Shown: positions 1 through 52,954 of the stretch, piece after piece | How positions within the stretch are numbered: the stretch's first letter is position 1 | Layout of the letters: the number at the start of each line of letters is the position of its first letter | DNA from: Halarchaeum acidiphilum MH1-52-1 | Lineage (GTDB): Archaea > Halobacteriota > Halobacteria > Halobacteriales > Halobacteriaceae | Reading direction: 5' to 3' | DNA: 52,954 nucleotides | Assembly: GCF_000474235.1 (NCBI RefSeq) | Contig: NZ_BATA01000006.1 | Coordinates: 1-52,954 of the forward strand | Notes under the pieces: model-generated | The model's input: only the letters and a program-made list of their open reading frames with translations | Database searches by the model: none | What the model was told of the DNA's origin: nothing | Translations under genes and position numbers: made by a program

Positions 1-70
1 CCAACGCACTCGGAGGATCGACAACCCGACAGCGAACGGGCGACGCGAGACGATGGCAACGCCATCTCCG

Positions 71-226
71 CGAGAACTTACGACATCCGGTGTGTGGGGG
101 CGTCCTTCCCACGTCGGAAGCCATCGACGGCAGACATCGTCACCCCTAGAGTTCAGGTGGCGGCGACACGCGAGAACTTACGACATTCGGTGTGTGAGTC
201 CGAGAACAGACGACACGAGGTGTGGG
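71..226. repeat. Three dispersed direct repeats of about 27 bases
   Basis: Copies lie at 71-98, 171-198 and 201-226. The first two share the block cgagaacttacgacat and the tail ggtgtgtg; the third is diverged (cgagaacagacgacac, then ggtgtggg). The first 312 bases hold no gene I can support, so this is non-coding repeat DNA beyond the 3' end of the ROK gene. No hairpin or regular CRISPR-like spacing is seen. Confidence 0.7.
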
Positions 227-241
227 GGATCCCACCAGCGT

Positions 242-333
242 AGCGCACCTGCGGTCCGTCAGCGTACCTGCGTCTGTCAGCGTACCTGCGTCCGTCAACG
301 CACCTGCGTCCGTCAACGCACCTGCGTCCGGTC
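242..333. repeat. 18-base tandem repeat, about five units, at the 3' end of the ROK gene
   Basis: Units start near 242, 261, 279, 297 and 315 with the consensus agcgtacctgcgtccgtc. The inner units are 18 bases and the outer two are 19. The last unit overlaps the final codons and stop of the minus-strand ROK gene, so copy-number change could alter that C-terminus. Confidence 0.8.
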
Positions 334-1284
334 GCCTGTGCCGCCGGTGAGCGCCGAGGCGACGGCGCCGTCGAGGACGACGTCGTCGCCGAGATTGGTG
401 AGGCGGAGATCGGGGACGTTGTTGAACACGGAGCCGTCGAGGCGCTCGCGAACGGGGTCGAGGACGAGTTCGGGATTGTTGAGCGCGACGGCGCCACCGA
501 CGTAGACGACGAGCGGGGCGTAGGCCTGCGCGAGGTTCGTGATACCGAGGGTGTTCCAGTCGGCGAGGCGGCCGACGACGTGGTTCGCGAAGTCGTCGCT
601 CTCGGCGTGCGCGAAGACGTCCGCCGCGTCGAACCCCTCGTCGTCGAGGGGGAGCGCGGTGTCGGGGTCGCGCTCGGCGGCGAGCTGGCGGGCGTACTCC
701 GGGATGTTGTTTCCGGAGCAGTAGGCCTCCCAGTGTCCGTCGCGGCCGCACCCGCAGGTCCGCCGTCCGTCGGGATCGATCGCCATGTGGCCGACCTCGC
801 CGGCGTTGCCGTCCCAGCCGGAGAGCACCTCGCCGTCGACGGCGACGCCGGCACCGATCCCCGAGGAGATGGTGAGGTACACCATGTCGTCCGGGTTCCG
901 GTCACTGTGGAATCGCTCGCCGATGACGCCGGCGATCGTGTCGTTGTGGAGGTAGACCCGTTCGGAGCCGACGAGTTCGCGAACGGGACCGACGAGCGGG
1001 ATGCGCCCGATACTCGACGGGAGGTTCGCGGGGTTGTCGATCGCGCCGTCGGCGAGATCGAGCGGCCCGATGCTGCCGATGCCGGCCGCCGAGACGTCGG
1101 TCGGATCGACGCCGGCGTCCGCGCACGCCGCACGGATCGCCGCGAGAACGGCCTCGGTGACGGCGATCCCGGACGGTCCCCGCGGGGTCGCGCGCCGATC
1201 GGTCCCGAGCACGACGGCTTCTTCGTCGGCCACCGCGGCGCGGAGGTTCGTCGCCCCGAGATCGACGCCCACGTAGTACGCCAT
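313..1284 (-). CDS. ROK family sugar kinase (glucokinase-like)
   Basis: A 323-residue protein of the ROK (repressor/ORF/kinase) family, expected to phosphorylate a hexose such as glucose with ATP in the cytoplasm. The N-terminal phosphate-binding motif DLGATN is at residues 8-13, HND at 113-115 lies in the sugar/catalytic region, GEVGHM is at 162-167, and the zinc motif CGCG starts at 177. The third zinc Cys of the family (usually GCxE) is replaced by His (GHWE, residue 184). There is no DNA-binding domain, so it is a kinase rather than a ROK repressor. A gttaagt box at about 1310-1316, 26 or more bases before the ATG, fits a leaderless transcript. The stop lies inside an 18-base tandem repeat. 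Exact sugar specificity cannot be read from the sequence. Confidence 0.88.
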   Translation of the reverse strand: MAYYVGVDLGATNLRAAVADEEAVVLGTDRRATPRGPSGIAVTEAVLAAIRAACADAGVDPTDVSAAGIGSIGPLDLADGAIDNPANLPSSIGRIPLVGPVRELVGSERVYLHNDTIAGVIGERFHSDRNPDDMVYLTISSGIGAGVAVDGEVLSGWDGNAGEVGHMAIDPDGRRTCGCGRDGHWEAYCSGNNIPEYARQLAAERDPDTALPLDDEGFDAADVFAHAESDDFANHVVGRLADWNTLGITNLAQAYAPLVVYVGGAVALNNPELVLDPVRERLDGSVFNNVPDLRLTNLGDDVVLDGAVASALTGGTGDRTQVR

Positions 1285-1423
1285 CTGTCACGTAGTGGCC
1301 GCTCCGGCGACTTAACTACACAGATTTCGACGTGGTTCGGTGAGCCGGTCTCGATGTCGCCACGCACGAGCGGAAGACGGGGTGTGGAGAAGCGCGGCGT
1401 GAGGTGAGAGTCGAGGGAGCGAA

Positions 1424-1517
1424 ATCTGAGGGAGCGAAAGCCGAGGCAGCGAGAGCAGAGGACGCAAGAGATCTGAGGAAGCGAAAGCCGAGGCAGCGAG
1501 AGCAGAGAACGCAAGCG
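1424..1517. repeat. 47-base tandem duplication
   Basis: Two copies at 1424-1470 and 1471-1517 differ at only a few positions. They lie between the stop of the stress-protein gene (1543) and the ROK promoter. The tract is purine-rich on the plus strand, so transcripts leaving the minus-strand stress gene would run through a C/U-rich tail, which may act as the transcription stop. No open frame of coding character was seen. Confidence 0.8.
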
Positions 1518-1542
1518 AGAGGAGAGGAATCGAACGGACCGG

Positions 1543-1995
1543 CTACTCGTCGCCGCGGACGAACGTGACGGGACAGGGCGCGGAGAGCATGACCTCCTGT
1601 GCCGTCGAGCCGAAGACGGCCTTCCCGGTCGGCGAGCGCTTGCGGCCACCGACGATGACGAGATCGGCGTCCTCGTCCTCGGCGATTTCGACGATGCGCT
1701 GACCGTGGTTGCCGATCTCACCGCGGACGGTGTAGTCGACACCGGCGTCGTCGAGATCACCCGAGAGCTGTCGGATCGTCGCGTGACGCCGCGATACCTC
1801 GTCCGCGGAGACGTCGCGATCCCCCTCGACGCTGAGGTTCTCCAGCGTCGATTCGTACTCGTCCTCGGTGAAGACGTGCGCGAGGACGACGTCCGCGCCG
1901 GTCGGAACGACGATGTCCAGTAGATTCGATGCGAGCGCCTCGACGCGGTCGGCGTCTCCGGGACCGACCGCGAGCAGGACCTTCTCGATGGCCAT
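1543..1995 (-). CDS. Universal stress protein (UspA family)
   Basis: A 150-residue, single-domain UspA-fold protein of the usual length. The N-terminus (MAIEKVLLAVGPGDADR) is the first beta strand and nucleotide loop. The C-terminal segment VGGRKRSPTGKAVFGST matches the ATP-binding signature G-2x-G-9x-G(S/T), followed by the family ending SAPCPVTFVR. ATP binding is therefore likely; the cellular role is a general stress function that cannot be refined here. The ATG at 1995 sits about 26 bases from an AT-rich box shared with the divergent SDR gene, so both are probably leaderless and may be co-regulated. Confidence 0.92.
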   Translation of the reverse strand: MAIEKVLLAVGPGDADRVEALASNLLDIVVPTGADVVLAHVFTEDEYESTLENLSVEGDRDVSADEVSRRHATIRQLSGDLDDAGVDYTVRGEIGNHGQRIVEIAEDEDADLVIVGGRKRSPTGKAVFGSTAQEVMLSAPCPVTFVRGDE

Positions 1996-2020
1996 ACCGG
2001 CTCTATCCCGTGGCTCCCCC

Positions 2021-2033
2021 TTAAATTATATAC
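2021..2033. promoter_or_regulatory. Shared AT-rich promoter element of usp and the SDR gene
   Basis: The only AT-rich run between the divergent start codons (1995 minus, 2057 plus) is ttaaattatata. Its centre is about 31 bases from each ATG, the distance expected for a TATA box of a leaderless haloarchaeal transcript in either direction. The two genes probably use overlapping TATA boxes. Confidence 0.65.
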
Positions 2034-2056
2034 CCGCGGCGGGCGATCGTCGGCGT

Positions 2057-2797
2057 ATGTCGGAGACCGACTTGTCCGGCCGGACCGCTCTCGTCACCGG
2101 CAGCGCGAAGGGCGTCGGCCGCGGAATCGCGCTCTCGCTCGCCGACGCGGGCGCGAGCGTCGCCGTCCACTACCACGGGAGCGAGGTCGAAGCCGAAGCC
2201 ACCGCGGCGGAGGCTCGCGAGCGCGGCGCGCCCGGCGCGAGCACCGTCCAAGCGGACGTCACCGACCCCGAGAGCGTCGATACGGCCTTCGCCGCCGCCG
2301 AGGACGACCTCGGGACGGTCGACGTCCTCGTGAACAACGTCGGGGACTTCCAGCCGACGCACTGGGCCGAGCAGTCGATCGCGGACTGGCGACGCGTCTA
2401 CGAGACGAACCTCATCGGCACGATGTGCTGCGCGCGGCGCGCGCTCCCCGGCATGCGCGAGCAGGAGTGGGGCCGCATCGTCAACGTCGGCTACTCGTCG
2501 TCAGAGAAGGGTCTCGTCGCACCGAAGAACTTCCCCTACTTCGCCGCGAAGACCGGCGTCATCATGTTCACGCGGATGCTCGCCGCCGACACCCAGTCCG
2601 ACGGCATCACGGTCAACGCCGTCTCGCCGTACGTCGTCGAGACCTCCGACGAGTTCCCCGCGGACGCCCCGCGCGGCCGGTGGGCGACGATCGACGACCT
2701 CGCGCAGGTCATCCGGTTCTTCTGCGACGAGGGGAGCGAGTACGTCTCCGGGGAGAACGTCGAAGTCGACGGCGGCTGGCTCCCCGAATCGGTATGA
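2057..2797 (+). CDS. Short-chain dehydrogenase/reductase (SDR)
   Basis: A 246-residue classical SDR, probably a NAD(P)H-dependent oxidoreductase of the FabG type. The cofactor loop TGSAKGVG is at residues 14-21, NNVG at 93-96, the catalytic Asn at 118 (ETNLIG), the Ser cluster GYSSS at 145-149, and the Tyr/Lys pair YFAAK at 161-165. The C-terminus (SGENVEVDGGWLPE) is typical. The open frame extends upstream to 1868, but the ATG at 2057 is preferred because the protein then starts at the family N-terminus and the TATA-like box lies about 26 bases upstream. The substrate cannot be deduced: no pathway genes are adjacent, only the divergent stress protein. Confidence 0.93.
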   Translation: MSETDLSGRTALVTGSAKGVGRGIALSLADAGASVAVHYHGSEVEAEATAAEARERGAPGASTVQADVTDPESVDTAFAAAEDDLGTVDVLVNNVGDFQPTHWAEQSIADWRRVYETNLIGTMCCARRALPGMREQEWGRIVNVGYSSSEKGLVAPKNFPYFAAKTGVIMFTRMLAADTQSDGITVNAVSPYVVETSDEFPADAPRGRWATIDDLAQVIRFFCDEGSEYVSGENVEVDGGWLPESV

Positions 2798-2968
2798 TCG
2801 ATCCCGGACGGGGTCGATGTGAGCGTCTTCTCGGCGTCACGAGCGGTGATTGACGGGCCGTGCCGCCGGTGGTGACGCGGTTAAGTGCGTTCGGCGCTAG
2901 GTTCTCTCACAACGAATGACATCGAGTCGATCCGCGAAGCGAGCGTCCGAGACGGTGAGTGCGAGCCG

Positions 2969-5920
<2,952 letters not shown>

Positions 5921-6030
5921 CGTGGTCGCTACGCGACCACGATATCGCGAACGGGGAGCGATGCGATCCGTGAGCCGCGTCGGCGCGTAGCGATGCGATC
6001 CGTGAGCCGCGTCGGCGCGTAGCGACCACG
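5921..6030. repeat. Small inverted-repeat-bounded element with an internal 32-base tandem repeat
   Basis: Perfect 15-base inverted repeats cgtggtcgctacgcg (5921-5935) and its complement (6016-6030) enclose two identical 32-base tandem units at 5957-5988 and 5989-6020. The left arm also folds on itself (gtggtcgc-tac-gcgaccac, 5922-5940), which could act as a hairpin in the uvrA 3' end. The element starts at the first base after the uvrA stop. No target-site duplication was identified. Confidence 0.75.
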
Positions 6031-6197
6031 AGGCGAGCGCCTCCACGAGTACGCGTACCGCGTACGCGTTCGAGAACGAGCGCGCGCAGGAGGCCCTCCG
6101 GCGTCGGGAGGTCGTCGCGAAGGAACTCGTCTACCGGCGGGAGACGGACGAGGGGCGCGCGACGGTCGTCCTCGTCGGGGGGACGCTCGGGCACTGA
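6006..6197 (+). pseudogene. Orphan C-terminal coding fragment, unrecognised
   Basis: From a stop at 6003 to the stop at 6195-6197 the plus frame is open but contains no ATG or GTG start. From about 6066 it reads like a genuine haloarchaeal C-terminus (AFENERAQEALRRREVVAKE, then a short linker and ATVVLVGGTLGH), with GC-rich third positions. The most economical reading is a gene tail left after its 5' part was lost next to the inverted-repeat element at 5921-6030. I cannot assign a family. Confidence 0.4.
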
Positions 6198-6237
6198 GGC
6201 GGACCACGACTCTCTTTTCGCTTCGGTCGCCGGCCGG

Positions 6238-6354
6238 TCACGCGATGTGCTCGCCGCAGACCGGACACCGGTACTCGTCGCCGCTCGCGTCGAGATCGGT
6301 TCGTTCCCCTGTCCATCCACAGACGGCACACTGCTCGTACCGGGGTTGGGACAT
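6238..6354 (-). CDS. Tiny zinc-ribbon protein, 38 residues
   Basis: The frame begins at the ATG at 6352-6354 and encodes 38 residues with two CxxC knuckles (CAVCG near residue 9 and CPVCG near residue 31), so a single zinc ribbon almost fills the protein. A T-rich box at about 6381-6386, some 27 bases upstream, supports a leaderless start. Such minimal double-CxxC proteins are common in haloarchaea and mostly uncharacterised. It lies between the orphan fragment and the divergent flavoprotein gene at 6483. Longer in-frame extensions upstream are arginine-rich shadow sequence and were not used. Confidence 0.75.
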   Translation of the reverse strand: MSQPRYEQCAVCGWTGERTDLDASGDEYRCPVCGEHIA

Positions 6355-6482
6355 CCGGTCGAACGTGGGGTCGTGAGCGGGAAAAAAGACGGGGAGGGAC
6401 GCGACGGCTCGGGTTCGATGTGGATCCGCTCGCGAGCGGCGCTGACCGGGAGACCTATACCGCACTGTGCGATACTCCGGGT

Positions 6483-7580
6483 ATGTACGACTTCGCGGTC
6501 GTCGGCGTCGGGCCGCCGGGCGCGCGCTTCGCCCGGCGGGCGGCCGAGCGAGGCCACGACGTCGTCGCGTTCGAGCGCGGCGAGATCGGCAAGCCGCTCG
6601 CCTGCTCGGGGCACGTCTCGCTCGACGTCTGGGAGTACGTCCCCGACGGGGCGCGCGAGCGCCTCCGCGAGAACGACGTCTACGGCGCGCGCTTCCACAC
6701 GGGCGGACCCGGAAGCGACGCGCACGAGTTCTACGACCCGGACCGCCCGGTATCGAACGCGATCGACCGCGTCGAACTCGACAAGACGCTCGCACGCGCC
6801 GCCGCGGACGCGGGCGCGGACGTTCGCGACGGCCACACCGTCACGGCGGTCCGCGAGGGACCGTACGGCGTCGAACTCGACGTGCACAGCGCGGACGGCG
6901 ACGAGACGGTTTCGGCGCGGATGGTCGCGGGATGCGACGGTCCGCGCTCGCGCGTCCGCGAGCAGTTGGCGCTCCCCGAGCCGGACGAGTTCCTCCACGG
7001 CGTGCTCGCGTTCGATCCCGAACCCGATCACGACGACTTCGTGGACGTCCACCTCACGGTCCCGGGGTTCTTCGCGTGGCGCATTCCGAGAGGTGACGCG
7101 GGCGTCGAGTACGGGCTCGCGGCGACGCCGGACGAGACGGGCGACGTCGCGGCGCGCTTCGACGAGTTCGTCGCGGATTACGGCGTCGCCGAGCGGATCG
7201 AACGCCGGTGTTCGGGACTCATCCCGATCGGCCCACCGGATCGCGTGACGGCGACGCGGGGGTTCCTCCTCGGCGACGCCGCCGGAATGACCAAGCCGTT
7301 CACCGGCGGCGGCATCCTCTACGGGATGACCGCGGCGGATATCGCCGCGGAGACGATCGACCCCGACGATCCGACCTCGCTCGACGCCTTCGAGGACGCG
7401 TGGCGCGACGAACTCGGGCGCGACATCGCGCTCGGCCACCTCGTGCGAAAGGGATACGACGCGCCGGAGGTCGTTCAGCGGGCGGGGATGCGGCTCTTCG
7501 AGGGCGAGATCGGCGTCCACATGGACCGGCCGAGCACGCTCTTCTCGCGCGAGCAGGTGAAGGCGCTGTTCGGGCGCTGA
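6483..7580 (+). CDS. Geranylgeranyl reductase family FAD-dependent oxidoreductase
   Basis: A 365-residue flavoprotein. The N-terminal dinucleotide loop GVGPPGARF (residues 8-16) precedes the family motif GKPLACSGHVS. A DGPRSRVR segment and the FAD-binding GDAAGMTKPFTGGG (from about residue 264) follow. Relatives include geranylgeranyl reductases that hydrogenate the double bonds of archaeal isoprenoid lipids or quinones, and halogenase/hydroxylase-type flavoproteins, so lipid reduction is likely but not certain. The ATG at 6483 is chosen over one at 6420 because it gives the correct Rossmann N-terminus and has ctatac about 26 bases upstream (6455-6460). It faces the convergent folate-protein gene at 7605. 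Confidence 0.85.
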   Translation: MYDFAVVGVGPPGARFARRAAERGHDVVAFERGEIGKPLACSGHVSLDVWEYVPDGARERLRENDVYGARFHTGGPGSDAHEFYDPDRPVSNAIDRVELDKTLARAAADAGADVRDGHTVTAVREGPYGVELDVHSADGDETVSARMVAGCDGPRSRVREQLALPEPDEFLHGVLAFDPEPDHDDFVDVHLTVPGFFAWRIPRGDAGVEYGLAATPDETGDVAARFDEFVADYGVAERIERRCSGLIPIGPPDRVTATRGFLLGDAAGMTKPFTGGGILYGMTAADIAAETIDPDDPTSLDAFEDAWRDELGRDIALGHLVRKGYDAPEVVQRAGMRLFEGEIGVHMDRPSTLFSREQVKALFGR

Positions 7581-7604
7581 CGGCGCCGCTCGCGCGACGC
7601 TGCG

Positions 7605-8708
7605 TCACTCGTAGCGCGGCGCCCGCTCCGAACGGTCGCTCCCGACGATGAACGGGAGATCGACGACGCCCGCGTCGCGCTCGCCGTCGCCGGTGACGAG
7701 CGTCGCGGCCTCGGCGTCGGTGTCGTATCCGACGAGCGCGAGAGCGATCGGCGCGCCGACGGCGCCCCCCCACGCGGCCCGCGTCGCCTCGCCGACGGTG
7801 CGCCCGTCGACGCGGACGTCGAGGAAATCGTCGATCGCGGGAACGGCATCGGCGTCGCCGTCGAGGCGGAGACCGACGAGGCGCTGCGAGGGTTGGCCCC
7901 TGTTCTCGACCTTCGAGACGATCTCCTGTCCGACGTAACAGCCCTTCTCGAAGTCGAGGGCGTTGCGGAGACCGAGGACGTTCGGGACGCGTCCGGTCAT
8001 GTCGTCCGGGTAGAGCGGCGTGCCGGCCTCGAGAGTGAGCGCCTCCCAGACCCGCGTGCCGAACGGCGGGGCGTTCAGCCCGCGCGTGATGAGCGTCTCG
8101 AGGACGTCGCTCGCGGCGTCGGTGGTACAGACGATCTCGTAGCCCTCCTCGCCGGCCGTCGAGTCCGTCCGGATGACGGTGACGCCGTGATCGTAGATCT
8201 CGCCGCGGACGAACGAGAGCGGAGCGTCGGGCGCGCCGGACTGGTGGAGGATCGACGCGACCTTCTCGGTGGCCTCCGGGCCGTGGACGCCGAAGACGGC
8301 GAAGTCGTCGGTCGCCTCCGCGATCTCGACGTCCTCGATGAAGACGTTCTCGCGCCACTCGGCGGCGATCTCGGTCACCCGCTCCGGCGGCAGGAAGCAG
8401 AGGAGCCGATCGCCGGCCTCGTAGACGTACATGTCGGTGCGGATCGTAGCACCGGCGTCGAGGAGGAGGGCGTAGACGCCCTCGCCGTCCGATTCGGGGA
8501 CGGCGTTCGTGACGACGTTATCGACGAATTCGCGCCGGTCGTCGCCCGTGACGACGAGTACGCCGTAGGCGTGTTCGGTGACGCCGACGGCGTTCCGGAC
8601 GGCGCGTTGGGTGCGCACGGGGCGACCGAAGTGACGCGGGAGCGCGCGCTCGCCGCGTTCCTCGAAGACGGCGCCGTAGTCCTCGTGGATGTCCCTGACG
8701 ACGGTCAT
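7605..8708 (-). CDS. YgfZ/GcvT-like folate-binding protein
   Basis: A 367-residue protein of the aminomethyltransferase fold. It contains the YgfZ signature KGCYVGQEIVSKVENRG near residue 255, whose Cys and surrounding residues distinguish YgfZ/COG0354 proteins from true GcvT. YgfZ-type proteins bind tetrahydrofolate and help maintain Fe-S enzymes; in haloarchaea they are often annotated as glycine cleavage T-like. No glycine cleavage genes are nearby, which favours the YgfZ-like role. The ATG at 8708 has ctttaac at about 8732-8738, the leaderless spacing. It converges with the flavoprotein gene, with a 24-base gap. Confidence 0.86.
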   Translation of the reverse strand: MTVVRDIHEDYGAVFEERGERALPRHFGRPVRTQRAVRNAVGVTEHAYGVLVVTGDDRREFVDNVVTNAVPESDGEGVYALLLDAGATIRTDMYVYEAGDRLLCFLPPERVTEIAAEWRENVFIEDVEIAEATDDFAVFGVHGPEATEKVASILHQSGAPDAPLSFVRGEIYDHGVTVIRTDSTAGEEGYEIVCTTDAASDVLETLITRGLNAPPFGTRVWEALTLEAGTPLYPDDMTGRVPNVLGLRNALDFEKGCYVGQEIVSKVENRGQPSQRLVGLRLDGDADAVPAIDDFLDVRVDGRTVGEATRAAWGGAVGAPIALALVGYDTDAEAATLVTGDGERDAGVVDLPFIVGSDRSERAPRYE

Positions 8709-8759
8709 GGATACGAGTGGGCGTGGAACGCGGTTAAAGCGTCCGTTCGCGGTACCGGC

Positions 8760-9062
8760 TCAAAGCCCAATCTGCTCGCGGAGCCACCCGACGAAGGACT
8801 GTTCGCCCTCGTCGACGCCCTCGGCGGGGTCGGGGACGACGCGGTCGGCGGGCTTGATGAGCGTGCGGTCCTCGCGGGATTCGGCGTCGATGAGTCCGTC
8901 GCGCTTCAAGTCCGCGAGCGCGTCCTCGAGCCCGTCGATGTCCGTATCGACGCGCGAGCGGAGTTCGAAGACGGTCATCCCCTCCCCCCGGCGGTCGACC
9001 AGCGCGTCCAACACCGCGACCTCGGTGTCGTCCCGCGAGCGGAACTCACGCTTCGCCTGCAT
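8760..9062 (-). CDS. Small winged-helix-like protein, possibly DUF6432
   Basis: A 100-residue acidic protein. Residues 10-70 (EVAVLDALVDRRGEGMTVFE, then LRSRVDTDIDGLEDALADLK) have the helix-turn-helix pattern of a winged-helix domain, followed by a short tail ending FVGWLREQIGL. The length and the MQAKREFRSRDDTEVAVLDA start resemble a haloarchaeal conserved family that I recall as DUF6432; that name is from memory and tentative. DNA binding is plausible but no target is evident. A ctatac box at 9084-9091, about 26 bases before the ATG, supports the start. Confidence 0.72.
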   Translation of the reverse strand: MQAKREFRSRDDTEVAVLDALVDRRGEGMTVFELRSRVDTDIDGLEDALADLKRDGLIDAESREDRTLIKPADRVVPDPAEGVDEGEQSFVGWLREQIGL

Positions 9063-9143
9063 ACGCCACCGTACGGACCGCCGGCGTATAGCGGTGTCCC
9101 CGAGCGGTACGCTTTTCCCGGTGGATGGGGTATCACGCGTTCA

Positions 9144-10124
9144 ATGGGTCTGAAGTGCTCCCTGCTCGGTCACGAGTACGGCGAGCCCGAGAGGGAACGC
9201 GACCGAGAGGAGCGGGGCGACGAGGTCGTCGAGTACGTCCGCACGGTCGAGCGCTGCGAGCGCTGCGGACACGAGCGCACCGTGAGCGAGAGCACCGAAG
9301 TCCGTTCCGTCCGGCAGGCCCCGTCGTCCGTGACGGACGAGCGTGACGCGGCGAGCGATGCCGCGGGCGACCGAGACGGTCTCGCCGCCGCGTTCGAGCG
9401 CGTCGAGAACGAGCGGGAAACGAGCGGCGAGCCGGCGCGGGTGTCCGAGCCGGCCGAACTCGTCGACGAGGCCGCGAACGCGGTCGCCGGGGCGTCGACG
9501 AGCGGTGAGAGCGCGAACGCGAACGCGACGGACGAGACCACGTCGGCCGAGACGGACGCGACCGTCGACGAGTTCGGCGACGAGCGCGCGGCCGACGAGG
9601 ATGCGGAGTTGCTCACCGACGACACGAGTGCCGCGTCAGCGGAGGCGTCCGACGAGACGGCGGACGGATCCGAGGCAGAGGAGACGGCCGACGCGCCGGC
9701 GAGCGCGGACGTGAACGAGGAGGCGGAGGCAGCCGAGACGGACGATGCCGTCATCCTCACCGACGACGGCTCGGACCGGGAGCAGGAGCGCGAACGCGGC
9801 GCGTGGCCGTCGAGTGAGGACACGCGCGAGACCGAACGGACCGAACGGACCGAACGGACCGCGGCGACCGCCGCGACGAGCGACGGCGAGAGCACCGCGA
9901 GCGCCGGTGGCGCCGCGGGGGACGGGACGTCGGCGCGCGACGGGATCGCGAGCGCCGGCCCCATCGACGCCGGATCCGGAGAGCGCGATCGAGACGGCAC
10001 CGGCGGACTCGTCTGCCCGGAGTGCGGGAAGCGAACGGGCGCCGGGGGATCGTCGCTGCGCGCCGGCGACATCTGTCCGGACTGCCATCGGGGCTACCTC
10101 GCGGAAGCGCCCGAGAGCGCGTGA
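9144..10124 (+). CDS. Double zinc-finger protein with a long acidic linker
   Basis: A 326-residue protein. The N-terminus (MGLKCSLLGHEYGEP...CERCGHERTVSE) carries a Cys/His zinc knuckle. Residues of about 80-280 are low-complexity Ala/Asp/Glu/Ser/Thr, including a run of TER repeats near 9831-9860. The C-terminus is a second zinc ribbon (CPECGKRTG...CPDCHRGYL). This layout matches a haloarchaeal conserved family (I recall DUF7093, tentative) of unknown function. The frame is open far upstream, but the ATG at 9144 gives the conserved N-terminus and has gctttt about 27 bases upstream. The linker composition is like that of disordered halophilic tethers. Confidence 0.8.
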   Translation: MGLKCSLLGHEYGEPERERDREERGDEVVEYVRTVERCERCGHERTVSESTEVRSVRQAPSSVTDERDAASDAAGDRDGLAAAFERVENERETSGEPARVSEPAELVDEAANAVAGASTSGESANANATDETTSAETDATVDEFGDERAADEDAELLTDDTSAASAEASDETADGSEAEETADAPASADVNEEAEAAETDDAVILTDDGSDREQERERGAWPSSEDTRETERTERTERTAATAATSDGESTASAGGAAGDGTSARDGIASAGPIDAGSGERDRDGTGGLVCPECGKRTGAGGSSLRAGDICPDCHRGYLAEAPESA

Positions 10125-10163
10125 CGCGAAGGGGTTATACGAGTTCGCCCATTTCCGTGCCGT

Positions 10164-10559
10164 ATGAAGGAGTACAAGATGCGACGCGGGGAGTATCTCG
10201 AAGAACGGGTCCCGGACATGGAGGCGACCGTCGAGGACTACTTCGGCGACATCTCCGGGACGGAGGAGTACAAGGGGAGCGACCTCTACGTCGTCGAGGA
10301 CCCCGATAACCCCGTCTTCGAGCGAATCGTCGTGGGCGCGGTCTCGTACTCCGGGAAGAAGGACAAGCTCGCGGTCGAGTTCGAGGAACGTCCCGCCGCC
10401 GAAGTCATCGCCGACGGCCACGCCGACGCCGCCGAGGACGCGGTTTCCGCGAAGAACGAGTTCCTCCTCGAGGCGACGGGCCGCGACGCGAAGTCCCGCC
10501 GCGACTCCCTCAAGCGGAAGGTCGAGGACGAGGACGAGACCCCGGACGGGGTCTCGTAA
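10164..10559 (+). CDS. Conserved haloarchaeal protein, DUF5611-like
   Basis: A 131-residue soluble acidic protein starting MKEYKMRRGEYLEERVPDME. I recognise this start as the DUF5611 family, widespread in haloarchaea and of unknown function. The middle (VFERIVVGAVSYSGKKDKLA) looks like a small alpha/beta core and the C-terminus is a charged helix (RDAKSRRDSLKRKVEDED). A ggttata box at 10133-10139 gives the leaderless spacing to the ATG. The 157 bases to the next gene (10560-10716) hold nothing I can identify. Confidence 0.8.
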   Translation: MKEYKMRRGEYLEERVPDMEATVEDYFGDISGTEEYKGSDLYVVEDPDNPVFERIVVGAVSYSGKKDKLAVEFEERPAAEVIADGHADAAEDAVSAKNEFLLEATGRDAKSRRDSLKRKVEDEDETPDGVS

Positions 10560-10716
10560 GCCCCGCGGCGTAGGCGCGGAACGACGCGGAGACGCCCGCC
10601 GGCGTGTCCGAATAACGGATTTCTCACGTTCTGCTGTCTTCCGAACTCGATCGCGTTCGCACGACGGCGCGCGGATTCGCGGGGGGTGCGGGCGACGCCG
10701 CGACGTCGCCGACGGC

Positions 10717-11070
10717 TTAACGGTTGAGTTTCTGGCGACTGATGGCGATGCTGGAGGGGGCGATGATGAGTTGGTCGTCGCCCTTCTGAACGATGTCGCC
10801 GTCGACTTCGCGGGCGACCTGCCGGAGTTCCTCCGTGAAGTGCTCGGTCATCGAGTCCTCGGTACGGAGGCGGGTGATGTCCGCGACGACGATATCGCCA
10901 TCGTAGACGGCGTCCTTGATCGCGATGAGGTCCTCCTGATTGTCGATCTCGGCGATGTGGACGGTCGTTCGGGCGTCGCTCGCTCCGGTGTCGAAGTCAC
11001 CGAGGTCGAGTTCGACGTAGTCCTCGGTGCTGCTGCCGGAGCCACCGAGGATCTTCTGCATGAATCCCAT
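10717..11070 (-). CDS. sepF: Cell division protein SepF
   Basis: A 117-residue SepF, the membrane anchor that tethers FtsZ at the archaeal division site; it is essential for division in Haloferax volcanii. It starts with a short amphipathic membrane-targeting segment (MGFMQKILGG), then a Gly/Ser linker, the acidic EDYVELDLGDFD stretch, and the DUF552 core (VHIAEIDNQEDLIAIKDAVY ... GDDQLIIAPSSIAI). A GTG at 11085 would add five residues. The ATG at 11070 is preferred because it gives the membrane-targeting start and aactatg at 11092-11098 lies at the leaderless distance. No ftsZ gene is in the window. Confidence 0.93.
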   Translation of the reverse strand: MGFMQKILGGSGSSTEDYVELDLGDFDTGASDARTTVHIAEIDNQEDLIAIKDAVYDGDIVVADITRLRTEDSMTEHFTEELRQVAREVDGDIVQKGDDQLIIAPSSIAISRQKLNR

Positions 11071-11159
11071 GAGGGATAGAGTCACCGGCGCCGCATAGTT
11101 CTTGCGTCCACGAACCGCTGCCCTGACGTTTAGGAGGGGCGGGCGCCTCTGTGCGGACG

Positions 11160-11843
11160 ATGACGTTCAGCATCTGCGTCCACGAGACGTACGCGGACGC
11201 GGCGGGTGAGCGCCACGAGCGCTTCGGGGTGGCGGTGACGACGCGCCTGCCCGCGGTCGGCTCGCTCTGCCCGTACGTCTCCGAGCACGGCGCCATCGCG
11301 ACGCAGTCGATGGTCAACGAGCGTCTCGGGGCGGTCGGACTCGACCACGTCGCGGACGGCGTCGCCGTCGGCGACGCGCTGGAGGCGCTGTTGCGCGCGG
11401 ACGACGGACGCTCGGAGCGACAGATCCACGGCGTCGACAGCGAGGGGACGTTCGCGTTCTCGGGCGCGGACTGTCACGGCTGGTACGGCGAGCGCGAGGG
11501 GGAGCACTACACGGTCGCGGGAAACCTGTTGACGGGCGCGTCCGTCGTGGATGCCGTCGCCGACTCGTACGAGTCGAGCGATCCCGACGATCCGCTCGCT
11601 CCGCGACTCATCGACGCGCTCGCGGCCGGGCAGGCGGAGGGCGGCGACAAGCGCGAGACGCTGACGGTGCAGTCGGCGGCGCTGACGGTGGTGACGACGG
11701 CGGCCGAGGAGGAATCGGGGGGATACGGGAACGACCTGCGAGTGGACGCCTCCGAGTCACCGGTGCGCGACCTCCGGGAGACCTATCGGGCGGCGACGGT
11801 GGAGTTCGCGCGGGCCGCGGAGGCGTACGAGCGCGGGGAGTGA
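11160..11843 (+). CDS. DUF1028 protein, putative Ntn-hydrolase
   Basis: A 227-residue protein starting MTFSICVHETYADAAG, the beginning of the DUF1028 family, whose fold is related to N-terminal nucleophile hydrolases. Conserved blocks seen are FGVAVTTRLPAVGSLCP, GAIATQSMVNERLG and HYTVAGNLLTGASVVDA. Family members are thought to be amidase-like enzymes, but no substrate is established. The start at 11160 is preferred over 11151 because family members begin at MTFSI and a cgttta box lies about 30 bases upstream. It converges with the 63-residue zinc protein, with stops two bases apart. Confidence 0.85.
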   Translation: MTFSICVHETYADAAGERHERFGVAVTTRLPAVGSLCPYVSEHGAIATQSMVNERLGAVGLDHVADGVAVGDALEALLRADDGRSERQIHGVDSEGTFAFSGADCHGWYGEREGEHYTVAGNLLTGASVVDAVADSYESSDPDDPLAPRLIDALAAGQAEGGDKRETLTVQSAALTVVTTAAEEESGGYGNDLRVDASESPVRDLRETYRAATVEFARAAEAYERGE

Positions 11844-11844
11844 G

Positions 11845-12036
11845 TCACAGTTGGCTGACACGGGTCGAGGTCTCCGCACCGCAGTCGCGACACACCGCGA
11901 CGCGATGTGGCTCGCGCGATCCCGGATTGGCGCGACGGGCCGCGAGGAGGCTGATCGCCACCCGGTGCTCCGTGTCGCGTTCGCACGCGGGGCAGTACTC
12001 GACGTGCGCGTCGAGCGCGGACCGTCGGGAGGACAT
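11845..12036 (-). CDS. Small zinc beta-ribbon protein
   Basis: A 63-residue protein with CPAC near residue 15 and CRDC near residue 49, which together would bind one zinc ion. The arrangement YCPACERDTEHRV ... REPHRVAVCRDCGAETSTR matches a haloarchaeal family of putative zinc beta-ribbon proteins (possibly DUF7835, from memory). Function is unknown. An AT-richer box near 12065-12072 supports the ATG at 12036. Confidence 0.75.
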   Translation of the reverse strand: MSSRRSALDAHVEYCPACERDTEHRVAISLLAARRANPGSREPHRVAVCRDCGAETSTRVSQL

Positions 12037-12090
12037 GTGCGATCGCTAAGGGTAGTTCGAACCCCATAAGCTTTCCCGCGCGCCGAGCGC

Positions 12091-12570
12091 TTAGGCGACG
12101 AAATCGAACAGTTCGTCGCCGACGTGGTGGAGCGACTCGACGACCTTTCCGGAGTCGCCGACCATCTCGTCGCCGTCGACGAGCGCGCGCCCGACGGCGA
12201 GCGCCTTGCCGTGCGTCTCCTCCGCGATCACGACGAGATCGCCCTCGTCGATGGAGTCGTCGGCCTCGGTGATTCCGGGCCGCATCACGTCCGCGCCGTC
12301 GCTCACGAACGAGACGGCGCCGGCGTCGACGGTGACGACGCCGCGCTCCGGAGGGTATTCGTTCGCGCCGCGAACGGTGAGGAACGGCTCGCCGTCGAAG
12401 TACGCCGCGAGCGGGTCGCCGTCGACGAGGACGACGTCTCGATCCGCGTCCTTGAACTCGACGAGCTCGTAGCTGTCCGCGTCGAGCGTGACGCCGAGCA
12501 GGTCGTCGAGGGCGTCGTTCAGCTCGCTGACGTCATCGCTCCGGAGATGGTGGCGGGACGAGACTTCCAT
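12091..12570 (-). CDS. PUA domain RNA-binding protein
   Basis: A 159-residue protein with a pre-PUA N-terminal domain (MEVSSRHHLRSDDVSELNDA) and a C-terminal PUA domain of about residues 75-150 (ERGVVTVDAGAVSFVSDGAD, VMRPGITEAD, EGDLVVIAEETHGKALAVG). This is the architecture of archaeal relatives of MCT-1/Tma20, which bind RNA and are linked to translation or ribosome recycling. The specific role here is inferred from family only. A tttaagc box at 12594-12600 fits a leaderless transcript. Confidence 0.88.
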   Translation of the reverse strand: MEVSSRHHLRSDDVSELNDALDDLLGVTLDADSYELVEFKDADRDVVLVDGDPLAAYFDGEPFLTVRGANEYPPERGVVTVDAGAVSFVSDGADVMRPGITEADDSIDEGDLVVIAEETHGKALAVGRALVDGDEMVGDSGKVVESLHHVGDELFDFVA

Positions 12571-12655
12571 AGTGGCATCACGGGGCGTTCGGCGCTTAAA
12601 TCACCCGCTCGCGCACGCGGTACGGGCGACGGCGACACGCGTGAACTACCCCGCC

Positions 12656-13043
12656 CTACTCAGCGACTGGCGTCGCTTCCGTGAGGATGAGCCCTCCCGT
12701 TTCGACGACGCGACTTGCAGACACCATCGTGGCGTCCACAGCGGTCACAGTCTCCACGGGCGTGAATTCGGAGGTGAACCACTCCTAGTTTCGAGGGACC
12801 GCGAGAAAGAACGTTCAACGACGCATTCCACTCCCTCTCGAGTTCGAACCCACAACTCGGACACGAATGCTCACGCACCCACAGCGGCTTTCGCGTCTCC
12901 ACGCCGCACGACGCGCATTCCTTGTTCGACATTCGCGCGTGGACCTCCGCGACCCGGCGACGGCGTGTCTCCCAAGTTGTTCGAGCCTTCTTGTTTGCGT
13001 GAGAGTGAGCGTTGCTCGCTCGTTGCGAGCGGGCTTGGCACCC
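12656..13043 (-). pseudogene. tnpB: Decayed TnpB (IS200/IS605-type) C-terminal remnant
   Basis: The minus frame, open from a stop at 13044-13046, reads as the C-terminal third of a haloarchaeal TnpB: TTWETRRRRVAEVHARMSNK, then the zinc ribbon CASCG...CPSCG, then NASLNVLSRGPSKLGVVH. After KLGVVH one extra base shifts the frame. In the next frame the family tail continues (SEFTPVETVTAVDATMVSAS to TEATPVAE) and stops at 12656. The usual DRDxNAA motif, which includes a RuvC catalytic Asp, reads EREWNAS. With the N-terminal two thirds missing, a frameshift and the acidic motif altered, this is not a working nuclease. No tnpA or complete element ends were found. Confidence 0.85.
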
Positions 13044-13084
13044 TTACCGCCACTGCTAACTGACGGAGCGTTCTACTTCGGGGT

Positions 13085-14380
13085 ATGTCGAACGACGCTA
13101 CCACGGCGAGCGCCGACTTGGAGCCGGAAGGCCCCGTCCGCGTCCCCGCCGACCTCGCGCGCCAACTCGAGAACAAGCGCGAGGACCTCTTCGAGAAGTT
13201 CGAGATCCGCGACGCGTTCCCCGCCGAGGTCATGGCCGAAGCAGAAGAGCGCGTCGAGGACGTCCAAGCCGAGATCGAAGCCGAAGTCGACGATCGCGAG
13301 GACCTCCGAGATCTCACGACGTGGACGACCGACCCCGCGGACGCGCAGGACTTCGACGACGCGATCAGCATCGAGGAACGCGACGACGAGTACGTCCTCT
13401 GGGTCCACATCGCGGACGTCAGCCACTACGTCCACCCCGAAACGGAGATGTGGGAGGAGGCCATCGAGCGCGGGAACACCGTCTACCTGCCGGGCTACAC
13501 CGTCCACATGCTCCCGCCCGTGCTCGCCGAAACCGTCTGCTCGCTCGTCCCGAACGAGGACCGCCTCGCGCACACGGTCGAGATGCACCTCGATAAGGAG
13601 ACGCTCGGCTACGAGACCATCGACATCTACAAGTCCGTCATCGAGTCCGACGAGCGCCTCACCTACAAGCAGGCCGAGGAACGTCTCGACGACCCCGAGG
13701 CCCCGCTCCACGAGGAGTGCAATCTCGTCTTCGACGTCGCCGATCGGATGCACGAGCAGCGCAAGGAAGAGGGATCGCTCGTCCTCAACCCCCGTCGCGA
13801 CCGCGCGCACACCATCATCGAGGAGTGCATGCTGAAGGCGAACAAGGCCGTCACGCACGAACTCATGTGGGATCGCGGCGTCGAGGCGGTATACCGCGTC
13901 CACCCTCAGCCCTCCCCGGACGAGTGGGACGACGCGCTCCGCGAGATTCAGGAGCTCGACGGCGTCTCCATCCCCGGCGACTCGTGGGACGACCCCCGGA
14001 AGGCCGTCAACGCCACCTTGGAGGAGGCGCCCGGTCGCCAGCTCGGCAAGATCCAGTGGGCCGTCATGAAAGTGATGCCGCGCGCGAAGTACATGAACGA
14101 CCCCTTCGGCGGACACCACGCGCTCAACTTCGAGATCTACGGGCACTTCACGAGTCCCATCCGCCGAATGAGCGACCTCGTGAACCACTGGATCGTCTAC
14201 CAGAACGACGTCCCCGAGAATCTCATCGAACTCTGCGACCACGCGAGCGACCGGCAGAAGGCCGGCGAGAACGCCGAGCGCGAATACGAGGACTTCCTCG
14301 AAGAGGTCGGACTCGACGCTGACGCCGTGAAGAACCGCGGCCTCGAAGCCGACGACGATCTGGAGGAGATCCAGTACTGA
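13085..14380 (+). CDS. rnr: RNase R/RNase II-like exoribonuclease (RNB domain)
   Basis: A 431-residue RNB-domain enzyme expected to degrade RNA in the 3'-to-5' direction. The RNB signature DPADAQDFDDA (residues 83-93) carries the metal-binding aspartates, and GHFTSPIRRMSDL near the C-terminus is the second family hallmark. Bacterial RNase R has cold-shock and S1 domains; none is visible here, which agrees with the short haloarchaeal form, reported essential in Haloferax volcanii. The ATG at 13085 is the first in frame. The 5' flank (13044-13084) is immediately next to the tnpB remnant, and no clear TATA box was seen, so the promoter may have been affected by that insertion. Confidence 0.9.
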   Translation: MSNDATTASADLEPEGPVRVPADLARQLENKREDLFEKFEIRDAFPAEVMAEAEERVEDVQAEIEAEVDDREDLRDLTTWTTDPADAQDFDDAISIEERDDEYVLWVHIADVSHYVHPETEMWEEAIERGNTVYLPGYTVHMLPPVLAETVCSLVPNEDRLAHTVEMHLDKETLGYETIDIYKSVIESDERLTYKQAEERLDDPEAPLHEECNLVFDVADRMHEQRKEEGSLVLNPRRDRAHTIIEECMLKANKAVTHELMWDRGVEAVYRVHPQPSPDEWDDALREIQELDGVSIPGDSWDDPRKAVNATLEEAPGRQLGKIQWAVMKVMPRAKYMNDPFGGHHALNFEIYGHFTSPIRRMSDLVNHWIVYQNDVPENLIELCDHASDRQKAGENAEREYEDFLEEVGLDADAVKNRGLEADDDLEEIQY

Positions 14381-14431
14381 CGCGAGAACGGGACCCGCGT
14401 CGCGGTCCGACGCGCGGGACTGCCCGCGGCT

Positions 14432-14662
14432 CTACTGGTGCGTGAACAAGAGGACGTTGCCGTCGTGCGTCGACACGCAGAGATCCATGACTTTCGAGAG
14501 TTCGAGGCTGTCGAACTCGTCGCGACAGACGACGAGGTCGTCGAACGGTTCCTCACACGCCGGACACGCGAGGCTGACCGTGTTCGTGTACGTCTTCACA
14601 CCGCCGGCCTCCTCGTAGGGCGTCAGCGACGAGACGAGTTCGTTGTACGCAGCGTCGTCCAT
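14432..14662 (-). CDS. Small conserved zinc-binding protein
   Basis: A 76-residue protein with CPAC near residue 33 and further Cys residues at VVCRDE and DLCVST, consistent with a structural zinc site. The N-terminus MDDAAYNELVSSLTPYEEAG resembles a haloarchaeal family of unknown function (possibly DUF7385, from memory). An aaagcttt box near 14681-14694 lies at leaderless distance. It is convergent with the RNase gene, with 51 bases between the stops. Confidence 0.68.
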   Translation of the reverse strand: MDDAAYNELVSSLTPYEEAGGVKTYTNTVSLACPACEEPFDDLVVCRDEFDSLELSKVMDLCVSTHDGNVLLFTHQ

Positions 14663-14775
14663 ACCGGAGCGTCGGACTACACCGCCAAAGCTTTCGGGGT
14701 GTCTCGGCGGACATCGTCACGCCGAAACTCACGGCTCGGAGCGTCGATACGGAAACAGAACAGGACGAACGGGGA

Positions 14776-14847
14776 TGGACTCGCTGGGATTTGAACCCAG
14801 GGCCTCTTCCTTGCGAAGGAAGCGATCTACCACTGATCTACGAGCCC
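14776..14847 (-). tRNA. tRNA-Ala (anticodon CGC)
   Basis: A 72-base cloverleaf on the minus strand. The acceptor arm GGGCTCG pairs with CGAGTCC and includes a G3-U70 wobble pair, the alanine identity element. The D arm is GATC/GATC, the anticodon stem CTTCC/GGAAG encloses TTCGCAA (anticodon CGC), and the T arm CTGGG/CCCAG encloses TTCAAAT. The discriminator base is A and CCA is not encoded. There is no intron. It lies 147 bases downstream of rpsJ. An AT-rich box near 14878-14885 probably drives it independently. Confidence 0.97.
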
Positions 14848-14994
14848 GCGAGCGCATTTCTTCGTAGTCGACGGTCGTTATTTGTACCTTGTGTTTCGAT
14901 CCGACCGATGACGGGATGGCGGCGTCGCTATCCGACGTGAGAAACGTGGAGAATCGAAGGGGGCGCGTTCGAGCGCGCCGGATCGCCGCTCGAC

Positions 14995-15303
14995 TCAGTC
15001 TTCGAGGACGATCTCGATCGAGACGTTGTTCGGGACCTGAATGCGCATGAGCTGGCGGAGCGCGCGTTCGTCGGCGTCGATGTCGATGAGACGCTTGTGG
15101 ACGCGCATCTCCCAGTGCTCCCACGTCGCCGTCCCCTCACCGTCGGGGGACTTGCGCGCGGGGACCTCGAGGGTCTTGGTGGGCAGCGGGACCGGCCCGC
15201 TCAGGCTGACACCCGTCTTGTCCGCGATCTCGCGGACGTCGTCGCAGATGTCGTCGAGATCCGAGGGGCTGACGCCCGCGAGCCGAACTCGTGCCTGCTG
15301 CAT
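14995..15303 (-). CDS. rpsJ: Ribosomal protein uS10
   Basis: A 102-residue archaeal uS10 of the 30S subunit head. Diagnostic segments are [40 protein letters not shown] and [15 protein letters not shown]. It starts three bases after the tef1a stop, so the two are co-transcribed, the conserved archaeal EF-1A/S10 arrangement. Confidence 0.98.
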
Positions 15304-15306
15304 TCG

Positions 15307-16571
15307 TTAGGCCTCGTTGACGTCGAGGACCTTGCCGGCCGCGATGGTCTGACCCATGTCGCGGACAGCGAAGGAGCCGAGCTCCGGGATCTCGGAGGAC
15401 GGCTCGATGCTGAGGGGCTTCTGCGGGCGGACGGTGACGACCGCGGCGTCGCCGGACTGGATGAAGTCCGGGTTCTCCTCGGCGACCTCGCCGGAGGACG
15501 GGTCCATCTTCTTGTCGATGGACTCGATCGTGCACGCGACCTGCGCCGTGTGGGCGTGGAAGACCGGCGTGTACCCGGCCGTGATGACGGACGGGTGCTG
15601 CATGACGACGACCTGCGCCGTGAACGTCTCGGCGACGCTCGGCGGCTCGTCGGAGGGACCACAGACGTCACCGCGACGAATGTCGTCCTTGCCGATCCCG
15701 CGGACGTTGAACCCGACGTTGTCACCGGGCTCGGCCTTCGGGACCTCCTCGTGGTGCATCTCGATGGTCTTGACCTCGCCACCGACGTCAGACGGCTGGA
15801 AGCTGACGTTGTCGCCCGTGTTCATCGTCCCGGTCTCGATCCGTCCGACGGGGACGGTACCGATGCCGGAGATGGTGTAGACGTCCTGAATCGGGAGGCG
15901 AAGCGGCGCGTCCGTCGGCGGCTCCGGCACCGGCAGCTCGTTGAGGGACTCGAGGAGGGTCTCGCCGTCGTACCACGGCGTGTTCTCCGAGTGCTCGGAG
16001 ACGTTGTCGCCCTCGAAGGCGGACGTCGGGATGAAGGAGGCGTCGTCCGTGTTGAACTGGACCTGCTTGAGGAGGTCCTCCACGTCGGAGAGACCTGCTC
16101 GTAGGTGGACTCCTCGTAGTCGACGACGTCCATCTTGTTGACGGCGACGATGAGCTCGTCGATGCCCAGCGTGCGGGCGAGGAAGACGTGCTCACGGGTC
16201 TGGGGCGCGACGCCGTCGTCGGCTGCGACGACGAGGACGGCGTTGTCGGCCTGCGAGGCGCCCGTGATCATGTTCTTCACGAAGTCGCGGTGGCCCGGAC
16301 AGTCGACGATGGTGAAGTAGTACTCGTCGGTGTCGAACTCCTGATGGGCGATGTCGATGGTGACACCACGCTCGCGTTCCTCGGCGAGGTTGTCCATGAC
16401 GTAGGCGAACTCGAAGCCGCCCTTGCCCTTCTCCTCGGCTTCCTCGCGGTGCTGCTCGATGACGTGCTCGGGCACGCTCCCGGTCTCGAAGAGGAGCCGC
16501 CCGACCATCGTACTCTTCCCGTGGTCGACGTGGCCGATGACGGCCAGGTTCTGGTGTGGTTTGTCGCTCAT
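15307..16571 (-). CDS. tef1a: Translation elongation factor 1-alpha (apparent frameshift)
   Basis: EF-1A delivers aminoacyl-tRNA to the ribosome with GTP. The first frame (16571 to about 16090) holds the G1 motif [10 protein letters not shown]3 DCPGHRDF and G4 NKMD. The rest (about 16083 to 15307) is in another frame, from [10 protein letters not shown] to VLDVNEA. The switch is at about 16085-16094, within gtctctccgac on the coding strand. One added base restores continuity and gives 421 residues, the normal size. The gene is essential and no second copy is in the window, so sequencing error is the likeliest explanation. The promoter is probably the ttttacacgt box at 16621-16630, leaving a short leader of about 30 bases. 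rpsJ follows three bases downstream. Confidence 0.94.
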
Positions 16572-16620
16572 GGTCAGGTATCGCGCTGAACGCGCGCTCT
16601 GTGCAACGTATTCGCCAGTT

Positions 16621-16630
16621 ACGTGTAAAA
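16621..16630 (-). promoter_or_regulatory. Candidate TATA box of tef1a-rpsJ
   Basis: The only AT-rich stretch in the 134 bases between tef1a and hom reads ttttacacgt on the minus strand. It places transcription start at about 16600, about 30 bases before the ATG. Confidence 0.5.
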
Positions 16631-16705
16631 CGGTTTCGAAAGGCGACGCCCTTGTCGCGGTCTCACGCGCCCGAATACTGGCACCTCGTACCGTGGGTCT
16701 GGCTT

Positions 16706-17656
16706 TCAGGGCGCGGGGAGGCGACCGACGTCAGCGAGCACCGCACTCGCCGTCTCCGGACCGCCCGCGCCGCGACCGCTAATGTTCAGCTGGCCCGCGT
16801 TCGTCGTCTCCAACTGGATGATGTTCTGCGTGCCCGTGACGGCGAGCGTGTCGTTCTCCGTGACGAGTCGCGGACCGACTCGAACGCCGCCGTCCGCCCG
16901 CACTTCGCCGATGAGCCGGACCGTCCGGCCGTCCTCGGCGGCGATTTCGAGCGCGCTCGTCGGGATGTCGCGGATCCCCTGCACGTCGACGTCGTCGAGC
17001 GAGTAGCCGCCGCCGTGGAGGACGTTGGCGAGGATGGCGCACTTCAGCGCGGCGTCCGTCCCGTCGACGTCGAACGACGGATCCGCCTCGGCGACCCCGA
17101 GGTCTTGGGCCTCCGCTAAGACGTGCTCGTAGCCGAGCCCTTCGGCCGCCATCCGCGTGAGGACGAAGTTCGCCGTCCCGTTCAGCACGCCGCGCGCGGC
17201 CGTGACGTGCGACGGGTCCATTCCCTCGATGGTGGCGATCGCCGGGATCGCCCCGCCGACGGTCGCCTCGAAGCGCACCGCGCCCGCGCTCGCGTCCGCG
17301 AGGGCCATCACGTCGTCGTAGCGCTCCGCGACCGGTCCCTTGTTCGCGAGCACGACGTGTCGGTCGCGTTCGAGCGCCGCCTCGACGTGCTCGAATCCCG
17401 GATGGGCGTCGCCGAGCGTCGTCGGCGTCGCCTCGACCAGACAGTCGTAGTCGGTCCCGAGCGCGTCCGCGGGATCGGCCTCTCCGACGGTGCCGACGCG
17501 CTCCTTGTGATCGAGCGCCGCCGCGACGTCGATGCTGTCGGCGTCCACGACCGCGCCCGCGGAGTCCGCGAAGGCCGTCACCGCGTGGCCGTACTCCGCG
17601 GCGAGTTCGACGACGCTTCGTCCGACCGCACCCGCGCCCATCACGGCGAGCCTCAC
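16706..17656 (-). CDS. hom: Homoserine dehydrogenase
   Basis: A 316-residue NAD(P)-dependent homoserine dehydrogenase, which reduces aspartate semialdehyde to homoserine in threonine and methionine synthesis. The nucleotide loop GAGAVG is at residues 7-12. LANKGPVA holds the catalytic-region Lys, [12 protein letters not shown] and [14 protein letters not shown] are substrate-binding blocks. There is no fused ACT domain. Instead, a separate ACT-domain gene lies directly upstream with a four-base start/stop overlap (17653-17656), so regulation by amino acids is probably supplied in trans. No aspartokinase is in the window. Confidence 0.95.
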
Positions 17657-18210
17657 GCGTCGGCCCCCACGAGCGGCTCGACGACCTGTAAGTCCTTCCC
17701 GGCCGCGACGTCACGGACGCAGTCGAGCGTCGCGTCCACGGATCCCTCGGTGGTGGCGAGTCGGAGACGCGCGCTCGACACGTCGTCCGCGCCCCGCTCG
17801 TCCATCAACGAGAAGTCCACGACCGACGCCGAGGCGCACGACTCGATCCGCGAGAGCGTATCGGAGAGGTCCGTCCCGACGAGCGCGCCGGTGAGCAAGA
17901 CGGACACCTGCTCGCCGTAGGCTTCCGCGCCAGCCTGAATGACGTTGACGCCCGATTCGCGCAACGCGCCGACGATCGACTCGAACTGTCGCGGCGTACA
18001 CTCCAGATCGACCTCGACGGGGATGTGACCGCGCGGCGTCAACGAGCCCCGCTCGTGGAAGACGCTGAGGAGGTTCCCGCCGTTCTCCGCGATGGGGTGC
18101 AGCGCGCTCAGCAGTTCGCCGGGTTCGTCGACGAGTTCGAGTCGAACCGTGTGCGCCTGCCGCTCGTCGTCCTCTCCGTCGGTAACGCCGTCGGGATCGG
18201 TCTCGCTCAC
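17653..18210 (-). CDS. ACT-domain regulatory protein
   Basis: A 185-residue protein with two ACT-like modules. The first is at about residues 20-95 (HTVRLELVDEPGELLSALHP, IAENGGNLLSVFHERG); the second is a more diverged module of about residues 100-175 (VSVLLTGALVGTDLSDTLSR). ACT modules bind amino acids allosterically. The four-base overlap with hom indicates translational coupling and a probable role in sensing threonine or a related amino acid for homoserine dehydrogenase, an inference from context. Possible promoters are ttgtatgta at about 18303-18311 or gattataacgc at about 18330-18340, implying a leader of about 70-100 bases. Confidence 0.87.
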   Translation of the reverse strand: MSETDPDGVTDGEDDERQAHTVRLELVDEPGELLSALHPIAENGGNLLSVFHERGSLTPRGHIPVEVDLECTPRQFESIVGALRESGVNVIQAGAEAYGEQVSVLLTGALVGTDLSDTLSRIESCASASVVDFSLMDERGADDVSSARLRLATTEGSVDATLDCVRDVAAGKDLQVVEPLVGADA

Positions 18211-18365
18211 GAGCGATCACCCCGGACGCCCCACTCGGTTGTCGTCGGGGCGACACGATAGGGTGGTTTCACGTCGCACCGACCGATCGCGGGCGTGTCC
18301 GCGTACATACAACGTCGAAGGCCCGCGTCGCGTTATAATCCTTCGGCACGGACGCGACGCCCCCG

Positions 18366-19396
18366 TCAGCGCCGCTCCATCTCGCGCTCCAGCGACGCGA
18401 GCACGGCGACCCGGTCGGCGGTCGGCGGGTGGGTGGCGAGCACGCCCGCGAACCGCTCGCGGAGGCCGGCGAACGCGTTCGCGTACGTCGCCTCGCGTTC
18501 ACCGTCGGGACCGAGCGTCACCGGGCCGTCGGCGGGCCCGGCGAGCGGCGTCACGGAGAACCGGGCGAGGAGACCGAGGGATTCCCGGAAGTCCTCGTCG
18601 GGCGGTGCGGCGCCGTCGAGCGTCCGGAGCGCCGCCGCGAGTGCCGCCGGGTCGCCCGTGATGGCGACGGCGCCCCGGTCGGCCGCGAACTCGCGGGTCC
18701 GCGAGAGCCCACGGACGAGCACTGCACCGACGACGCGGAAGACGCCCGCGACGGCGTAGCACAGCACCGTGAGCAGGCCGAGGAAAGCAGCGTACGGGTG
18801 ACCGCCGCCGCGGTCAGCGAGGTCCGCCCACTGGCGGTCGGCGAACGACTGGACGGTCGCCGCGACGGCCGCCGGGAACGACGCGACGGTCGTCACCGCG
18901 ACGTCGCGGTGTTTCACGTGGCTCACCTCGTGGGCGAGCACCGCGGCGACCTCGTCGTCGTCGAGGGCGTCGAGCAGCCCGGTCGAGACGACGACCGTCG
19001 CGTCGGTCGATCGGACGCCGACAGTGTAGGCGAGCGGCGCGGCCGTCTCCGCGACCCGGAGGTCGGGGGGTGCTGTGTCCGCGCTCTGGCAGACACGGGT
19101 GAGGATGGCGCGGAGGCGTCCGTCGGCGTTCCGGTCGCGGGTCGCCGGGCGGACCGCGTCGGGCCGCTCGACGAGGCGGTCGGGCAGCCGGTACGCGAGC
19201 GCTCCGAGGGTTCCGAGCGCGGCCACCGCGAGCGCGGCGGCGACCGGCGTCCGCACTCCGTGGGGGCGGCGCCGGCGACGCAGAGAGCGTACGCGAGCGC
19301 GAACGCGAGTGCGAGCAGCGCCAGCGAGACGACGAGGACGCCGCAGAGCGTGATCGCCATCCGGAACTGGAGGCCGCGATCGGGGGACCACTCCAT
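18366..19396 (-). CDS. M48 family (HtpX-like) membrane metalloprotease, apparent frameshift
   Basis: A membrane zinc protease of the HtpX/M48 type, likely in membrane protein quality control. The N-terminus MEWSPDRGLQFRMAITLCGV begins the first membrane segment (19396 to about 19270). The rest, from GVRTPVAAALAVAALGTLGA onward, is in another frame down to 18366. One added C in the run gcccccac (near 19265) joins them into 343 residues. The catalytic motif HEVSHVKHRD and the third ligand in REFAADRGA are present, with further membrane segments between. A homopolymer indel suggests sequencing error, but a true pseudogene cannot be excluded. Confidence 0.85.
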
Positions 19397-19485
19397 GCGC
19401 CGAGGAGACGGGACGGCTACTTGACGGTTGGGCCGACGGCCGCCCCGCTAGACGGCGCGGAAAAACGGAGAGCGGCGGAGTCGCG

Positions 19486-21672
19486 TTAGAAGTAGTCGAT
19501 CGCTTCGGGGAGTTCCGTCTTCATCCCCTTGCGCTCGCGGATCTCGCCGATGATCTCGCGCTGCATGTTGTCGGAGAGGACGCGGAAGCCGGCGTTCTCC
19601 GTGTTCCACGACGCGCGCCCCTCGGTGGCGGAGCGGATGTCGCTGGAGAAGCCGATCATCTCGTCGACGGGCGCGATACCCTCGACGACCATGAGGTCAC
19701 CCTCCTGATACATGTCGTCGACGCGGCCGCGGCGTCCCTGAATCTCGCCGCTCGCCGCGCCCATGTGCTCGGTCGGAACGTCGATGCGGACGTCCTGAAT
19801 CGGCTCGAGGAGTCGGATCTCCGCGTCGATGAGCGCGTTGTGGACGGCCTGCCGAACCGCGGGGATGACCTGCGCGGGACCGCGGTGGATGGCGTCCTCG
19901 TGGAGCCGCGCGTCGTGCAGGCGGATCAGCGCGCCCTGCACCGGCTCGGCGGCGAGCGGGCCGTCGTCGAGCGCCTCCTCGAGACCCTCGATGACGAGTT
20001 CCATCGTCTCGTTGAGGTGCTGGATCCCCTTCGTGTCGTCGATGAAGACGTTCGTGTTGTGGATCTCCTCGACCTCCTGCGAGGTGTCCTTGTCCATGCC
20101 GGCCTCTTGGAGGGCCTCGCGGCGCTCCTGCTCGGGCATGTCCATCGAGACCTCGCCGAGCTTGATCTGCTCGACGATCTCCTCACCGAGCGGCTCGACC
20201 GTGATGTAGAAGCGGTTGTGCCGGTTCGGCGACCGACCCTCGACCTCGCGGGAGTCCTGCGTCGGCGCCTCGCGGTAGACGACGATCGGCTCACCGGTGT
20301 TGACCGGGATCCCCTGATTGCGCTCGATGCGCTGGGTGATGACTTCGAGGTGGAGTTCGCCCTGTCCGCTGATGAGGTGCTCGCCCGTGTCCTCGTTGAT
20401 CTCGATGCGGATCGTCGGGTCCTCCTTTGCGACCTGCTGGAGCGTCTCGATGAGCTTCGGCAGGTCGTCCATGTTCTTCGCCTCGACGGACTTCGTGATG
20501 ACCGGCTCCGAGATGTGCTCGATGGACTCGAACGGCGTCATCTCGGCGCTGGAGACGGTGGAACCCGCGATGGCGTCCTTCAGGCCGGTGACGGCGGCGA
20601 TGTTGCCGGCGGGGACGTGCTCGACCTCCTCGCGCTCACCGCCCATGTAGATCCCGACGGACTGGACGCGGTTCTTGCTCGCGGTGCCCGAGACGTAGAG
20701 GTCCTGCCCCTTCTCCAGCGTGCCGGAGAAGACGCGACCCGCGGCGATCTCGCCCGCGTGCGGATCGACACCGATGTCCGTGACCATGAGGACGACCTCG
20801 CCATCCTCGTCGACGAGACGCATGTTCTCCGCGATGTCGGAGTCGTCGTCACCGCGCCAGATGCGCGGGATACGACGGGGCTGGGCCTCGATGGGGTCCG
20901 GGAAGTGCTCGGCGACCATGTCGAGGACGACGTCCGAGAGCGGCGTGCGCTCGTGGAGTTCTTGGCGCTGGTCGTTGCGCTCGAGATCGATGATGTCGCC
21001 GAAGTCGATGCCGGTGCGCTGCATCGACGGCATCGAGACGCCCCACTTGTAGAGCGCGGAGCCGAACGCGACGGTGCCGTCCTCGACGGAGACCGTCCAG
21101 TCCTCGATGTCGTCCATCTCCTCGGTCATCCCGCGGATGAGCTCGTTGACGTCGCCGATGACGTCGAGCAGGCGCTGCTGCATCTCCTCGGGACCCTCCT
21201 GCAGTTCGCTGATGAGGCGGTCGACCTTGTTGATGAACAGCGCCGGCTTGACGCCCTCGCGGAGCGCCTGCCGGACGACGGTCTCCGTCTGGGGCATCGC
21301 GCCCTCGACGGCGTCGACCACGACGAGCGCCCCGTCGACCGCGCGCATCGCGCGCGTCACGTCGCCACCGAAGTCGACGTGGCCCGGCGTGTCGATGAGG
21401 TTGACGAGGTGGTCGTCGCCCTCGTACTCGTGGGTCATGGAGACGTTCGCGGCGTCGATGGTGATACCGCGCTCCTGCTCGTCCTCCTCGGTGTCCATCG
21501 CGAGCTGCTCGCCCGCGGTCTCGTCCGAGATCATGCCCGCACCAGCGAGCAGATTGTCGGTGAGGGTGGTCTTCCCGTGGTCGACGTGGGCGGCGATGGC
21601 GATGTTCCGGATCTGCTCCGGCTCGTCCATCAGCCGCTCACACTGTTCGACGATCTTCTTGCGTCGGCCCAT
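19486..21672 (-). CDS. fusA: Elongation factor 2 (EF-2)
   Basis: A 728-residue EF-2, the translocase GTPase. G1 is [10 protein letters not shown] (residues 27-36), G3 is DTPGHVDF, and G4 is NKVD. The diphthamide loop [15 protein letters not shown] near the C-terminus includes the modified His. The frame is open to 21789, but [20 protein letters not shown] at 21672 is the family start and has ttttca about 26 bases upstream. It is separated from rpsG by the plus-strand DUF5781 gene, so it has its own promoter. Confidence 0.98.
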
Positions 21673-21849
21673 TATGCTCGTGTGTACCGCCAGCGGGTTG
21701 AAAAGGGTAGTGTTTCCGTCTCCGCGCGTGAGGCGGCGACACACGGCCCGTTCCACGGCGCCGGGATGCCCCACGCCGGCCCGCCGCACGCGACGCCGCT
21801 CGCCGCGGGCGCAAGAGTCAACCCCGTCGATGTCGTGCTAACGGCACAC

Positions 21850-22620
21850 ATGGATGTACGGGTCCACGGTTCCGTCCCCGCCGGGCCGTTCCTCGGCGCG
21901 CGGGACCTCTTCGAACACCAGTACGAGGTCGAGAAACCGGTGCACGTCCGCGTCCGCGAGGACCCCGACGAGCGGACGTGGGCCGGCCACTACGACGACC
22001 GGCACGTGCTCAACATCTCGCGGCGCGCCGCGACGTCCGTGATGGCGCGCGAACTCGCGCTCCACGAGTACGCCCACATGGCCCGCTACGAGGACGAGCA
22101 CGTCTCGCACACGATGGGACTCTCCGAGGTCCTCTTCCTCGCCCTCCCCGGCCGCCGCGTCGAGCGCCACGTCCTCCGGCAGTGCGAGCAGCTCGCCAAC
22201 CACGCGAAGGACATCTACGCCGACGACATCACGCTCGACGTCGCCCCGACGGACAGGCTCCTCACCTTCCTCGAATCGCAGCTCGCCGCTGCCGTCGCCG
22301 AGCGCCCGCCCACCGAGACCGAGCCCGCGGGCGGCTACCGGCTCACCGCCGTCGCCGACCCCGAGCTGACCGCGGTGAACGCCGCGTTCGCGCTCGCCCT
22401 CCTCGAACGCCACGACGCCGTCCCCGACGACCACCGCATCTACGAGTTCGCCGACCTCGCCGACGCGGACGCCCCCGGCATCGACGTCGCGTGGTTCAAA
22501 GAGCGGTTCCGGACGCTCGCGCGCGACCCCGACGAGTCCGCCCACCGACACGCGCTCGTCGATCTCGTGCGCACGTACGTCGACGGCCACGAGACGACGA
22601 CCGGCCCGGCCGCGGACTGA
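21850..22620 (+). CDS. DUF5781-like protein with an HEXXH motif
   Basis: A 256-residue protein on the strand opposite the surrounding translation genes. It contains HEYAHMARYEDEHVSHTMG near residue 75, an HEXXH zinc-metallopeptidase signature in a helix. The family (recognised as a haloarchaeal conserved protein, probably DUF5781) is uncharacterised, so protease activity is only a suggestion. There is no signal peptide or membrane segment. The frame is open far upstream, but the ATG at 21850 gives a compact N-terminus (MDVRVHGSVPAGPFLGARDL). It diverges from fusA and converges on rpsG. Confidence 0.82.
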   Translation: MDVRVHGSVPAGPFLGARDLFEHQYEVEKPVHVRVREDPDERTWAGHYDDRHVLNISRRAATSVMARELALHEYAHMARYEDEHVSHTMGLSEVLFLALPGRRVERHVLRQCEQLANHAKDIYADDITLDVAPTDRLLTFLESQLAAAVAERPPTETEPAGGYRLTAVADPELTAVNAAFALALLERHDAVPDDHRIYEFADLADADAPGIDVAWFKERFRTLARDPDESAHRHALVDLVRTYVDGHETTTGPAAD

Positions 22621-22696
22621 CCGGCCGGTGGCATCGCTACGCGAGGTGAGAAACGAGAGAATCGAAAGGTGAAACGAGAGAGAAGCGAATTCGGAG
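22621..22696 (-). terminator. C/T-rich 3' tail after rpsG
   Basis: On the minus strand the 76 bases after the rpsG stop are rich in C and T with TTT and TCTC runs, the usual appearance of archaeal transcription stops. Similar tails follow the genes ending at 1543 and 36018. No strong hairpin is seen. Confidence 0.4.
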
Positions 22697-23308
22697 TTAG
22701 CGGGCCGCGGCGGCGACGCGTTCCTTCTCCTCCTTCTGGGAGATGGCGTACGTCTGGAGATCGTAATCGGCGGCGCCGATGAGCTGGCTCGCGAGCGCTT
22801 CGGACGCGGACGTCGGCGTCTTGAACGAGTCGGAGTGGGCGCCGTCGGCGAGGAACTTCAGCGCCTGATCGACGCGGCGCTGAGGCGCGACGTCGACGGC
22901 TTTTGGCACACTGATGCCACCGTACTTCAGGCGGACGGTCTCCTCGCGGGGCGCGGCGTTCTCGACCGCGGTGACGAGGACCTGCACCGGGTTCTCCTCG
23001 GTGCGCTCGTGAACGAGGTCGAAGGCCTCGCGGACGATCTTGAGCGCCTGCTGCTTCTTGCCCGCGTTCTGGCCGGTCTTCATCAGGCGGTTGGTGAGCC
23101 GCTCGACGATGGAGATCTGGCTCTTCTGGAACTGCTTGGAGGCGTGACGACCCATCGTGTGCGCGATGGGCGTCGCGGTGATGTAGCGCTTCGTCGACGG
23201 GTCGGCGTAACTGATCTCCGAGACGTCCCAGACGCCGAAGAGGTCGGCCTCACTCGACTCCTCGCCGCCGGCGGGCGTCTCGGGTTCGGGGGCTTCTTCC
23301 GTGGACAT
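22697..23308 (-). CDS. rpsG: Ribosomal protein uS7
   Basis: A 203-residue archaeal uS7 with an acidic N-terminal extension (about residues 1-25, typical of halophiles). Core segments are TMGRHASKQFQKSQISIVER and AVENAAPREETVRLKYGGIS. It binds 16S rRNA in the 30S head. Its ATG overlaps the rpsL stop by one base (TAATG at 23306-23310), so the two are translationally coupled. Confidence 0.98.
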   Translation of the reverse strand: MSTEEAPEPETPAGGEESSEADLFGVWDVSEISYADPSTKRYITATPIAHTMGRHASKQFQKSQISIVERLTNRLMKTGQNAGKKQQALKIVREAFDLVHERTEENPVQVLVTAVENAAPREETVRLKYGGISVPKAVDVAPQRRVDQALKFLADGAHSDSFKTPTSASEALASQLIGAADYDLQTYAISQKEEKERVAAAAR

Positions 23309-23736
23309 TATCGGACAGGCTTCTCCGCGTTACCGCGAACGAGCTCGATGAGCGAGACACCGTTGACCTTCTCGACCTTGTAGTTCACACCCGAGAGGTC
23401 ACCCATGGCGCGACCCTTCGCGCCACCGATCCCGGCGATCGTGACCTCGTCGTGCTCGTCGATGAAGGAGATGGCACCGTCACCGGGACAGAACGCGGTG
23501 ACCTGCTTGCCGTTCTTGATCAGCTGAACCCGGACGCATTTCCGGATGGCGGAGTTGGGCTGCTTGGCCTCGATCCCGACCTTCTCCAGCACGATACCGC
23601 GTCCTTGGGGCGCACCCTCGAGGGGGTCGGACTTCTCCGAAAGCCCCCGCTCCCGACGCGCGTAGTCGGAGTCGGACCACCGGTGGGTCTGGCGGTCCTT
23701 CTTGAGTTTGCGCGCGGCGTACTTGCCGTTCGGCAT
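23308..23736 (-). CDS. rpsL: Ribosomal protein uS12
   Basis: A 142-residue archaeal uS12, part of the decoding centre. It contains [20 protein letters not shown] and [20 protein letters not shown]. The ATG at 23736 is chosen over 23757 because archaeal uS12 begins [14 protein letters not shown] and the cttaagta box at 23757-23765 lies at the leaderless position. That box means rpsL-rpsG is transcribed on its own even though it sits downstream of nusA and the MscS gene. Confidence 0.98.
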
Positions 23737-23756
23737 ACGCACGAATTCCCCGTGCA

Positions 23757-23766
23757 ACTACTTAAG
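23757..23766 (-). promoter_or_regulatory. TATA box of rpsL-rpsG
   Basis: The minus strand reads cttaagta about 26 bases before the rpsL ATG, the spacing of a leaderless haloarchaeal promoter. It explains how the ribosomal genes stay expressed after the MscS gene interrupts the cluster. Confidence 0.6.
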
Positions 23767-23793
23767 CCCGGTCTTTCGCCGACGTCCGTGTCG

Positions 23794-24678
23794 CTACGGC
23801 ACACGGGTTCCGTCGTCCACTCCATCGGACGCCGCGTCCGCGAGCGCGACACGCCCGGAGAGTTCCGTCTGACTCGGCGGATTGAGCGTCAGGTCGTGCT
23901 CGGCGTAGACGTCGGTGACGCGCCGGACGTACGCCGACCTGACGTCCGCGATCGGCGTCTCCGTCGGGTCTCCCACCCAGTAACGCGCGACGACGTCGAT
24001 GGACGACGACCCGAACCCCGACGCCCGCACGGTCGGTCCCGGGTCCGCGAGGATGCGATCGTCCGCTTCGGCCGCCTCCCGGGCCAGCCGGAGCGCCATC
24101 CCGACATCGGCGTCGTAGCGCACGCCGAACGTCTCCGAGACGCGGTAGTGCTCGCCCGCGTAGGGCGCGACCAGCGCGTTCGACGTCAGCTGCGAGTTCG
24201 GGACCGTGATCGTCTCGCCCGCCGCAGTTCGAACCCGCGTCACGCGAAAGTCGACCTTCTCGACCGTGCCCTCGGTGGCGTTCCACTGGATGTAGTCCCC
24301 GACGTGGAAGTCCGGATCGGCGACGAGGAAGACGCCGCTGACGAGGTTCCCGATGACGTCCTGTCCGGCGACCCCGAGCGCGAGCGTCGCCGCCGCGATC
24401 ACGAGCGCCGACCCTTGGAACGCCTTGCCGAACCCGGCGGCCGCCGTCGCCAGCACGATCGCGACCGCGGCGAGGCCCACCCGCGCGTAGAGGTCGGTCG
24501 CGTCCACGAGCGTCTGATTCTCCCGGTTGCGCGCCCGCACGACGCGCACGAGCGGCGGCACGACGAGGATCCGGCCGACGACGTAGACGGCGAGCGCGAT
24601 GACGACGAAGAGGACACACTGCACGAGGAGACCGTGGTACGACGCGGCCGCCGAAGCGAGTCGATCGAGGACGCTCAC
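23794..24678 (-). CDS. MscS-type mechanosensitive channel
   Basis: A 294-residue small-conductance mechanosensitive channel that releases solutes on hypo-osmotic shock. There are about three membrane segments (residues 14-38, 55-80, 88-110). The pore/beta region GVAGQDVIGNLVSGVFLVAD, DFHVGDYIQW and the MscS landmark TVPNSQLTSN follow, then a cytoplasmic alpha/beta domain. A GTG at 24678 is the likely start; another GTG at 24720 would add 14 residues. The gene lies between nusA and rpsL, inside the otherwise conserved polymerase/ribosomal cluster, and the C-terminus is a short acidic tail. Confidence 0.9.
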   Translation of the reverse strand: MSVLDRLASAAASYHGLLVQCVLFVVIALAVYVVGRILVVPPLVRVVRARNRENQTLVDATDLYARVGLAAVAIVLATAAAGFGKAFQGSALVIAAATLALGVAGQDVIGNLVSGVFLVADPDFHVGDYIQWNATEGTVEKVDFRVTRVRTAAGETITVPNSQLTSNALVAPYAGEHYRVSETFGVRYDADVGMALRLAREAAEADDRILADPGPTVRASGFGSSSIDVVARYWVGDPTETPIADVRSAYVRRVTDVYAEHDLTLNPPSQTELSGRVALADAASDGVDDGTRVP

Positions 24679-24795
24679 GCGGACACCCCCATCATACGCC
24701 GACGTGCGGCGGCGCGCCACAAGAACGTGGGGGCCCGATCGATGATCACGGGAGACGACGCCGCACCCGCCGGCGGGCGCGACGAGAGAAGCGCG

Positions 24796-25221
24796 CTACG
24801 TGAGCTGGATGTCGTCCACGTCGAAGTGGCGTTTCGCCAGCGTCTTCGCCATCTCGATGTTCCGACCCGACTCGCCGATGGCGACGCCGCGATCCTCGTG
24901 AGCGACCTCCGCGTACGCGACCGTGTCGTCGTTCTCGCTAATCGTGACGTTGTAGACGGCGGCGGGACTGAGCGCGTGTGCGACGAACCCCTCCGCGGAG
25001 GGGGCGTCCTCGACGAGTTCGACGTCGCGACCGAGGTCGCCTTCGAGGCGCTGGACGTTCTCGCCACCGCGTCCGATCGCCCGGGACATCTCGCCGGCCT
25101 TCACGACGAACACCACGCGGTCGCGCTCGTCGTCGACGACGCAGTCGACAGCGGTCGCGTCCGTGGCGTCCTCGAAGGCGGCGATGTACCGGCGCGCTTC
25201 GTCGCTGAGGGTGACCGTCAC
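24796..25221 (-). CDS. nusA: NusA-like KH-domain transcription factor
   Basis: A 141-residue archaeal NusA homologue made of two KH domains, GEMSRAIGRGGENVQRLEGD and EDRGVAIGESGRNIEMAKTL, without the bacterial N-terminal and S1 domains. It binds RNA and is thought to act in elongation or termination. The start codon is GTG at 25221, two bases after the rpoA2 stop, so it belongs to the polymerase operon. Confidence 0.96.
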   Translation of the reverse strand: MTVTLSDEARRYIAAFEDATDATAVDCVVDDERDRVVFVVKAGEMSRAIGRGGENVQRLEGDLGRDVELVEDAPSAEGFVAHALSPAAVYNVTISENDDTVAYAEVAHEDRGVAIGESGRNIEMAKTLAKRHFDVDDIQLT

Positions 25222-25223
25222 GC

Positions 25224-27884
25224 TCAGTCGCTCGTGGTACCCATGCGGAGGTCGACGTCACCGGTGCCGAGGCGGACCGGCTTCCCCACGATGACGTTCT
25301 CGATGATGCCATCGAGGTCGTCGGCCTCACCGTAGATGGCGGCGTCGAGGAGGTGGTTCACCGTCACCTCGAACGCGGCCCGCGCGAGCACGGAGTCCTT
25401 GTTCCCGGAGATACCGTGCCGACCGATGGACTGGATGGTCCCGTCGTTCGTCATGATGTCCGCGACGAGCATCAGGTGGCGGATGTTCACGTCGTCGAGA
25501 CCCTGCTCTTCGAGCGTCGTCATCGTCTCGTCGATGATGGCCTCGCGGGCCGCCTCGATGCCGAGGGTCTTGTGGACCTCGTGGATGTTGTTACACGTCG
25601 TCCGCGAGGCGTCAACGCCCTCGATCTTGAGCGTCTTCTTGAACGCCGACCCCTCGGTGTAGAGGACGAACTCCTCGCCCTGCTCGGTCTCCTCCTTGCG
25701 GATGACGACGCGGCTGATGTCCTCGATGCCCTTGAACGTGATCTCGCGCAGCTGCTCGACGAGCTGCAAGAGCTCGCGGTAGCTGGGCTCCTCGGGACCG
25801 AACTCGAGGACGGTGCCGTTCTGCCTGACCGTCACGCCGAGGTTGTCCTGAATGATGTCGGCGATCTCGCCGGCGATCTCCGTCGTGCTCTCGACGGTCG
25901 GCCACCGCTCGGCGAGGGTGTCCTCGTTGAGATCGATGGAGACGATCATGTCGGCGACGTTCGTCGAGATGTCGCCGAGCGCGAGGATCTTCGTCGCCTC
26001 GATGTTCCAGACGACCTCGTGGGCGCGCTCGCGATCCGTCGCGTACTCGTCCTCGAGGTGGACGGTCATCATCGGCGTGTCCGGGTTCTTCCGGGCGTCC
26101 ACGAGCTCGATGAGCCGCGGGAGGCCCTGCGTGACGTCGATCTCCGCGACGCCCGCGTAGTGGAAGGTGTTCATCGTGTTGTGCGTCACGACGCCCTGCG
26201 CGGTCGTGAACGTCTCCAATCCGGCGACCGAGAAGTCGTAGACGTACTCGTGGTCGGGCTCGACGGCCTCGATGGATTCGATGCGCTCCCAGACGACGTC
26301 GCCCTCGACCGCGCGTTCGAGCGCGTCGAGCTCCGGCGGCCGCTCATCGGCCGTCGACGCGATCTTGTCGACGAGTCGGGCGAGTCGAGTTCGACCGATC
26401 CGCTGACGCTTCGTCGCGCTGTTCACCTGACGGGCAGGGATTCCGGCCGCGGACGCGGCGTCGGCGAGCGCGTCGCCGAAGTTCGGAATCTGATCGGTCG
26501 CGTCCGGCCCGTCGGCCTCGACGGAGTCCGCGAGTTCGGCGAGTGCGTCACCGCGTTCGCCGGGGACGTCGAGTGCCGCATCGGCGGCCGGGACGCACTT
26601 CTTCGGGACGCGAAGCGTCCGGGAGCCGTCCTGTTCTCCCAGCGTTCCGTAGACGCCGAGGCGCGCGAACAGGAGTGCGACGCCCTCGGTGAGGCGTTCA
26701 CTCGTCGAGCTCGTTCGAATCGCGTTCCGGCCGACGTTCCCGTCGCCACCCACGTAGCCCGCGAGAATCCCGCGGACGAACGCGTCAGGCGCACCGAACG
26801 CGAACCCGGGAACGACCTTCTGGCCGTCCTCGACGCACGTCTCGCGGAGGAAGTCCGCGAGCACGGTGCCGTTGACGCGGATATCGTAGCCGGTAGCGAA
26901 CCCACTCGTGTTCTCGTACTCGTTCACCGAGAGGTCGAAGCGCTCTGCGAACGCGCGAACGCGTTCTTGGAACGCGGTGTCCACGTTCGAGACCGAGACG
27001 TAGCCATCGGCGTGTGACCCCTCTGCGAGCCACGCGCCGACGAAGAAGCCGGTCCCTTCATCGAGCGGGAACTGCTCTGGGAGCCCGACCGTACCACCGA
27101 CCGGGTACGCCGTCTCCTCGGCGAGATCACCGCGGTCGAGAGCCGCACGCTTGTTCGCGACCTGCTCGTCGCTCGCGGGGAACGACGCCGCACCGCCGTC
27201 GGTGAGCGCGGACGTGAACCAGTAGTCCTCGCTGGAAAGGTGTTCGCGGAGGTCGACGTACTCCGGCGCGTCCGTGGCGCCCAAGTCTTTGACGACCGGG
27301 AGCCAGTCACCGGTATCGAGGTCATCGCCCGAGACCGGCACGACGTCGTTGTCACGTCGTGTGACGAACGAGTGTGCGCGCGTCGCGCGGATCGTCCGCC
27401 CGGATTCGAGCGTGAACGCGAGGAGGTCGTCCGGCGTGTCGTGGCGGCTGACTTCCTCGACTGATTTCCACTCGACACCCTCGTCGGCGCGAAGGCTCGG
27501 CACCTCGAGGTCGTCTGGTGCGAGCGCGACCTCGTGGTCGTCGAGCGTGCGGGACTCCCGAGTCGCGAGCACGTCGTCGACGAGTTCGCCGATCTCGACG
27601 ACGTCCGTCTCGCCGCGCCGGCGAACGAGCACGCGCTCGTCGTGCGGGACGCTCATCTGCGTTCCCGGCTCACCGATGGACTGCGCGCTCACGGTGCCGA
27701 CGGGGTCGAGCGGATCGACCCGCGAACTCGTGTACTGGGCCTCGACGGCCTTCGCGATGTAGTTGGCGTTCTGCGTATCGACGCCGTCGCGGGCCTCGAT
27801 GGTGTCGTACACGTCCTCCTTGAGCCGGCGCGGGAGGTCCGTGTCCTCCACGACGGCTTCGATGTCGTCTGTGATCTCGGTCAT
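25224..27884 (-). CDS. rpoA2: RNA polymerase subunit A'' with an intein
   Basis: An 886-codon gene for the C-terminal part of the largest polymerase subunit. The extein is 394 residues (residues 1-77 and 570-886), normal for haloarchaea, and an intein of 492 residues interrupts it after SIGEPGTQM; the extein resumes with [12 protein letters not shown]. This is the conserved segment near the trigger loop of the active site, so splicing is required for a working enzyme. The ATG follows the rpoA1 stop without a gap (27884/27885) and nusA follows after two bases. Confidence 0.97.
26178..27653 (-). mobile_element. Intein with LAGLIDADG-type homing endonuclease in rpoA2
   Basis: The 492-residue intein begins with Ser ([20 protein letters not shown]) and ends GVVTHN; the next extein residue is Thr. 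Splicing block B is TRAHSFVTR and block F is [14 protein letters not shown], with His-Asn at the end, so all canonical splicing residues are present. Endonuclease blocks are [13 protein letters not shown] and [13 protein letters not shown], the two LAGLIDADG helices, which appear intact. Related A'' inteins are known from other archaea at this kind of site. Splicing and homing activity are inferred. Confidence 0.95.
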
Positions 27885-30818
27885 TCAGTCGTCACCCTCG
27901 GCTCGGGGTTGGTCCTCCATCGTCCACGACTCGCCGTGCTCGGAGAGGTTCGTCGGCGGTTCGCGCTCGCCGATGAACTCCTCGAGTTCGGCCTCGCTCT
28001 TGAACTCGGATTCGAGGACGCGGTCGGCGATGCTCTCGACGTCGATGTCGGCCTCCTCGCCGGAGGCGACGCGGACGGGACTGGTCCCGTCCTCGCCGAA
28101 CTCGAACTGGACGATGGTGTCCGAGGTGTCCCTCACAGTACCGTCGTACTGCGTCTCGAGTTCGGTGAGCGCGTTGATGAGCCGCCGCTGGAGGTAGCCG
28201 GACTTCGAGGTCCGGACCGCCGTGTCGACGAGGCCCTCGCGGCCACCCATCGCGTGGAAGAAGAACTCCTTCGGGTTGAGACCCGACGTGTAGGAGCTCT
28301 CGACGAAGCCGTGCGCCTCCGCGGAGAGGTCGTCCGGCTTGTAGTGGCTGAGCGTGCGGTCCTCGTAGCCGCGATTGATGCGCTCGCCGCGCACGGCCTG
28401 CTGGCCGACACAGCCGGCCATCTGCGTGAGGTTCAGCATCGACCCACGCGCCCCGGACTCGGCCATGACGACCGCCGGGTTCGTGTCGTCGAAGTGGTCG
28501 CCCGCGATGTCGCCCGCGGAGTCGCGGGCCTTCCCGAGCGTCTGCATGATCTTCATTTCGAGGGTCTCATCGACCGTCCGGCCGGGCAGGCTCTCGAGAT
28601 CGCCGGCCTCGTAGGAGTCGATGAGTTCCTCGACGCGGTCGTAGGCGTTCCCGATCGCGTCGTCGATGCGCTCCTGCGCCTCCGCCGAGATGGACTCGTC
28701 GTCGATCCCGATGGAGAACCCGAAGTGCATGATGGCGCGCATCGCGAGCGCCGCGACCTCGTTGATGAAGATGCGAGCGCGCGTCGAGCCGTACACCTTC
28801 ATGATGGTGTCGACGATGTCGCTGCCGAACTCGCCGACGCCGTCCTCGTCGATGGTGCCCTCGATCAGCTGGCCGTCCTCGATGACGACGTCCTCACCCG
28901 TGCTCGACTTGAACTCGAGATTGAGGTCGTCCGGCAGCAGCTCGCTGAACAGCGTGTAGCCGGTCCAGTACGCCGCGCCGTCGTCGTCGGTGCCGTCCGC
29001 GGGCGGGAGCTCGTCGATCCGGGTCTGGCGAAGCAGGTCGAGCGCCTGCGTCTCGTTGAACTGCGGGTTGTCGTGCGTCAGGAGGTACATCCCGGAGATG
29101 TGGTCCTGAATCGCGCCGATGATGTTCTCACCGAAGCGCGGGCTGAGGATCTGCTCCTGCACGCGCATGAGGACGCGCGCTTCCGCGCGCGCCTCCTCGT
29201 TCTGGAGGGCGTGCATGTTCATCTCGTCGCCGTCGAAGTCGGCGTTGTACGGCGGACAGACGACGGTGTTCAGCCGGAAGGTCTTGTACGGCATCACCAC
29301 GACCTCGTGGGCCATGATGGACATCCGGTGCAGGCTGGGCTGTCGGTTGAAGATCACGATGTCGCCGTCGATGAGGTGGCGCTGGACCTCCCAGCCCGTC
29401 TCGATGCGCTCGGCGAGCTCCTCGCAGACCTTCTCGGTGACGCGCACGCGCCGACCGTCCGGTCGCTTCACGTAGTTCGCGCCGGGGTGGCCCTCGGGAC
29501 CATTGCGGACGTACTGGCGCGCGCGCTCGATGTTCTGCTCGTTGACGACCATCGTCTGCGTCATCTCGCGCGCGACGCGCTCGGGGACGCCGACCTCGTT
29601 CAGGGAGAGCGTCGGGTCCGGGCTGATGACGGTCCGCGCGGAGAAGTTCACGCGCTTCCCCGACAGGCTGCCGCGGAAGCGGCCCTCCTTGCCCTTCAGG
29701 CGCTGGGAGAGCGTCTTCAGCGGGCGCCCGGAGCGGTGGCGCGCGGGCGGCGTCCCGCTGATCTCGTTGTCCATGAACGTCGTGACGTGGTACTGCAACA
29801 GCTCCCAGAGGTCCTCGATGATCAGCTGGGGGGCGCCCGCCTCGCGGTTCTCCATGAACCGCTGATTGATGCGGATGATGTCCACCAGTTTGTGCGTCAG
29901 GTCGTCCTCGGAGCGCTGGCCGTTGTCGAGCGTGATCGACGGCCGCGCCGTGACGGGCGGCACCGGGAGGACGGTGAGGATCATCCACTCGGGACGCGAC
30001 TTCTCCGCGTCGACGCCGAGCACTTCGAGATCGTCGTCCGGGATGTCCTCGAACCAGTCCCGGATGTCGCTCGGCATCAGCTTGTTCATGTCCTCGGTCG
30101 TGAGTTCCGCGCCGATGGCCTTCTCGACGGCCTTCCGGTCGTCCTCGCGCGGGCGGAACTCGCCGGAGAGGATCTCGTTGATCCGCGAGATGTCGATGTC
30201 CGTCTCCTCGGCGAGCGCCTGCGGGCTGATGCCCGCGTCGTCCTCGTCGGGATCGGGCTGCATCGCGGACGCGATGCGCTCCGAGTAGTCCGAGGCGAGG
30301 ACCTGCTGGACCTCGTAGTACGTCGTCGGCTTCTCGTGTTTGACGTCGTACTGGGACTCCCCGCAGTACGGACAGTTGGACTTCTTGCGCGCCTCGCGGA
30401 TGGCGGCCTTCGTGACGTCCGAGACGTCCTGTCGCAGCCCGCGCGTCCGTTCGAGGTCGGCGCTGTACTCCTCCATCTCCTCCTCGGTGAGGAGGAGGCG
30501 AGAACAGCTCCGACAGGTGCCGCGCAGGAGACGCCGAATGAGCTTCGAGAACCCGACGTGGATGACGGGCGCGGCGAGTTCGATGTGACCGAAGTGGCCG
30601 TTACACGACCCGCTGCGGTTCCCGCAGGTCTTGCACTCGAGGCCGGGGTCGATGACGCCCAGACGCGGGTCCATCAGTCCCATGTCGATTGGGAACCCGT
30701 CGTCGTCGTAGGTGTCGGCCGTGATGACCTTCGTCGCGCTCATCTCGCGGTACTCCTCCGGATCCATCAGCCCGAAGCTGATCTCCCCGATCTCCTTTGG
30801 TGACTGGCCTGTTGACAT
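27885..30818 (-). CDS. rpoA1: RNA polymerase subunit A'
   Basis: A 977-residue subunit holding the catalytic Mg-binding motif NADFDGDEMN, the N-terminal zinc motifs CKTCG...CNGHFGH and CRSC...CPYCG, and the conserved GRFRGSLSGKRVNFSARTVI. It is uninterrupted by inteins. It starts three bases after the rpoB1 stop and its stop abuts the rpoA2 ATG. Confidence 0.99.
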   Translation of the reverse strand: MSTGQSPKEIGEISFGLMDPEEYREMSATKVITADTYDDDGFPIDMGLMDPRLGVIDPGLECKTCGNRSGSCNGHFGHIELAAPVIHVGFSKLIRRLLRGTCRSCSRLLLTEEEMEEYSADLERTRGLRQDVSDVTKAAIREARKKSNCPYCGESQYDVKHEKPTTYYEVQQVLASDYSERIASAMQPDPDEDDAGISPQALAEETDIDISRINEILSGEFRPREDDRKAVEKAIGAELTTEDMNKLMPSDIRDWFEDIPDDDLEVLGVDAEKSRPEWMILTVLPVPPVTARPSITLDNGQRSEDDLTHKLVDIIRINQRFMENREAGAPQLIIEDLWELLQYHVTTFMDNEISGTPPARHRSGRPLKTLSQRLKGKEGRFRGSLSGKRVNFSARTVISPDPTLSLNEVGVPERVAREMTQTMVVNEQNIERARQYVRNGPEGHPGANYVKRPDGRRVRVTEKVCEELAERIETGWEVQRHLIDGDIVIFNRQPSLHRMSIMAHEVVVMPYKTFRLNTVVCPPYNADFDGDEMNMHALQNEEARAEARVLMRVQEQILSPRFGENIIGAIQDHISGMYLLTHDNPQFNETQALDLLRQTRIDELPPADGTDDDGAAYWTGYTLFSELLPDDLNLEFKSSTGEDVVIEDGQLIEGTIDEDGVGEFGSDIVDTIMKVYGSTRARIFINEVAALAMRAIMHFGFSIGIDDESISAEAQERIDDAIGNAYDRVEELIDSYEAGDLESLPGRTVDETLEMKIMQTLGKARDSAGDIAGDHFDDTNPAVVMAESGARGSMLNLTQMAGCVGQQAVRGERINRGYEDRTLSHYKPDDLSAEAHGFVESSYTSGLNPKEFFFHAMGGREGLVDTAVRTSKSGYLQRRLINALTELETQYDGTVRDTSDTIVQFEFGEDGTSPVRVASGEEADIDVESIADRVLESEFKSEAELEEFIGEREPPTNLSEHGESWTMEDQPRAEGDD

Positions 30819-30821
30819 GTG

Positions 30822-32648
30822 TTAGACGGCGTCCTTGAGTTCGAGGCGCGGCGCGATGCCGAGCGCCTTCATCTCGTCGAGCAGGAGCTTGAACGCGTAG
30901 CTCATCTCGATGTTGTGCACGTCGGTCTCCTCCCCGCAGTTCGGGCAGTAGACGCGACGCTGTTCTCTGTTCTCCACGGCGGTCATCCCGCAGTTCCCGC
31001 AGATGTGGACGTACTCCTGATCGGAGGATTCGAGCAGGCGCTCTTTGAGCACCATCGCCGCGCCGTGCCCGATGACGGTGTCGCGCTCCATCTCCCCGAG
31101 GCGCAGGCCACCCTCGCGGGCGCGCCCCTCGGTCGGCTGGCGCGTGAGCACCTGCACAGGTCCCTTCGAACGGGCGTGCACCTTGTTCGAGACCATGTGG
31201 TAGAGCTTGTGGTAGAAGATGTTCCCCACGAAGATCTGGGCCTCGATCTTCTCGCCGGAGACGCCCGAGTAGAGCTGTTCCTTCCCGGAGGAGTCGAAGC
31301 CGTGGGCCTCGAGCGTGCCGCGGATCTCCTCCTCGTCCTCGCCGGTGAAGGCGGTGCCGTCGACGCTGCGGCCGTCGAGCGCGCCGGCCTTCCCGCCGAG
31401 CATCTCCAGCACGTGACCGACCGTCATCCGCGACGGCAGCGCGTGCGGGTTCACGATCAGGTCGGGTACGACGCCCTCCTCGGTGAACGGCATGTCCTCG
31501 TGCGGCGCGAGGTGGCCGATGACGCCCTTCTGGCCGTGCCGGGACGCGAACTTGTCGCCGAGTTCCGGGACGCGCTCGTCGCGCACCGAGACCTTCGCGA
31601 GCTTGCTGCCGTCCTCGCCCTCCATGACAGTCACCGTGTCGACGACGCCGTCCTCGCCCGAACGCATCGTCACGGACGTCTCGCGGCGCTTCTGCGGGCT
31701 CAGCCCCGCCATGTCGTCCGGCTCTTCGAGGAATCTGGGGGGACTGGTCTTTCCGAGCAGGACGGAGTTCTCGTCCACTTGCGTCTCGGGATTGACCATC
31801 CCGTCCTCGTCGAGGTGCGTGTACGCGTCCTCGCCGCGCGAGCCGCGGACGTCCTCGCCGGGGACCTCGAAGCGGTCCTCCTGTCCACCGGGGTAGCGGC
31901 GTTCCTCACCCTCGTAGGTGCGGAAGAAGTGCGAGCGGCCGAGCGCGCGCTCGACCGACCCCTTGTTCATGACGAGAGCGTCCTCGATGTTGAACCCCTC
32001 GTAGGACATGACGGCGACCGTGAAGTTCTGCCCCGCGGGGCGGTCGTCGTAGCCGATCTGCTCGGTGGTCTGGGTGTTGACCATCGCCGCCTGCGGGTAG
32101 TGCATGATGTGCTGGCGGGTGTCCGGGCGGATCCGGTAGTTCGCCGCGGGCAGCCCCAGACTCTGCTTCATCATCCCCGCGCCCATCGTGATACGCGGCG
32201 AGGCGTTGTGCTCGGGGTAGGGGACCATCCCGGCGCCGATGCCGAAGATGAGCTGCGGGTCGATCTCGAGGTGGGTGTGGTCGTCGGTGAGTTCGTCCTC
32301 GTCGACGGCGACGAGGATGTCCTCTTCCTCCTCGGCGTCGATGTACTCGACCTTCCCCTCCTCGACGAGATCCTCGAACTCCATCTCGCCGTTCTGCACG
32401 GCCTCGACGTCGGATTCGTCGGCGATCGTCTCGCCGTCCTCGACGACGAGCAGCGGGCGCCGGGCGCGACCGGCGTCCGCGTTCACGATGACTTCGCGGG
32501 TACGGTCTTTCACCGAGACGTTCACCATCTCGGAGACGTCGCCGCGTCGGCGGGATTCACGGATCTGATCGGCGAGCTCGTAGGGATCCGGGTGGGTCCC
32601 GACGAGGCTCCCGTTGACGTAGACTTTCGCGTCTCGTGCCTGACTCAT
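30822..32648 (-). CDS. rpoB1: RNA polymerase subunit B'
   Basis: A 608-residue subunit corresponding to the C-terminal half of the second largest subunit, split from B'' as in haloarchaea and methanogens. Landmarks are [36 protein letters not shown], the [18 protein letters not shown] segment and a C-terminal zinc ribbon (CGNC...CPNC). It starts three bases after the rpoB2 stop. Confidence 0.99.
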
Positions 32649-32651
32649 GTG

Positions 32652-34217
32652 TTAGTCGTCCGCGGGCGCGTCGTTCTCGTGTTGCAGACCGGGCACTCCC
32701 TCCACGCCCATCGAGGAGAGTTCGGTTTTCAGGTCCTGTTCGTCGTCCACGTTCTGTGAGAGCTCCATCGCCTGCGCGAAGTTCTTCACGAGCCCGCAGT
32801 TCGGTCCCTCCGGCGTCTCGGAGGGACAGATGCGACCCCACTGGGTCGCGTGCAGGTCACGCGCCTCGAAGTGGGGCTGCGAACGGGAGAGCGGGCTGCG
32901 CAGCCGCCGGAGGTGGGAGAGAACGCCCATGTGGTCCGTCCGATCGACGAGCTGGGAGACCCCAGAGCGCCCGCCGACCCAGTTCCCCGTCGCGATCGGG
33001 TGTTCGAGGCGCTCGGTCAGCACGTCCGAGCGGACCACCGTGTTCACGGTGAGCTGCCGGTTGCGCATGTTCGCGCGTTCGAGCTGGTACTTCACGTCGC
33101 GCGCGAGCTTGTTCAGCGCGGTCCGGAAGAGGTCCTTCATGAGGTCGCCGCTGACCTTCAGGCGCTTGTTGGCGTAGTGGTCCTTGTCGTCGGATTCGCG
33201 CCGATCGAGCGCGAGCTCGAAGCACGCCTCGGCCATCCGGCAGAGGTAGTACGCCTTGTTGATCCGCGTCTCCTCGTCCTCGACGCCCTCCTCGTGGAGG
33301 TGCGGGAGGAGGTAGCGGTCGATGACGTAGTTCGCGCGCTTGAGCTGGTAGTCCTTGCCCTGCCCGGAGGCGACGCGTTTCCCGAGCGTCTCGATGGCCT
33401 CCGCCTCCGTCTGGACGTCGGCCTCCTCCAAGTTCTCCAGCATGAACTTCACGATCTCCGGGTCGTCGCTGACCCGGTGGACGATCTCCTCGTCCGATTC
33501 GAGGCCGAGCGCCCGCACGAGCGTCACGAAGTTGATCGATCCCGAGACGGACGGGAACGAGACCTCGAGGATGCCCGAGCGGTTGCGCTCGCAGAGCACG
33601 AGCGCGCGGTAGCCGCGGCGCTGGCTGAACGTCTTTGCGACCTGAATCTCGTCGCCGTACTTCGTGTCGTACTCGGCGAGGATCTTGTTCGGCGCGAGGT
33701 CCTCCGAGGTCATCAGCACGCGCTCGGAGCCGTTGACGATGAAATACCCGCCGGGGTCGGCGGGGTCCTCGCCGATGTCGACGAGTTCCTCATCTGAGAA
33801 GTCCGCGATGTTGCACTTCGAGGAGCCGACCATGATCGGCATCCGGCCGACCTTCGTCTCGGTCGTGTCGAGGACCGTCTCCTCTTCTTCCTCCCCCCCG
33901 CGGACGATGCTCATCTCCATGAACACGGGCGCGGAGTAGGTGATGTTGCGCAGGCGGGCCTCCTGCGGGTAGAGCAACTCCTCGGAGCCGTCGGCCTCGC
34001 GGACGCGCGGCGTCGTCACGCGGACGTCGCCGAGTTCCACGAAGACCGGCTCCTGATCCTCCTTGTCACCGATGTCCGTCTCGATGCGTTCTTTCTCGGT
34101 GACGACGTCCTGCATGCCCCGCTCGAGGAACGCGTTGAACGAGCGGTAGTGGTGTTCGGCGAGCCGTTCCTTCGAGAAGTACGCTCTCGACAGCTGTCGT
34201 CGGTCTTGCTGTTGCAT
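32652..34217 (-). CDS. rpoB2: RNA polymerase subunit B''
   Basis: A 521-residue N-terminal half of the second largest subunit. Landmarks are GYFIVNGSERVLMTSEDLAP, SGDLMKDLFRTALNKLARDV and HATQWGRICPSETPEGPNCG near the C-terminus. The ATG overlaps the rpoH stop by one base (TAATG at 34215-34219), so translation is coupled. Confidence 0.99.
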   Translation of the reverse strand: MQQQDRRQLSRAYFSKERLAEHHYRSFNAFLERGMQDVVTEKERIETDIGDKEDQEPVFVELGDVRVTTPRVREADGSEELLYPQEARLRNITYSAPVFMEMSIVRGGEEEEETVLDTTETKVGRMPIMVGSSKCNIADFSDEELVDIGEDPADPGGYFIVNGSERVLMTSEDLAPNKILAEYDTKYGDEIQVAKTFSQRRGYRALVLCERNRSGILEVSFPSVSGSINFVTLVRALGLESDEEIVHRVSDDPEIVKFMLENLEEADVQTEAEAIETLGKRVASGQGKDYQLKRANYVIDRYLLPHLHEEGVEDEETRINKAYYLCRMAEACFELALDRRESDDKDHYANKRLKVSGDLMKDLFRTALNKLARDVKYQLERANMRNRQLTVNTVVRSDVLTERLEHPIATGNWVGGRSGVSQLVDRTDHMGVLSHLRRLRSPLSRSQPHFEARDLHATQWGRICPSETPEGPNCGLVKNFAQAMELSQNVDDEQDLKTELSSMGVEGVPGLQHENDAPADD

Positions 34218-34444
34218 TATTCGATGACCAGTCGGTACACGATGGCTTCGTCCGTGGTTCGGGAGTCGCGCACGACCTTCACGACGTCGCCGGTCTCGGC
34301 GTCGTCGGGAAGCGCGGGATCGCGGCGTTTGATCTTCGGAAGCGACGTCCGCTCGACGTCGTACTCCTCAAGGACGTCCTCTACCTCGTCCTCCGGCAGG
34401 ACGGTATGGTCGGGCACGAGTTCGTGTTGGCTTTCATCTACCAT
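34217..34444 (-). CDS. rpoH: RNA polymerase subunit H
   Basis: A 75-residue subunit H (Rpb5 C-terminal domain homologue): [40 protein letters not shown] and [18 protein letters not shown]. It is the first gene of the polymerase operon. The frame is open to 34534, but the ATG at 34444 is the family start. A taaaaggta box at 34492-34500 gives a leader of roughly 25 bases. Confidence 0.98.
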
Positions 34445-34491
34445 GGGTGCACCTGGGTGGGGGCAGAAGCGGCTCTCACGAGATACTACAG

Positions 34492-34500
34492 TACCTTTTA
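34492..34500 (-). promoter_or_regulatory. Candidate promoter of the rpo operon
   Basis: The minus strand reads taaaaggta, the clearest TATA-like element upstream of rpoH. A second candidate (gtagtatct, 34482-34490) lies just downstream. The 219 bases between rpoH and tRNA-Asp hold only these and the tRNA promoter. Confidence 0.5.
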
Positions 34501-34663
34501 CGTCCGCGGAGGTTAAGTCTTGCCAACTCCGCACGCGTATGGGGCCTCGTCCCGGTGTCGATCGCGACGAACCCAGCCCGATAGCTCTGTGAACACGTAC
34601 CTCGGAGGGGGGCAGAAAGAAAGTCTTAATTAGTTCACCCGGCTACGAAGAGATGCGTTCGAA

Positions 34664-34736
34664 GCCCGGATGGTGTAGTGGCCCATCATACGACCCTGTC
34701 ACGGTCGTGACGCGGGTTCAAATCCCGCTCCGGGCG
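34664..34736 (+). tRNA. tRNA-Asp (anticodon GTC)
   Basis: A 73-base cloverleaf: acceptor GCCCGGA pairs with TCCGGGC, the anticodon stem CGACC/GGTCG encloses CTGTCAC (anticodon GTC), and the T arm GCGGG/CCCGC encloses TTCAAAT. The discriminator is G, the aspartate identity base, and CCA is not encoded. An AT-rich box cttaattag at 34625-34633 probably drives it. Confidence 0.97.
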
Positions 34737-34741
34737 CTTTC

Positions 34742-34935
34742 TCAGCGACCTAATCCGTGAGTGACCGCTCTGCGTGTCACGAACGAGTCGTGAGCGGACG
34801 ACGCGTAGAGTGAGCCGTCCGCTTTCACCTTCCCGAACGCGTCCATCTTGACGAGCGACGCCTCTCCGTGGCGCTGTGGTGTCCAGTTCGGGAGTCGAGC
34901 GTTCCGCGTCGTGGGGAGCGTGGACTCCTCGCCCC
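34742..34935 (-). other. Unassigned 3' flank of artA with a short open segment
   Basis: Between artA and tRNA-Asp the minus strand has an open stretch ending at 34742 that reads MDAFGKVKADGSLYASSAHD and then SFVTRRAVTHGLGR. It has no convincing promoter and I recognise no family. It may be a decayed gene tail or chance. Confidence 0.25.
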
Positions 34936-35841
34936 TCAGTCGGCGCGTCCGGCGACGTCGTACTCCGTCCCGGTCGCGAGGTAGAGGAGGTCTCGGACCA
35001 CGGTCCCTAGCTCGGGCAGCACGCGGAGCAGGACGATCGTGAGCGCGACGAGCGCGACGACGGAGAGCGACTGTGCGATGACGCGGTCGGCGATGTAGTA
35101 GGAGGTGACGCCGCTCTGCGTGGGGCTGAAGACGATCGCGACGATCCGATGGGCGAGCGGCCCGTCGAACCACTGGTTCCCGTGCGCCATCGCGATGAAG
35201 GAGACGCGGACGACGTTCAGGGCGTAGATGACGGGGACGGCGATGCCGAGACCGAGGAGGCGCCGGCGCAGCGGCGCGCGCAGCGCGATGATGACGCCGG
35301 CGACGAGCGAGATGCTGCCGATCCCGGTGCAGGCGAGGAGGACTTCGAGGAGGTAGCGATGCCCGTCGACGACGTAGACGAACGCGTGGGGGAAGCCGGT
35401 GTGCGAGGACTCCATCGTCGGGCCGGTGAGGACCCGCGGGTGATAGCCGAGGGCGTTCTGGAGCCACGCACTCTCGCGCGCCGTCGCGGCGATCAGCGCC
35501 CGCCCGACGCCGTCGATCGTGAGCACCGGGAGGTAGATGATCCCCATCGCGGCGACGGCGCGCGAGAGGATCATGAGCGATGGCCGCGTGCCGTAGACGA
35601 GGTACGCGACGTAGAGCGATCCCGGGACGGCGGCCGCGACGAGTATCGTCTCGATGACGCTCTTCTGCGCGAACCAGAAGTGCGGGACGAGGAGCGCCCA
35701 GAAGACGCCGAACAGGACCCACGAGACGGCGGCGACGGAGCGCGCGGCGCGCGCGTAGTCGTCACGCGTCGCGAGGACGGCGCTCGCGGCGAACAGCCCG
35801 ACGACGATCCACGCGAGCGCATCGGTCGTTTCGAGCGCCAT
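34936..35841 (-). CDS. artA: Archaeosortase A
   Basis: A 301-residue polytopic membrane protease/transpeptidase that cleaves PGF-CTERM tails and is linked to lipid attachment of surface proteins such as the S-layer glycoprotein. The exosortase-type active site is visible: Cys171 in LLACTGIGSIS, Arg212 in NVVRVSFIAMAHGNQW, and a conserved HR at 231-232. Cys-to-Arg spacing is 41 residues, as I recall for Haloferax ArtA. About seven to eight hydrophobic segments span the protein. A catatac-like box at about 35864-35872 supports the ATG. Its likely substrate, the S-layer protein, is encoded at 40847-43912. Confidence 0.93.
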   Translation of the reverse strand: MALETTDALAWIVVGLFAASAVLATRDDYARAARSVAAVSWVLFGVFWALLVPHFWFAQKSVIETILVAAAVPGSLYVAYLVYGTRPSLMILSRAVAAMGIIYLPVLTIDGVGRALIAATARESAWLQNALGYHPRVLTGPTMESSHTGFPHAFVYVVDGHRYLLEVLLACTGIGSISLVAGVIIALRAPLRRRLLGLGIAVPVIYALNVVRVSFIAMAHGNQWFDGPLAHRIVAIVFSPTQSGVTSYYIADRVIAQSLSVVALVALTIVLLRVLPELGTVVRDLLYLATGTEYDVAGRAD

Positions 35842-35929
35842 GTGCCTCGGGTTGGGTGTTCGCGAGTATATGGATAACGGTCGAACGCGTTCGAAGCGCG
35901 GCGGATCTCCGCGACCGGCGAGAGACGAG

Positions 35930-36017
35930 GAGCCGAGAGGAAGGAAAGCGGGGGACGTGAGTCAGGAGATGGCGAGAAGGGAAGGGCGAGAGAGGAGAAA
36001 CGGCGGCTATCGAGTCG
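35930..36017 (-). terminator. C/T-rich 3' tail after the CARDB protein gene
   Basis: Downstream of the stop at 36018 the minus strand is almost purely pyrimidine for about 80 bases (cttcccttctc and similar runs). This would give a U/C-rich RNA end suitable for archaeal termination before artA, whose own TATA box lies just beyond. Confidence 0.4.
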
Positions 36018-37688
36018 CTATTCCTCGTCGGGCGAGCGGCGCTTCCAGATGAAGGCGCCGAGGAGAATCCCGATCAGGATGATCGCGCCGCCACCGATCG
36101 GCAGGAGCGGGAGCGAGGAGCTCTGCGCGATATCGATCGGCACGGTGTACGACGTCGTCGTCCGCGTCACGCCGTTCGGCTGGTCGTAGTTGACCACGAC
36201 GTCGAGCGGATACGTCGTCCCGCCGGACGCCCCGGAGGCGCTCACGGCGTACGTCACGGTCTGCGACTCGCCGGGCTTGAGCGTCTTGATGACGCCCGTC
36301 CGGTAGTTGCTCTCGATCGGCCGCTCGAAGTACTGGCTGTCGAAGACGATGCTCGGCTTGACGTTGTGGAGCGTCGTATCGCCGGTGTTCGTCACCTCGA
36401 AGGTGAGCTTGCTCCAGTCGGAGTCCTTCGGCGTGTCGCCACGGGTGCCGGACGCGATCGTGCCGACCTGCGTGACGTTGAACAGGGACTCGTGCGAGCC
36501 GACGTCGGCGTGGACCTCGTGGACGTCGCTCGTGTACGGGTCGTCCTGTTCGTTGTCGTAGTGGACCGCCAGCTCGACGGGGAGCGAACTCGCGTTCGCG
36601 GTCTTCGGGACCGTCCCCCCGTCGAAGGAGAAGGACGCGCTCTCGCCGACGCCGAGATCCGGCAGCGCGTACGAGCGCTGATCGAAGGAGAGCGACGAGA
36701 GGTTGTTCTTAATGACGAGCGTCGCGTCGTGGACTGGCTCGGGACCGGTGTTCGTCACCGTCCCCGAAAGGGTCCCGTCACTGCGGCCGATTCGCAGCGT
36801 GCTCTGGACGTCGTTCACGCCGAATTTCTGCTCCGGCCGGGGACGGAACGTCGTGAGGAGACGGTTGGATTTCCGGGTGACGCCGTCCGCGTCGGCGAAC
36901 GTGATGCCCACGGGGACGGAGTAGTTGTGGACGTCCGCGATGTCGTCCACGGCGGTGTCGTAGGTGACCGTCTTCGTCTCACCGGGCTCCCACTTGTCGA
37001 CGGAGGCGCTCGCCGAGCGTCCGGACGAACCGAACGTGATGGCCTGCGTCTGCGAGGACACCTTCACGTCCGCGTTCGTCGCGACCTCGGAGCCGACGTT
37101 CTTGATCGAGACGCTGTACGTCCCGCGCTGATTGATGCGGGCGTCGGTCGAGTGATTCACGACCTTGAACTGCGCGCGGTCGCGGACGACGACCGGCACG
37201 TCGAACGTCACGTCGCGGGAGAAGTCCGTGTACCGCGGCTGCTCGGGTCCGTAGCGGACCTGCGCGGTGTAGTCGTACTTCGCGTGGACCGAGAGGTGGT
37301 ACGTCCCGGGCTTCGTGCCCTCGGGGACGGTGATGTCGAGGGGGTACGGGCCGTTCGAGCCGTCCTTGACGTTGCCAGCGGGATAGTTCTTCGTGTGAAC
37401 GGTGATCGGACTGCTCCCGCTCGAAATCGAGAGCTGTGTCGCGCGGGCGGTCTTCACGCGCTCCTCGTACTGGGCGTTCCCGCCCTGCAGGATGACGCCG
37501 TCGTTCTGCACGTAGAGCGGGAGCGTCGCCTCCGTCCCGGCCGTGAACTCGTTGTCGGTGACCGAGGCGTGGAGGTCGGGGTGGCCCGCCACGCTGTTGT
37601 TCGCGTCGACGGCGGAGACGGCGATCGGTGCGGCGCTCAAGAGGAGGAGCGCGAGGACTGCACTCGTGATGAGTCGTTCGTACTGCAT
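36018..37688 (-). CDS. COG1361-type S-layer/CARDB exported protein
   Basis: A 556-residue exported protein. It has a signal peptide (MQYERLITSAVLALLLLSAA), several Ig-like CARDB-type modules (for example RGTYSVSIKNVGSEVATNAD and LTFEVTNTGDTTLHNVKPS), and a C-terminal membrane anchor (PLLPIGGGAIILIGILLGA) followed by WKRRSPDEE. Numerous N-x-S/T sites fit a glycosylated surface protein. It lies 27 bases after the MFS exporter and is probably co-transcribed. In haloarchaea COG1361 proteins often accompany efflux permeases, suggesting an extracytoplasmic accessory role; this is inference. Confidence 0.83.
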   Translation of the reverse strand: MQYERLITSAVLALLLLSAAPIAVSAVDANNSVAGHPDLHASVTDNEFTAGTEATLPLYVQNDGVILQGGNAQYEERVKTARATQLSISSGSSPITVHTKNYPAGNVKDGSNGPYPLDITVPEGTKPGTYHLSVHAKYDYTAQVRYGPEQPRYTDFSRDVTFDVPVVVRDRAQFKVVNHSTDARINQRGTYSVSIKNVGSEVATNADVKVSSQTQAITFGSSGRSASASVDKWEPGETKTVTYDTAVDDIADVHNYSVPVGITFADADGVTRKSNRLLTTFRPRPEQKFGVNDVQSTLRIGRSDGTLSGTVTNTGPEPVHDATLVIKNNLSSLSFDQRSYALPDLGVGESASFSFDGGTVPKTANASSLPVELAVHYDNEQDDPYTSDVHEVHADVGSHESLFNVTQVGTIASGTRGDTPKDSDWSKLTFEVTNTGDTTLHNVKPSIVFDSQYFERPIESNYRTGVIKTLKPGESQTVTYAVSASGASGGTTYPLDVVVNYDQPNGVTRTTTSYTVPIDIAQSSSLPLLPIGGGAIILIGILLGAFIWKRRSPDEE

Positions 37689-37715
37689 TGGTGTGGTGTG
37701 TCTGTGTTGAGGTCG

Positions 37716-39260
37716 TCAGTCGCTGGTCGGTTGTGCGTCGGTGCTGTCGTCGCCCTCCATCTCTTCGACGTTCGACTGCTGCGAGAGGGAGAGTTCGGGG
37801 AGGAGAAGCGCGATGACGAACGCGACCGCCATCACGGGAACGAGGTAGAGGAACATCTTGTCCATGCTCAGCGAGACGGCCCGAACGATGTCGTCGCGGA
37901 GCACGCGTCCGTACTGCGGCGTGTGGAGCAGGACGGGATCGAGCCCCCCGCGCGACTGGCCGCGACCGGCGATGCGGACCATCATGTCGCTGAACGAGTT
38001 GCTGTACAGGGTCCCATAAACGGAGACGCCGAGACCGCCCGCGAGCGTCCGGAGGTAGGTGATGATCGTCGTCACCACGCCGAGGTACTCGGGTCGGACG
38101 GCGTTCTGCGAGGCCGTCGTGAGCACGGGCATGATCAGCCCGAAGCCCGCGCCCGTGATGAAGAGGTACCCGGCGAGCGTGGTGAACGCCGTCCCTCCGT
38201 GGATCGTCGAGAGTAAGAAGAACCCGACGGCACCGAAGATGGCGCCCATGATCGGGAACGGCTTGTAGCGCCCGGTCCGGGTCATGAGGTTCCCCACGAC
38301 GAAGGAGAAGCCGACCATCCCGATGATCATCGGTGCGATGAGCGCGCCGGCGGTCGTCGAGGAGACCCCCTGCGTGTACTGGAGGAAGGTCGGGATGTAG
38401 TTGATGACGAGCAGTCGCCCGATGCCGGCACAGAAGCTGAGGCCGATCGCGCACGCGACGACCGGATTCTTGAACAGGGCGAGCGGAAGAATCGGCTCGC
38501 GGGACATGTGCTCCTGATAGAGGAACAACGCGAGACCGACGATCGCGGTCACGATGAGCAGGTCGATCCCCCACGATCCCCATCCCCAGTCGCTCCCCTT
38601 CTCGGAGACGACGATGACCGCGACGGTCGTCACGAAGAGGAAGATGACACCGAGGTAGTCGATCGAGTGGTCTTCGTCCGGAACCGGGAGGTCCAGCGTC
38701 GGTTCGATGACCGCGAGCGCGAGCAGCCCGATCGGGAGGTTGATCACGAAGATCAGCCGCCACGTGTAGTGATCGGTGAGCCACCCGCCGAGGAGCGGGC
38801 CGAGGATCGTCGCGAGCCCGATCAGGATGAACATCCCGCTGATGTACTGACCGCGCTCGCGCGGACTGAAGATGTCGCCGATGATCGTCAGCGCCAGCGA
38901 GATCAGTCCGCCGCCACCGATCCCCTGAATCGCACGAAAGAGGGTGAGCTGCGTCGCGTTCTGCGCGACGCCACAGAGCCCGGAGGCGACCCAGAAGATG
39001 ATGATCGCGCCCAAGAACAGGGGCTTGCGACCATACATGTCGCTCAGCCGCCCGTAGAGCGGCGTCGAGGCCGCCTGCATGATCAGGTACGCGGTGATGA
39101 TCCACGTGATCTTGTCCTGACTCGCACCCAAGTCGCTGAGGATGTCCGGGAGCGCGGCGGCGACGATAGTCTGGTCCATCGCGGCCATCAACACGGCGAG
39201 CATGAGGCCGGCGAGGATGATCAAGCGCTCCCGCCCGATGCCCTCCACCACCTTGCTCAT
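37716..39260 (-). CDS. DHA2-family MFS drug/proton antiporter
   Basis: A 514-residue major-facilitator exporter of the 14-helix EmrB/QacA type. MDQTIVAAALP in helix 1, motif A GRLSDMYGRKP and motif C GPLLGGWLTDHYTWR are present, and the C-terminus is an acidic cytoplasmic tail (NVEEMEGDDSTDAQPTSD). It probably exports toxic hydrophobic compounds using the proton or sodium gradient. An almost perfect palindrome at 39354-39373, about 94 bases before the ATG, is a likely repressor site. No TetR-type regulator is adjacent. The COG1361-type gene follows as the second operon member. Confidence 0.92.
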   Translation of the reverse strand: MSKVVEGIGRERLIILAGLMLAVLMAAMDQTIVAAALPDILSDLGASQDKITWIITAYLIMQAASTPLYGRLSDMYGRKPLFLGAIIIFWVASGLCGVAQNATQLTLFRAIQGIGGGGLISLALTIIGDIFSPRERGQYISGMFILIGLATILGPLLGGWLTDHYTWRLIFVINLPIGLLALAVIEPTLDLPVPDEDHSIDYLGVIFLFVTTVAVIVVSEKGSDWGWGSWGIDLLIVTAIVGLALFLYQEHMSREPILPLALFKNPVVACAIGLSFCAGIGRLLVINYIPTFLQYTQGVSSTTAGALIAPMIIGMVGFSFVVGNLMTRTGRYKPFPIMGAIFGAVGFFLLSTIHGGTAFTTLAGYLFITGAGFGLIMPVLTTASQNAVRPEYLGVVTTIITYLRTLAGGLGVSVYGTLYSNSFSDMMVRIAGRGQSRGGLDPVLLHTPQYGRVLRDDIVRAVSLSMDKMFLYLVPVMAVAFVIALLLPELSLSQQSNVEEMEGDDSTDAQPTSD

Positions 39261-39353
39261 AGTGGTGCGTGTGGGGCGCGCGTGCGGGGCGCTGCGATGC
39301 CGTTCGGCTGTCGGTTCTGAAGGAGTCTCGATTCGGCGTCAGTCATCTGGTGG

Positions 39354-39373
39354 CTAACCAACTGTTTGGTTAG
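39354..39373. promoter_or_regulatory. Palindromic operator upstream of the MFS exporter
   Basis: Perfect 8-base arms ctaaccaa and ttggttag are separated by ctgt. The symmetry and position, between the exporter start and the end of the next gene, resemble operators of TetR-family repressors that control efflux pumps. The binding protein is not identified. Confidence 0.65.
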
Positions 39374-39465
39374 TCAGTACGGTGGAAAAAGTCTTCGAAA
39401 CGCATCGGCAACAAACCGGCGCAACGTGCCGATTTCAGGTGTGTCAGCGCGTCTCGATGAGGCCA

Positions 39466-40677
39466 TCAGGTCGCCACGGACGACGTCCGGACGCGGACCG
39501 TGGTCCCGTCGCTCGTCGTCGCGCGGACGGTGAACGACCCGCTCGGCGAGAGCGCCCGCAGGCGTCCATCTGCACCCGTCGTGCCGACGGTGTGGTTCGC
39601 GACGGTGATCGTCGCCGCCGTCGGGTCCCCGTCCGCCGTCACCGCGACGCGGAGCGGCCCGCCGGGATAGGTCCGGCTGACCGCGACCCGGGTCGAGCCG
39701 TTCGTCGCCGAGACGTCGGGGGACGCCGCGAGTCCGTCGGGGGAGAGCGTCTGCGTCTCCTGATAGACCCGGTCGGTGCTCATGTCGACGTACGAGTGGA
39801 CGCTCCCGTTCGCGTAGGTGAGCGTCAGCCGATAGGCGTACTTCGCGGACGTCGATTGGATCGGGATGGGGACGAAGCTGACGCCGGTGCTCTGATTCAT
39901 CACCCACGGGTAGAGGTCTTGGACGTGCGCGATGACGTCGCCCCCCGAGGGCACCGCACCGGGGTTCTCGTCGTAGTTCGAGGGACGCGTGGCGGCCCGG
40001 GTGTACGTCCCGTCACTGATCGACGAGAGCGCGGAGCCGTTCGGGCCGGCCTCGACGTAGACCCGATCGAGGTCGAGATTGGACTGGCCACGGTACGTGT
40101 CCGCGATACCGCTTCGGAGATCGTCCGTGTACCCGAGCAGCTGTGAGCGGTACTGTGCGGTGCGTGTCTCCGTCACGGCGTTTGCTGGGGGGCGGTTCTT
40201 GACGAACTGGGCGAGCGATATCAGCGACGACGCGCGCGCGTCGATCGAGACCAGCGTCGACACGTACTCGTCGGCGGAGAGCGACCCCCGGCGGAACCGT
40301 TCGCGGGCACCCGACGCGTCAGCGACGAGCGCGTTCGTCCGCTCACCGAGGACGTCCGTCGCGTTCGAGACGATCCGCCGTCGCTCGGTCTCGTTCGACG
40401 CATCGTCCAGTCGGGCTTGCAGCGTCGCTCGCGTCAAGCGCTGATCGAGCGTCGCGTGCGCCATCGCGAGCGAGTCGGTGACGCTCGTCTCGGGCGACGC
40501 GAAACCGCTCCGCTCGGCGGTGACCGGGAGGTGGCCCGGCGTCGTCACAGCGCCCGTCGTCGACTGCTCGCTCAGCGCGGCCGTCCGCGTCCCGTACTGC
40601 GTGGGTGCGAACGCAGTGGCACCCGTCGAGAGGACGAGGAGACCACAGAGGAGGGCGATCGCGCGAGAGGAACTCAT
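39466..40677 (-). CDS. Exported haloarchaeal protein of unknown function
   Basis: A 403-residue protein with a signal peptide (MSSSRAIALLCGLLVLSTGA) and no other membrane segment. The central part is predicted helical and charged (DQRLTRATLQARLDDASNET, FRRGSLSADEYVSTLVSIDA). The C-terminal part is beta-rich and resembles surface domains (GSTRVAVSRTYPGGPLRVAV). It resembles a haloarchaeal family I recall as DUF7096/DUF7094 (tentative). It lies between the S-layer gene and the exporter; the spacing suggests its own transcript. Function unknown. Confidence 0.72.
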   Translation of the reverse strand: MSSSRAIALLCGLLVLSTGATAFAPTQYGTRTAALSEQSTTGAVTTPGHLPVTAERSGFASPETSVTDSLAMAHATLDQRLTRATLQARLDDASNETERRRIVSNATDVLGERTNALVADASGARERFRRGSLSADEYVSTLVSIDARASSLISLAQFVKNRPPANAVTETRTAQYRSQLLGYTDDLRSGIADTYRGQSNLDLDRVYVEAGPNGSALSSISDGTYTRAATRPSNYDENPGAVPSGGDVIAHVQDLYPWVMNQSTGVSFVPIPIQSTSAKYAYRLTLTYANGSVHSYVDMSTDRVYQETQTLSPDGLAASPDVSATNGSTRVAVSRTYPGGPLRVAVTADGDPTAATITVANHTVGTTGADGRLRALSPSGSFTVRATTSDGTTVRVRTSSVAT

Positions 40678-40814
40678 GGCTACGTGAGTGTCGTATCCGA
40701 AACGAGAGCGCGGGATACCATAAAGAGGCGGGTGTCTCGCTTCGAGCGGAGAGCGACACGGCGTCGCGACTACGCGACGTGGCGTCGAAAGAAGAACCGC
40801 GAACCGAAACGCAA

Positions 40815-40833
40815 TGACCGGTTTCGCCGGTCA
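40815..40833 (-). terminator. Hairpin terminator of the S-layer gene
   Basis: A perfect stem of 7 bases (tgaccgg / ccggtca) with a five-base loop starts about 14 bases after the S-layer stop and is followed on the minus strand by T-rich sequence (ttgcgtttcggttcgcggtt). A strong stop is expected after such a highly expressed gene. Confidence 0.6.
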
Positions 40834-40846
40834 GTCGTGATTCAGG

Positions 40847-43800
40847 TTAGTTCTCGCGGCGGAGCGCCAGCAGGGCCGCACCCGCGAGCGCAACCAGCGC
40901 GAGACCCACACCGAAGCCCGGCGAGCTGGTGCCCGACGTGCTCGACGAGGAGGACGTCGACGTCGACGTCGTCGTGCTCGTCGTGCTCGTGCTCGTCGAC
41001 ATCGACGTGCTCGTGCTCGTCGACATCGAGGTGGACGTCGAGGTGCTCGTGGTGGGGAGTTCGTCCGCACTCACGACCTGCACGTCGACGGTATCCGTGT
41101 TCTCACCGTCGTCGAGGTGCAGCGTGTAGTTGCCCGGCGAGACGTCAGAGTCGACCGGCAGCTCGGTCGACCACTGGCCGTCGTAGTCCCACGAGTCCGT
41201 GGAAGTCAGCGACAGCGTGTCACCGTTGTCGTTCTGCAGTTCGACGGTGATCGTGTTGTCGTCCGGCTGCAGGTTCGTCTGACCCGAGACCATCGCCGTC
41301 GTGCCGACGCCCAGCGGGTTGATACCCGAGGCCTCGTGGTCCTCGGTGTACGCCGTGTTGATGCGCGTCGACGCGTCCGTCAGACGGAACGTCGTCTCCG
41401 CCATGTTGTCGTCCGAGGCCGTGTCGTTCACCGTCTCGGATTCGATCGAGTTGATCACCTGACTCCCGTCCAGCGAACGGTCGTTCAGATAGTCGAGGTA
41501 GCCCTGCATCGCGCGCAGGCCGGTCGCGTCACCGTCCTGACTCGCGAGGTCGCCGTCACCGACGTAGCCGTCCTGACCGATGTGGTACGCGAACGCGTGA
41601 ACCGTCCCTTGCGTCAGGTCGGAGACGGCGACGTCGTCCGCATCGAACGTGTAGTCGTCGTCGTCGACGCTCGCGGTGCGGTACTGCACGTTCCCGCGCT
41701 CGTCGACGAAGCCGAGCAGCACGTCGTCCGCGCCCGGCGCCGTACCGTTCACGTCCAGCGTGCCGTCAGCGTCGCTCGCGACCTGTCCGTTCACCGTCTG
41801 GAAGGTCGCCGTCAGCGACGTGCCGGTCACGCGAATCGACTTCTGACCGCTCGTCCCGGAGTTGAAGTCCGACACCGAGATCGACTTCGCCGGACCGTCG
41901 TAGTCGTCGCTCTGCGGGACGTCCTGCACGTCGATCGCACCGAGGCGGAACGTGCCCTTGATCCGGAAGATGTCGTTGCCCGGCGCGTCACCGTGCGAGA
42001 GCACGACGTCATCCTCCGACCACGTCCCGTCGCTCTTGACGGACGTCGTCGCCTGAATGCCGTTGTCCGTATTCCCGTCGAGGTCGACCAGCTTGTACTC
42101 GCCCTGATCGCGGGCGTACACCGCGATGTCGTCGAGACCCGACGGCGCCGTGCCGTTGACCTCGACCTGCGAACCCGTCACGTACGTGTTGGTCGGGTTC
42201 GTGATCGTGATTTCGCCCTCGTTGACTTCGAGGGTGGGCGAGTCCTCCTCGGACGCATCGCTGGCAGCGACTGTCGAGATATCGTCACCAGCCTGATAGA
42301 CGTCCACTTCGACGGACGTGTCGTCGAGGTACTGGGCGTCGATCGAACCGACCGCGACACCCGTGTCGTCGTCGATCGTCAGGTTCGCGTACACGTAGTC
42401 GATGTCGTCGCGACTGACATTCGACACGTCGTCCGAGCCGGAGTAGACATCGCCGTCGTTCGTGACAATGCCGACGTCGTCGACGTCACCGGTGTTGCGC
42501 AGCGCCTTGCGCGCCTGACTCGCCGTCACGCCGTCACGCAGGTCGTTCCCGTCGATCGTGACGACGTGCTGATTGCCCGCAGAGCTGCCGCGGATCGTGT
42601 ACGTCACCTTATCGCCCTGCGTCACCGAATCGGAGTCCAGATCCAGCGAGATCTGGTCCTGCGAACTCAGTGTGAGCGTCTTCGTCTGCGTCGCCGCGCC
42701 GAACGAGAGCTCGTCCGTCCCGGCAACGTTGATCGAGTAGTCGCCCGCGTCCTGATCGCTCAGGTCGAGCGTCCACGAGACGCGGCCGTCATCGTCGGCG
42801 TTCGCTTCGGACATCTGGTCGGCACCAGTATTATCCGTGCCGCTCAGATGGTGCGGCTTGGTCGTGAGAACCTCGTCCGTGATGTCGAGACCGTTCGCGT
42901 TGTCGACCTCGATCTCGAGGTTCTCAGCCTGCTTGAAGTTCCAGTCCGCGACGACGGTCAGGTTATCGGCCGCGGACTCCGGGATGGAGCTACCGCCGAT
43001 GTCCTGATCCATACTGTCGGTCGGGTGGATCTTGAAGTGCGTGATGCGCGGCGTGTTGACGGAGACGTACTTCGAGCCCGGCTGTCCGTCGTTCGAGTAG
43101 AGGCCCTCCGCCTGATCCTGCGAGACCGGCGGGCTGAGCTGCGTCCCCTCCGCGTTACCGGAGACGCCCGTCAGGCTACGGTGGAGGGTACCAGCGAACT
43201 GGATGTCCTCCTCGCCCTTGAACACGGTCGCGTTCGGGAAGACGAAGATCCGTTCGTCGTTGTCTCCCGTCGTCGCGTTACCCGTGCCATCCTTGTTCGC
43301 GGCGCGGTTGTAGTTCTGGTAGGTGTAACTGCCGTTGTTGGTGTTGTCACCAGTGGTGTTGTCACCAGTGGTGTTGTCGCTACCAGAGTCGGCAACGACT
43401 TGGACAGAGCCGATGCTATGGTTTGCATTGTCCCCGCCGGAGTCATTGACGTCCACGTTCGCCGTGACCGTGGCGTTCGAGTCAACGTTGGGGTACTGAG
43501 CAGCTGCGCTGTTGAGTGTGAACTGCTCGTCAACGTTGGACGAGGTCGGTTGGACAGCGAACACGATATCACCGTTGTCGTCAACCTGAGCGCTACTGGA
43601 GGGGGATCCACCGATAGCGCTGCTGTTGTTCACACTAACACTGTCGATGCTACTGAAATTCGCACCATTGTCGAGACTGACAGTAAAGTTGACAGTCTGA
43701 CCGCTGTTGTTGTCGTTCAGATTCGGTACGTCAAACACGATGTCGCTCGTGTTGGAGGCTCCAGAATCGACTGTATCGTAGCCGATAGAGCCATTAGTGG

Positions 43801-43912
43801 GTGTACCAGCCGCAGCAGCCCCCCCGGCGAACGCGACGGTGGCTCCGAAGACGGAGAGCACCATCAGCGCCGTCAGGAAGACCGCGCGGAGCTTGGAATT
43901 GTGGTCTGACAT
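40847..43912 (-). CDS. csg: Major S-layer glycoprotein
   Basis: A 1021-residue cell-surface glycoprotein that forms the haloarchaeal S-layer. The signal peptide (RAVFLTALMVLSVFGATVAF) is of the halo surface-glycoprotein type. The canonical body begins near residue 219 (DERIFVFPNATVFKGEEDI). A Thr/Ser-rich O-glycosylated stalk of about residues 950-990 precedes the PGF-CTERM signal SPGFGVGLALVALAGAALLA and RREN, the archaeosortase A substrate. Many N-x-S/T sequons occur. Residues 37-190 form an extra N-terminal domain whose DNA (43343-43804) has much more A/T at third codon positions than the rest, suggesting it was acquired separately. A promoter lies at about 44020 with a leader of about 85 bases. 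Confidence 0.95.
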   Translation of the reverse strand: MSDHNSKLRAVFLTALMVLSVFGATVAFAGGAAAAGTPTNGSIGYDTVDSGASNTSDIVFDVPNLNDNNSGQTVNFTVSLDNGANFSSIDSVSVNNSSAIGGSPSSSAQVDDNGDIVFAVQPTSSNVDEQFTLNSAAAQYPNVDSNATVTANVDVNDSGGDNANHSIGSVQVVADSGSDNTTGDNTTGDNTNNGSYTYQNYNRAANKDGTGNATTGDNDERIFVFPNATVFKGEEDIQFAGTLHRSLTGVSGNAEGTQLSPPVSQDQAEGLYSNDGQPGSKYVSVNTPRITHFKIHPTDSMDQDIGGSSIPESAADNLTVVADWNFKQAENLEIEVDNANGLDITDEVLTTKPHHLSGTDNTGADQMSEANADDDGRVSWTLDLSDQDAGDYSINVAGTDELSFGAATQTKTLTLSSQDQISLDLDSDSVTQGDKVTYTIRGSSAGNQHVVTIDGNDLRDGVTASQARKALRNTGDVDDVGIVTNDGDVYSGSDDVSNVSRDDIDYVYANLTIDDDTGVAVGSIDAQYLDDTSVEVDVYQAGDDISTVAASDASEEDSPTLEVNEGEITITNPTNTYVTGSQVEVNGTAPSGLDDIAVYARDQGEYKLVDLDGNTDNGIQATTSVKSDGTWSEDDVVLSHGDAPGNDIFRIKGTFRLGAIDVQDVPQSDDYDGPAKSISVSDFNSGTSGQKSIRVTGTSLTATFQTVNGQVASDADGTLDVNGTAPGADDVLLGFVDERGNVQYRTASVDDDDYTFDADDVAVSDLTQGTVHAFAYHIGQDGYVGDGDLASQDGDATGLRAMQGYLDYLNDRSLDGSQVINSIESETVNDTASDDNMAETTFRLTDASTRINTAYTEDHEASGINPLGVGTTAMVSGQTNLQPDDNTITVELQNDNGDTLSLTSTDSWDYDGQWSTELPVDSDVSPGNYTLHLDDGENTDTVDVQVVSADELPTTSTSTSTSMSTSTSTSMSTSTSTTSTTTSTSTSSSSSTSGTSSPGFGVGLALVALAGAALLALRREN

Positions 43913-44018
43913 TGTTTGGATTGTCTGGTTCGACTGTCGTGCCGTTCGAACCCGCCAGCGCGGCGGTACTAGACAGTCCAGTCCGGTAGGAGTACATCAC
44001 CTACAAGAGCGTTCGCCG

Positions 44019-44030
44019 GTAAATACTTTG
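44019..44030 (-). promoter_or_regulatory. Promoter of the S-layer gene
   Basis: The minus strand reads caaagtattta, a good TATA box, placing transcription start near 43998 and leaving a leader of about 85 bases. Long leaders are known for haloarchaeal S-layer genes. The rest of 43913-44249 (337 bases) holds only this promoter, the leader and a 31-base duplication. Confidence 0.6.
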
Positions 44031-44184
44031 TGTACGTGGTCCCCCGCGAACGGGCCTGTGAGGGCGTCGCACACGCGTCTGACGGGATGGGCCCGTCCGG
44101 CGGCGCGGCCGGGGTCGAGGACGGGGCGACGGTGGGGTCGGGTCGCGATTCGTCGCTCGCGACTACGCGTGCGCGCGTGACGAA

Positions 44185-44245
44185 TTGATTTCTTTGCGAT
44201 CACCGCTCGGTCGTGTTGATTCCTTCGCGATCACCGCTCGGTCGT
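44185..44245. repeat. 31-base tandem duplication
   Basis: Copies at 44185-44214 and 44216-44245 share gcgatcaccgctcggtcgt exactly and differ at two to three other sites. It sits directly after the stop of the minus-strand gene at 44250, so it may be part of its 3' untranslated end. Confidence 0.8.
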
Positions 44246-44249
44246 ATCG

Positions 44250-45464
44250 CTATCGACGAAAGCGGGTGCCGGCGACGCCGCCGGCGGCGATCCCGCCGAA
44301 GAGGAGTCCGATGCCAGCGAGCGGAATGCCGTGCGGTCCGCCGCCGAGGAGGGCGTCCTGTGCGACGGTCGCGGACGACGCGTCCGCGGTGTCGTTCGTC
44401 GCGTCCGCCCGTAGCCCCGCCGGGCTGATCGTCTGCCGGGAGCGATGGGTCTCGCCGCCGATGGTGTACGTGACGTTGAGCGATGCCCGGGACGGCACGG
44501 TGTCGACCGGGACGGTGAGGGTCGTCGCGGCCGACGCGCCGATGCGGTCGGTGGACGCGCTCGGGAGGGAGACGTCGGGGGCGCGACCGGTCACGAGGAC
44601 GTCGCTGATCGGGGCGTTCCCGGCGTTCGCGACGTGGTACTGGAGGTGCGTCGAGTTGTTCCGGTGGACCGTCGTGGCGTCGACGCGCACCGTATCGTCG
44701 AGCGCCTCGACGTCGCTCGACCCGAGACCGGTCGCGCGCTGGGACGCCGAGTCGAGCGTCGCCTTCAGGTTCACGTCGCCGGTCTCGCTGGGGGTGACGG
44801 TGAAGGTGAACGTCGTCATGTTGCCGGCGGGGATCGTCGGACGCATCCGCGTCTGGGCGTCGATGCGATCGCCGAAGTCGTCGAGGCGGATCGTGACGTC
44901 GGTGAGATCGCTGTCGCCGCCGTTCGAGACCGTGACGCGGACGGTGGATTCGGTGCCGGCGACCATCGAGTCGGGGGCGTCGATGTGAACGCGGGGCTTC
45001 GTCGAGGACGCGGCGGCGTAGGCGTGGACGTAGACCGGATACGTGAGTTGGGTCAGCGTCTGGACGGTGCCGTTCGCGTCGAGGACTTCGCCGCGGACGT
45101 GGACGGTGAGGCGTTTCTCACCGGCGGTCGAGAAGGACGCTCGCATCGGGGCGTCGATGGTCTCCCCGGAACCGATCGTTCCGAGGTCGCCGAGTTCCGA
45201 TAGCCGGTCGCCGTCGGAGTCGGCGAGCGTGACCTCGGTGACGTGGAAGCCGCCCTCGCCCGCGCTGGAGTGGCGAATGGTGGGGGTGACGGTGATCGTG
45301 TCGCCGACGGTCGGCGCGTCGTCCGAGACGCTGACGTTCGAGACCGTGACGTAACTCACGGGACCCGCCGCCGCGCCGATCCCGGCGAGGACCGAACAAC
45401 AGAGCAGCAGGGCGATCGCGACGATACCGATGCGTCGGACGTGGCGTCGTTTCGTTCGCGGCAT
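44250..45464 (-). CDS. Exported CARDB-like surface protein under palindromic control
   Basis: A 404-residue protein with a basic signal peptide (MPRTKRRHVRRIGIVAIALL), three or so Ig-like CARDB modules (AGTESTVRVTVSNGGDSDLT, LQYHVANAGNAPISDVLVTG) and a C-terminal hydrophobic anchor (IPLAGIGLLFGGIAAGGVAG) with TRFRR. It is likely displayed at the cell surface. The ATG at 45464 lies inside an imperfect palindrome, with ctatatgg 22-29 bases upstream, so it is leaderless and its promoter overlaps an operator. A metal-responsive role is suggested only by the operator. Confidence 0.8.
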   Translation of the reverse strand: MPRTKRRHVRRIGIVAIALLLCCSVLAGIGAAAGPVSYVTVSNVSVSDDAPTVGDTITVTPTIRHSSAGEGGFHVTEVTLADSDGDRLSELGDLGTIGSGETIDAPMRASFSTAGEKRLTVHVRGEVLDANGTVQTLTQLTYPVYVHAYAAASSTKPRVHIDAPDSMVAGTESTVRVTVSNGGDSDLTDVTIRLDDFGDRIDAQTRMRPTIPAGNMTTFTFTVTPSETGDVNLKATLDSASQRATGLGSSDVEALDDTVRVDATTVHRNNSTHLQYHVANAGNAPISDVLVTGRAPDVSLPSASTDRIGASAATTLTVPVDTVPSRASLNVTYTIGGETHRSRQTISPAGLRADATNDTADASSATVAQDALLGGGPHGIPLAGIGLLFGGIAAGGVAGTRFRR

Positions 45465-45515
45465 ATGGTTTAGGCCATCCTAAAACCATATAGTCGCTTT
45501 GTTTTAGGCCGGCCA
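45463..45515. promoter_or_regulatory. Promoter with palindromic operator, DtxR-like
   Basis: An inverted repeat has the arms atatggtttagg (45463-45474) and cctaaaaccatat (45479-45491) around ccat. Its core TTTAGG-N4-CCTAAA resembles DtxR/IdeR-type metal repressor sites. It overlaps the TATA box (ccatatag, 45486-45493) and the start codon. A weaker second copy, ttttagg-ccgg-ccaaa, follows at about 45500-45515. Regulator identity is inferred from motif resemblance only. Confidence 0.6.
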
Positions 45516-45626
45516 AACCCACCGGTCCGTGGGCCGGAGACCACGCGAGCGCGTCCGCGAGAACGGTGAGGAGAACCGGCGTATCCGATGATTCCGGGTC
45601 AGGAGACGACGGCGACGGCGAGATCG

Positions 45627-45803
45627 CTACCGCAGGATCGCGAGGTACGTCGCGACGAAGACGACGGCGGCGGTCCCGATCACGATCGGGAGCGAGAACG
45701 CGACGTATCCGACGATCGACGCCCCGTAGACGACGATCGCGGCGTAGACCACCGAGAGCACGGCCGCGAGCGGAAACACGACGCGGGGATCCCCGTCGAC
45801 CAT
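45627..45803 (-). CDS. Small two-helix membrane protein
   Basis: A 58-residue protein, MVDGDPRVVFPLAAVLSVVY then AAIVVYGASIVGYVAF and SLPIVIGTAAVVFVATYLAI, with two hydrophobic segments (about residues 9-36 and 37-56) and short charged ends. Codon usage is strongly GC3-biased like its neighbours, supporting coding. A tttgatag box near 45824-45831 lies at leaderless distance from the ATG at 45803. It is divergent from the pilin-like gene at 45878. No function is known. Confidence 0.65.
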   Translation of the reverse strand: MVDGDPRVVFPLAAVLSVVYAAIVVYGASIVGYVAFSLPIVIGTAAVVFVATYLAILR

Positions 45804-45877
45804 ACGGACACGTCGCCGTCCCCCGCTATCAAACCCCCGGACGCGACTTCAAGTCCGATGGCGGAGCACGGAGGAAC

Positions 45878-46518
45878 ATGACACTCGACCTCTCGACACC
45901 CGATCTCCCGACACCCGACCTCCCGACCCTCGGCCTCTCGACACCCGATCTCCCAACTTCCAGCCTCCCGGCTCCCAACATCCCAACTCCCCACCTCCCA
46001 ACTTCCAGCCTCTCGACCCTCAACGTCCAGACTCCCAACATCCCGACTTCTAGCCTCCCGACTCCCAACGTCCAGACTCCCCACCTCCCGTCCGGCGACG
46101 ACCGCGGCGTCGCGGCCTGCCGATCCGCCTCGTCGTCGCGTTCGTCGTCGGCACCGCCGTCCTCGGCGTCATGCTCAACATGGTCAGCGGCGTCGGCGCG
46201 CTCACGACGACCGAACTCGACGCCCATCCGACGCCCGACGTCGTCCATCCCGGGAACGGGACCATCGCCGTCGCGGCGGTCGACGCCGCCGGCCACGCCG
46301 TCCCCGACGTCACCGTCGTCCTGAGCGCGGACACCGCCGGTCTCGCGGGCGGGAAGCCGGTCGTCGGGCGGACGAACGAGACGGGCGTCGCGACGCTCCG
46401 CGCGACGCCGACGCTGTCGGCGACGGCCGATCAGGGGACGCTGACGATCACGGTCAAGCCGCCGAGCGGGCAGTACGCCGACCGGCGCGCGAACGCGGAC
46501 GTCCTCGTCGTCCGCTAG
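45878..46518 (+). CDS. Pilin-like DUF7382-type protein with pentapeptide-repeat leader, apparent frameshift
   Basis: The ATG at 45878, preceded by ggagg, opens a frame of fourteen five-residue repeats (LPTPD-like, residues 4-73) ending in SGDDRGV. The next frame continues RGLPIRLVVAFVVGTAVLGV, a hydrophobic helix like the N-terminus of haloarchaeal pilin-like/DUF7382 proteins, then a secreted Ig-like domain (VDAAGHAVPDVTVVLSADTA, VKPPSGQYADRRANADVLVV) to 46518. One added base near 46112 joins them into 213 residues. The family assignment of the second part is fair; whether the repeat leader is translated is uncertain. Its stop overlaps the convergent pcm2 stop by four bases. Confidence 0.6.
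45887..46096. repeat. 15-base degenerate tandem repeat, about 14 units
   Basis: Units such as ctcccgacacccgac and ctcccaactcccaac vary but keep the 15-base period, so no frameshift arises within the array. The plus strand encodes leucine-proline-threonine pentapeptides. The C-rich plus strand is unlike the flanking DNA. Confidence 0.9.
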
Positions 46519-47249
46519 TCCCACTCGATCCAGTCGTGCTCCCAGCCGCGCCGGCGTTCGGCGTGCCGCCGGGCGTGTTCGCGATCCTCGCGAGCGGTCC
46601 GGTTGCGGACCGGGACGCCGCCCTGTTCGCCCTCGACGAGCAGCGGATCGAAGGAGACCGTCTCGCCCTCGCGGACGACACCACTGCCGTCGACGACGGC
46701 GAGGCGCTGTTCGCCCGCACCGAGCGGCATCACGAGTCGGCCGTCCGGAGCGAGCTGGTCGCGAAGCGCGCGCGGCACGTCGACGGCCGCGGCCTCGACG
46801 AGGATGCGGTCGAACGGCGCGTACTCCGGGAAGCCGCGCGCACCGTCGCGACGGTCGACGAGCGCGCCACCGTAGCCCGCGCGACGGAGGTTGTCGCGGG
46901 CCGCCCAGACGACCCGGCGCGCGATGTCGACGGCGTGAACCCCCTCGTCGCCGACGATCTCGGCGAGCACCGCGCTCGTGTAGCCGACGCCCGCGCCGAC
47001 GACGAGCACGTCGTGGCCGGGTTCGGGCGCGAGCGCCTGCACGAGCGCGCCGGCGGTGCTCGGCGCGAGCACGCGCGTGCCGTACTGCTCGAACGACCGG
47101 TCGTTGTACGCCCGGTGGTCGGCCTCGTCGACGAACTCGTGGCGCGGAACGGCGCGCATCGCCGTCCCGACGGGATCGGGTTCGACGACGCCCCGCAGCT
47201 CGTGTTCGAGGCTGTCGACCATGCCGTCCCGCGCGGCCGCGTACTCCAT
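46515..47249 (-). CDS. pcm2: Protein-L-isoaspartate O-methyltransferase (second copy)
   Basis: A 244-residue methyltransferase of the isoaspartyl repair family, which uses S-adenosylmethionine to start repair of damaged aspartyl/asparaginyl residues. The SAM-binding motif is DVLVVGAGVGYTSAVLAEIV, slightly altered from the usual EIGTGCGY. PRHEFVDEADHRAYND and FDRILVEAAAVDVPRALRDQ follow. The C-terminus is an unusual Arg-rich tail (RTAREDREHARRHAERRRG) ending WEHDWIEWD. It lies 48 bases downstream of pcm1; tandem pairs are usual in haloarchaea, and this divergent copy may have altered activity. Confidence 0.88.
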   Translation of the reverse strand: MEYAAARDGMVDSLEHELRGVVEPDPVGTAMRAVPRHEFVDEADHRAYNDRSFEQYGTRVLAPSTAGALVQALAPEPGHDVLVVGAGVGYTSAVLAEIVGDEGVHAVDIARRVVWAARDNLRRAGYGGALVDRRDGARGFPEYAPFDRILVEAAAVDVPRALRDQLAPDGRLVMPLGAGEQRLAVVDGSGVVREGETVSFDPLLVEGEQGGVPVRNRTAREDREHARRHAERRRGWEHDWIEWD

Positions 47250-47297
47250 ACGCGTCGATAGCGGTCGAAGGACTTGAACGGTCCGACGCGCGCCTCC

Positions 47298-47917
47298 CTA
47301 CTGCATCCGGACGAACCGGACGCCGCCGAGCCGCTCGCGCTCGGTGCCGTCCTCGCGGACGCGAACGAGCACGAGTTCCTGCGCGAGGTCGCCGACGGGT
47401 GCGAGCACGCGTCCGCCCGCGCGCGTCTGTTCGAGGACGCGTCCGGCACCGTCGGCGCGGCGCAGGTGAGGTACGCGGCGTCGTAGGGCGCACCCGCGGG
47501 CCACCCCTCGCGTCCGTCGCCCCGCCGGACGTGCACCTCCTCGTAGCCCGCGTCCGCGAGGTTGTCGCGGGCGTCCTCGGCGAGCGTGTCGACGTACTCG
47601 ACGCTGTAAACGTTCTCGGCGCCGACGAGTTCGGCCGTGACGGCCGCGTGATACCCGCAGCCCGTCCCGATTTCGAGGACCGTCTCCGCAGAGTGCAAGT
47701 CGAGGTGGTCGGCCATCACGGCGACCATGTGCGGGGCGCTGACCGTCTGGTCGTGCCCGATGGGGAGCGGGCGATCGGCGTACGCGTCGTCGCGGCGCGC
47801 CTCGGGGACGAACGCGTGTCGCGGGACGGTTCGCATCGCGTCGACGACGCGCTCGTCGAGGTCGTGTCGTCGGGCGAGCCGATCGGCCAACCGGTCGCGT
47901 TCCTCCTCGTACGCCAT
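47298..47917 (-). CDS. pcm1: Protein-L-isoaspartate O-methyltransferase (first copy, apparent frameshift)
   Basis: The first frame starts MAYEEERDRLADRLARRHDL and carries LPIGHDQTVSAPHMVAVMAD and the SAM motif TVLEIGTGCGYHAAVTAELV, as in typical Pcm. After APTVPDA it loses the family sequence. The next frame supplies LEQTRAGGRVLAPVGDLAQE to GGVRFVRMQ, stopping at 47298. A single added base near 47440 restores 206 residues. Sequencing error is the simplest cause. Confidence 0.87.
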
Positions 47918-47968
47918 GATCGAGTCCGCGCGCGCGACGCGTGAAAAAGTGGGGGCCGAAACCCTAGC

Positions 47969-48625
47969 CTACCAAGCCGACCACGCCTTCGAGGACTTAT
48001 CGACGCCGTAGATCCGCTTGACGTCCTTGGCGAGGACGGTGTCGCCCTCGTGGCCGAGCTTCTGGAAGTCGTAGCGCTCGATGGCGTCCTCGCGGATGTG
48101 GATGCCCTCGATCTCGAACTCCTCGTCGCCGAACTCGTAGGTCTCGCCGATGGTGAACTCCTCGTCGCCCGGGAGTTGGAGGTCGAGGCTGCGGGTGCCG
48201 TCGCCCTCGCCGTCGCGCGGGTGGACGGTGACGGGGACGGAGACGTTGTCGACGGCGCGCGTCCAGAACGTCTCCACCTCGCCGGCGGGAGTGCGCGTCA
48301 CGCGCTTCTCCGGCCCGACCTCGATGTCGGTGATCCGGACCTGCATGATGACCTCCTCCGTCTCGAGGATGAACTCCTCGCCGGTCTCGACGGACTCGTC
48401 CGCGGGCATCTCGACGGACGCGGTGAACGACTCGCCGTCCTGCGAGACGACGACGGTCGGTTCGACGGTGTCCTCGGATTCGAGGGGGGCTTTGTGGGTG
48501 TGTCCGCACTCCGTGCAGCGGACCGTGGCAGTCCCCCCGCCGGTGGTGAGGACCTCGTGGACCGTCTCCCGGTCGGGAGAACAGGACGGGCACGCGACGG
48601 GCGCCCGCTCGACGTGTTCGCTCAT
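47969..48625 (-). CDS. HVO_0476-type zinc-finger protein
   Basis: A 218-residue soluble protein. The N-terminal zinc ribbon has CPSC near residue 12 and CTEC near residue 37 (TVRCTECGHTHKAPLE). The rest is a beta-rich acidic domain (ETEEVIMQVRITDIEVGPEK, DEEFEIEGIHIREDAIERYD). It matches the haloarchaeal family named after HVO_0476, of unknown function. The ATG at 48625 is favoured over 48754 because it gives the conserved start and has gtttttac at about 48649-48656. Confidence 0.85.
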   Translation of the reverse strand: MSEHVERAPVACPSCSPDRETVHEVLTTGGGTATVRCTECGHTHKAPLESEDTVEPTVVVSQDGESFTASVEMPADESVETGEEFILETEEVIMQVRITDIEVGPEKRVTRTPAGEVETFWTRAVDNVSVPVTVHPRDGEGDGTRSLDLQLPGDEEFTIGETYEFGDEEFEIEGIHIREDAIERYDFQKLGHEGDTVLAKDVKRIYGVDKSSKAWSAW

Positions 48626-48765
48626 ACGTCCCGTATGCGGCCCGAGCCGTAAAAACCCGCGGAGCGGGCCGAGAGCGGTGGGACCGTCCGACACGGTCGA
48701 TGTCGCGAATCGACCACCGGTATCGGCGATAAGGCATTTTAGACTGGCTGACAATATAATTGAAG

Positions 48766-51700
48766 ATGAGTCGAGTCACACTGGCGACATCGCGGACGAT
48801 CGCGATGGTGGTGTTGCTCGTCGGCTCGCTCGCGAGTGGTGGCGTCGGTGGCGTCGTGGCCGCGAGCGGGAGCGGCGACGCGACGGGCGCAGTACAGTTC
48901 GGCTACGTGAGTTCGAGTACCGAGAGCGTCACGCTCGTCACCGAGAGCGGGGCGACGATCGACACGGGCGTCTCGGCCGAGGTCGTCGGAAAGGGCGGTG
49001 ACGTGGACGGCGACGGGTACGTCGAGGTGCCGTACGTCACCGACCAGCAGACGCTCGGCGTCGTCGATCGGACCGGTGAACGCGAACAGTTGGCAGATAA
49101 CGCAAAGAAGACGAAGACGAAGATGGCCGTCGGCGACCTGAACGGCGACGGGACGCCCGCGGTCTACTACGTTCGGCGCACCTCGTCGGGGAACGAGAGA
49201 CTCAGCCGCGCGTACGACAACGGCACGACGGAGCCGGTCGTCTCGACGGACACGGCGGCGAACGCCGCGCTCGGCGTCGCCGACATCACCGGCGACGGCG
49301 TCCCGGAGATCGTCTTCGTCGGGTCGTCGGACGGACTCAAGTACTACAACGAGACGGGCGACGGGGTCGTGAAGTTCTACACGAGCGGCATCGGCTCGAA
49401 CAGCGGCCTCGGGGTCGGCGCGCCCCGCGACTTCGACGGCGACGGCGTCGCGCGCGTCCCGTTCGTCGACGGGAGCAACAACGCGTTGCTCGCCGCACCG
49501 AAGGGCACCGACGCGAACGTGACGACGGTCGTCGAGGGCGGCGTCGCCAAACACACGGTCGCGGGCGTCGACTGGACGGACGATTCGGGCGTCGAGTTCC
49601 TCTACGAAGCGAAGGGGTCGGCGAACACCGTGAAGTGGGCGTCGCTGAACGGCACCACCGGCACCGTCACGGACGCGAGCAGGAACGACATCGTGACGAC
49701 GAACGACGGGGGCGTGGCGTGGATGCCGGACGCCCCCCTGACCGTCTCGAACGCCACGCTGACGAACGAGTCGGGGACGCTCGCGTTCTCCGTCAAGGCG
49801 AACGAGAAACTCCAGTCGATCGACGCGGCCGTCACGGGTCCGAACGGGAGCGAGCACTCGGTCGCCCTCGACGGCTTCGACGCGACGGCGAGCGACGGGA
49901 CGTGGTGGACGTACAACGCGACGTACGCGCCGGACGAGGACGGCAACTACACGGCCACCGTCTCCGGCGCGACGTCGGAAGGCGGTATCGACTGGCGGGG
50001 CAATCAGAGCGACGACGCGACCGTCGTCACCCGGTTCAACGTCACCGATCTGAACGCCACGGCGGCACCCGACCAGCGACTCGGCATCACATTCAACGCC
50101 ACGAAAGAACTGGACAGCGTGACCATCGACGCCTCGGGACCGTCGAACGCCACGCTCGGTCTCTCGAATTTCTCCACGAACGAGAGCGCCCCGCCCTACA
50201 CCTATACCGGCCAGTACGACGCGAACGCCGGCGGCAACTACACCGTCACGCTGACGCGGGCGACGTCGGAGGACGGGCAGGTCGACGACGACGAACTCAC
50301 CGCGAACGCCACCCTCCCCATCTTCGAAGTCGACAACGCCACCCTCAACGCGAGCGGGAATCGGGCTCTCAGAGCCTCGTTCAACGCGACGCAGTCCGTC
50401 GCGGACGCCTCGATCTCACTCGACGGCCCGACGAACACTACGCTCGACTTCGCGGATTTCACGCAGACCGCCAGCGAACCCTACCGCTATGCCGAGACGG
50501 TGAACACCACCGCCGACGGCGACTACGCGTTCACCGTCTCCGACGCGACGTCGGAAGGCGGTATCGACTGGCGGGGCAATCGGAGCGACGACGCGACCGT
50601 GGATGTGAGATTCGACGTCACCGACCTGAACGCCACGGCGGCACCGAATCAGCGCCTCGAGATTTCGTTCAACGCCACGAAAGAACTGGACAGCGTGACC
50701 ATCGACGCCTCGGGACCGTCGAACGCCACGCTCGGTCTCTCGAATTTCGCCACGAACGAGAGCGCCCCGCCCTACACCTACACGGGAGACTACGATCCGG
50801 ACACGGGCGGCAACTACACCGTCACGCTGACGCGGGCGACGTCGGAGGACGGGCAGGTCGACGACGACGAACTCACCGCGAACGCCACCCTCCCCACCTT
50901 CGAAGTCGACAACGCCACCCTCAACGCGAGCGCGGACGGCGATCTCCGCGCGGCGTTCGACGCATCACGTCCCGTCGCGGACGCCTCGCTCTCACTCGAC
51001 GGCCCGACGAACACTACGCTCGACTTCGCGGATTTCACACAGGTCGCCAGCGAGCCGTACCGCTACGCCGAGACGGTGAACACCACCGCCGACGGCGACT
51101 ACGCGTTCACCGTCTCCGACGCGACGTCGGAGGGCGGCATCGACTGGCGGGGCAATCGGAGCGACGACGCGACCGTGGTCGTGAGATTCAACGTCACCGA
51201 TCTGAACGCCACGGCGGCACCCGATCAGCGACTCGACATCGCGTTCAACTCGACGGGGAAACTGAGCGGGGCGACCATCGACGTCTCGGGACCGTCGAAC
51301 GCCACGCTCGGTCTCTCGAATTTCGCCACGAGCGATAGCGCCCCGCCCTACACCTATACCGGCCAGTACGACGCGAACGCCGGCGGCAACTACACCGTCA
51401 CGCTGACGCGGGCGACGTCGGAGGACGGGCAGGTCGACGACGGCAATCTCGTCGCGAACGCTACCCTCCCCACCTTCGAAGTCGACAACGCCACCCTCAA
51501 CGCGAGCGCGGACGGTGATCTCCGCGCGGCGTTCGACGCGACGCAGTCCGTCGCGGACGCCTCGCTCTCACTCGACGGCCCGACGAACACTACCCTCGAC
51601 TTCGCGGATTTCACGCAGGCCGGTAGCGAGCCGTACCGCTACGCCGAGGCGGTGAACGCGAGCGCGGACGGGAACTACACGTTCGCCGTCTCTCGTGCCA

Positions 51701-52836
51701 CGTCCGAGAGCGGCATCGAGTGGCGCGGGAACGCCTCGGCGACGGCAGCGGTCGACGATCGCCGACCGCGGATCCGCAACGCGACGCTGGCCGACGCGAC
51801 GGACGCGAACGGCGCCGTCAACGCCACGGACCGCGTGACGGTGGGGGCGACCGTCTCCGGTGACGTCGCGGGGGTGCGGGCCGACCTCTCGGCGTTCGAC
51901 GCGGGGACGGTCGCACTCACCGCGGTCGACGACGGCACCTACCGGACGACGACCGACGTCGGGAACGCGTCGGCGATGGCGAACGGGCCGGCGAGCGTCA
52001 CGGTGACGGCCCGCGACGGGCAGGGGAGCACGGACAGCGCGCGGACGACCGCCCTCACGCGCGACACGACGCCGCCGACGGTGACGCTCAACGCGTCCCG
52101 AAACGTATCGGTGAACGCCACCGCGACGTTCGAACCCGAGACGGCGAACGACGGGGTGACGCGGATCGTCGCGTACGCGTGGACGTTCGGTGACGGAGCG
52201 CACGCGACCGGCGAGTCGGTTTCGCACGGCTACGACGCGGTGGGGAACGAGACGGCCACGCTCGCGGCGACGGACGCGGCGGGAAACGTCGGGACGGCCG
52301 CGCTGAACGTCTCGGTCACCGCGGCCGCGACGAACGCCACGAACGCCACGAACGCCACCGAGGGGAGCGGGAACGACGCAAACACCGACGACGATGACGG
52401 CGGCGGGGGCTACGTCTCCGACGACGATGACGGCGGCGGGGGCTACGTCTCCGACGACGATGACGACGGCGGGGGCTACGTTCCCAGCACGGAGACGACG
52501 AGCGAGTCGACGGCGACGGACGCGAATTCGACGCCGACGGCGAACGCGACGACCACCACTACGGCGTCAGAGTCGATGACGACGGCTACGGAATCGGCAG
52601 CGAGCGACCCGACGGGATCAGAGAGCGAAGCGCCGTCTGACGGCGATACCGGGACACCGAACCCCGCGACGGCCGAGGGGACGACGAACGGGACACCGGT
52701 GAGCGAGACGCCCGGGACGCCGAGCGAGACGACCCCGGCGGCGCGCACGGCCGGGCCGGGACTGATCCCGCTCTGGGTGCTCCTCGTACTGTGTCTGATC
52801 GTCGCGCTGTTGATCGCGCGGCGGCGGTGGAGCTAG
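48766..52836 (+). CDS. Giant repeat-built surface protein (FG-GAP, Ig-like repeats, PKD)
   Basis: A 1356-residue cell-surface protein. After a signal peptide (MSRVTLATSRTIAMVVLLVG) come about five FG-GAP/VCBS-like repeats (GDVDGDGYVEVPYV, GDLNGDGTPAVYYV, ADITGDGVPEIVFV; residues 75-290) likely forming a calcium-binding propeller. Then follow one diverged and six related Ig-like domains, the six arranged as three AB pairs of 192 residues (residues 426-1001), a PKD-like domain (YAWTFGDGAHATGESVSHGY, about 1120-1190), an acidic Asp/Gly-Tyr repeat (1208-1240), a Ser/Thr stalk and a C-terminal helix (PLWVLLVLCLIVALLI) with ARRRWS. Many sequons are present. There is no PGF-CTERM motif. Adhesion or matrix function is likely but unproven. 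A cattttag box at 48735-48742 fits leaderless transcription. Confidence 0.88.
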   Translation: MSRVTLATSRTIAMVVLLVGSLASGGVGGVVAASGSGDATGAVQFGYVSSSTESVTLVTESGATIDTGVSAEVVGKGGDVDGDGYVEVPYVTDQQTLGVVDRTGEREQLADNAKKTKTKMAVGDLNGDGTPAVYYVRRTSSGNERLSRAYDNGTTEPVVSTDTAANAALGVADITGDGVPEIVFVGSSDGLKYYNETGDGVVKFYTSGIGSNSGLGVGAPRDFDGDGVARVPFVDGSNNALLAAPKGTDANVTTVVEGGVAKHTVAGVDWTDDSGVEFLYEAKGSANTVKWASLNGTTGTVTDASRNDIVTTNDGGVAWMPDAPLTVSNATLTNESGTLAFSVKANEKLQSIDAAVTGPNGSEHSVALDGFDATASDGTWWTYNATYAPDEDGNYTATVSGATSEGGIDWRGNQSDDATVVTRFNVTDLNATAAPDQRLGITFNATKELDSVTIDASGPSNATLGLSNFSTNESAPPYTYTGQYDANAGGNYTVTLTRATSEDGQVDDDELTANATLPIFEVDNATLNASGNRALRASFNATQSVADASISLDGPTNTTLDFADFTQTASEPYRYAETVNTTADGDYAFTVSDATSEGGIDWRGNRSDDATVDVRFDVTDLNATAAPNQRLEISFNATKELDSVTIDASGPSNATLGLSNFATNESAPPYTYTGDYDPDTGGNYTVTLTRATSEDGQVDDDELTANATLPTFEVDNATLNASADGDLRAAFDASRPVADASLSLDGPTNTTLDFADFTQVASEPYRYAETVNTTADGDYAFTVSDATSEGGIDWRGNRSDDATVVVRFNVTDLNATAAPDQRLDIAFNSTGKLSGATIDVSGPSNATLGLSNFATSDSAPPYTYTGQYDANAGGNYTVTLTRATSEDGQVDDGNLVANATLPTFEVDNATLNASADGDLRAAFDATQSVADASLSLDGPTNTTLDFADFTQAGSEPYRYAEAVNASADGNYTFAVSRATSESGIEWRGNASATAAVDDRRPRIRNATLADATDANGAVNATDRVTVGATVSGDVAGVRADLSAFDAGTVALTAVDDGTYRTTTDVGNASAMANGPASVTVTARDGQGSTDSARTTALTRDTTPPTVTLNASRNVSVNATATFEPETANDGVTRIVAYAWTFGDGAHATGESVSHGYDAVGNETATLAATDAAGNVGTAALNVSVTAAATNATNATNATEGSGNDANTDDDDGGGGYVSDDDDGGGGYVSDDDDDGGGYVPSTETTSESTATDANSTPTANATTTTTASESMTTATESAASDPTGSESEAPSDGDTGTPNPATAEGTTNGTPVSETPGTPSETTPAARTAGPGLIPLWVLLVLCLIVALLIARRRWS
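50041..51768 (+). repeat. Three tandem 576-base repeats in the surface protein gene
   Basis: Units start at 50041, 50617 and 51193, exactly 576 bases apart, and stay in frame. Each encodes two Ig-like domains: A (FNVTDLNATAAPDQRL...) and B (EVDNATLNASGNRALR...). Long segments are identical between copies at the DNA level, including silent positions, indicating recent duplication or gene conversion. Confidence 0.93.
52387..52485 (+). repeat. 33-base tandem repeat, three units
   Basis: Each unit encodes DDDDGGGGYVS, with the last ending in YVP. The first two units are identical or nearly so at the DNA level. It lies between the PKD-like domain and the Ser/Thr stalk of the surface protein and could bind calcium or act as a flexible linker. 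Confidence 0.9.
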
Positions 52837-52880
52837 CGGACGGTCGCGTCGGACGGGCGATCGTATCGTCCGCCCGGTTC

Positions 52881-52899
52881 GCGGGACCCGTGGTCCCGC
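52881..52899. terminator. Perfect hairpin downstream of the surface protein gene
   Basis: Arms gcgggacc and ggtcccgc enclose cgt, 45 bases after the stop codon. There is no T run, so it is a possible but not certain terminator. The remaining bases to the window end (52900-52954) contain no recognisable gene. Confidence 0.45.
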
Positions 52900-52954
52900 G
52901 CTACTCGCTTTCCGGGAGCCTCACGGCTTCCCCATGCTCACGGGTCGTTCCTCC

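Follow-up and report, generated by a model that had tools for sequence, protein, structure and literature searches.

The closest described systems are the Periscope Proteins (SasG, Rib, Sgo_0707), which are bacterial (PMC8201768, PMC9704523). These are surface-anchored proteins with an N-terminal functional domain and a stalk of tandem, similar domains of more than 50 amino acids, the number of which differs between relatives, with recombination between the repeats as the likely cause. A gene with the same features is found in the window, by which we mean the whole 52,954-nt stretch of contig NZ_BATA01000006.1 of Halarchaeum acidiphilum MH1-52-1 that was analysed. Its product is predicted to be surface-anchored from its signal sequence and C-terminal helix, and its stalk contains a 192-amino-acid unit in three copies. 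Unlike the Periscope Proteins it comes from an archaeon (neither of the two papers contains the word archaea), has another type of anchor, and carries N-glycosylation sequons in its stalk; at 85–91% DNA identity, its units are also on the low side compared with repeats described as "highly identical." The Periscope class is defined by strain-level variation, whereas here variation has been seen between species only (three units versus one), and we therefore read the protein as an archaeal counterpart which may work like a Periscope Protein rather than as a member of the class.

Three further comparisons are useful. The "PKD domain-containing protein" WP_123077708.1, encoded on plasmid pCBA1220-01 of Halarchaeum sp. 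CBA1220, and a homologue in the relative G001 likewise consist of a signal peptide, propeller, Ig-like domain, C domain, PKD domain, low-complexity tail and transmembrane segment, but they possess one such Ig-like domain against seven here and are located at another locus. FG-GAP propellers such as those of integrin alpha, ITFG2 and cartilage acidic protein 1 share the FG-GAP loop motif and the propeller fold; that of the window protein differs in its low sequence identity, the lack of integrin leg domains, and a length suggesting about six blades. Substrates of archaeosortase A with a PGF-CTERM are also secreted and have a C-terminal helix with a basic end, and ArtA itself is encoded in the window (TIGR04125, 292 bits; 34954–35817, minus strand), but the window protein lacks a match to the PGF motif. 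No description of this propeller/Ig-stalk family was found in the open-licence literature.

Gene and domain organization

The gene (48766–52836, the coordinates given by the sequence-only reading) is complete, begins with ATG, ends with a stop codon at 52834–52836 and specifies 1356 amino acids; it and all of its parts described below lie on the plus strand, and its orthologue in the sister species (G003) is syntenic. A TATA-box-like TTTTAGA (48737–48743), read directly from the sequence, starts 29 nt 5′ of the ATG, a position which would be expected for a leaderless haloarchaeal transcript.

By inspection, residues 1–33 (MSRVTLATSRTIAMVVLLVGSLASGGVGGVVAA; 48766–48864) form a Sec-type signal peptide. 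The FG-GAP beta-propeller head follows (residues 33–320; 48862–49725), in which four or five DxDGDG-type loops are spaced approximately 47 residues apart. The FG-GAP-like repeats recognized earlier were confirmed by Pfam, FG-GAP_3 (PF13517) matching three stretches with 35.7 bits against a curated cut-off of 26.9 (E 1.3e-8), and AlphaFold modelled the region as a beta-propeller with moderate confidence (pTM 0.64, pLDDT 64, from three sequences). A Foldseek search with this model returned beta-propellers at E values of about 1e-4, including KICSTOR ITFG2, with PLL lectins scoring more weakly; these matches support the modelled fold and not a ligand.

The stalk begins with the ancestral first Ig-like domain, A0 (49735–50031), and continues with B1 (50032–50319), A1 (50320–50607), B2 (50608–50895), A2 (50896–51183), B3 (51184–51471) and A3 (51472–51753), that is, two alternating types of approximately 96 residues each. 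A3 retains the junction with the next domain, C (51754–52056), that is also seen in the only A domain of the orthologue in G003; C is a diverged Ig-like domain, present as a single copy in the family members read. Where six paired Ig-like domains had been counted there are, accordingly, seven of the repeat type plus one diverged. An Ig fold for the repeats is only suggested, by sub-threshold matches in three proteins: to Filamin in the window protein (P0001; E 0.0058) and in its homologues P0007 (E 3.3e-4) and P0003 (E 3.9e-4), and to Big_7 (E 0.001). The AlphaFold model of a single domain was poor (pLDDT 57), too poor for its fold search of the PDB, which gave no confident match, to carry meaning; a profile search likewise matched no PDB chain with an E value below 0.4.

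Beyond C lies a PKD domain (52057–52320), detected by Pfam PKD_4 at residues 1102–1183 (E 1.4e-13; PF18911, 51.2 bits against a curated cut-off of 27) and by matches to the PKD structures of collagenases. An Asp-Gly-Tyr linker, a tandem repeat of 2.9 copies of a 33-nt unit (52385–52481), precedes a Ser/Thr-rich stretch (52483–52749) that is possibly an O-glycosylated stem, and the protein ends in a hydrophobic transmembrane helix (GPGLIPLWVLLVLCLIVALLIARRRWS; 52756–52833). The PKD-like domain, the linker and the non-PGF character of the anchor had all been called correctly from the sequence. The PGF-CTERM model (TIGR04126) did not match the window protein even at an E value of 5, and no PGF motif match was found in P0004 (the G003 orthologue), P0002 or P0005. 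As a positive control, P0007, a member of the same family from another genus, possesses a true PGF-CTERM (36.3 bits, cut-off 24.5), and the model therefore works within this family; that P0007 has the motif and the window protein does not indicates that the anchor has drifted among its members.

The whole protein contains 61 N-X-S/T sequons where shuffled sequences contain 18.6, a 3.3-fold excess. Most of them, 43, fall within the Ig array, where 11.0 are expected, and the PKD region is enriched as well (8 against 2.6); the propeller, with 4 against 2.5, shows no significant excess. Potential N-glycosylation sites are thus spread over the stalk, and the head is almost free of them.

The propeller family and the role of the protein

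We consider it probable that the gene product is a membrane-anchored haloarchaeal surface glycoprotein which acts as a head-on-a-stalk adhesin. It would be secreted through Sec and retained by the C-terminal helix; the Ser/Thr-rich stem, PKD domain and Ig-like domains would make up a heavily N-glycosylated, presumably rod-like stalk, which would carry the calcium-type FG-GAP propeller outwards as a binding head. The number of B-A domain pairs would set the length of this stalk, though length need not matter everywhere, because several members of the family have one Ig domain. The adhesin-like surface architecture proposed from the sequence is in keeping with the domain content, the anchoring, the sequon excess and the order of the domains, which is conserved in other Halobacteriaceae.

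The propeller is not confined to this protein. In the same genome, one ArlG, recognized by the NCBIfam ArlG equivalog with 129 bits (cut-off 110), carries a member of the propeller family at its C-terminus. Its gene neighbours that of an archaellin, and genes for an ordinary ArlF and an ordinary ArlG lie within a few kilobases. The sister species also has both a fused and an ordinary ArlG, and a similar fusion was seen by inspection in G010, which belongs to another genus. DUF7261 pilin-like proteins bear the same propeller family at their end. This end of the ArlG and pilin-like proteins is presumably the outer one, in which case the propeller would point outwards in all three contexts; we therefore interpret it as a binding head that is exposed, and favour a role in recognition.

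The wider distribution of the family was sampled in 16 family and 25 order genomes. Among these, full-length propeller matches occur only in Halobacteriaceae, in eight of the 16 genomes of the family (one of them weak), and the other families of the order yielded only weak, generic propeller matches. A scan of genome contigs added one propeller outside the Halobacteriaceae, in Haloquadratum walsbyi; in that collection the propeller alignment otherwise found mostly generic FG-GAP proteins, and the full-length protein had no match. Phage records and viral contigs contained no match to the protein, and an origin from a phage or mobile element was rejected on that basis.

The propeller could be structural instead of a ligand-binding head. 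The protein would then be a structural or S-layer-associated glycoprotein, its array serving as a spacer in or across the S-layer and its propeller packing on the cell's own S-layer or on parts of the archaellum or pilus, an explanation that we regard as unlikely but worth keeping in mind. The sequon density of the window protein is high, and S-layer glycoproteins typically have a high sequon density. The fusion to ArlG also speaks for this alternative: it is through the ArlF-capped filament of ArlG that the archaellum is anchored to the S-layer (PMC8667602), and the module may accordingly bind part of the envelope of the cell that makes it. On the other hand, neither Pfam nor NCBIfam gave a match to an S-layer family model, and the gene is absent from a close relative, which argues against an essential lattice protein.

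It is improbable that the protein is instead an enzyme or a polymer binder of the cell surface, its propeller and PKD domain serving to capture polysaccharides or proteins as food. Secreted hydrolases, collagenases for instance, commonly contain PKD domains, and sugar-binding PLL lectin propellers are among the Foldseek matches; however, Pfam and NCBIfam reveal no catalytic domain in any member scanned.

Divergence and history of the repeat array

The repeats do not extend across the whole protein; the array is limited to about 49935–51662 and consists of three 576-nt units which are spaced, as had been noted, by exactly that period. They are not near-identical: the three pairs of B-A units share 90.8, 84.9 and 84.7% of their nucleotides (79–89% at the protein level), with dS values of 0.215, 0.296 and 0.292 and dN values of 0.06–0.13, so that the silent-site identity previously ascribed to them is wrong. 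Single domains differ between units by a dS of 0.11–0.53, and for neighbouring sequences of the window and the sister species the values are 0.26 (zinc-finger gene), 0.40 (pcm) and 0.31 (the propeller). Silent divergence between units is thus similar to that between the two species at neighbouring genes (0.26–0.40), which means that the tripling is not recent on the scale of these species, or that the units have been slowly homogenised. Silent-site identity was consequently rejected as proof of a recent expansion.

What is supported of the proposed expansion or gene conversion is recombination between the units. The differences among them are arranged in blocks that switch partners, the longest agreeing runs exceeding those of shuffled data (permutation p <1e-4 to 0.0066, all sites); the clustering persists when only silent codons are considered (adjacent agreements, 20 of 30; p 1e-4), and also when the last 96 nt are left out. 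Such a mosaic points to unequal crossing-over combined with patchy conversion. The last third of A0 (from about 49935) has been homogenised with the repeat units, being 92% identical to A1 and 63% to its own G003 orthologue. In G003 an exact 15-nt stretch, GGACGGGAACTACAC, is common to A0 and A and adjoins the boundary of the A0 recombination, making it a plausible crossover site.

Comparison of repeat number in relatives, which had been suggested as a check, shows that the count differs from species to species; a single shared copy number, which had been named as a refuting outcome, was therefore not observed at this level. The G003 orthologue (P0004, 1019 amino acids) occupies the same locus and has three Ig domains, A0 plus one B-A pair. 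The upstream pcm, zinc-finger and secreted neighbours are the same in both species; downstream, the last 54 bases of the window (52901–52954, minus strand) are the 3′ end of an aminopeptidase-like gene, truncated by the contig end, whose product terminates in GGTTREHGEAVRLPESE and which also follows in G003, fixing the synteny on that side. In G002 and G001 the zinc-finger gene directly adjoins the aminopeptidase-like gene, leaving an empty site, and homologues in other genera of the Halobacteriaceae possess zero, one or four such Ig domains. With seven, three or one Ig domain across the genus, or no gene at all, it follows that the number of units varies between species and that the gene comes and goes.

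That these differences arose as an assembly artefact, by collapse or chimera, is very improbable, since despite a fragmented draft (165 contigs, 89.5% complete) and a contig end 118 nt 3′ of the gene, the units differ at 53–88 of 576 positions with a longest exact repeat of 106 nt and can thus be told apart, the one-unit orthologue is inside a 381-kb contig, and both flanks are syntenic. Three distinguishable units are unlikely to be the product of collapse, but additional units of identical sequence may have dropped out of the assembly.

A tree was built from 19 Ig-like domains, and in it the A1–A3 domains of the window form a clade (support 89) which excludes the single A domain of G003, and B1–B3 form another (90) which excludes its B domain. 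A-like and B-like domains are also present in G010 (91–97), and A0 clusters with the domains that come first in G003 and G010 (99). From this it follows that all three domains, A0, B and A, are old, the B-A pair having been tripled in the lineage of the window or having undergone concerted evolution there; in either case the event is lineage-specific. The ancestral form was probably propeller-A0-C-PKD, to which one B and one A domain would have been added before the genera diverged; in the window lineage, unequal crossing-over would then have raised the B-A pair to three copies, and conversion would have made these more alike in part.

Implications for haloarchaeal surface proteins

The definition of variable-length repeat adhesins comes from bacterial data, and most interpretations of them invoke host immunity. 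A clean archaeal case from brine would show the same evolutionary device operating without a host. More speculatively, and with considerable doubt, the window protein might be the first periscope-type adhesin of an archaeon in which stalk length is still changing at the strain level, its propeller module serving adhesion, pili and motility. The orthologue with one unit at this locus, together with the empty site in relatives, provides a tractable allele pair with which effects of stalk length can be approached, and the propeller, which recurs on pilin-like proteins and on ArlG, may represent a surface-recognition module shared within the family.

Propellers on ArlG and on pilin-like proteins

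The FG-GAP propeller of the surface protein forms one family with a propeller found at the C-terminus of ArlG, the archaellum stator protein. Such a fusion is encoded in the organism's own genome (locus L024:5922-7196, equivalent to 57921-59192 of contig C165), where an archaellin gene adjoins it and ArlF and ArlG genes of the ordinary type lie a few kb away. The sister species carries the same arrangement of ArlG and C-terminal propeller (L050:9734-11005) as well as an ordinary ArlG, and a similar fusion was observed in another Halobacteriaceae genus (L081). In PMC8667602, no mention of fusions was found.

Propellers of this family are also present at the end of DUF7261/type IV pilin-like proteins in several Halobacteriaceae, as at L002:1396-3393 (minus strand) and at loci L006, L048, L049, L078 and L080.

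The Ig-like array on another propeller

An Ig-like array of the same kind is encoded on a plasmid of Salinigranum marinum (L005:3576-8504). Unlike the window protein, with its FG-GAP propeller, this protein joins the array to a PQQ-type propeller, and its PKD domain is N-terminal.

Neighbouring genes and repeats

In a relative with the empty site (G002) and in the sister species (G003), the spacer beside the downstream aminopeptidase-like gene holds a partial second copy of that gene's 3′-end (L056:8943-9074; L058:1910-2126). This copy occurs at the empty site as well; in the window, it is absent from the short stretch that ends the contig.

Beside the gene of a DUF7382 protein, at 45880-46090, lies a GC-rich array of tandem repeats (GACACCCGACCTCCC) with a period of 15/45 nt, for which no function was seen. 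Elsewhere in the window, on the minus strand, are the genes for archaeosortase A (34936-35841; TIGR04125, 292 bits) and RNA polymerase subunit A″ (Rpb1 domain 5; 25224-27884), the latter split at about residues 96-569 by an intein that carries a LAGLIDADG domain.
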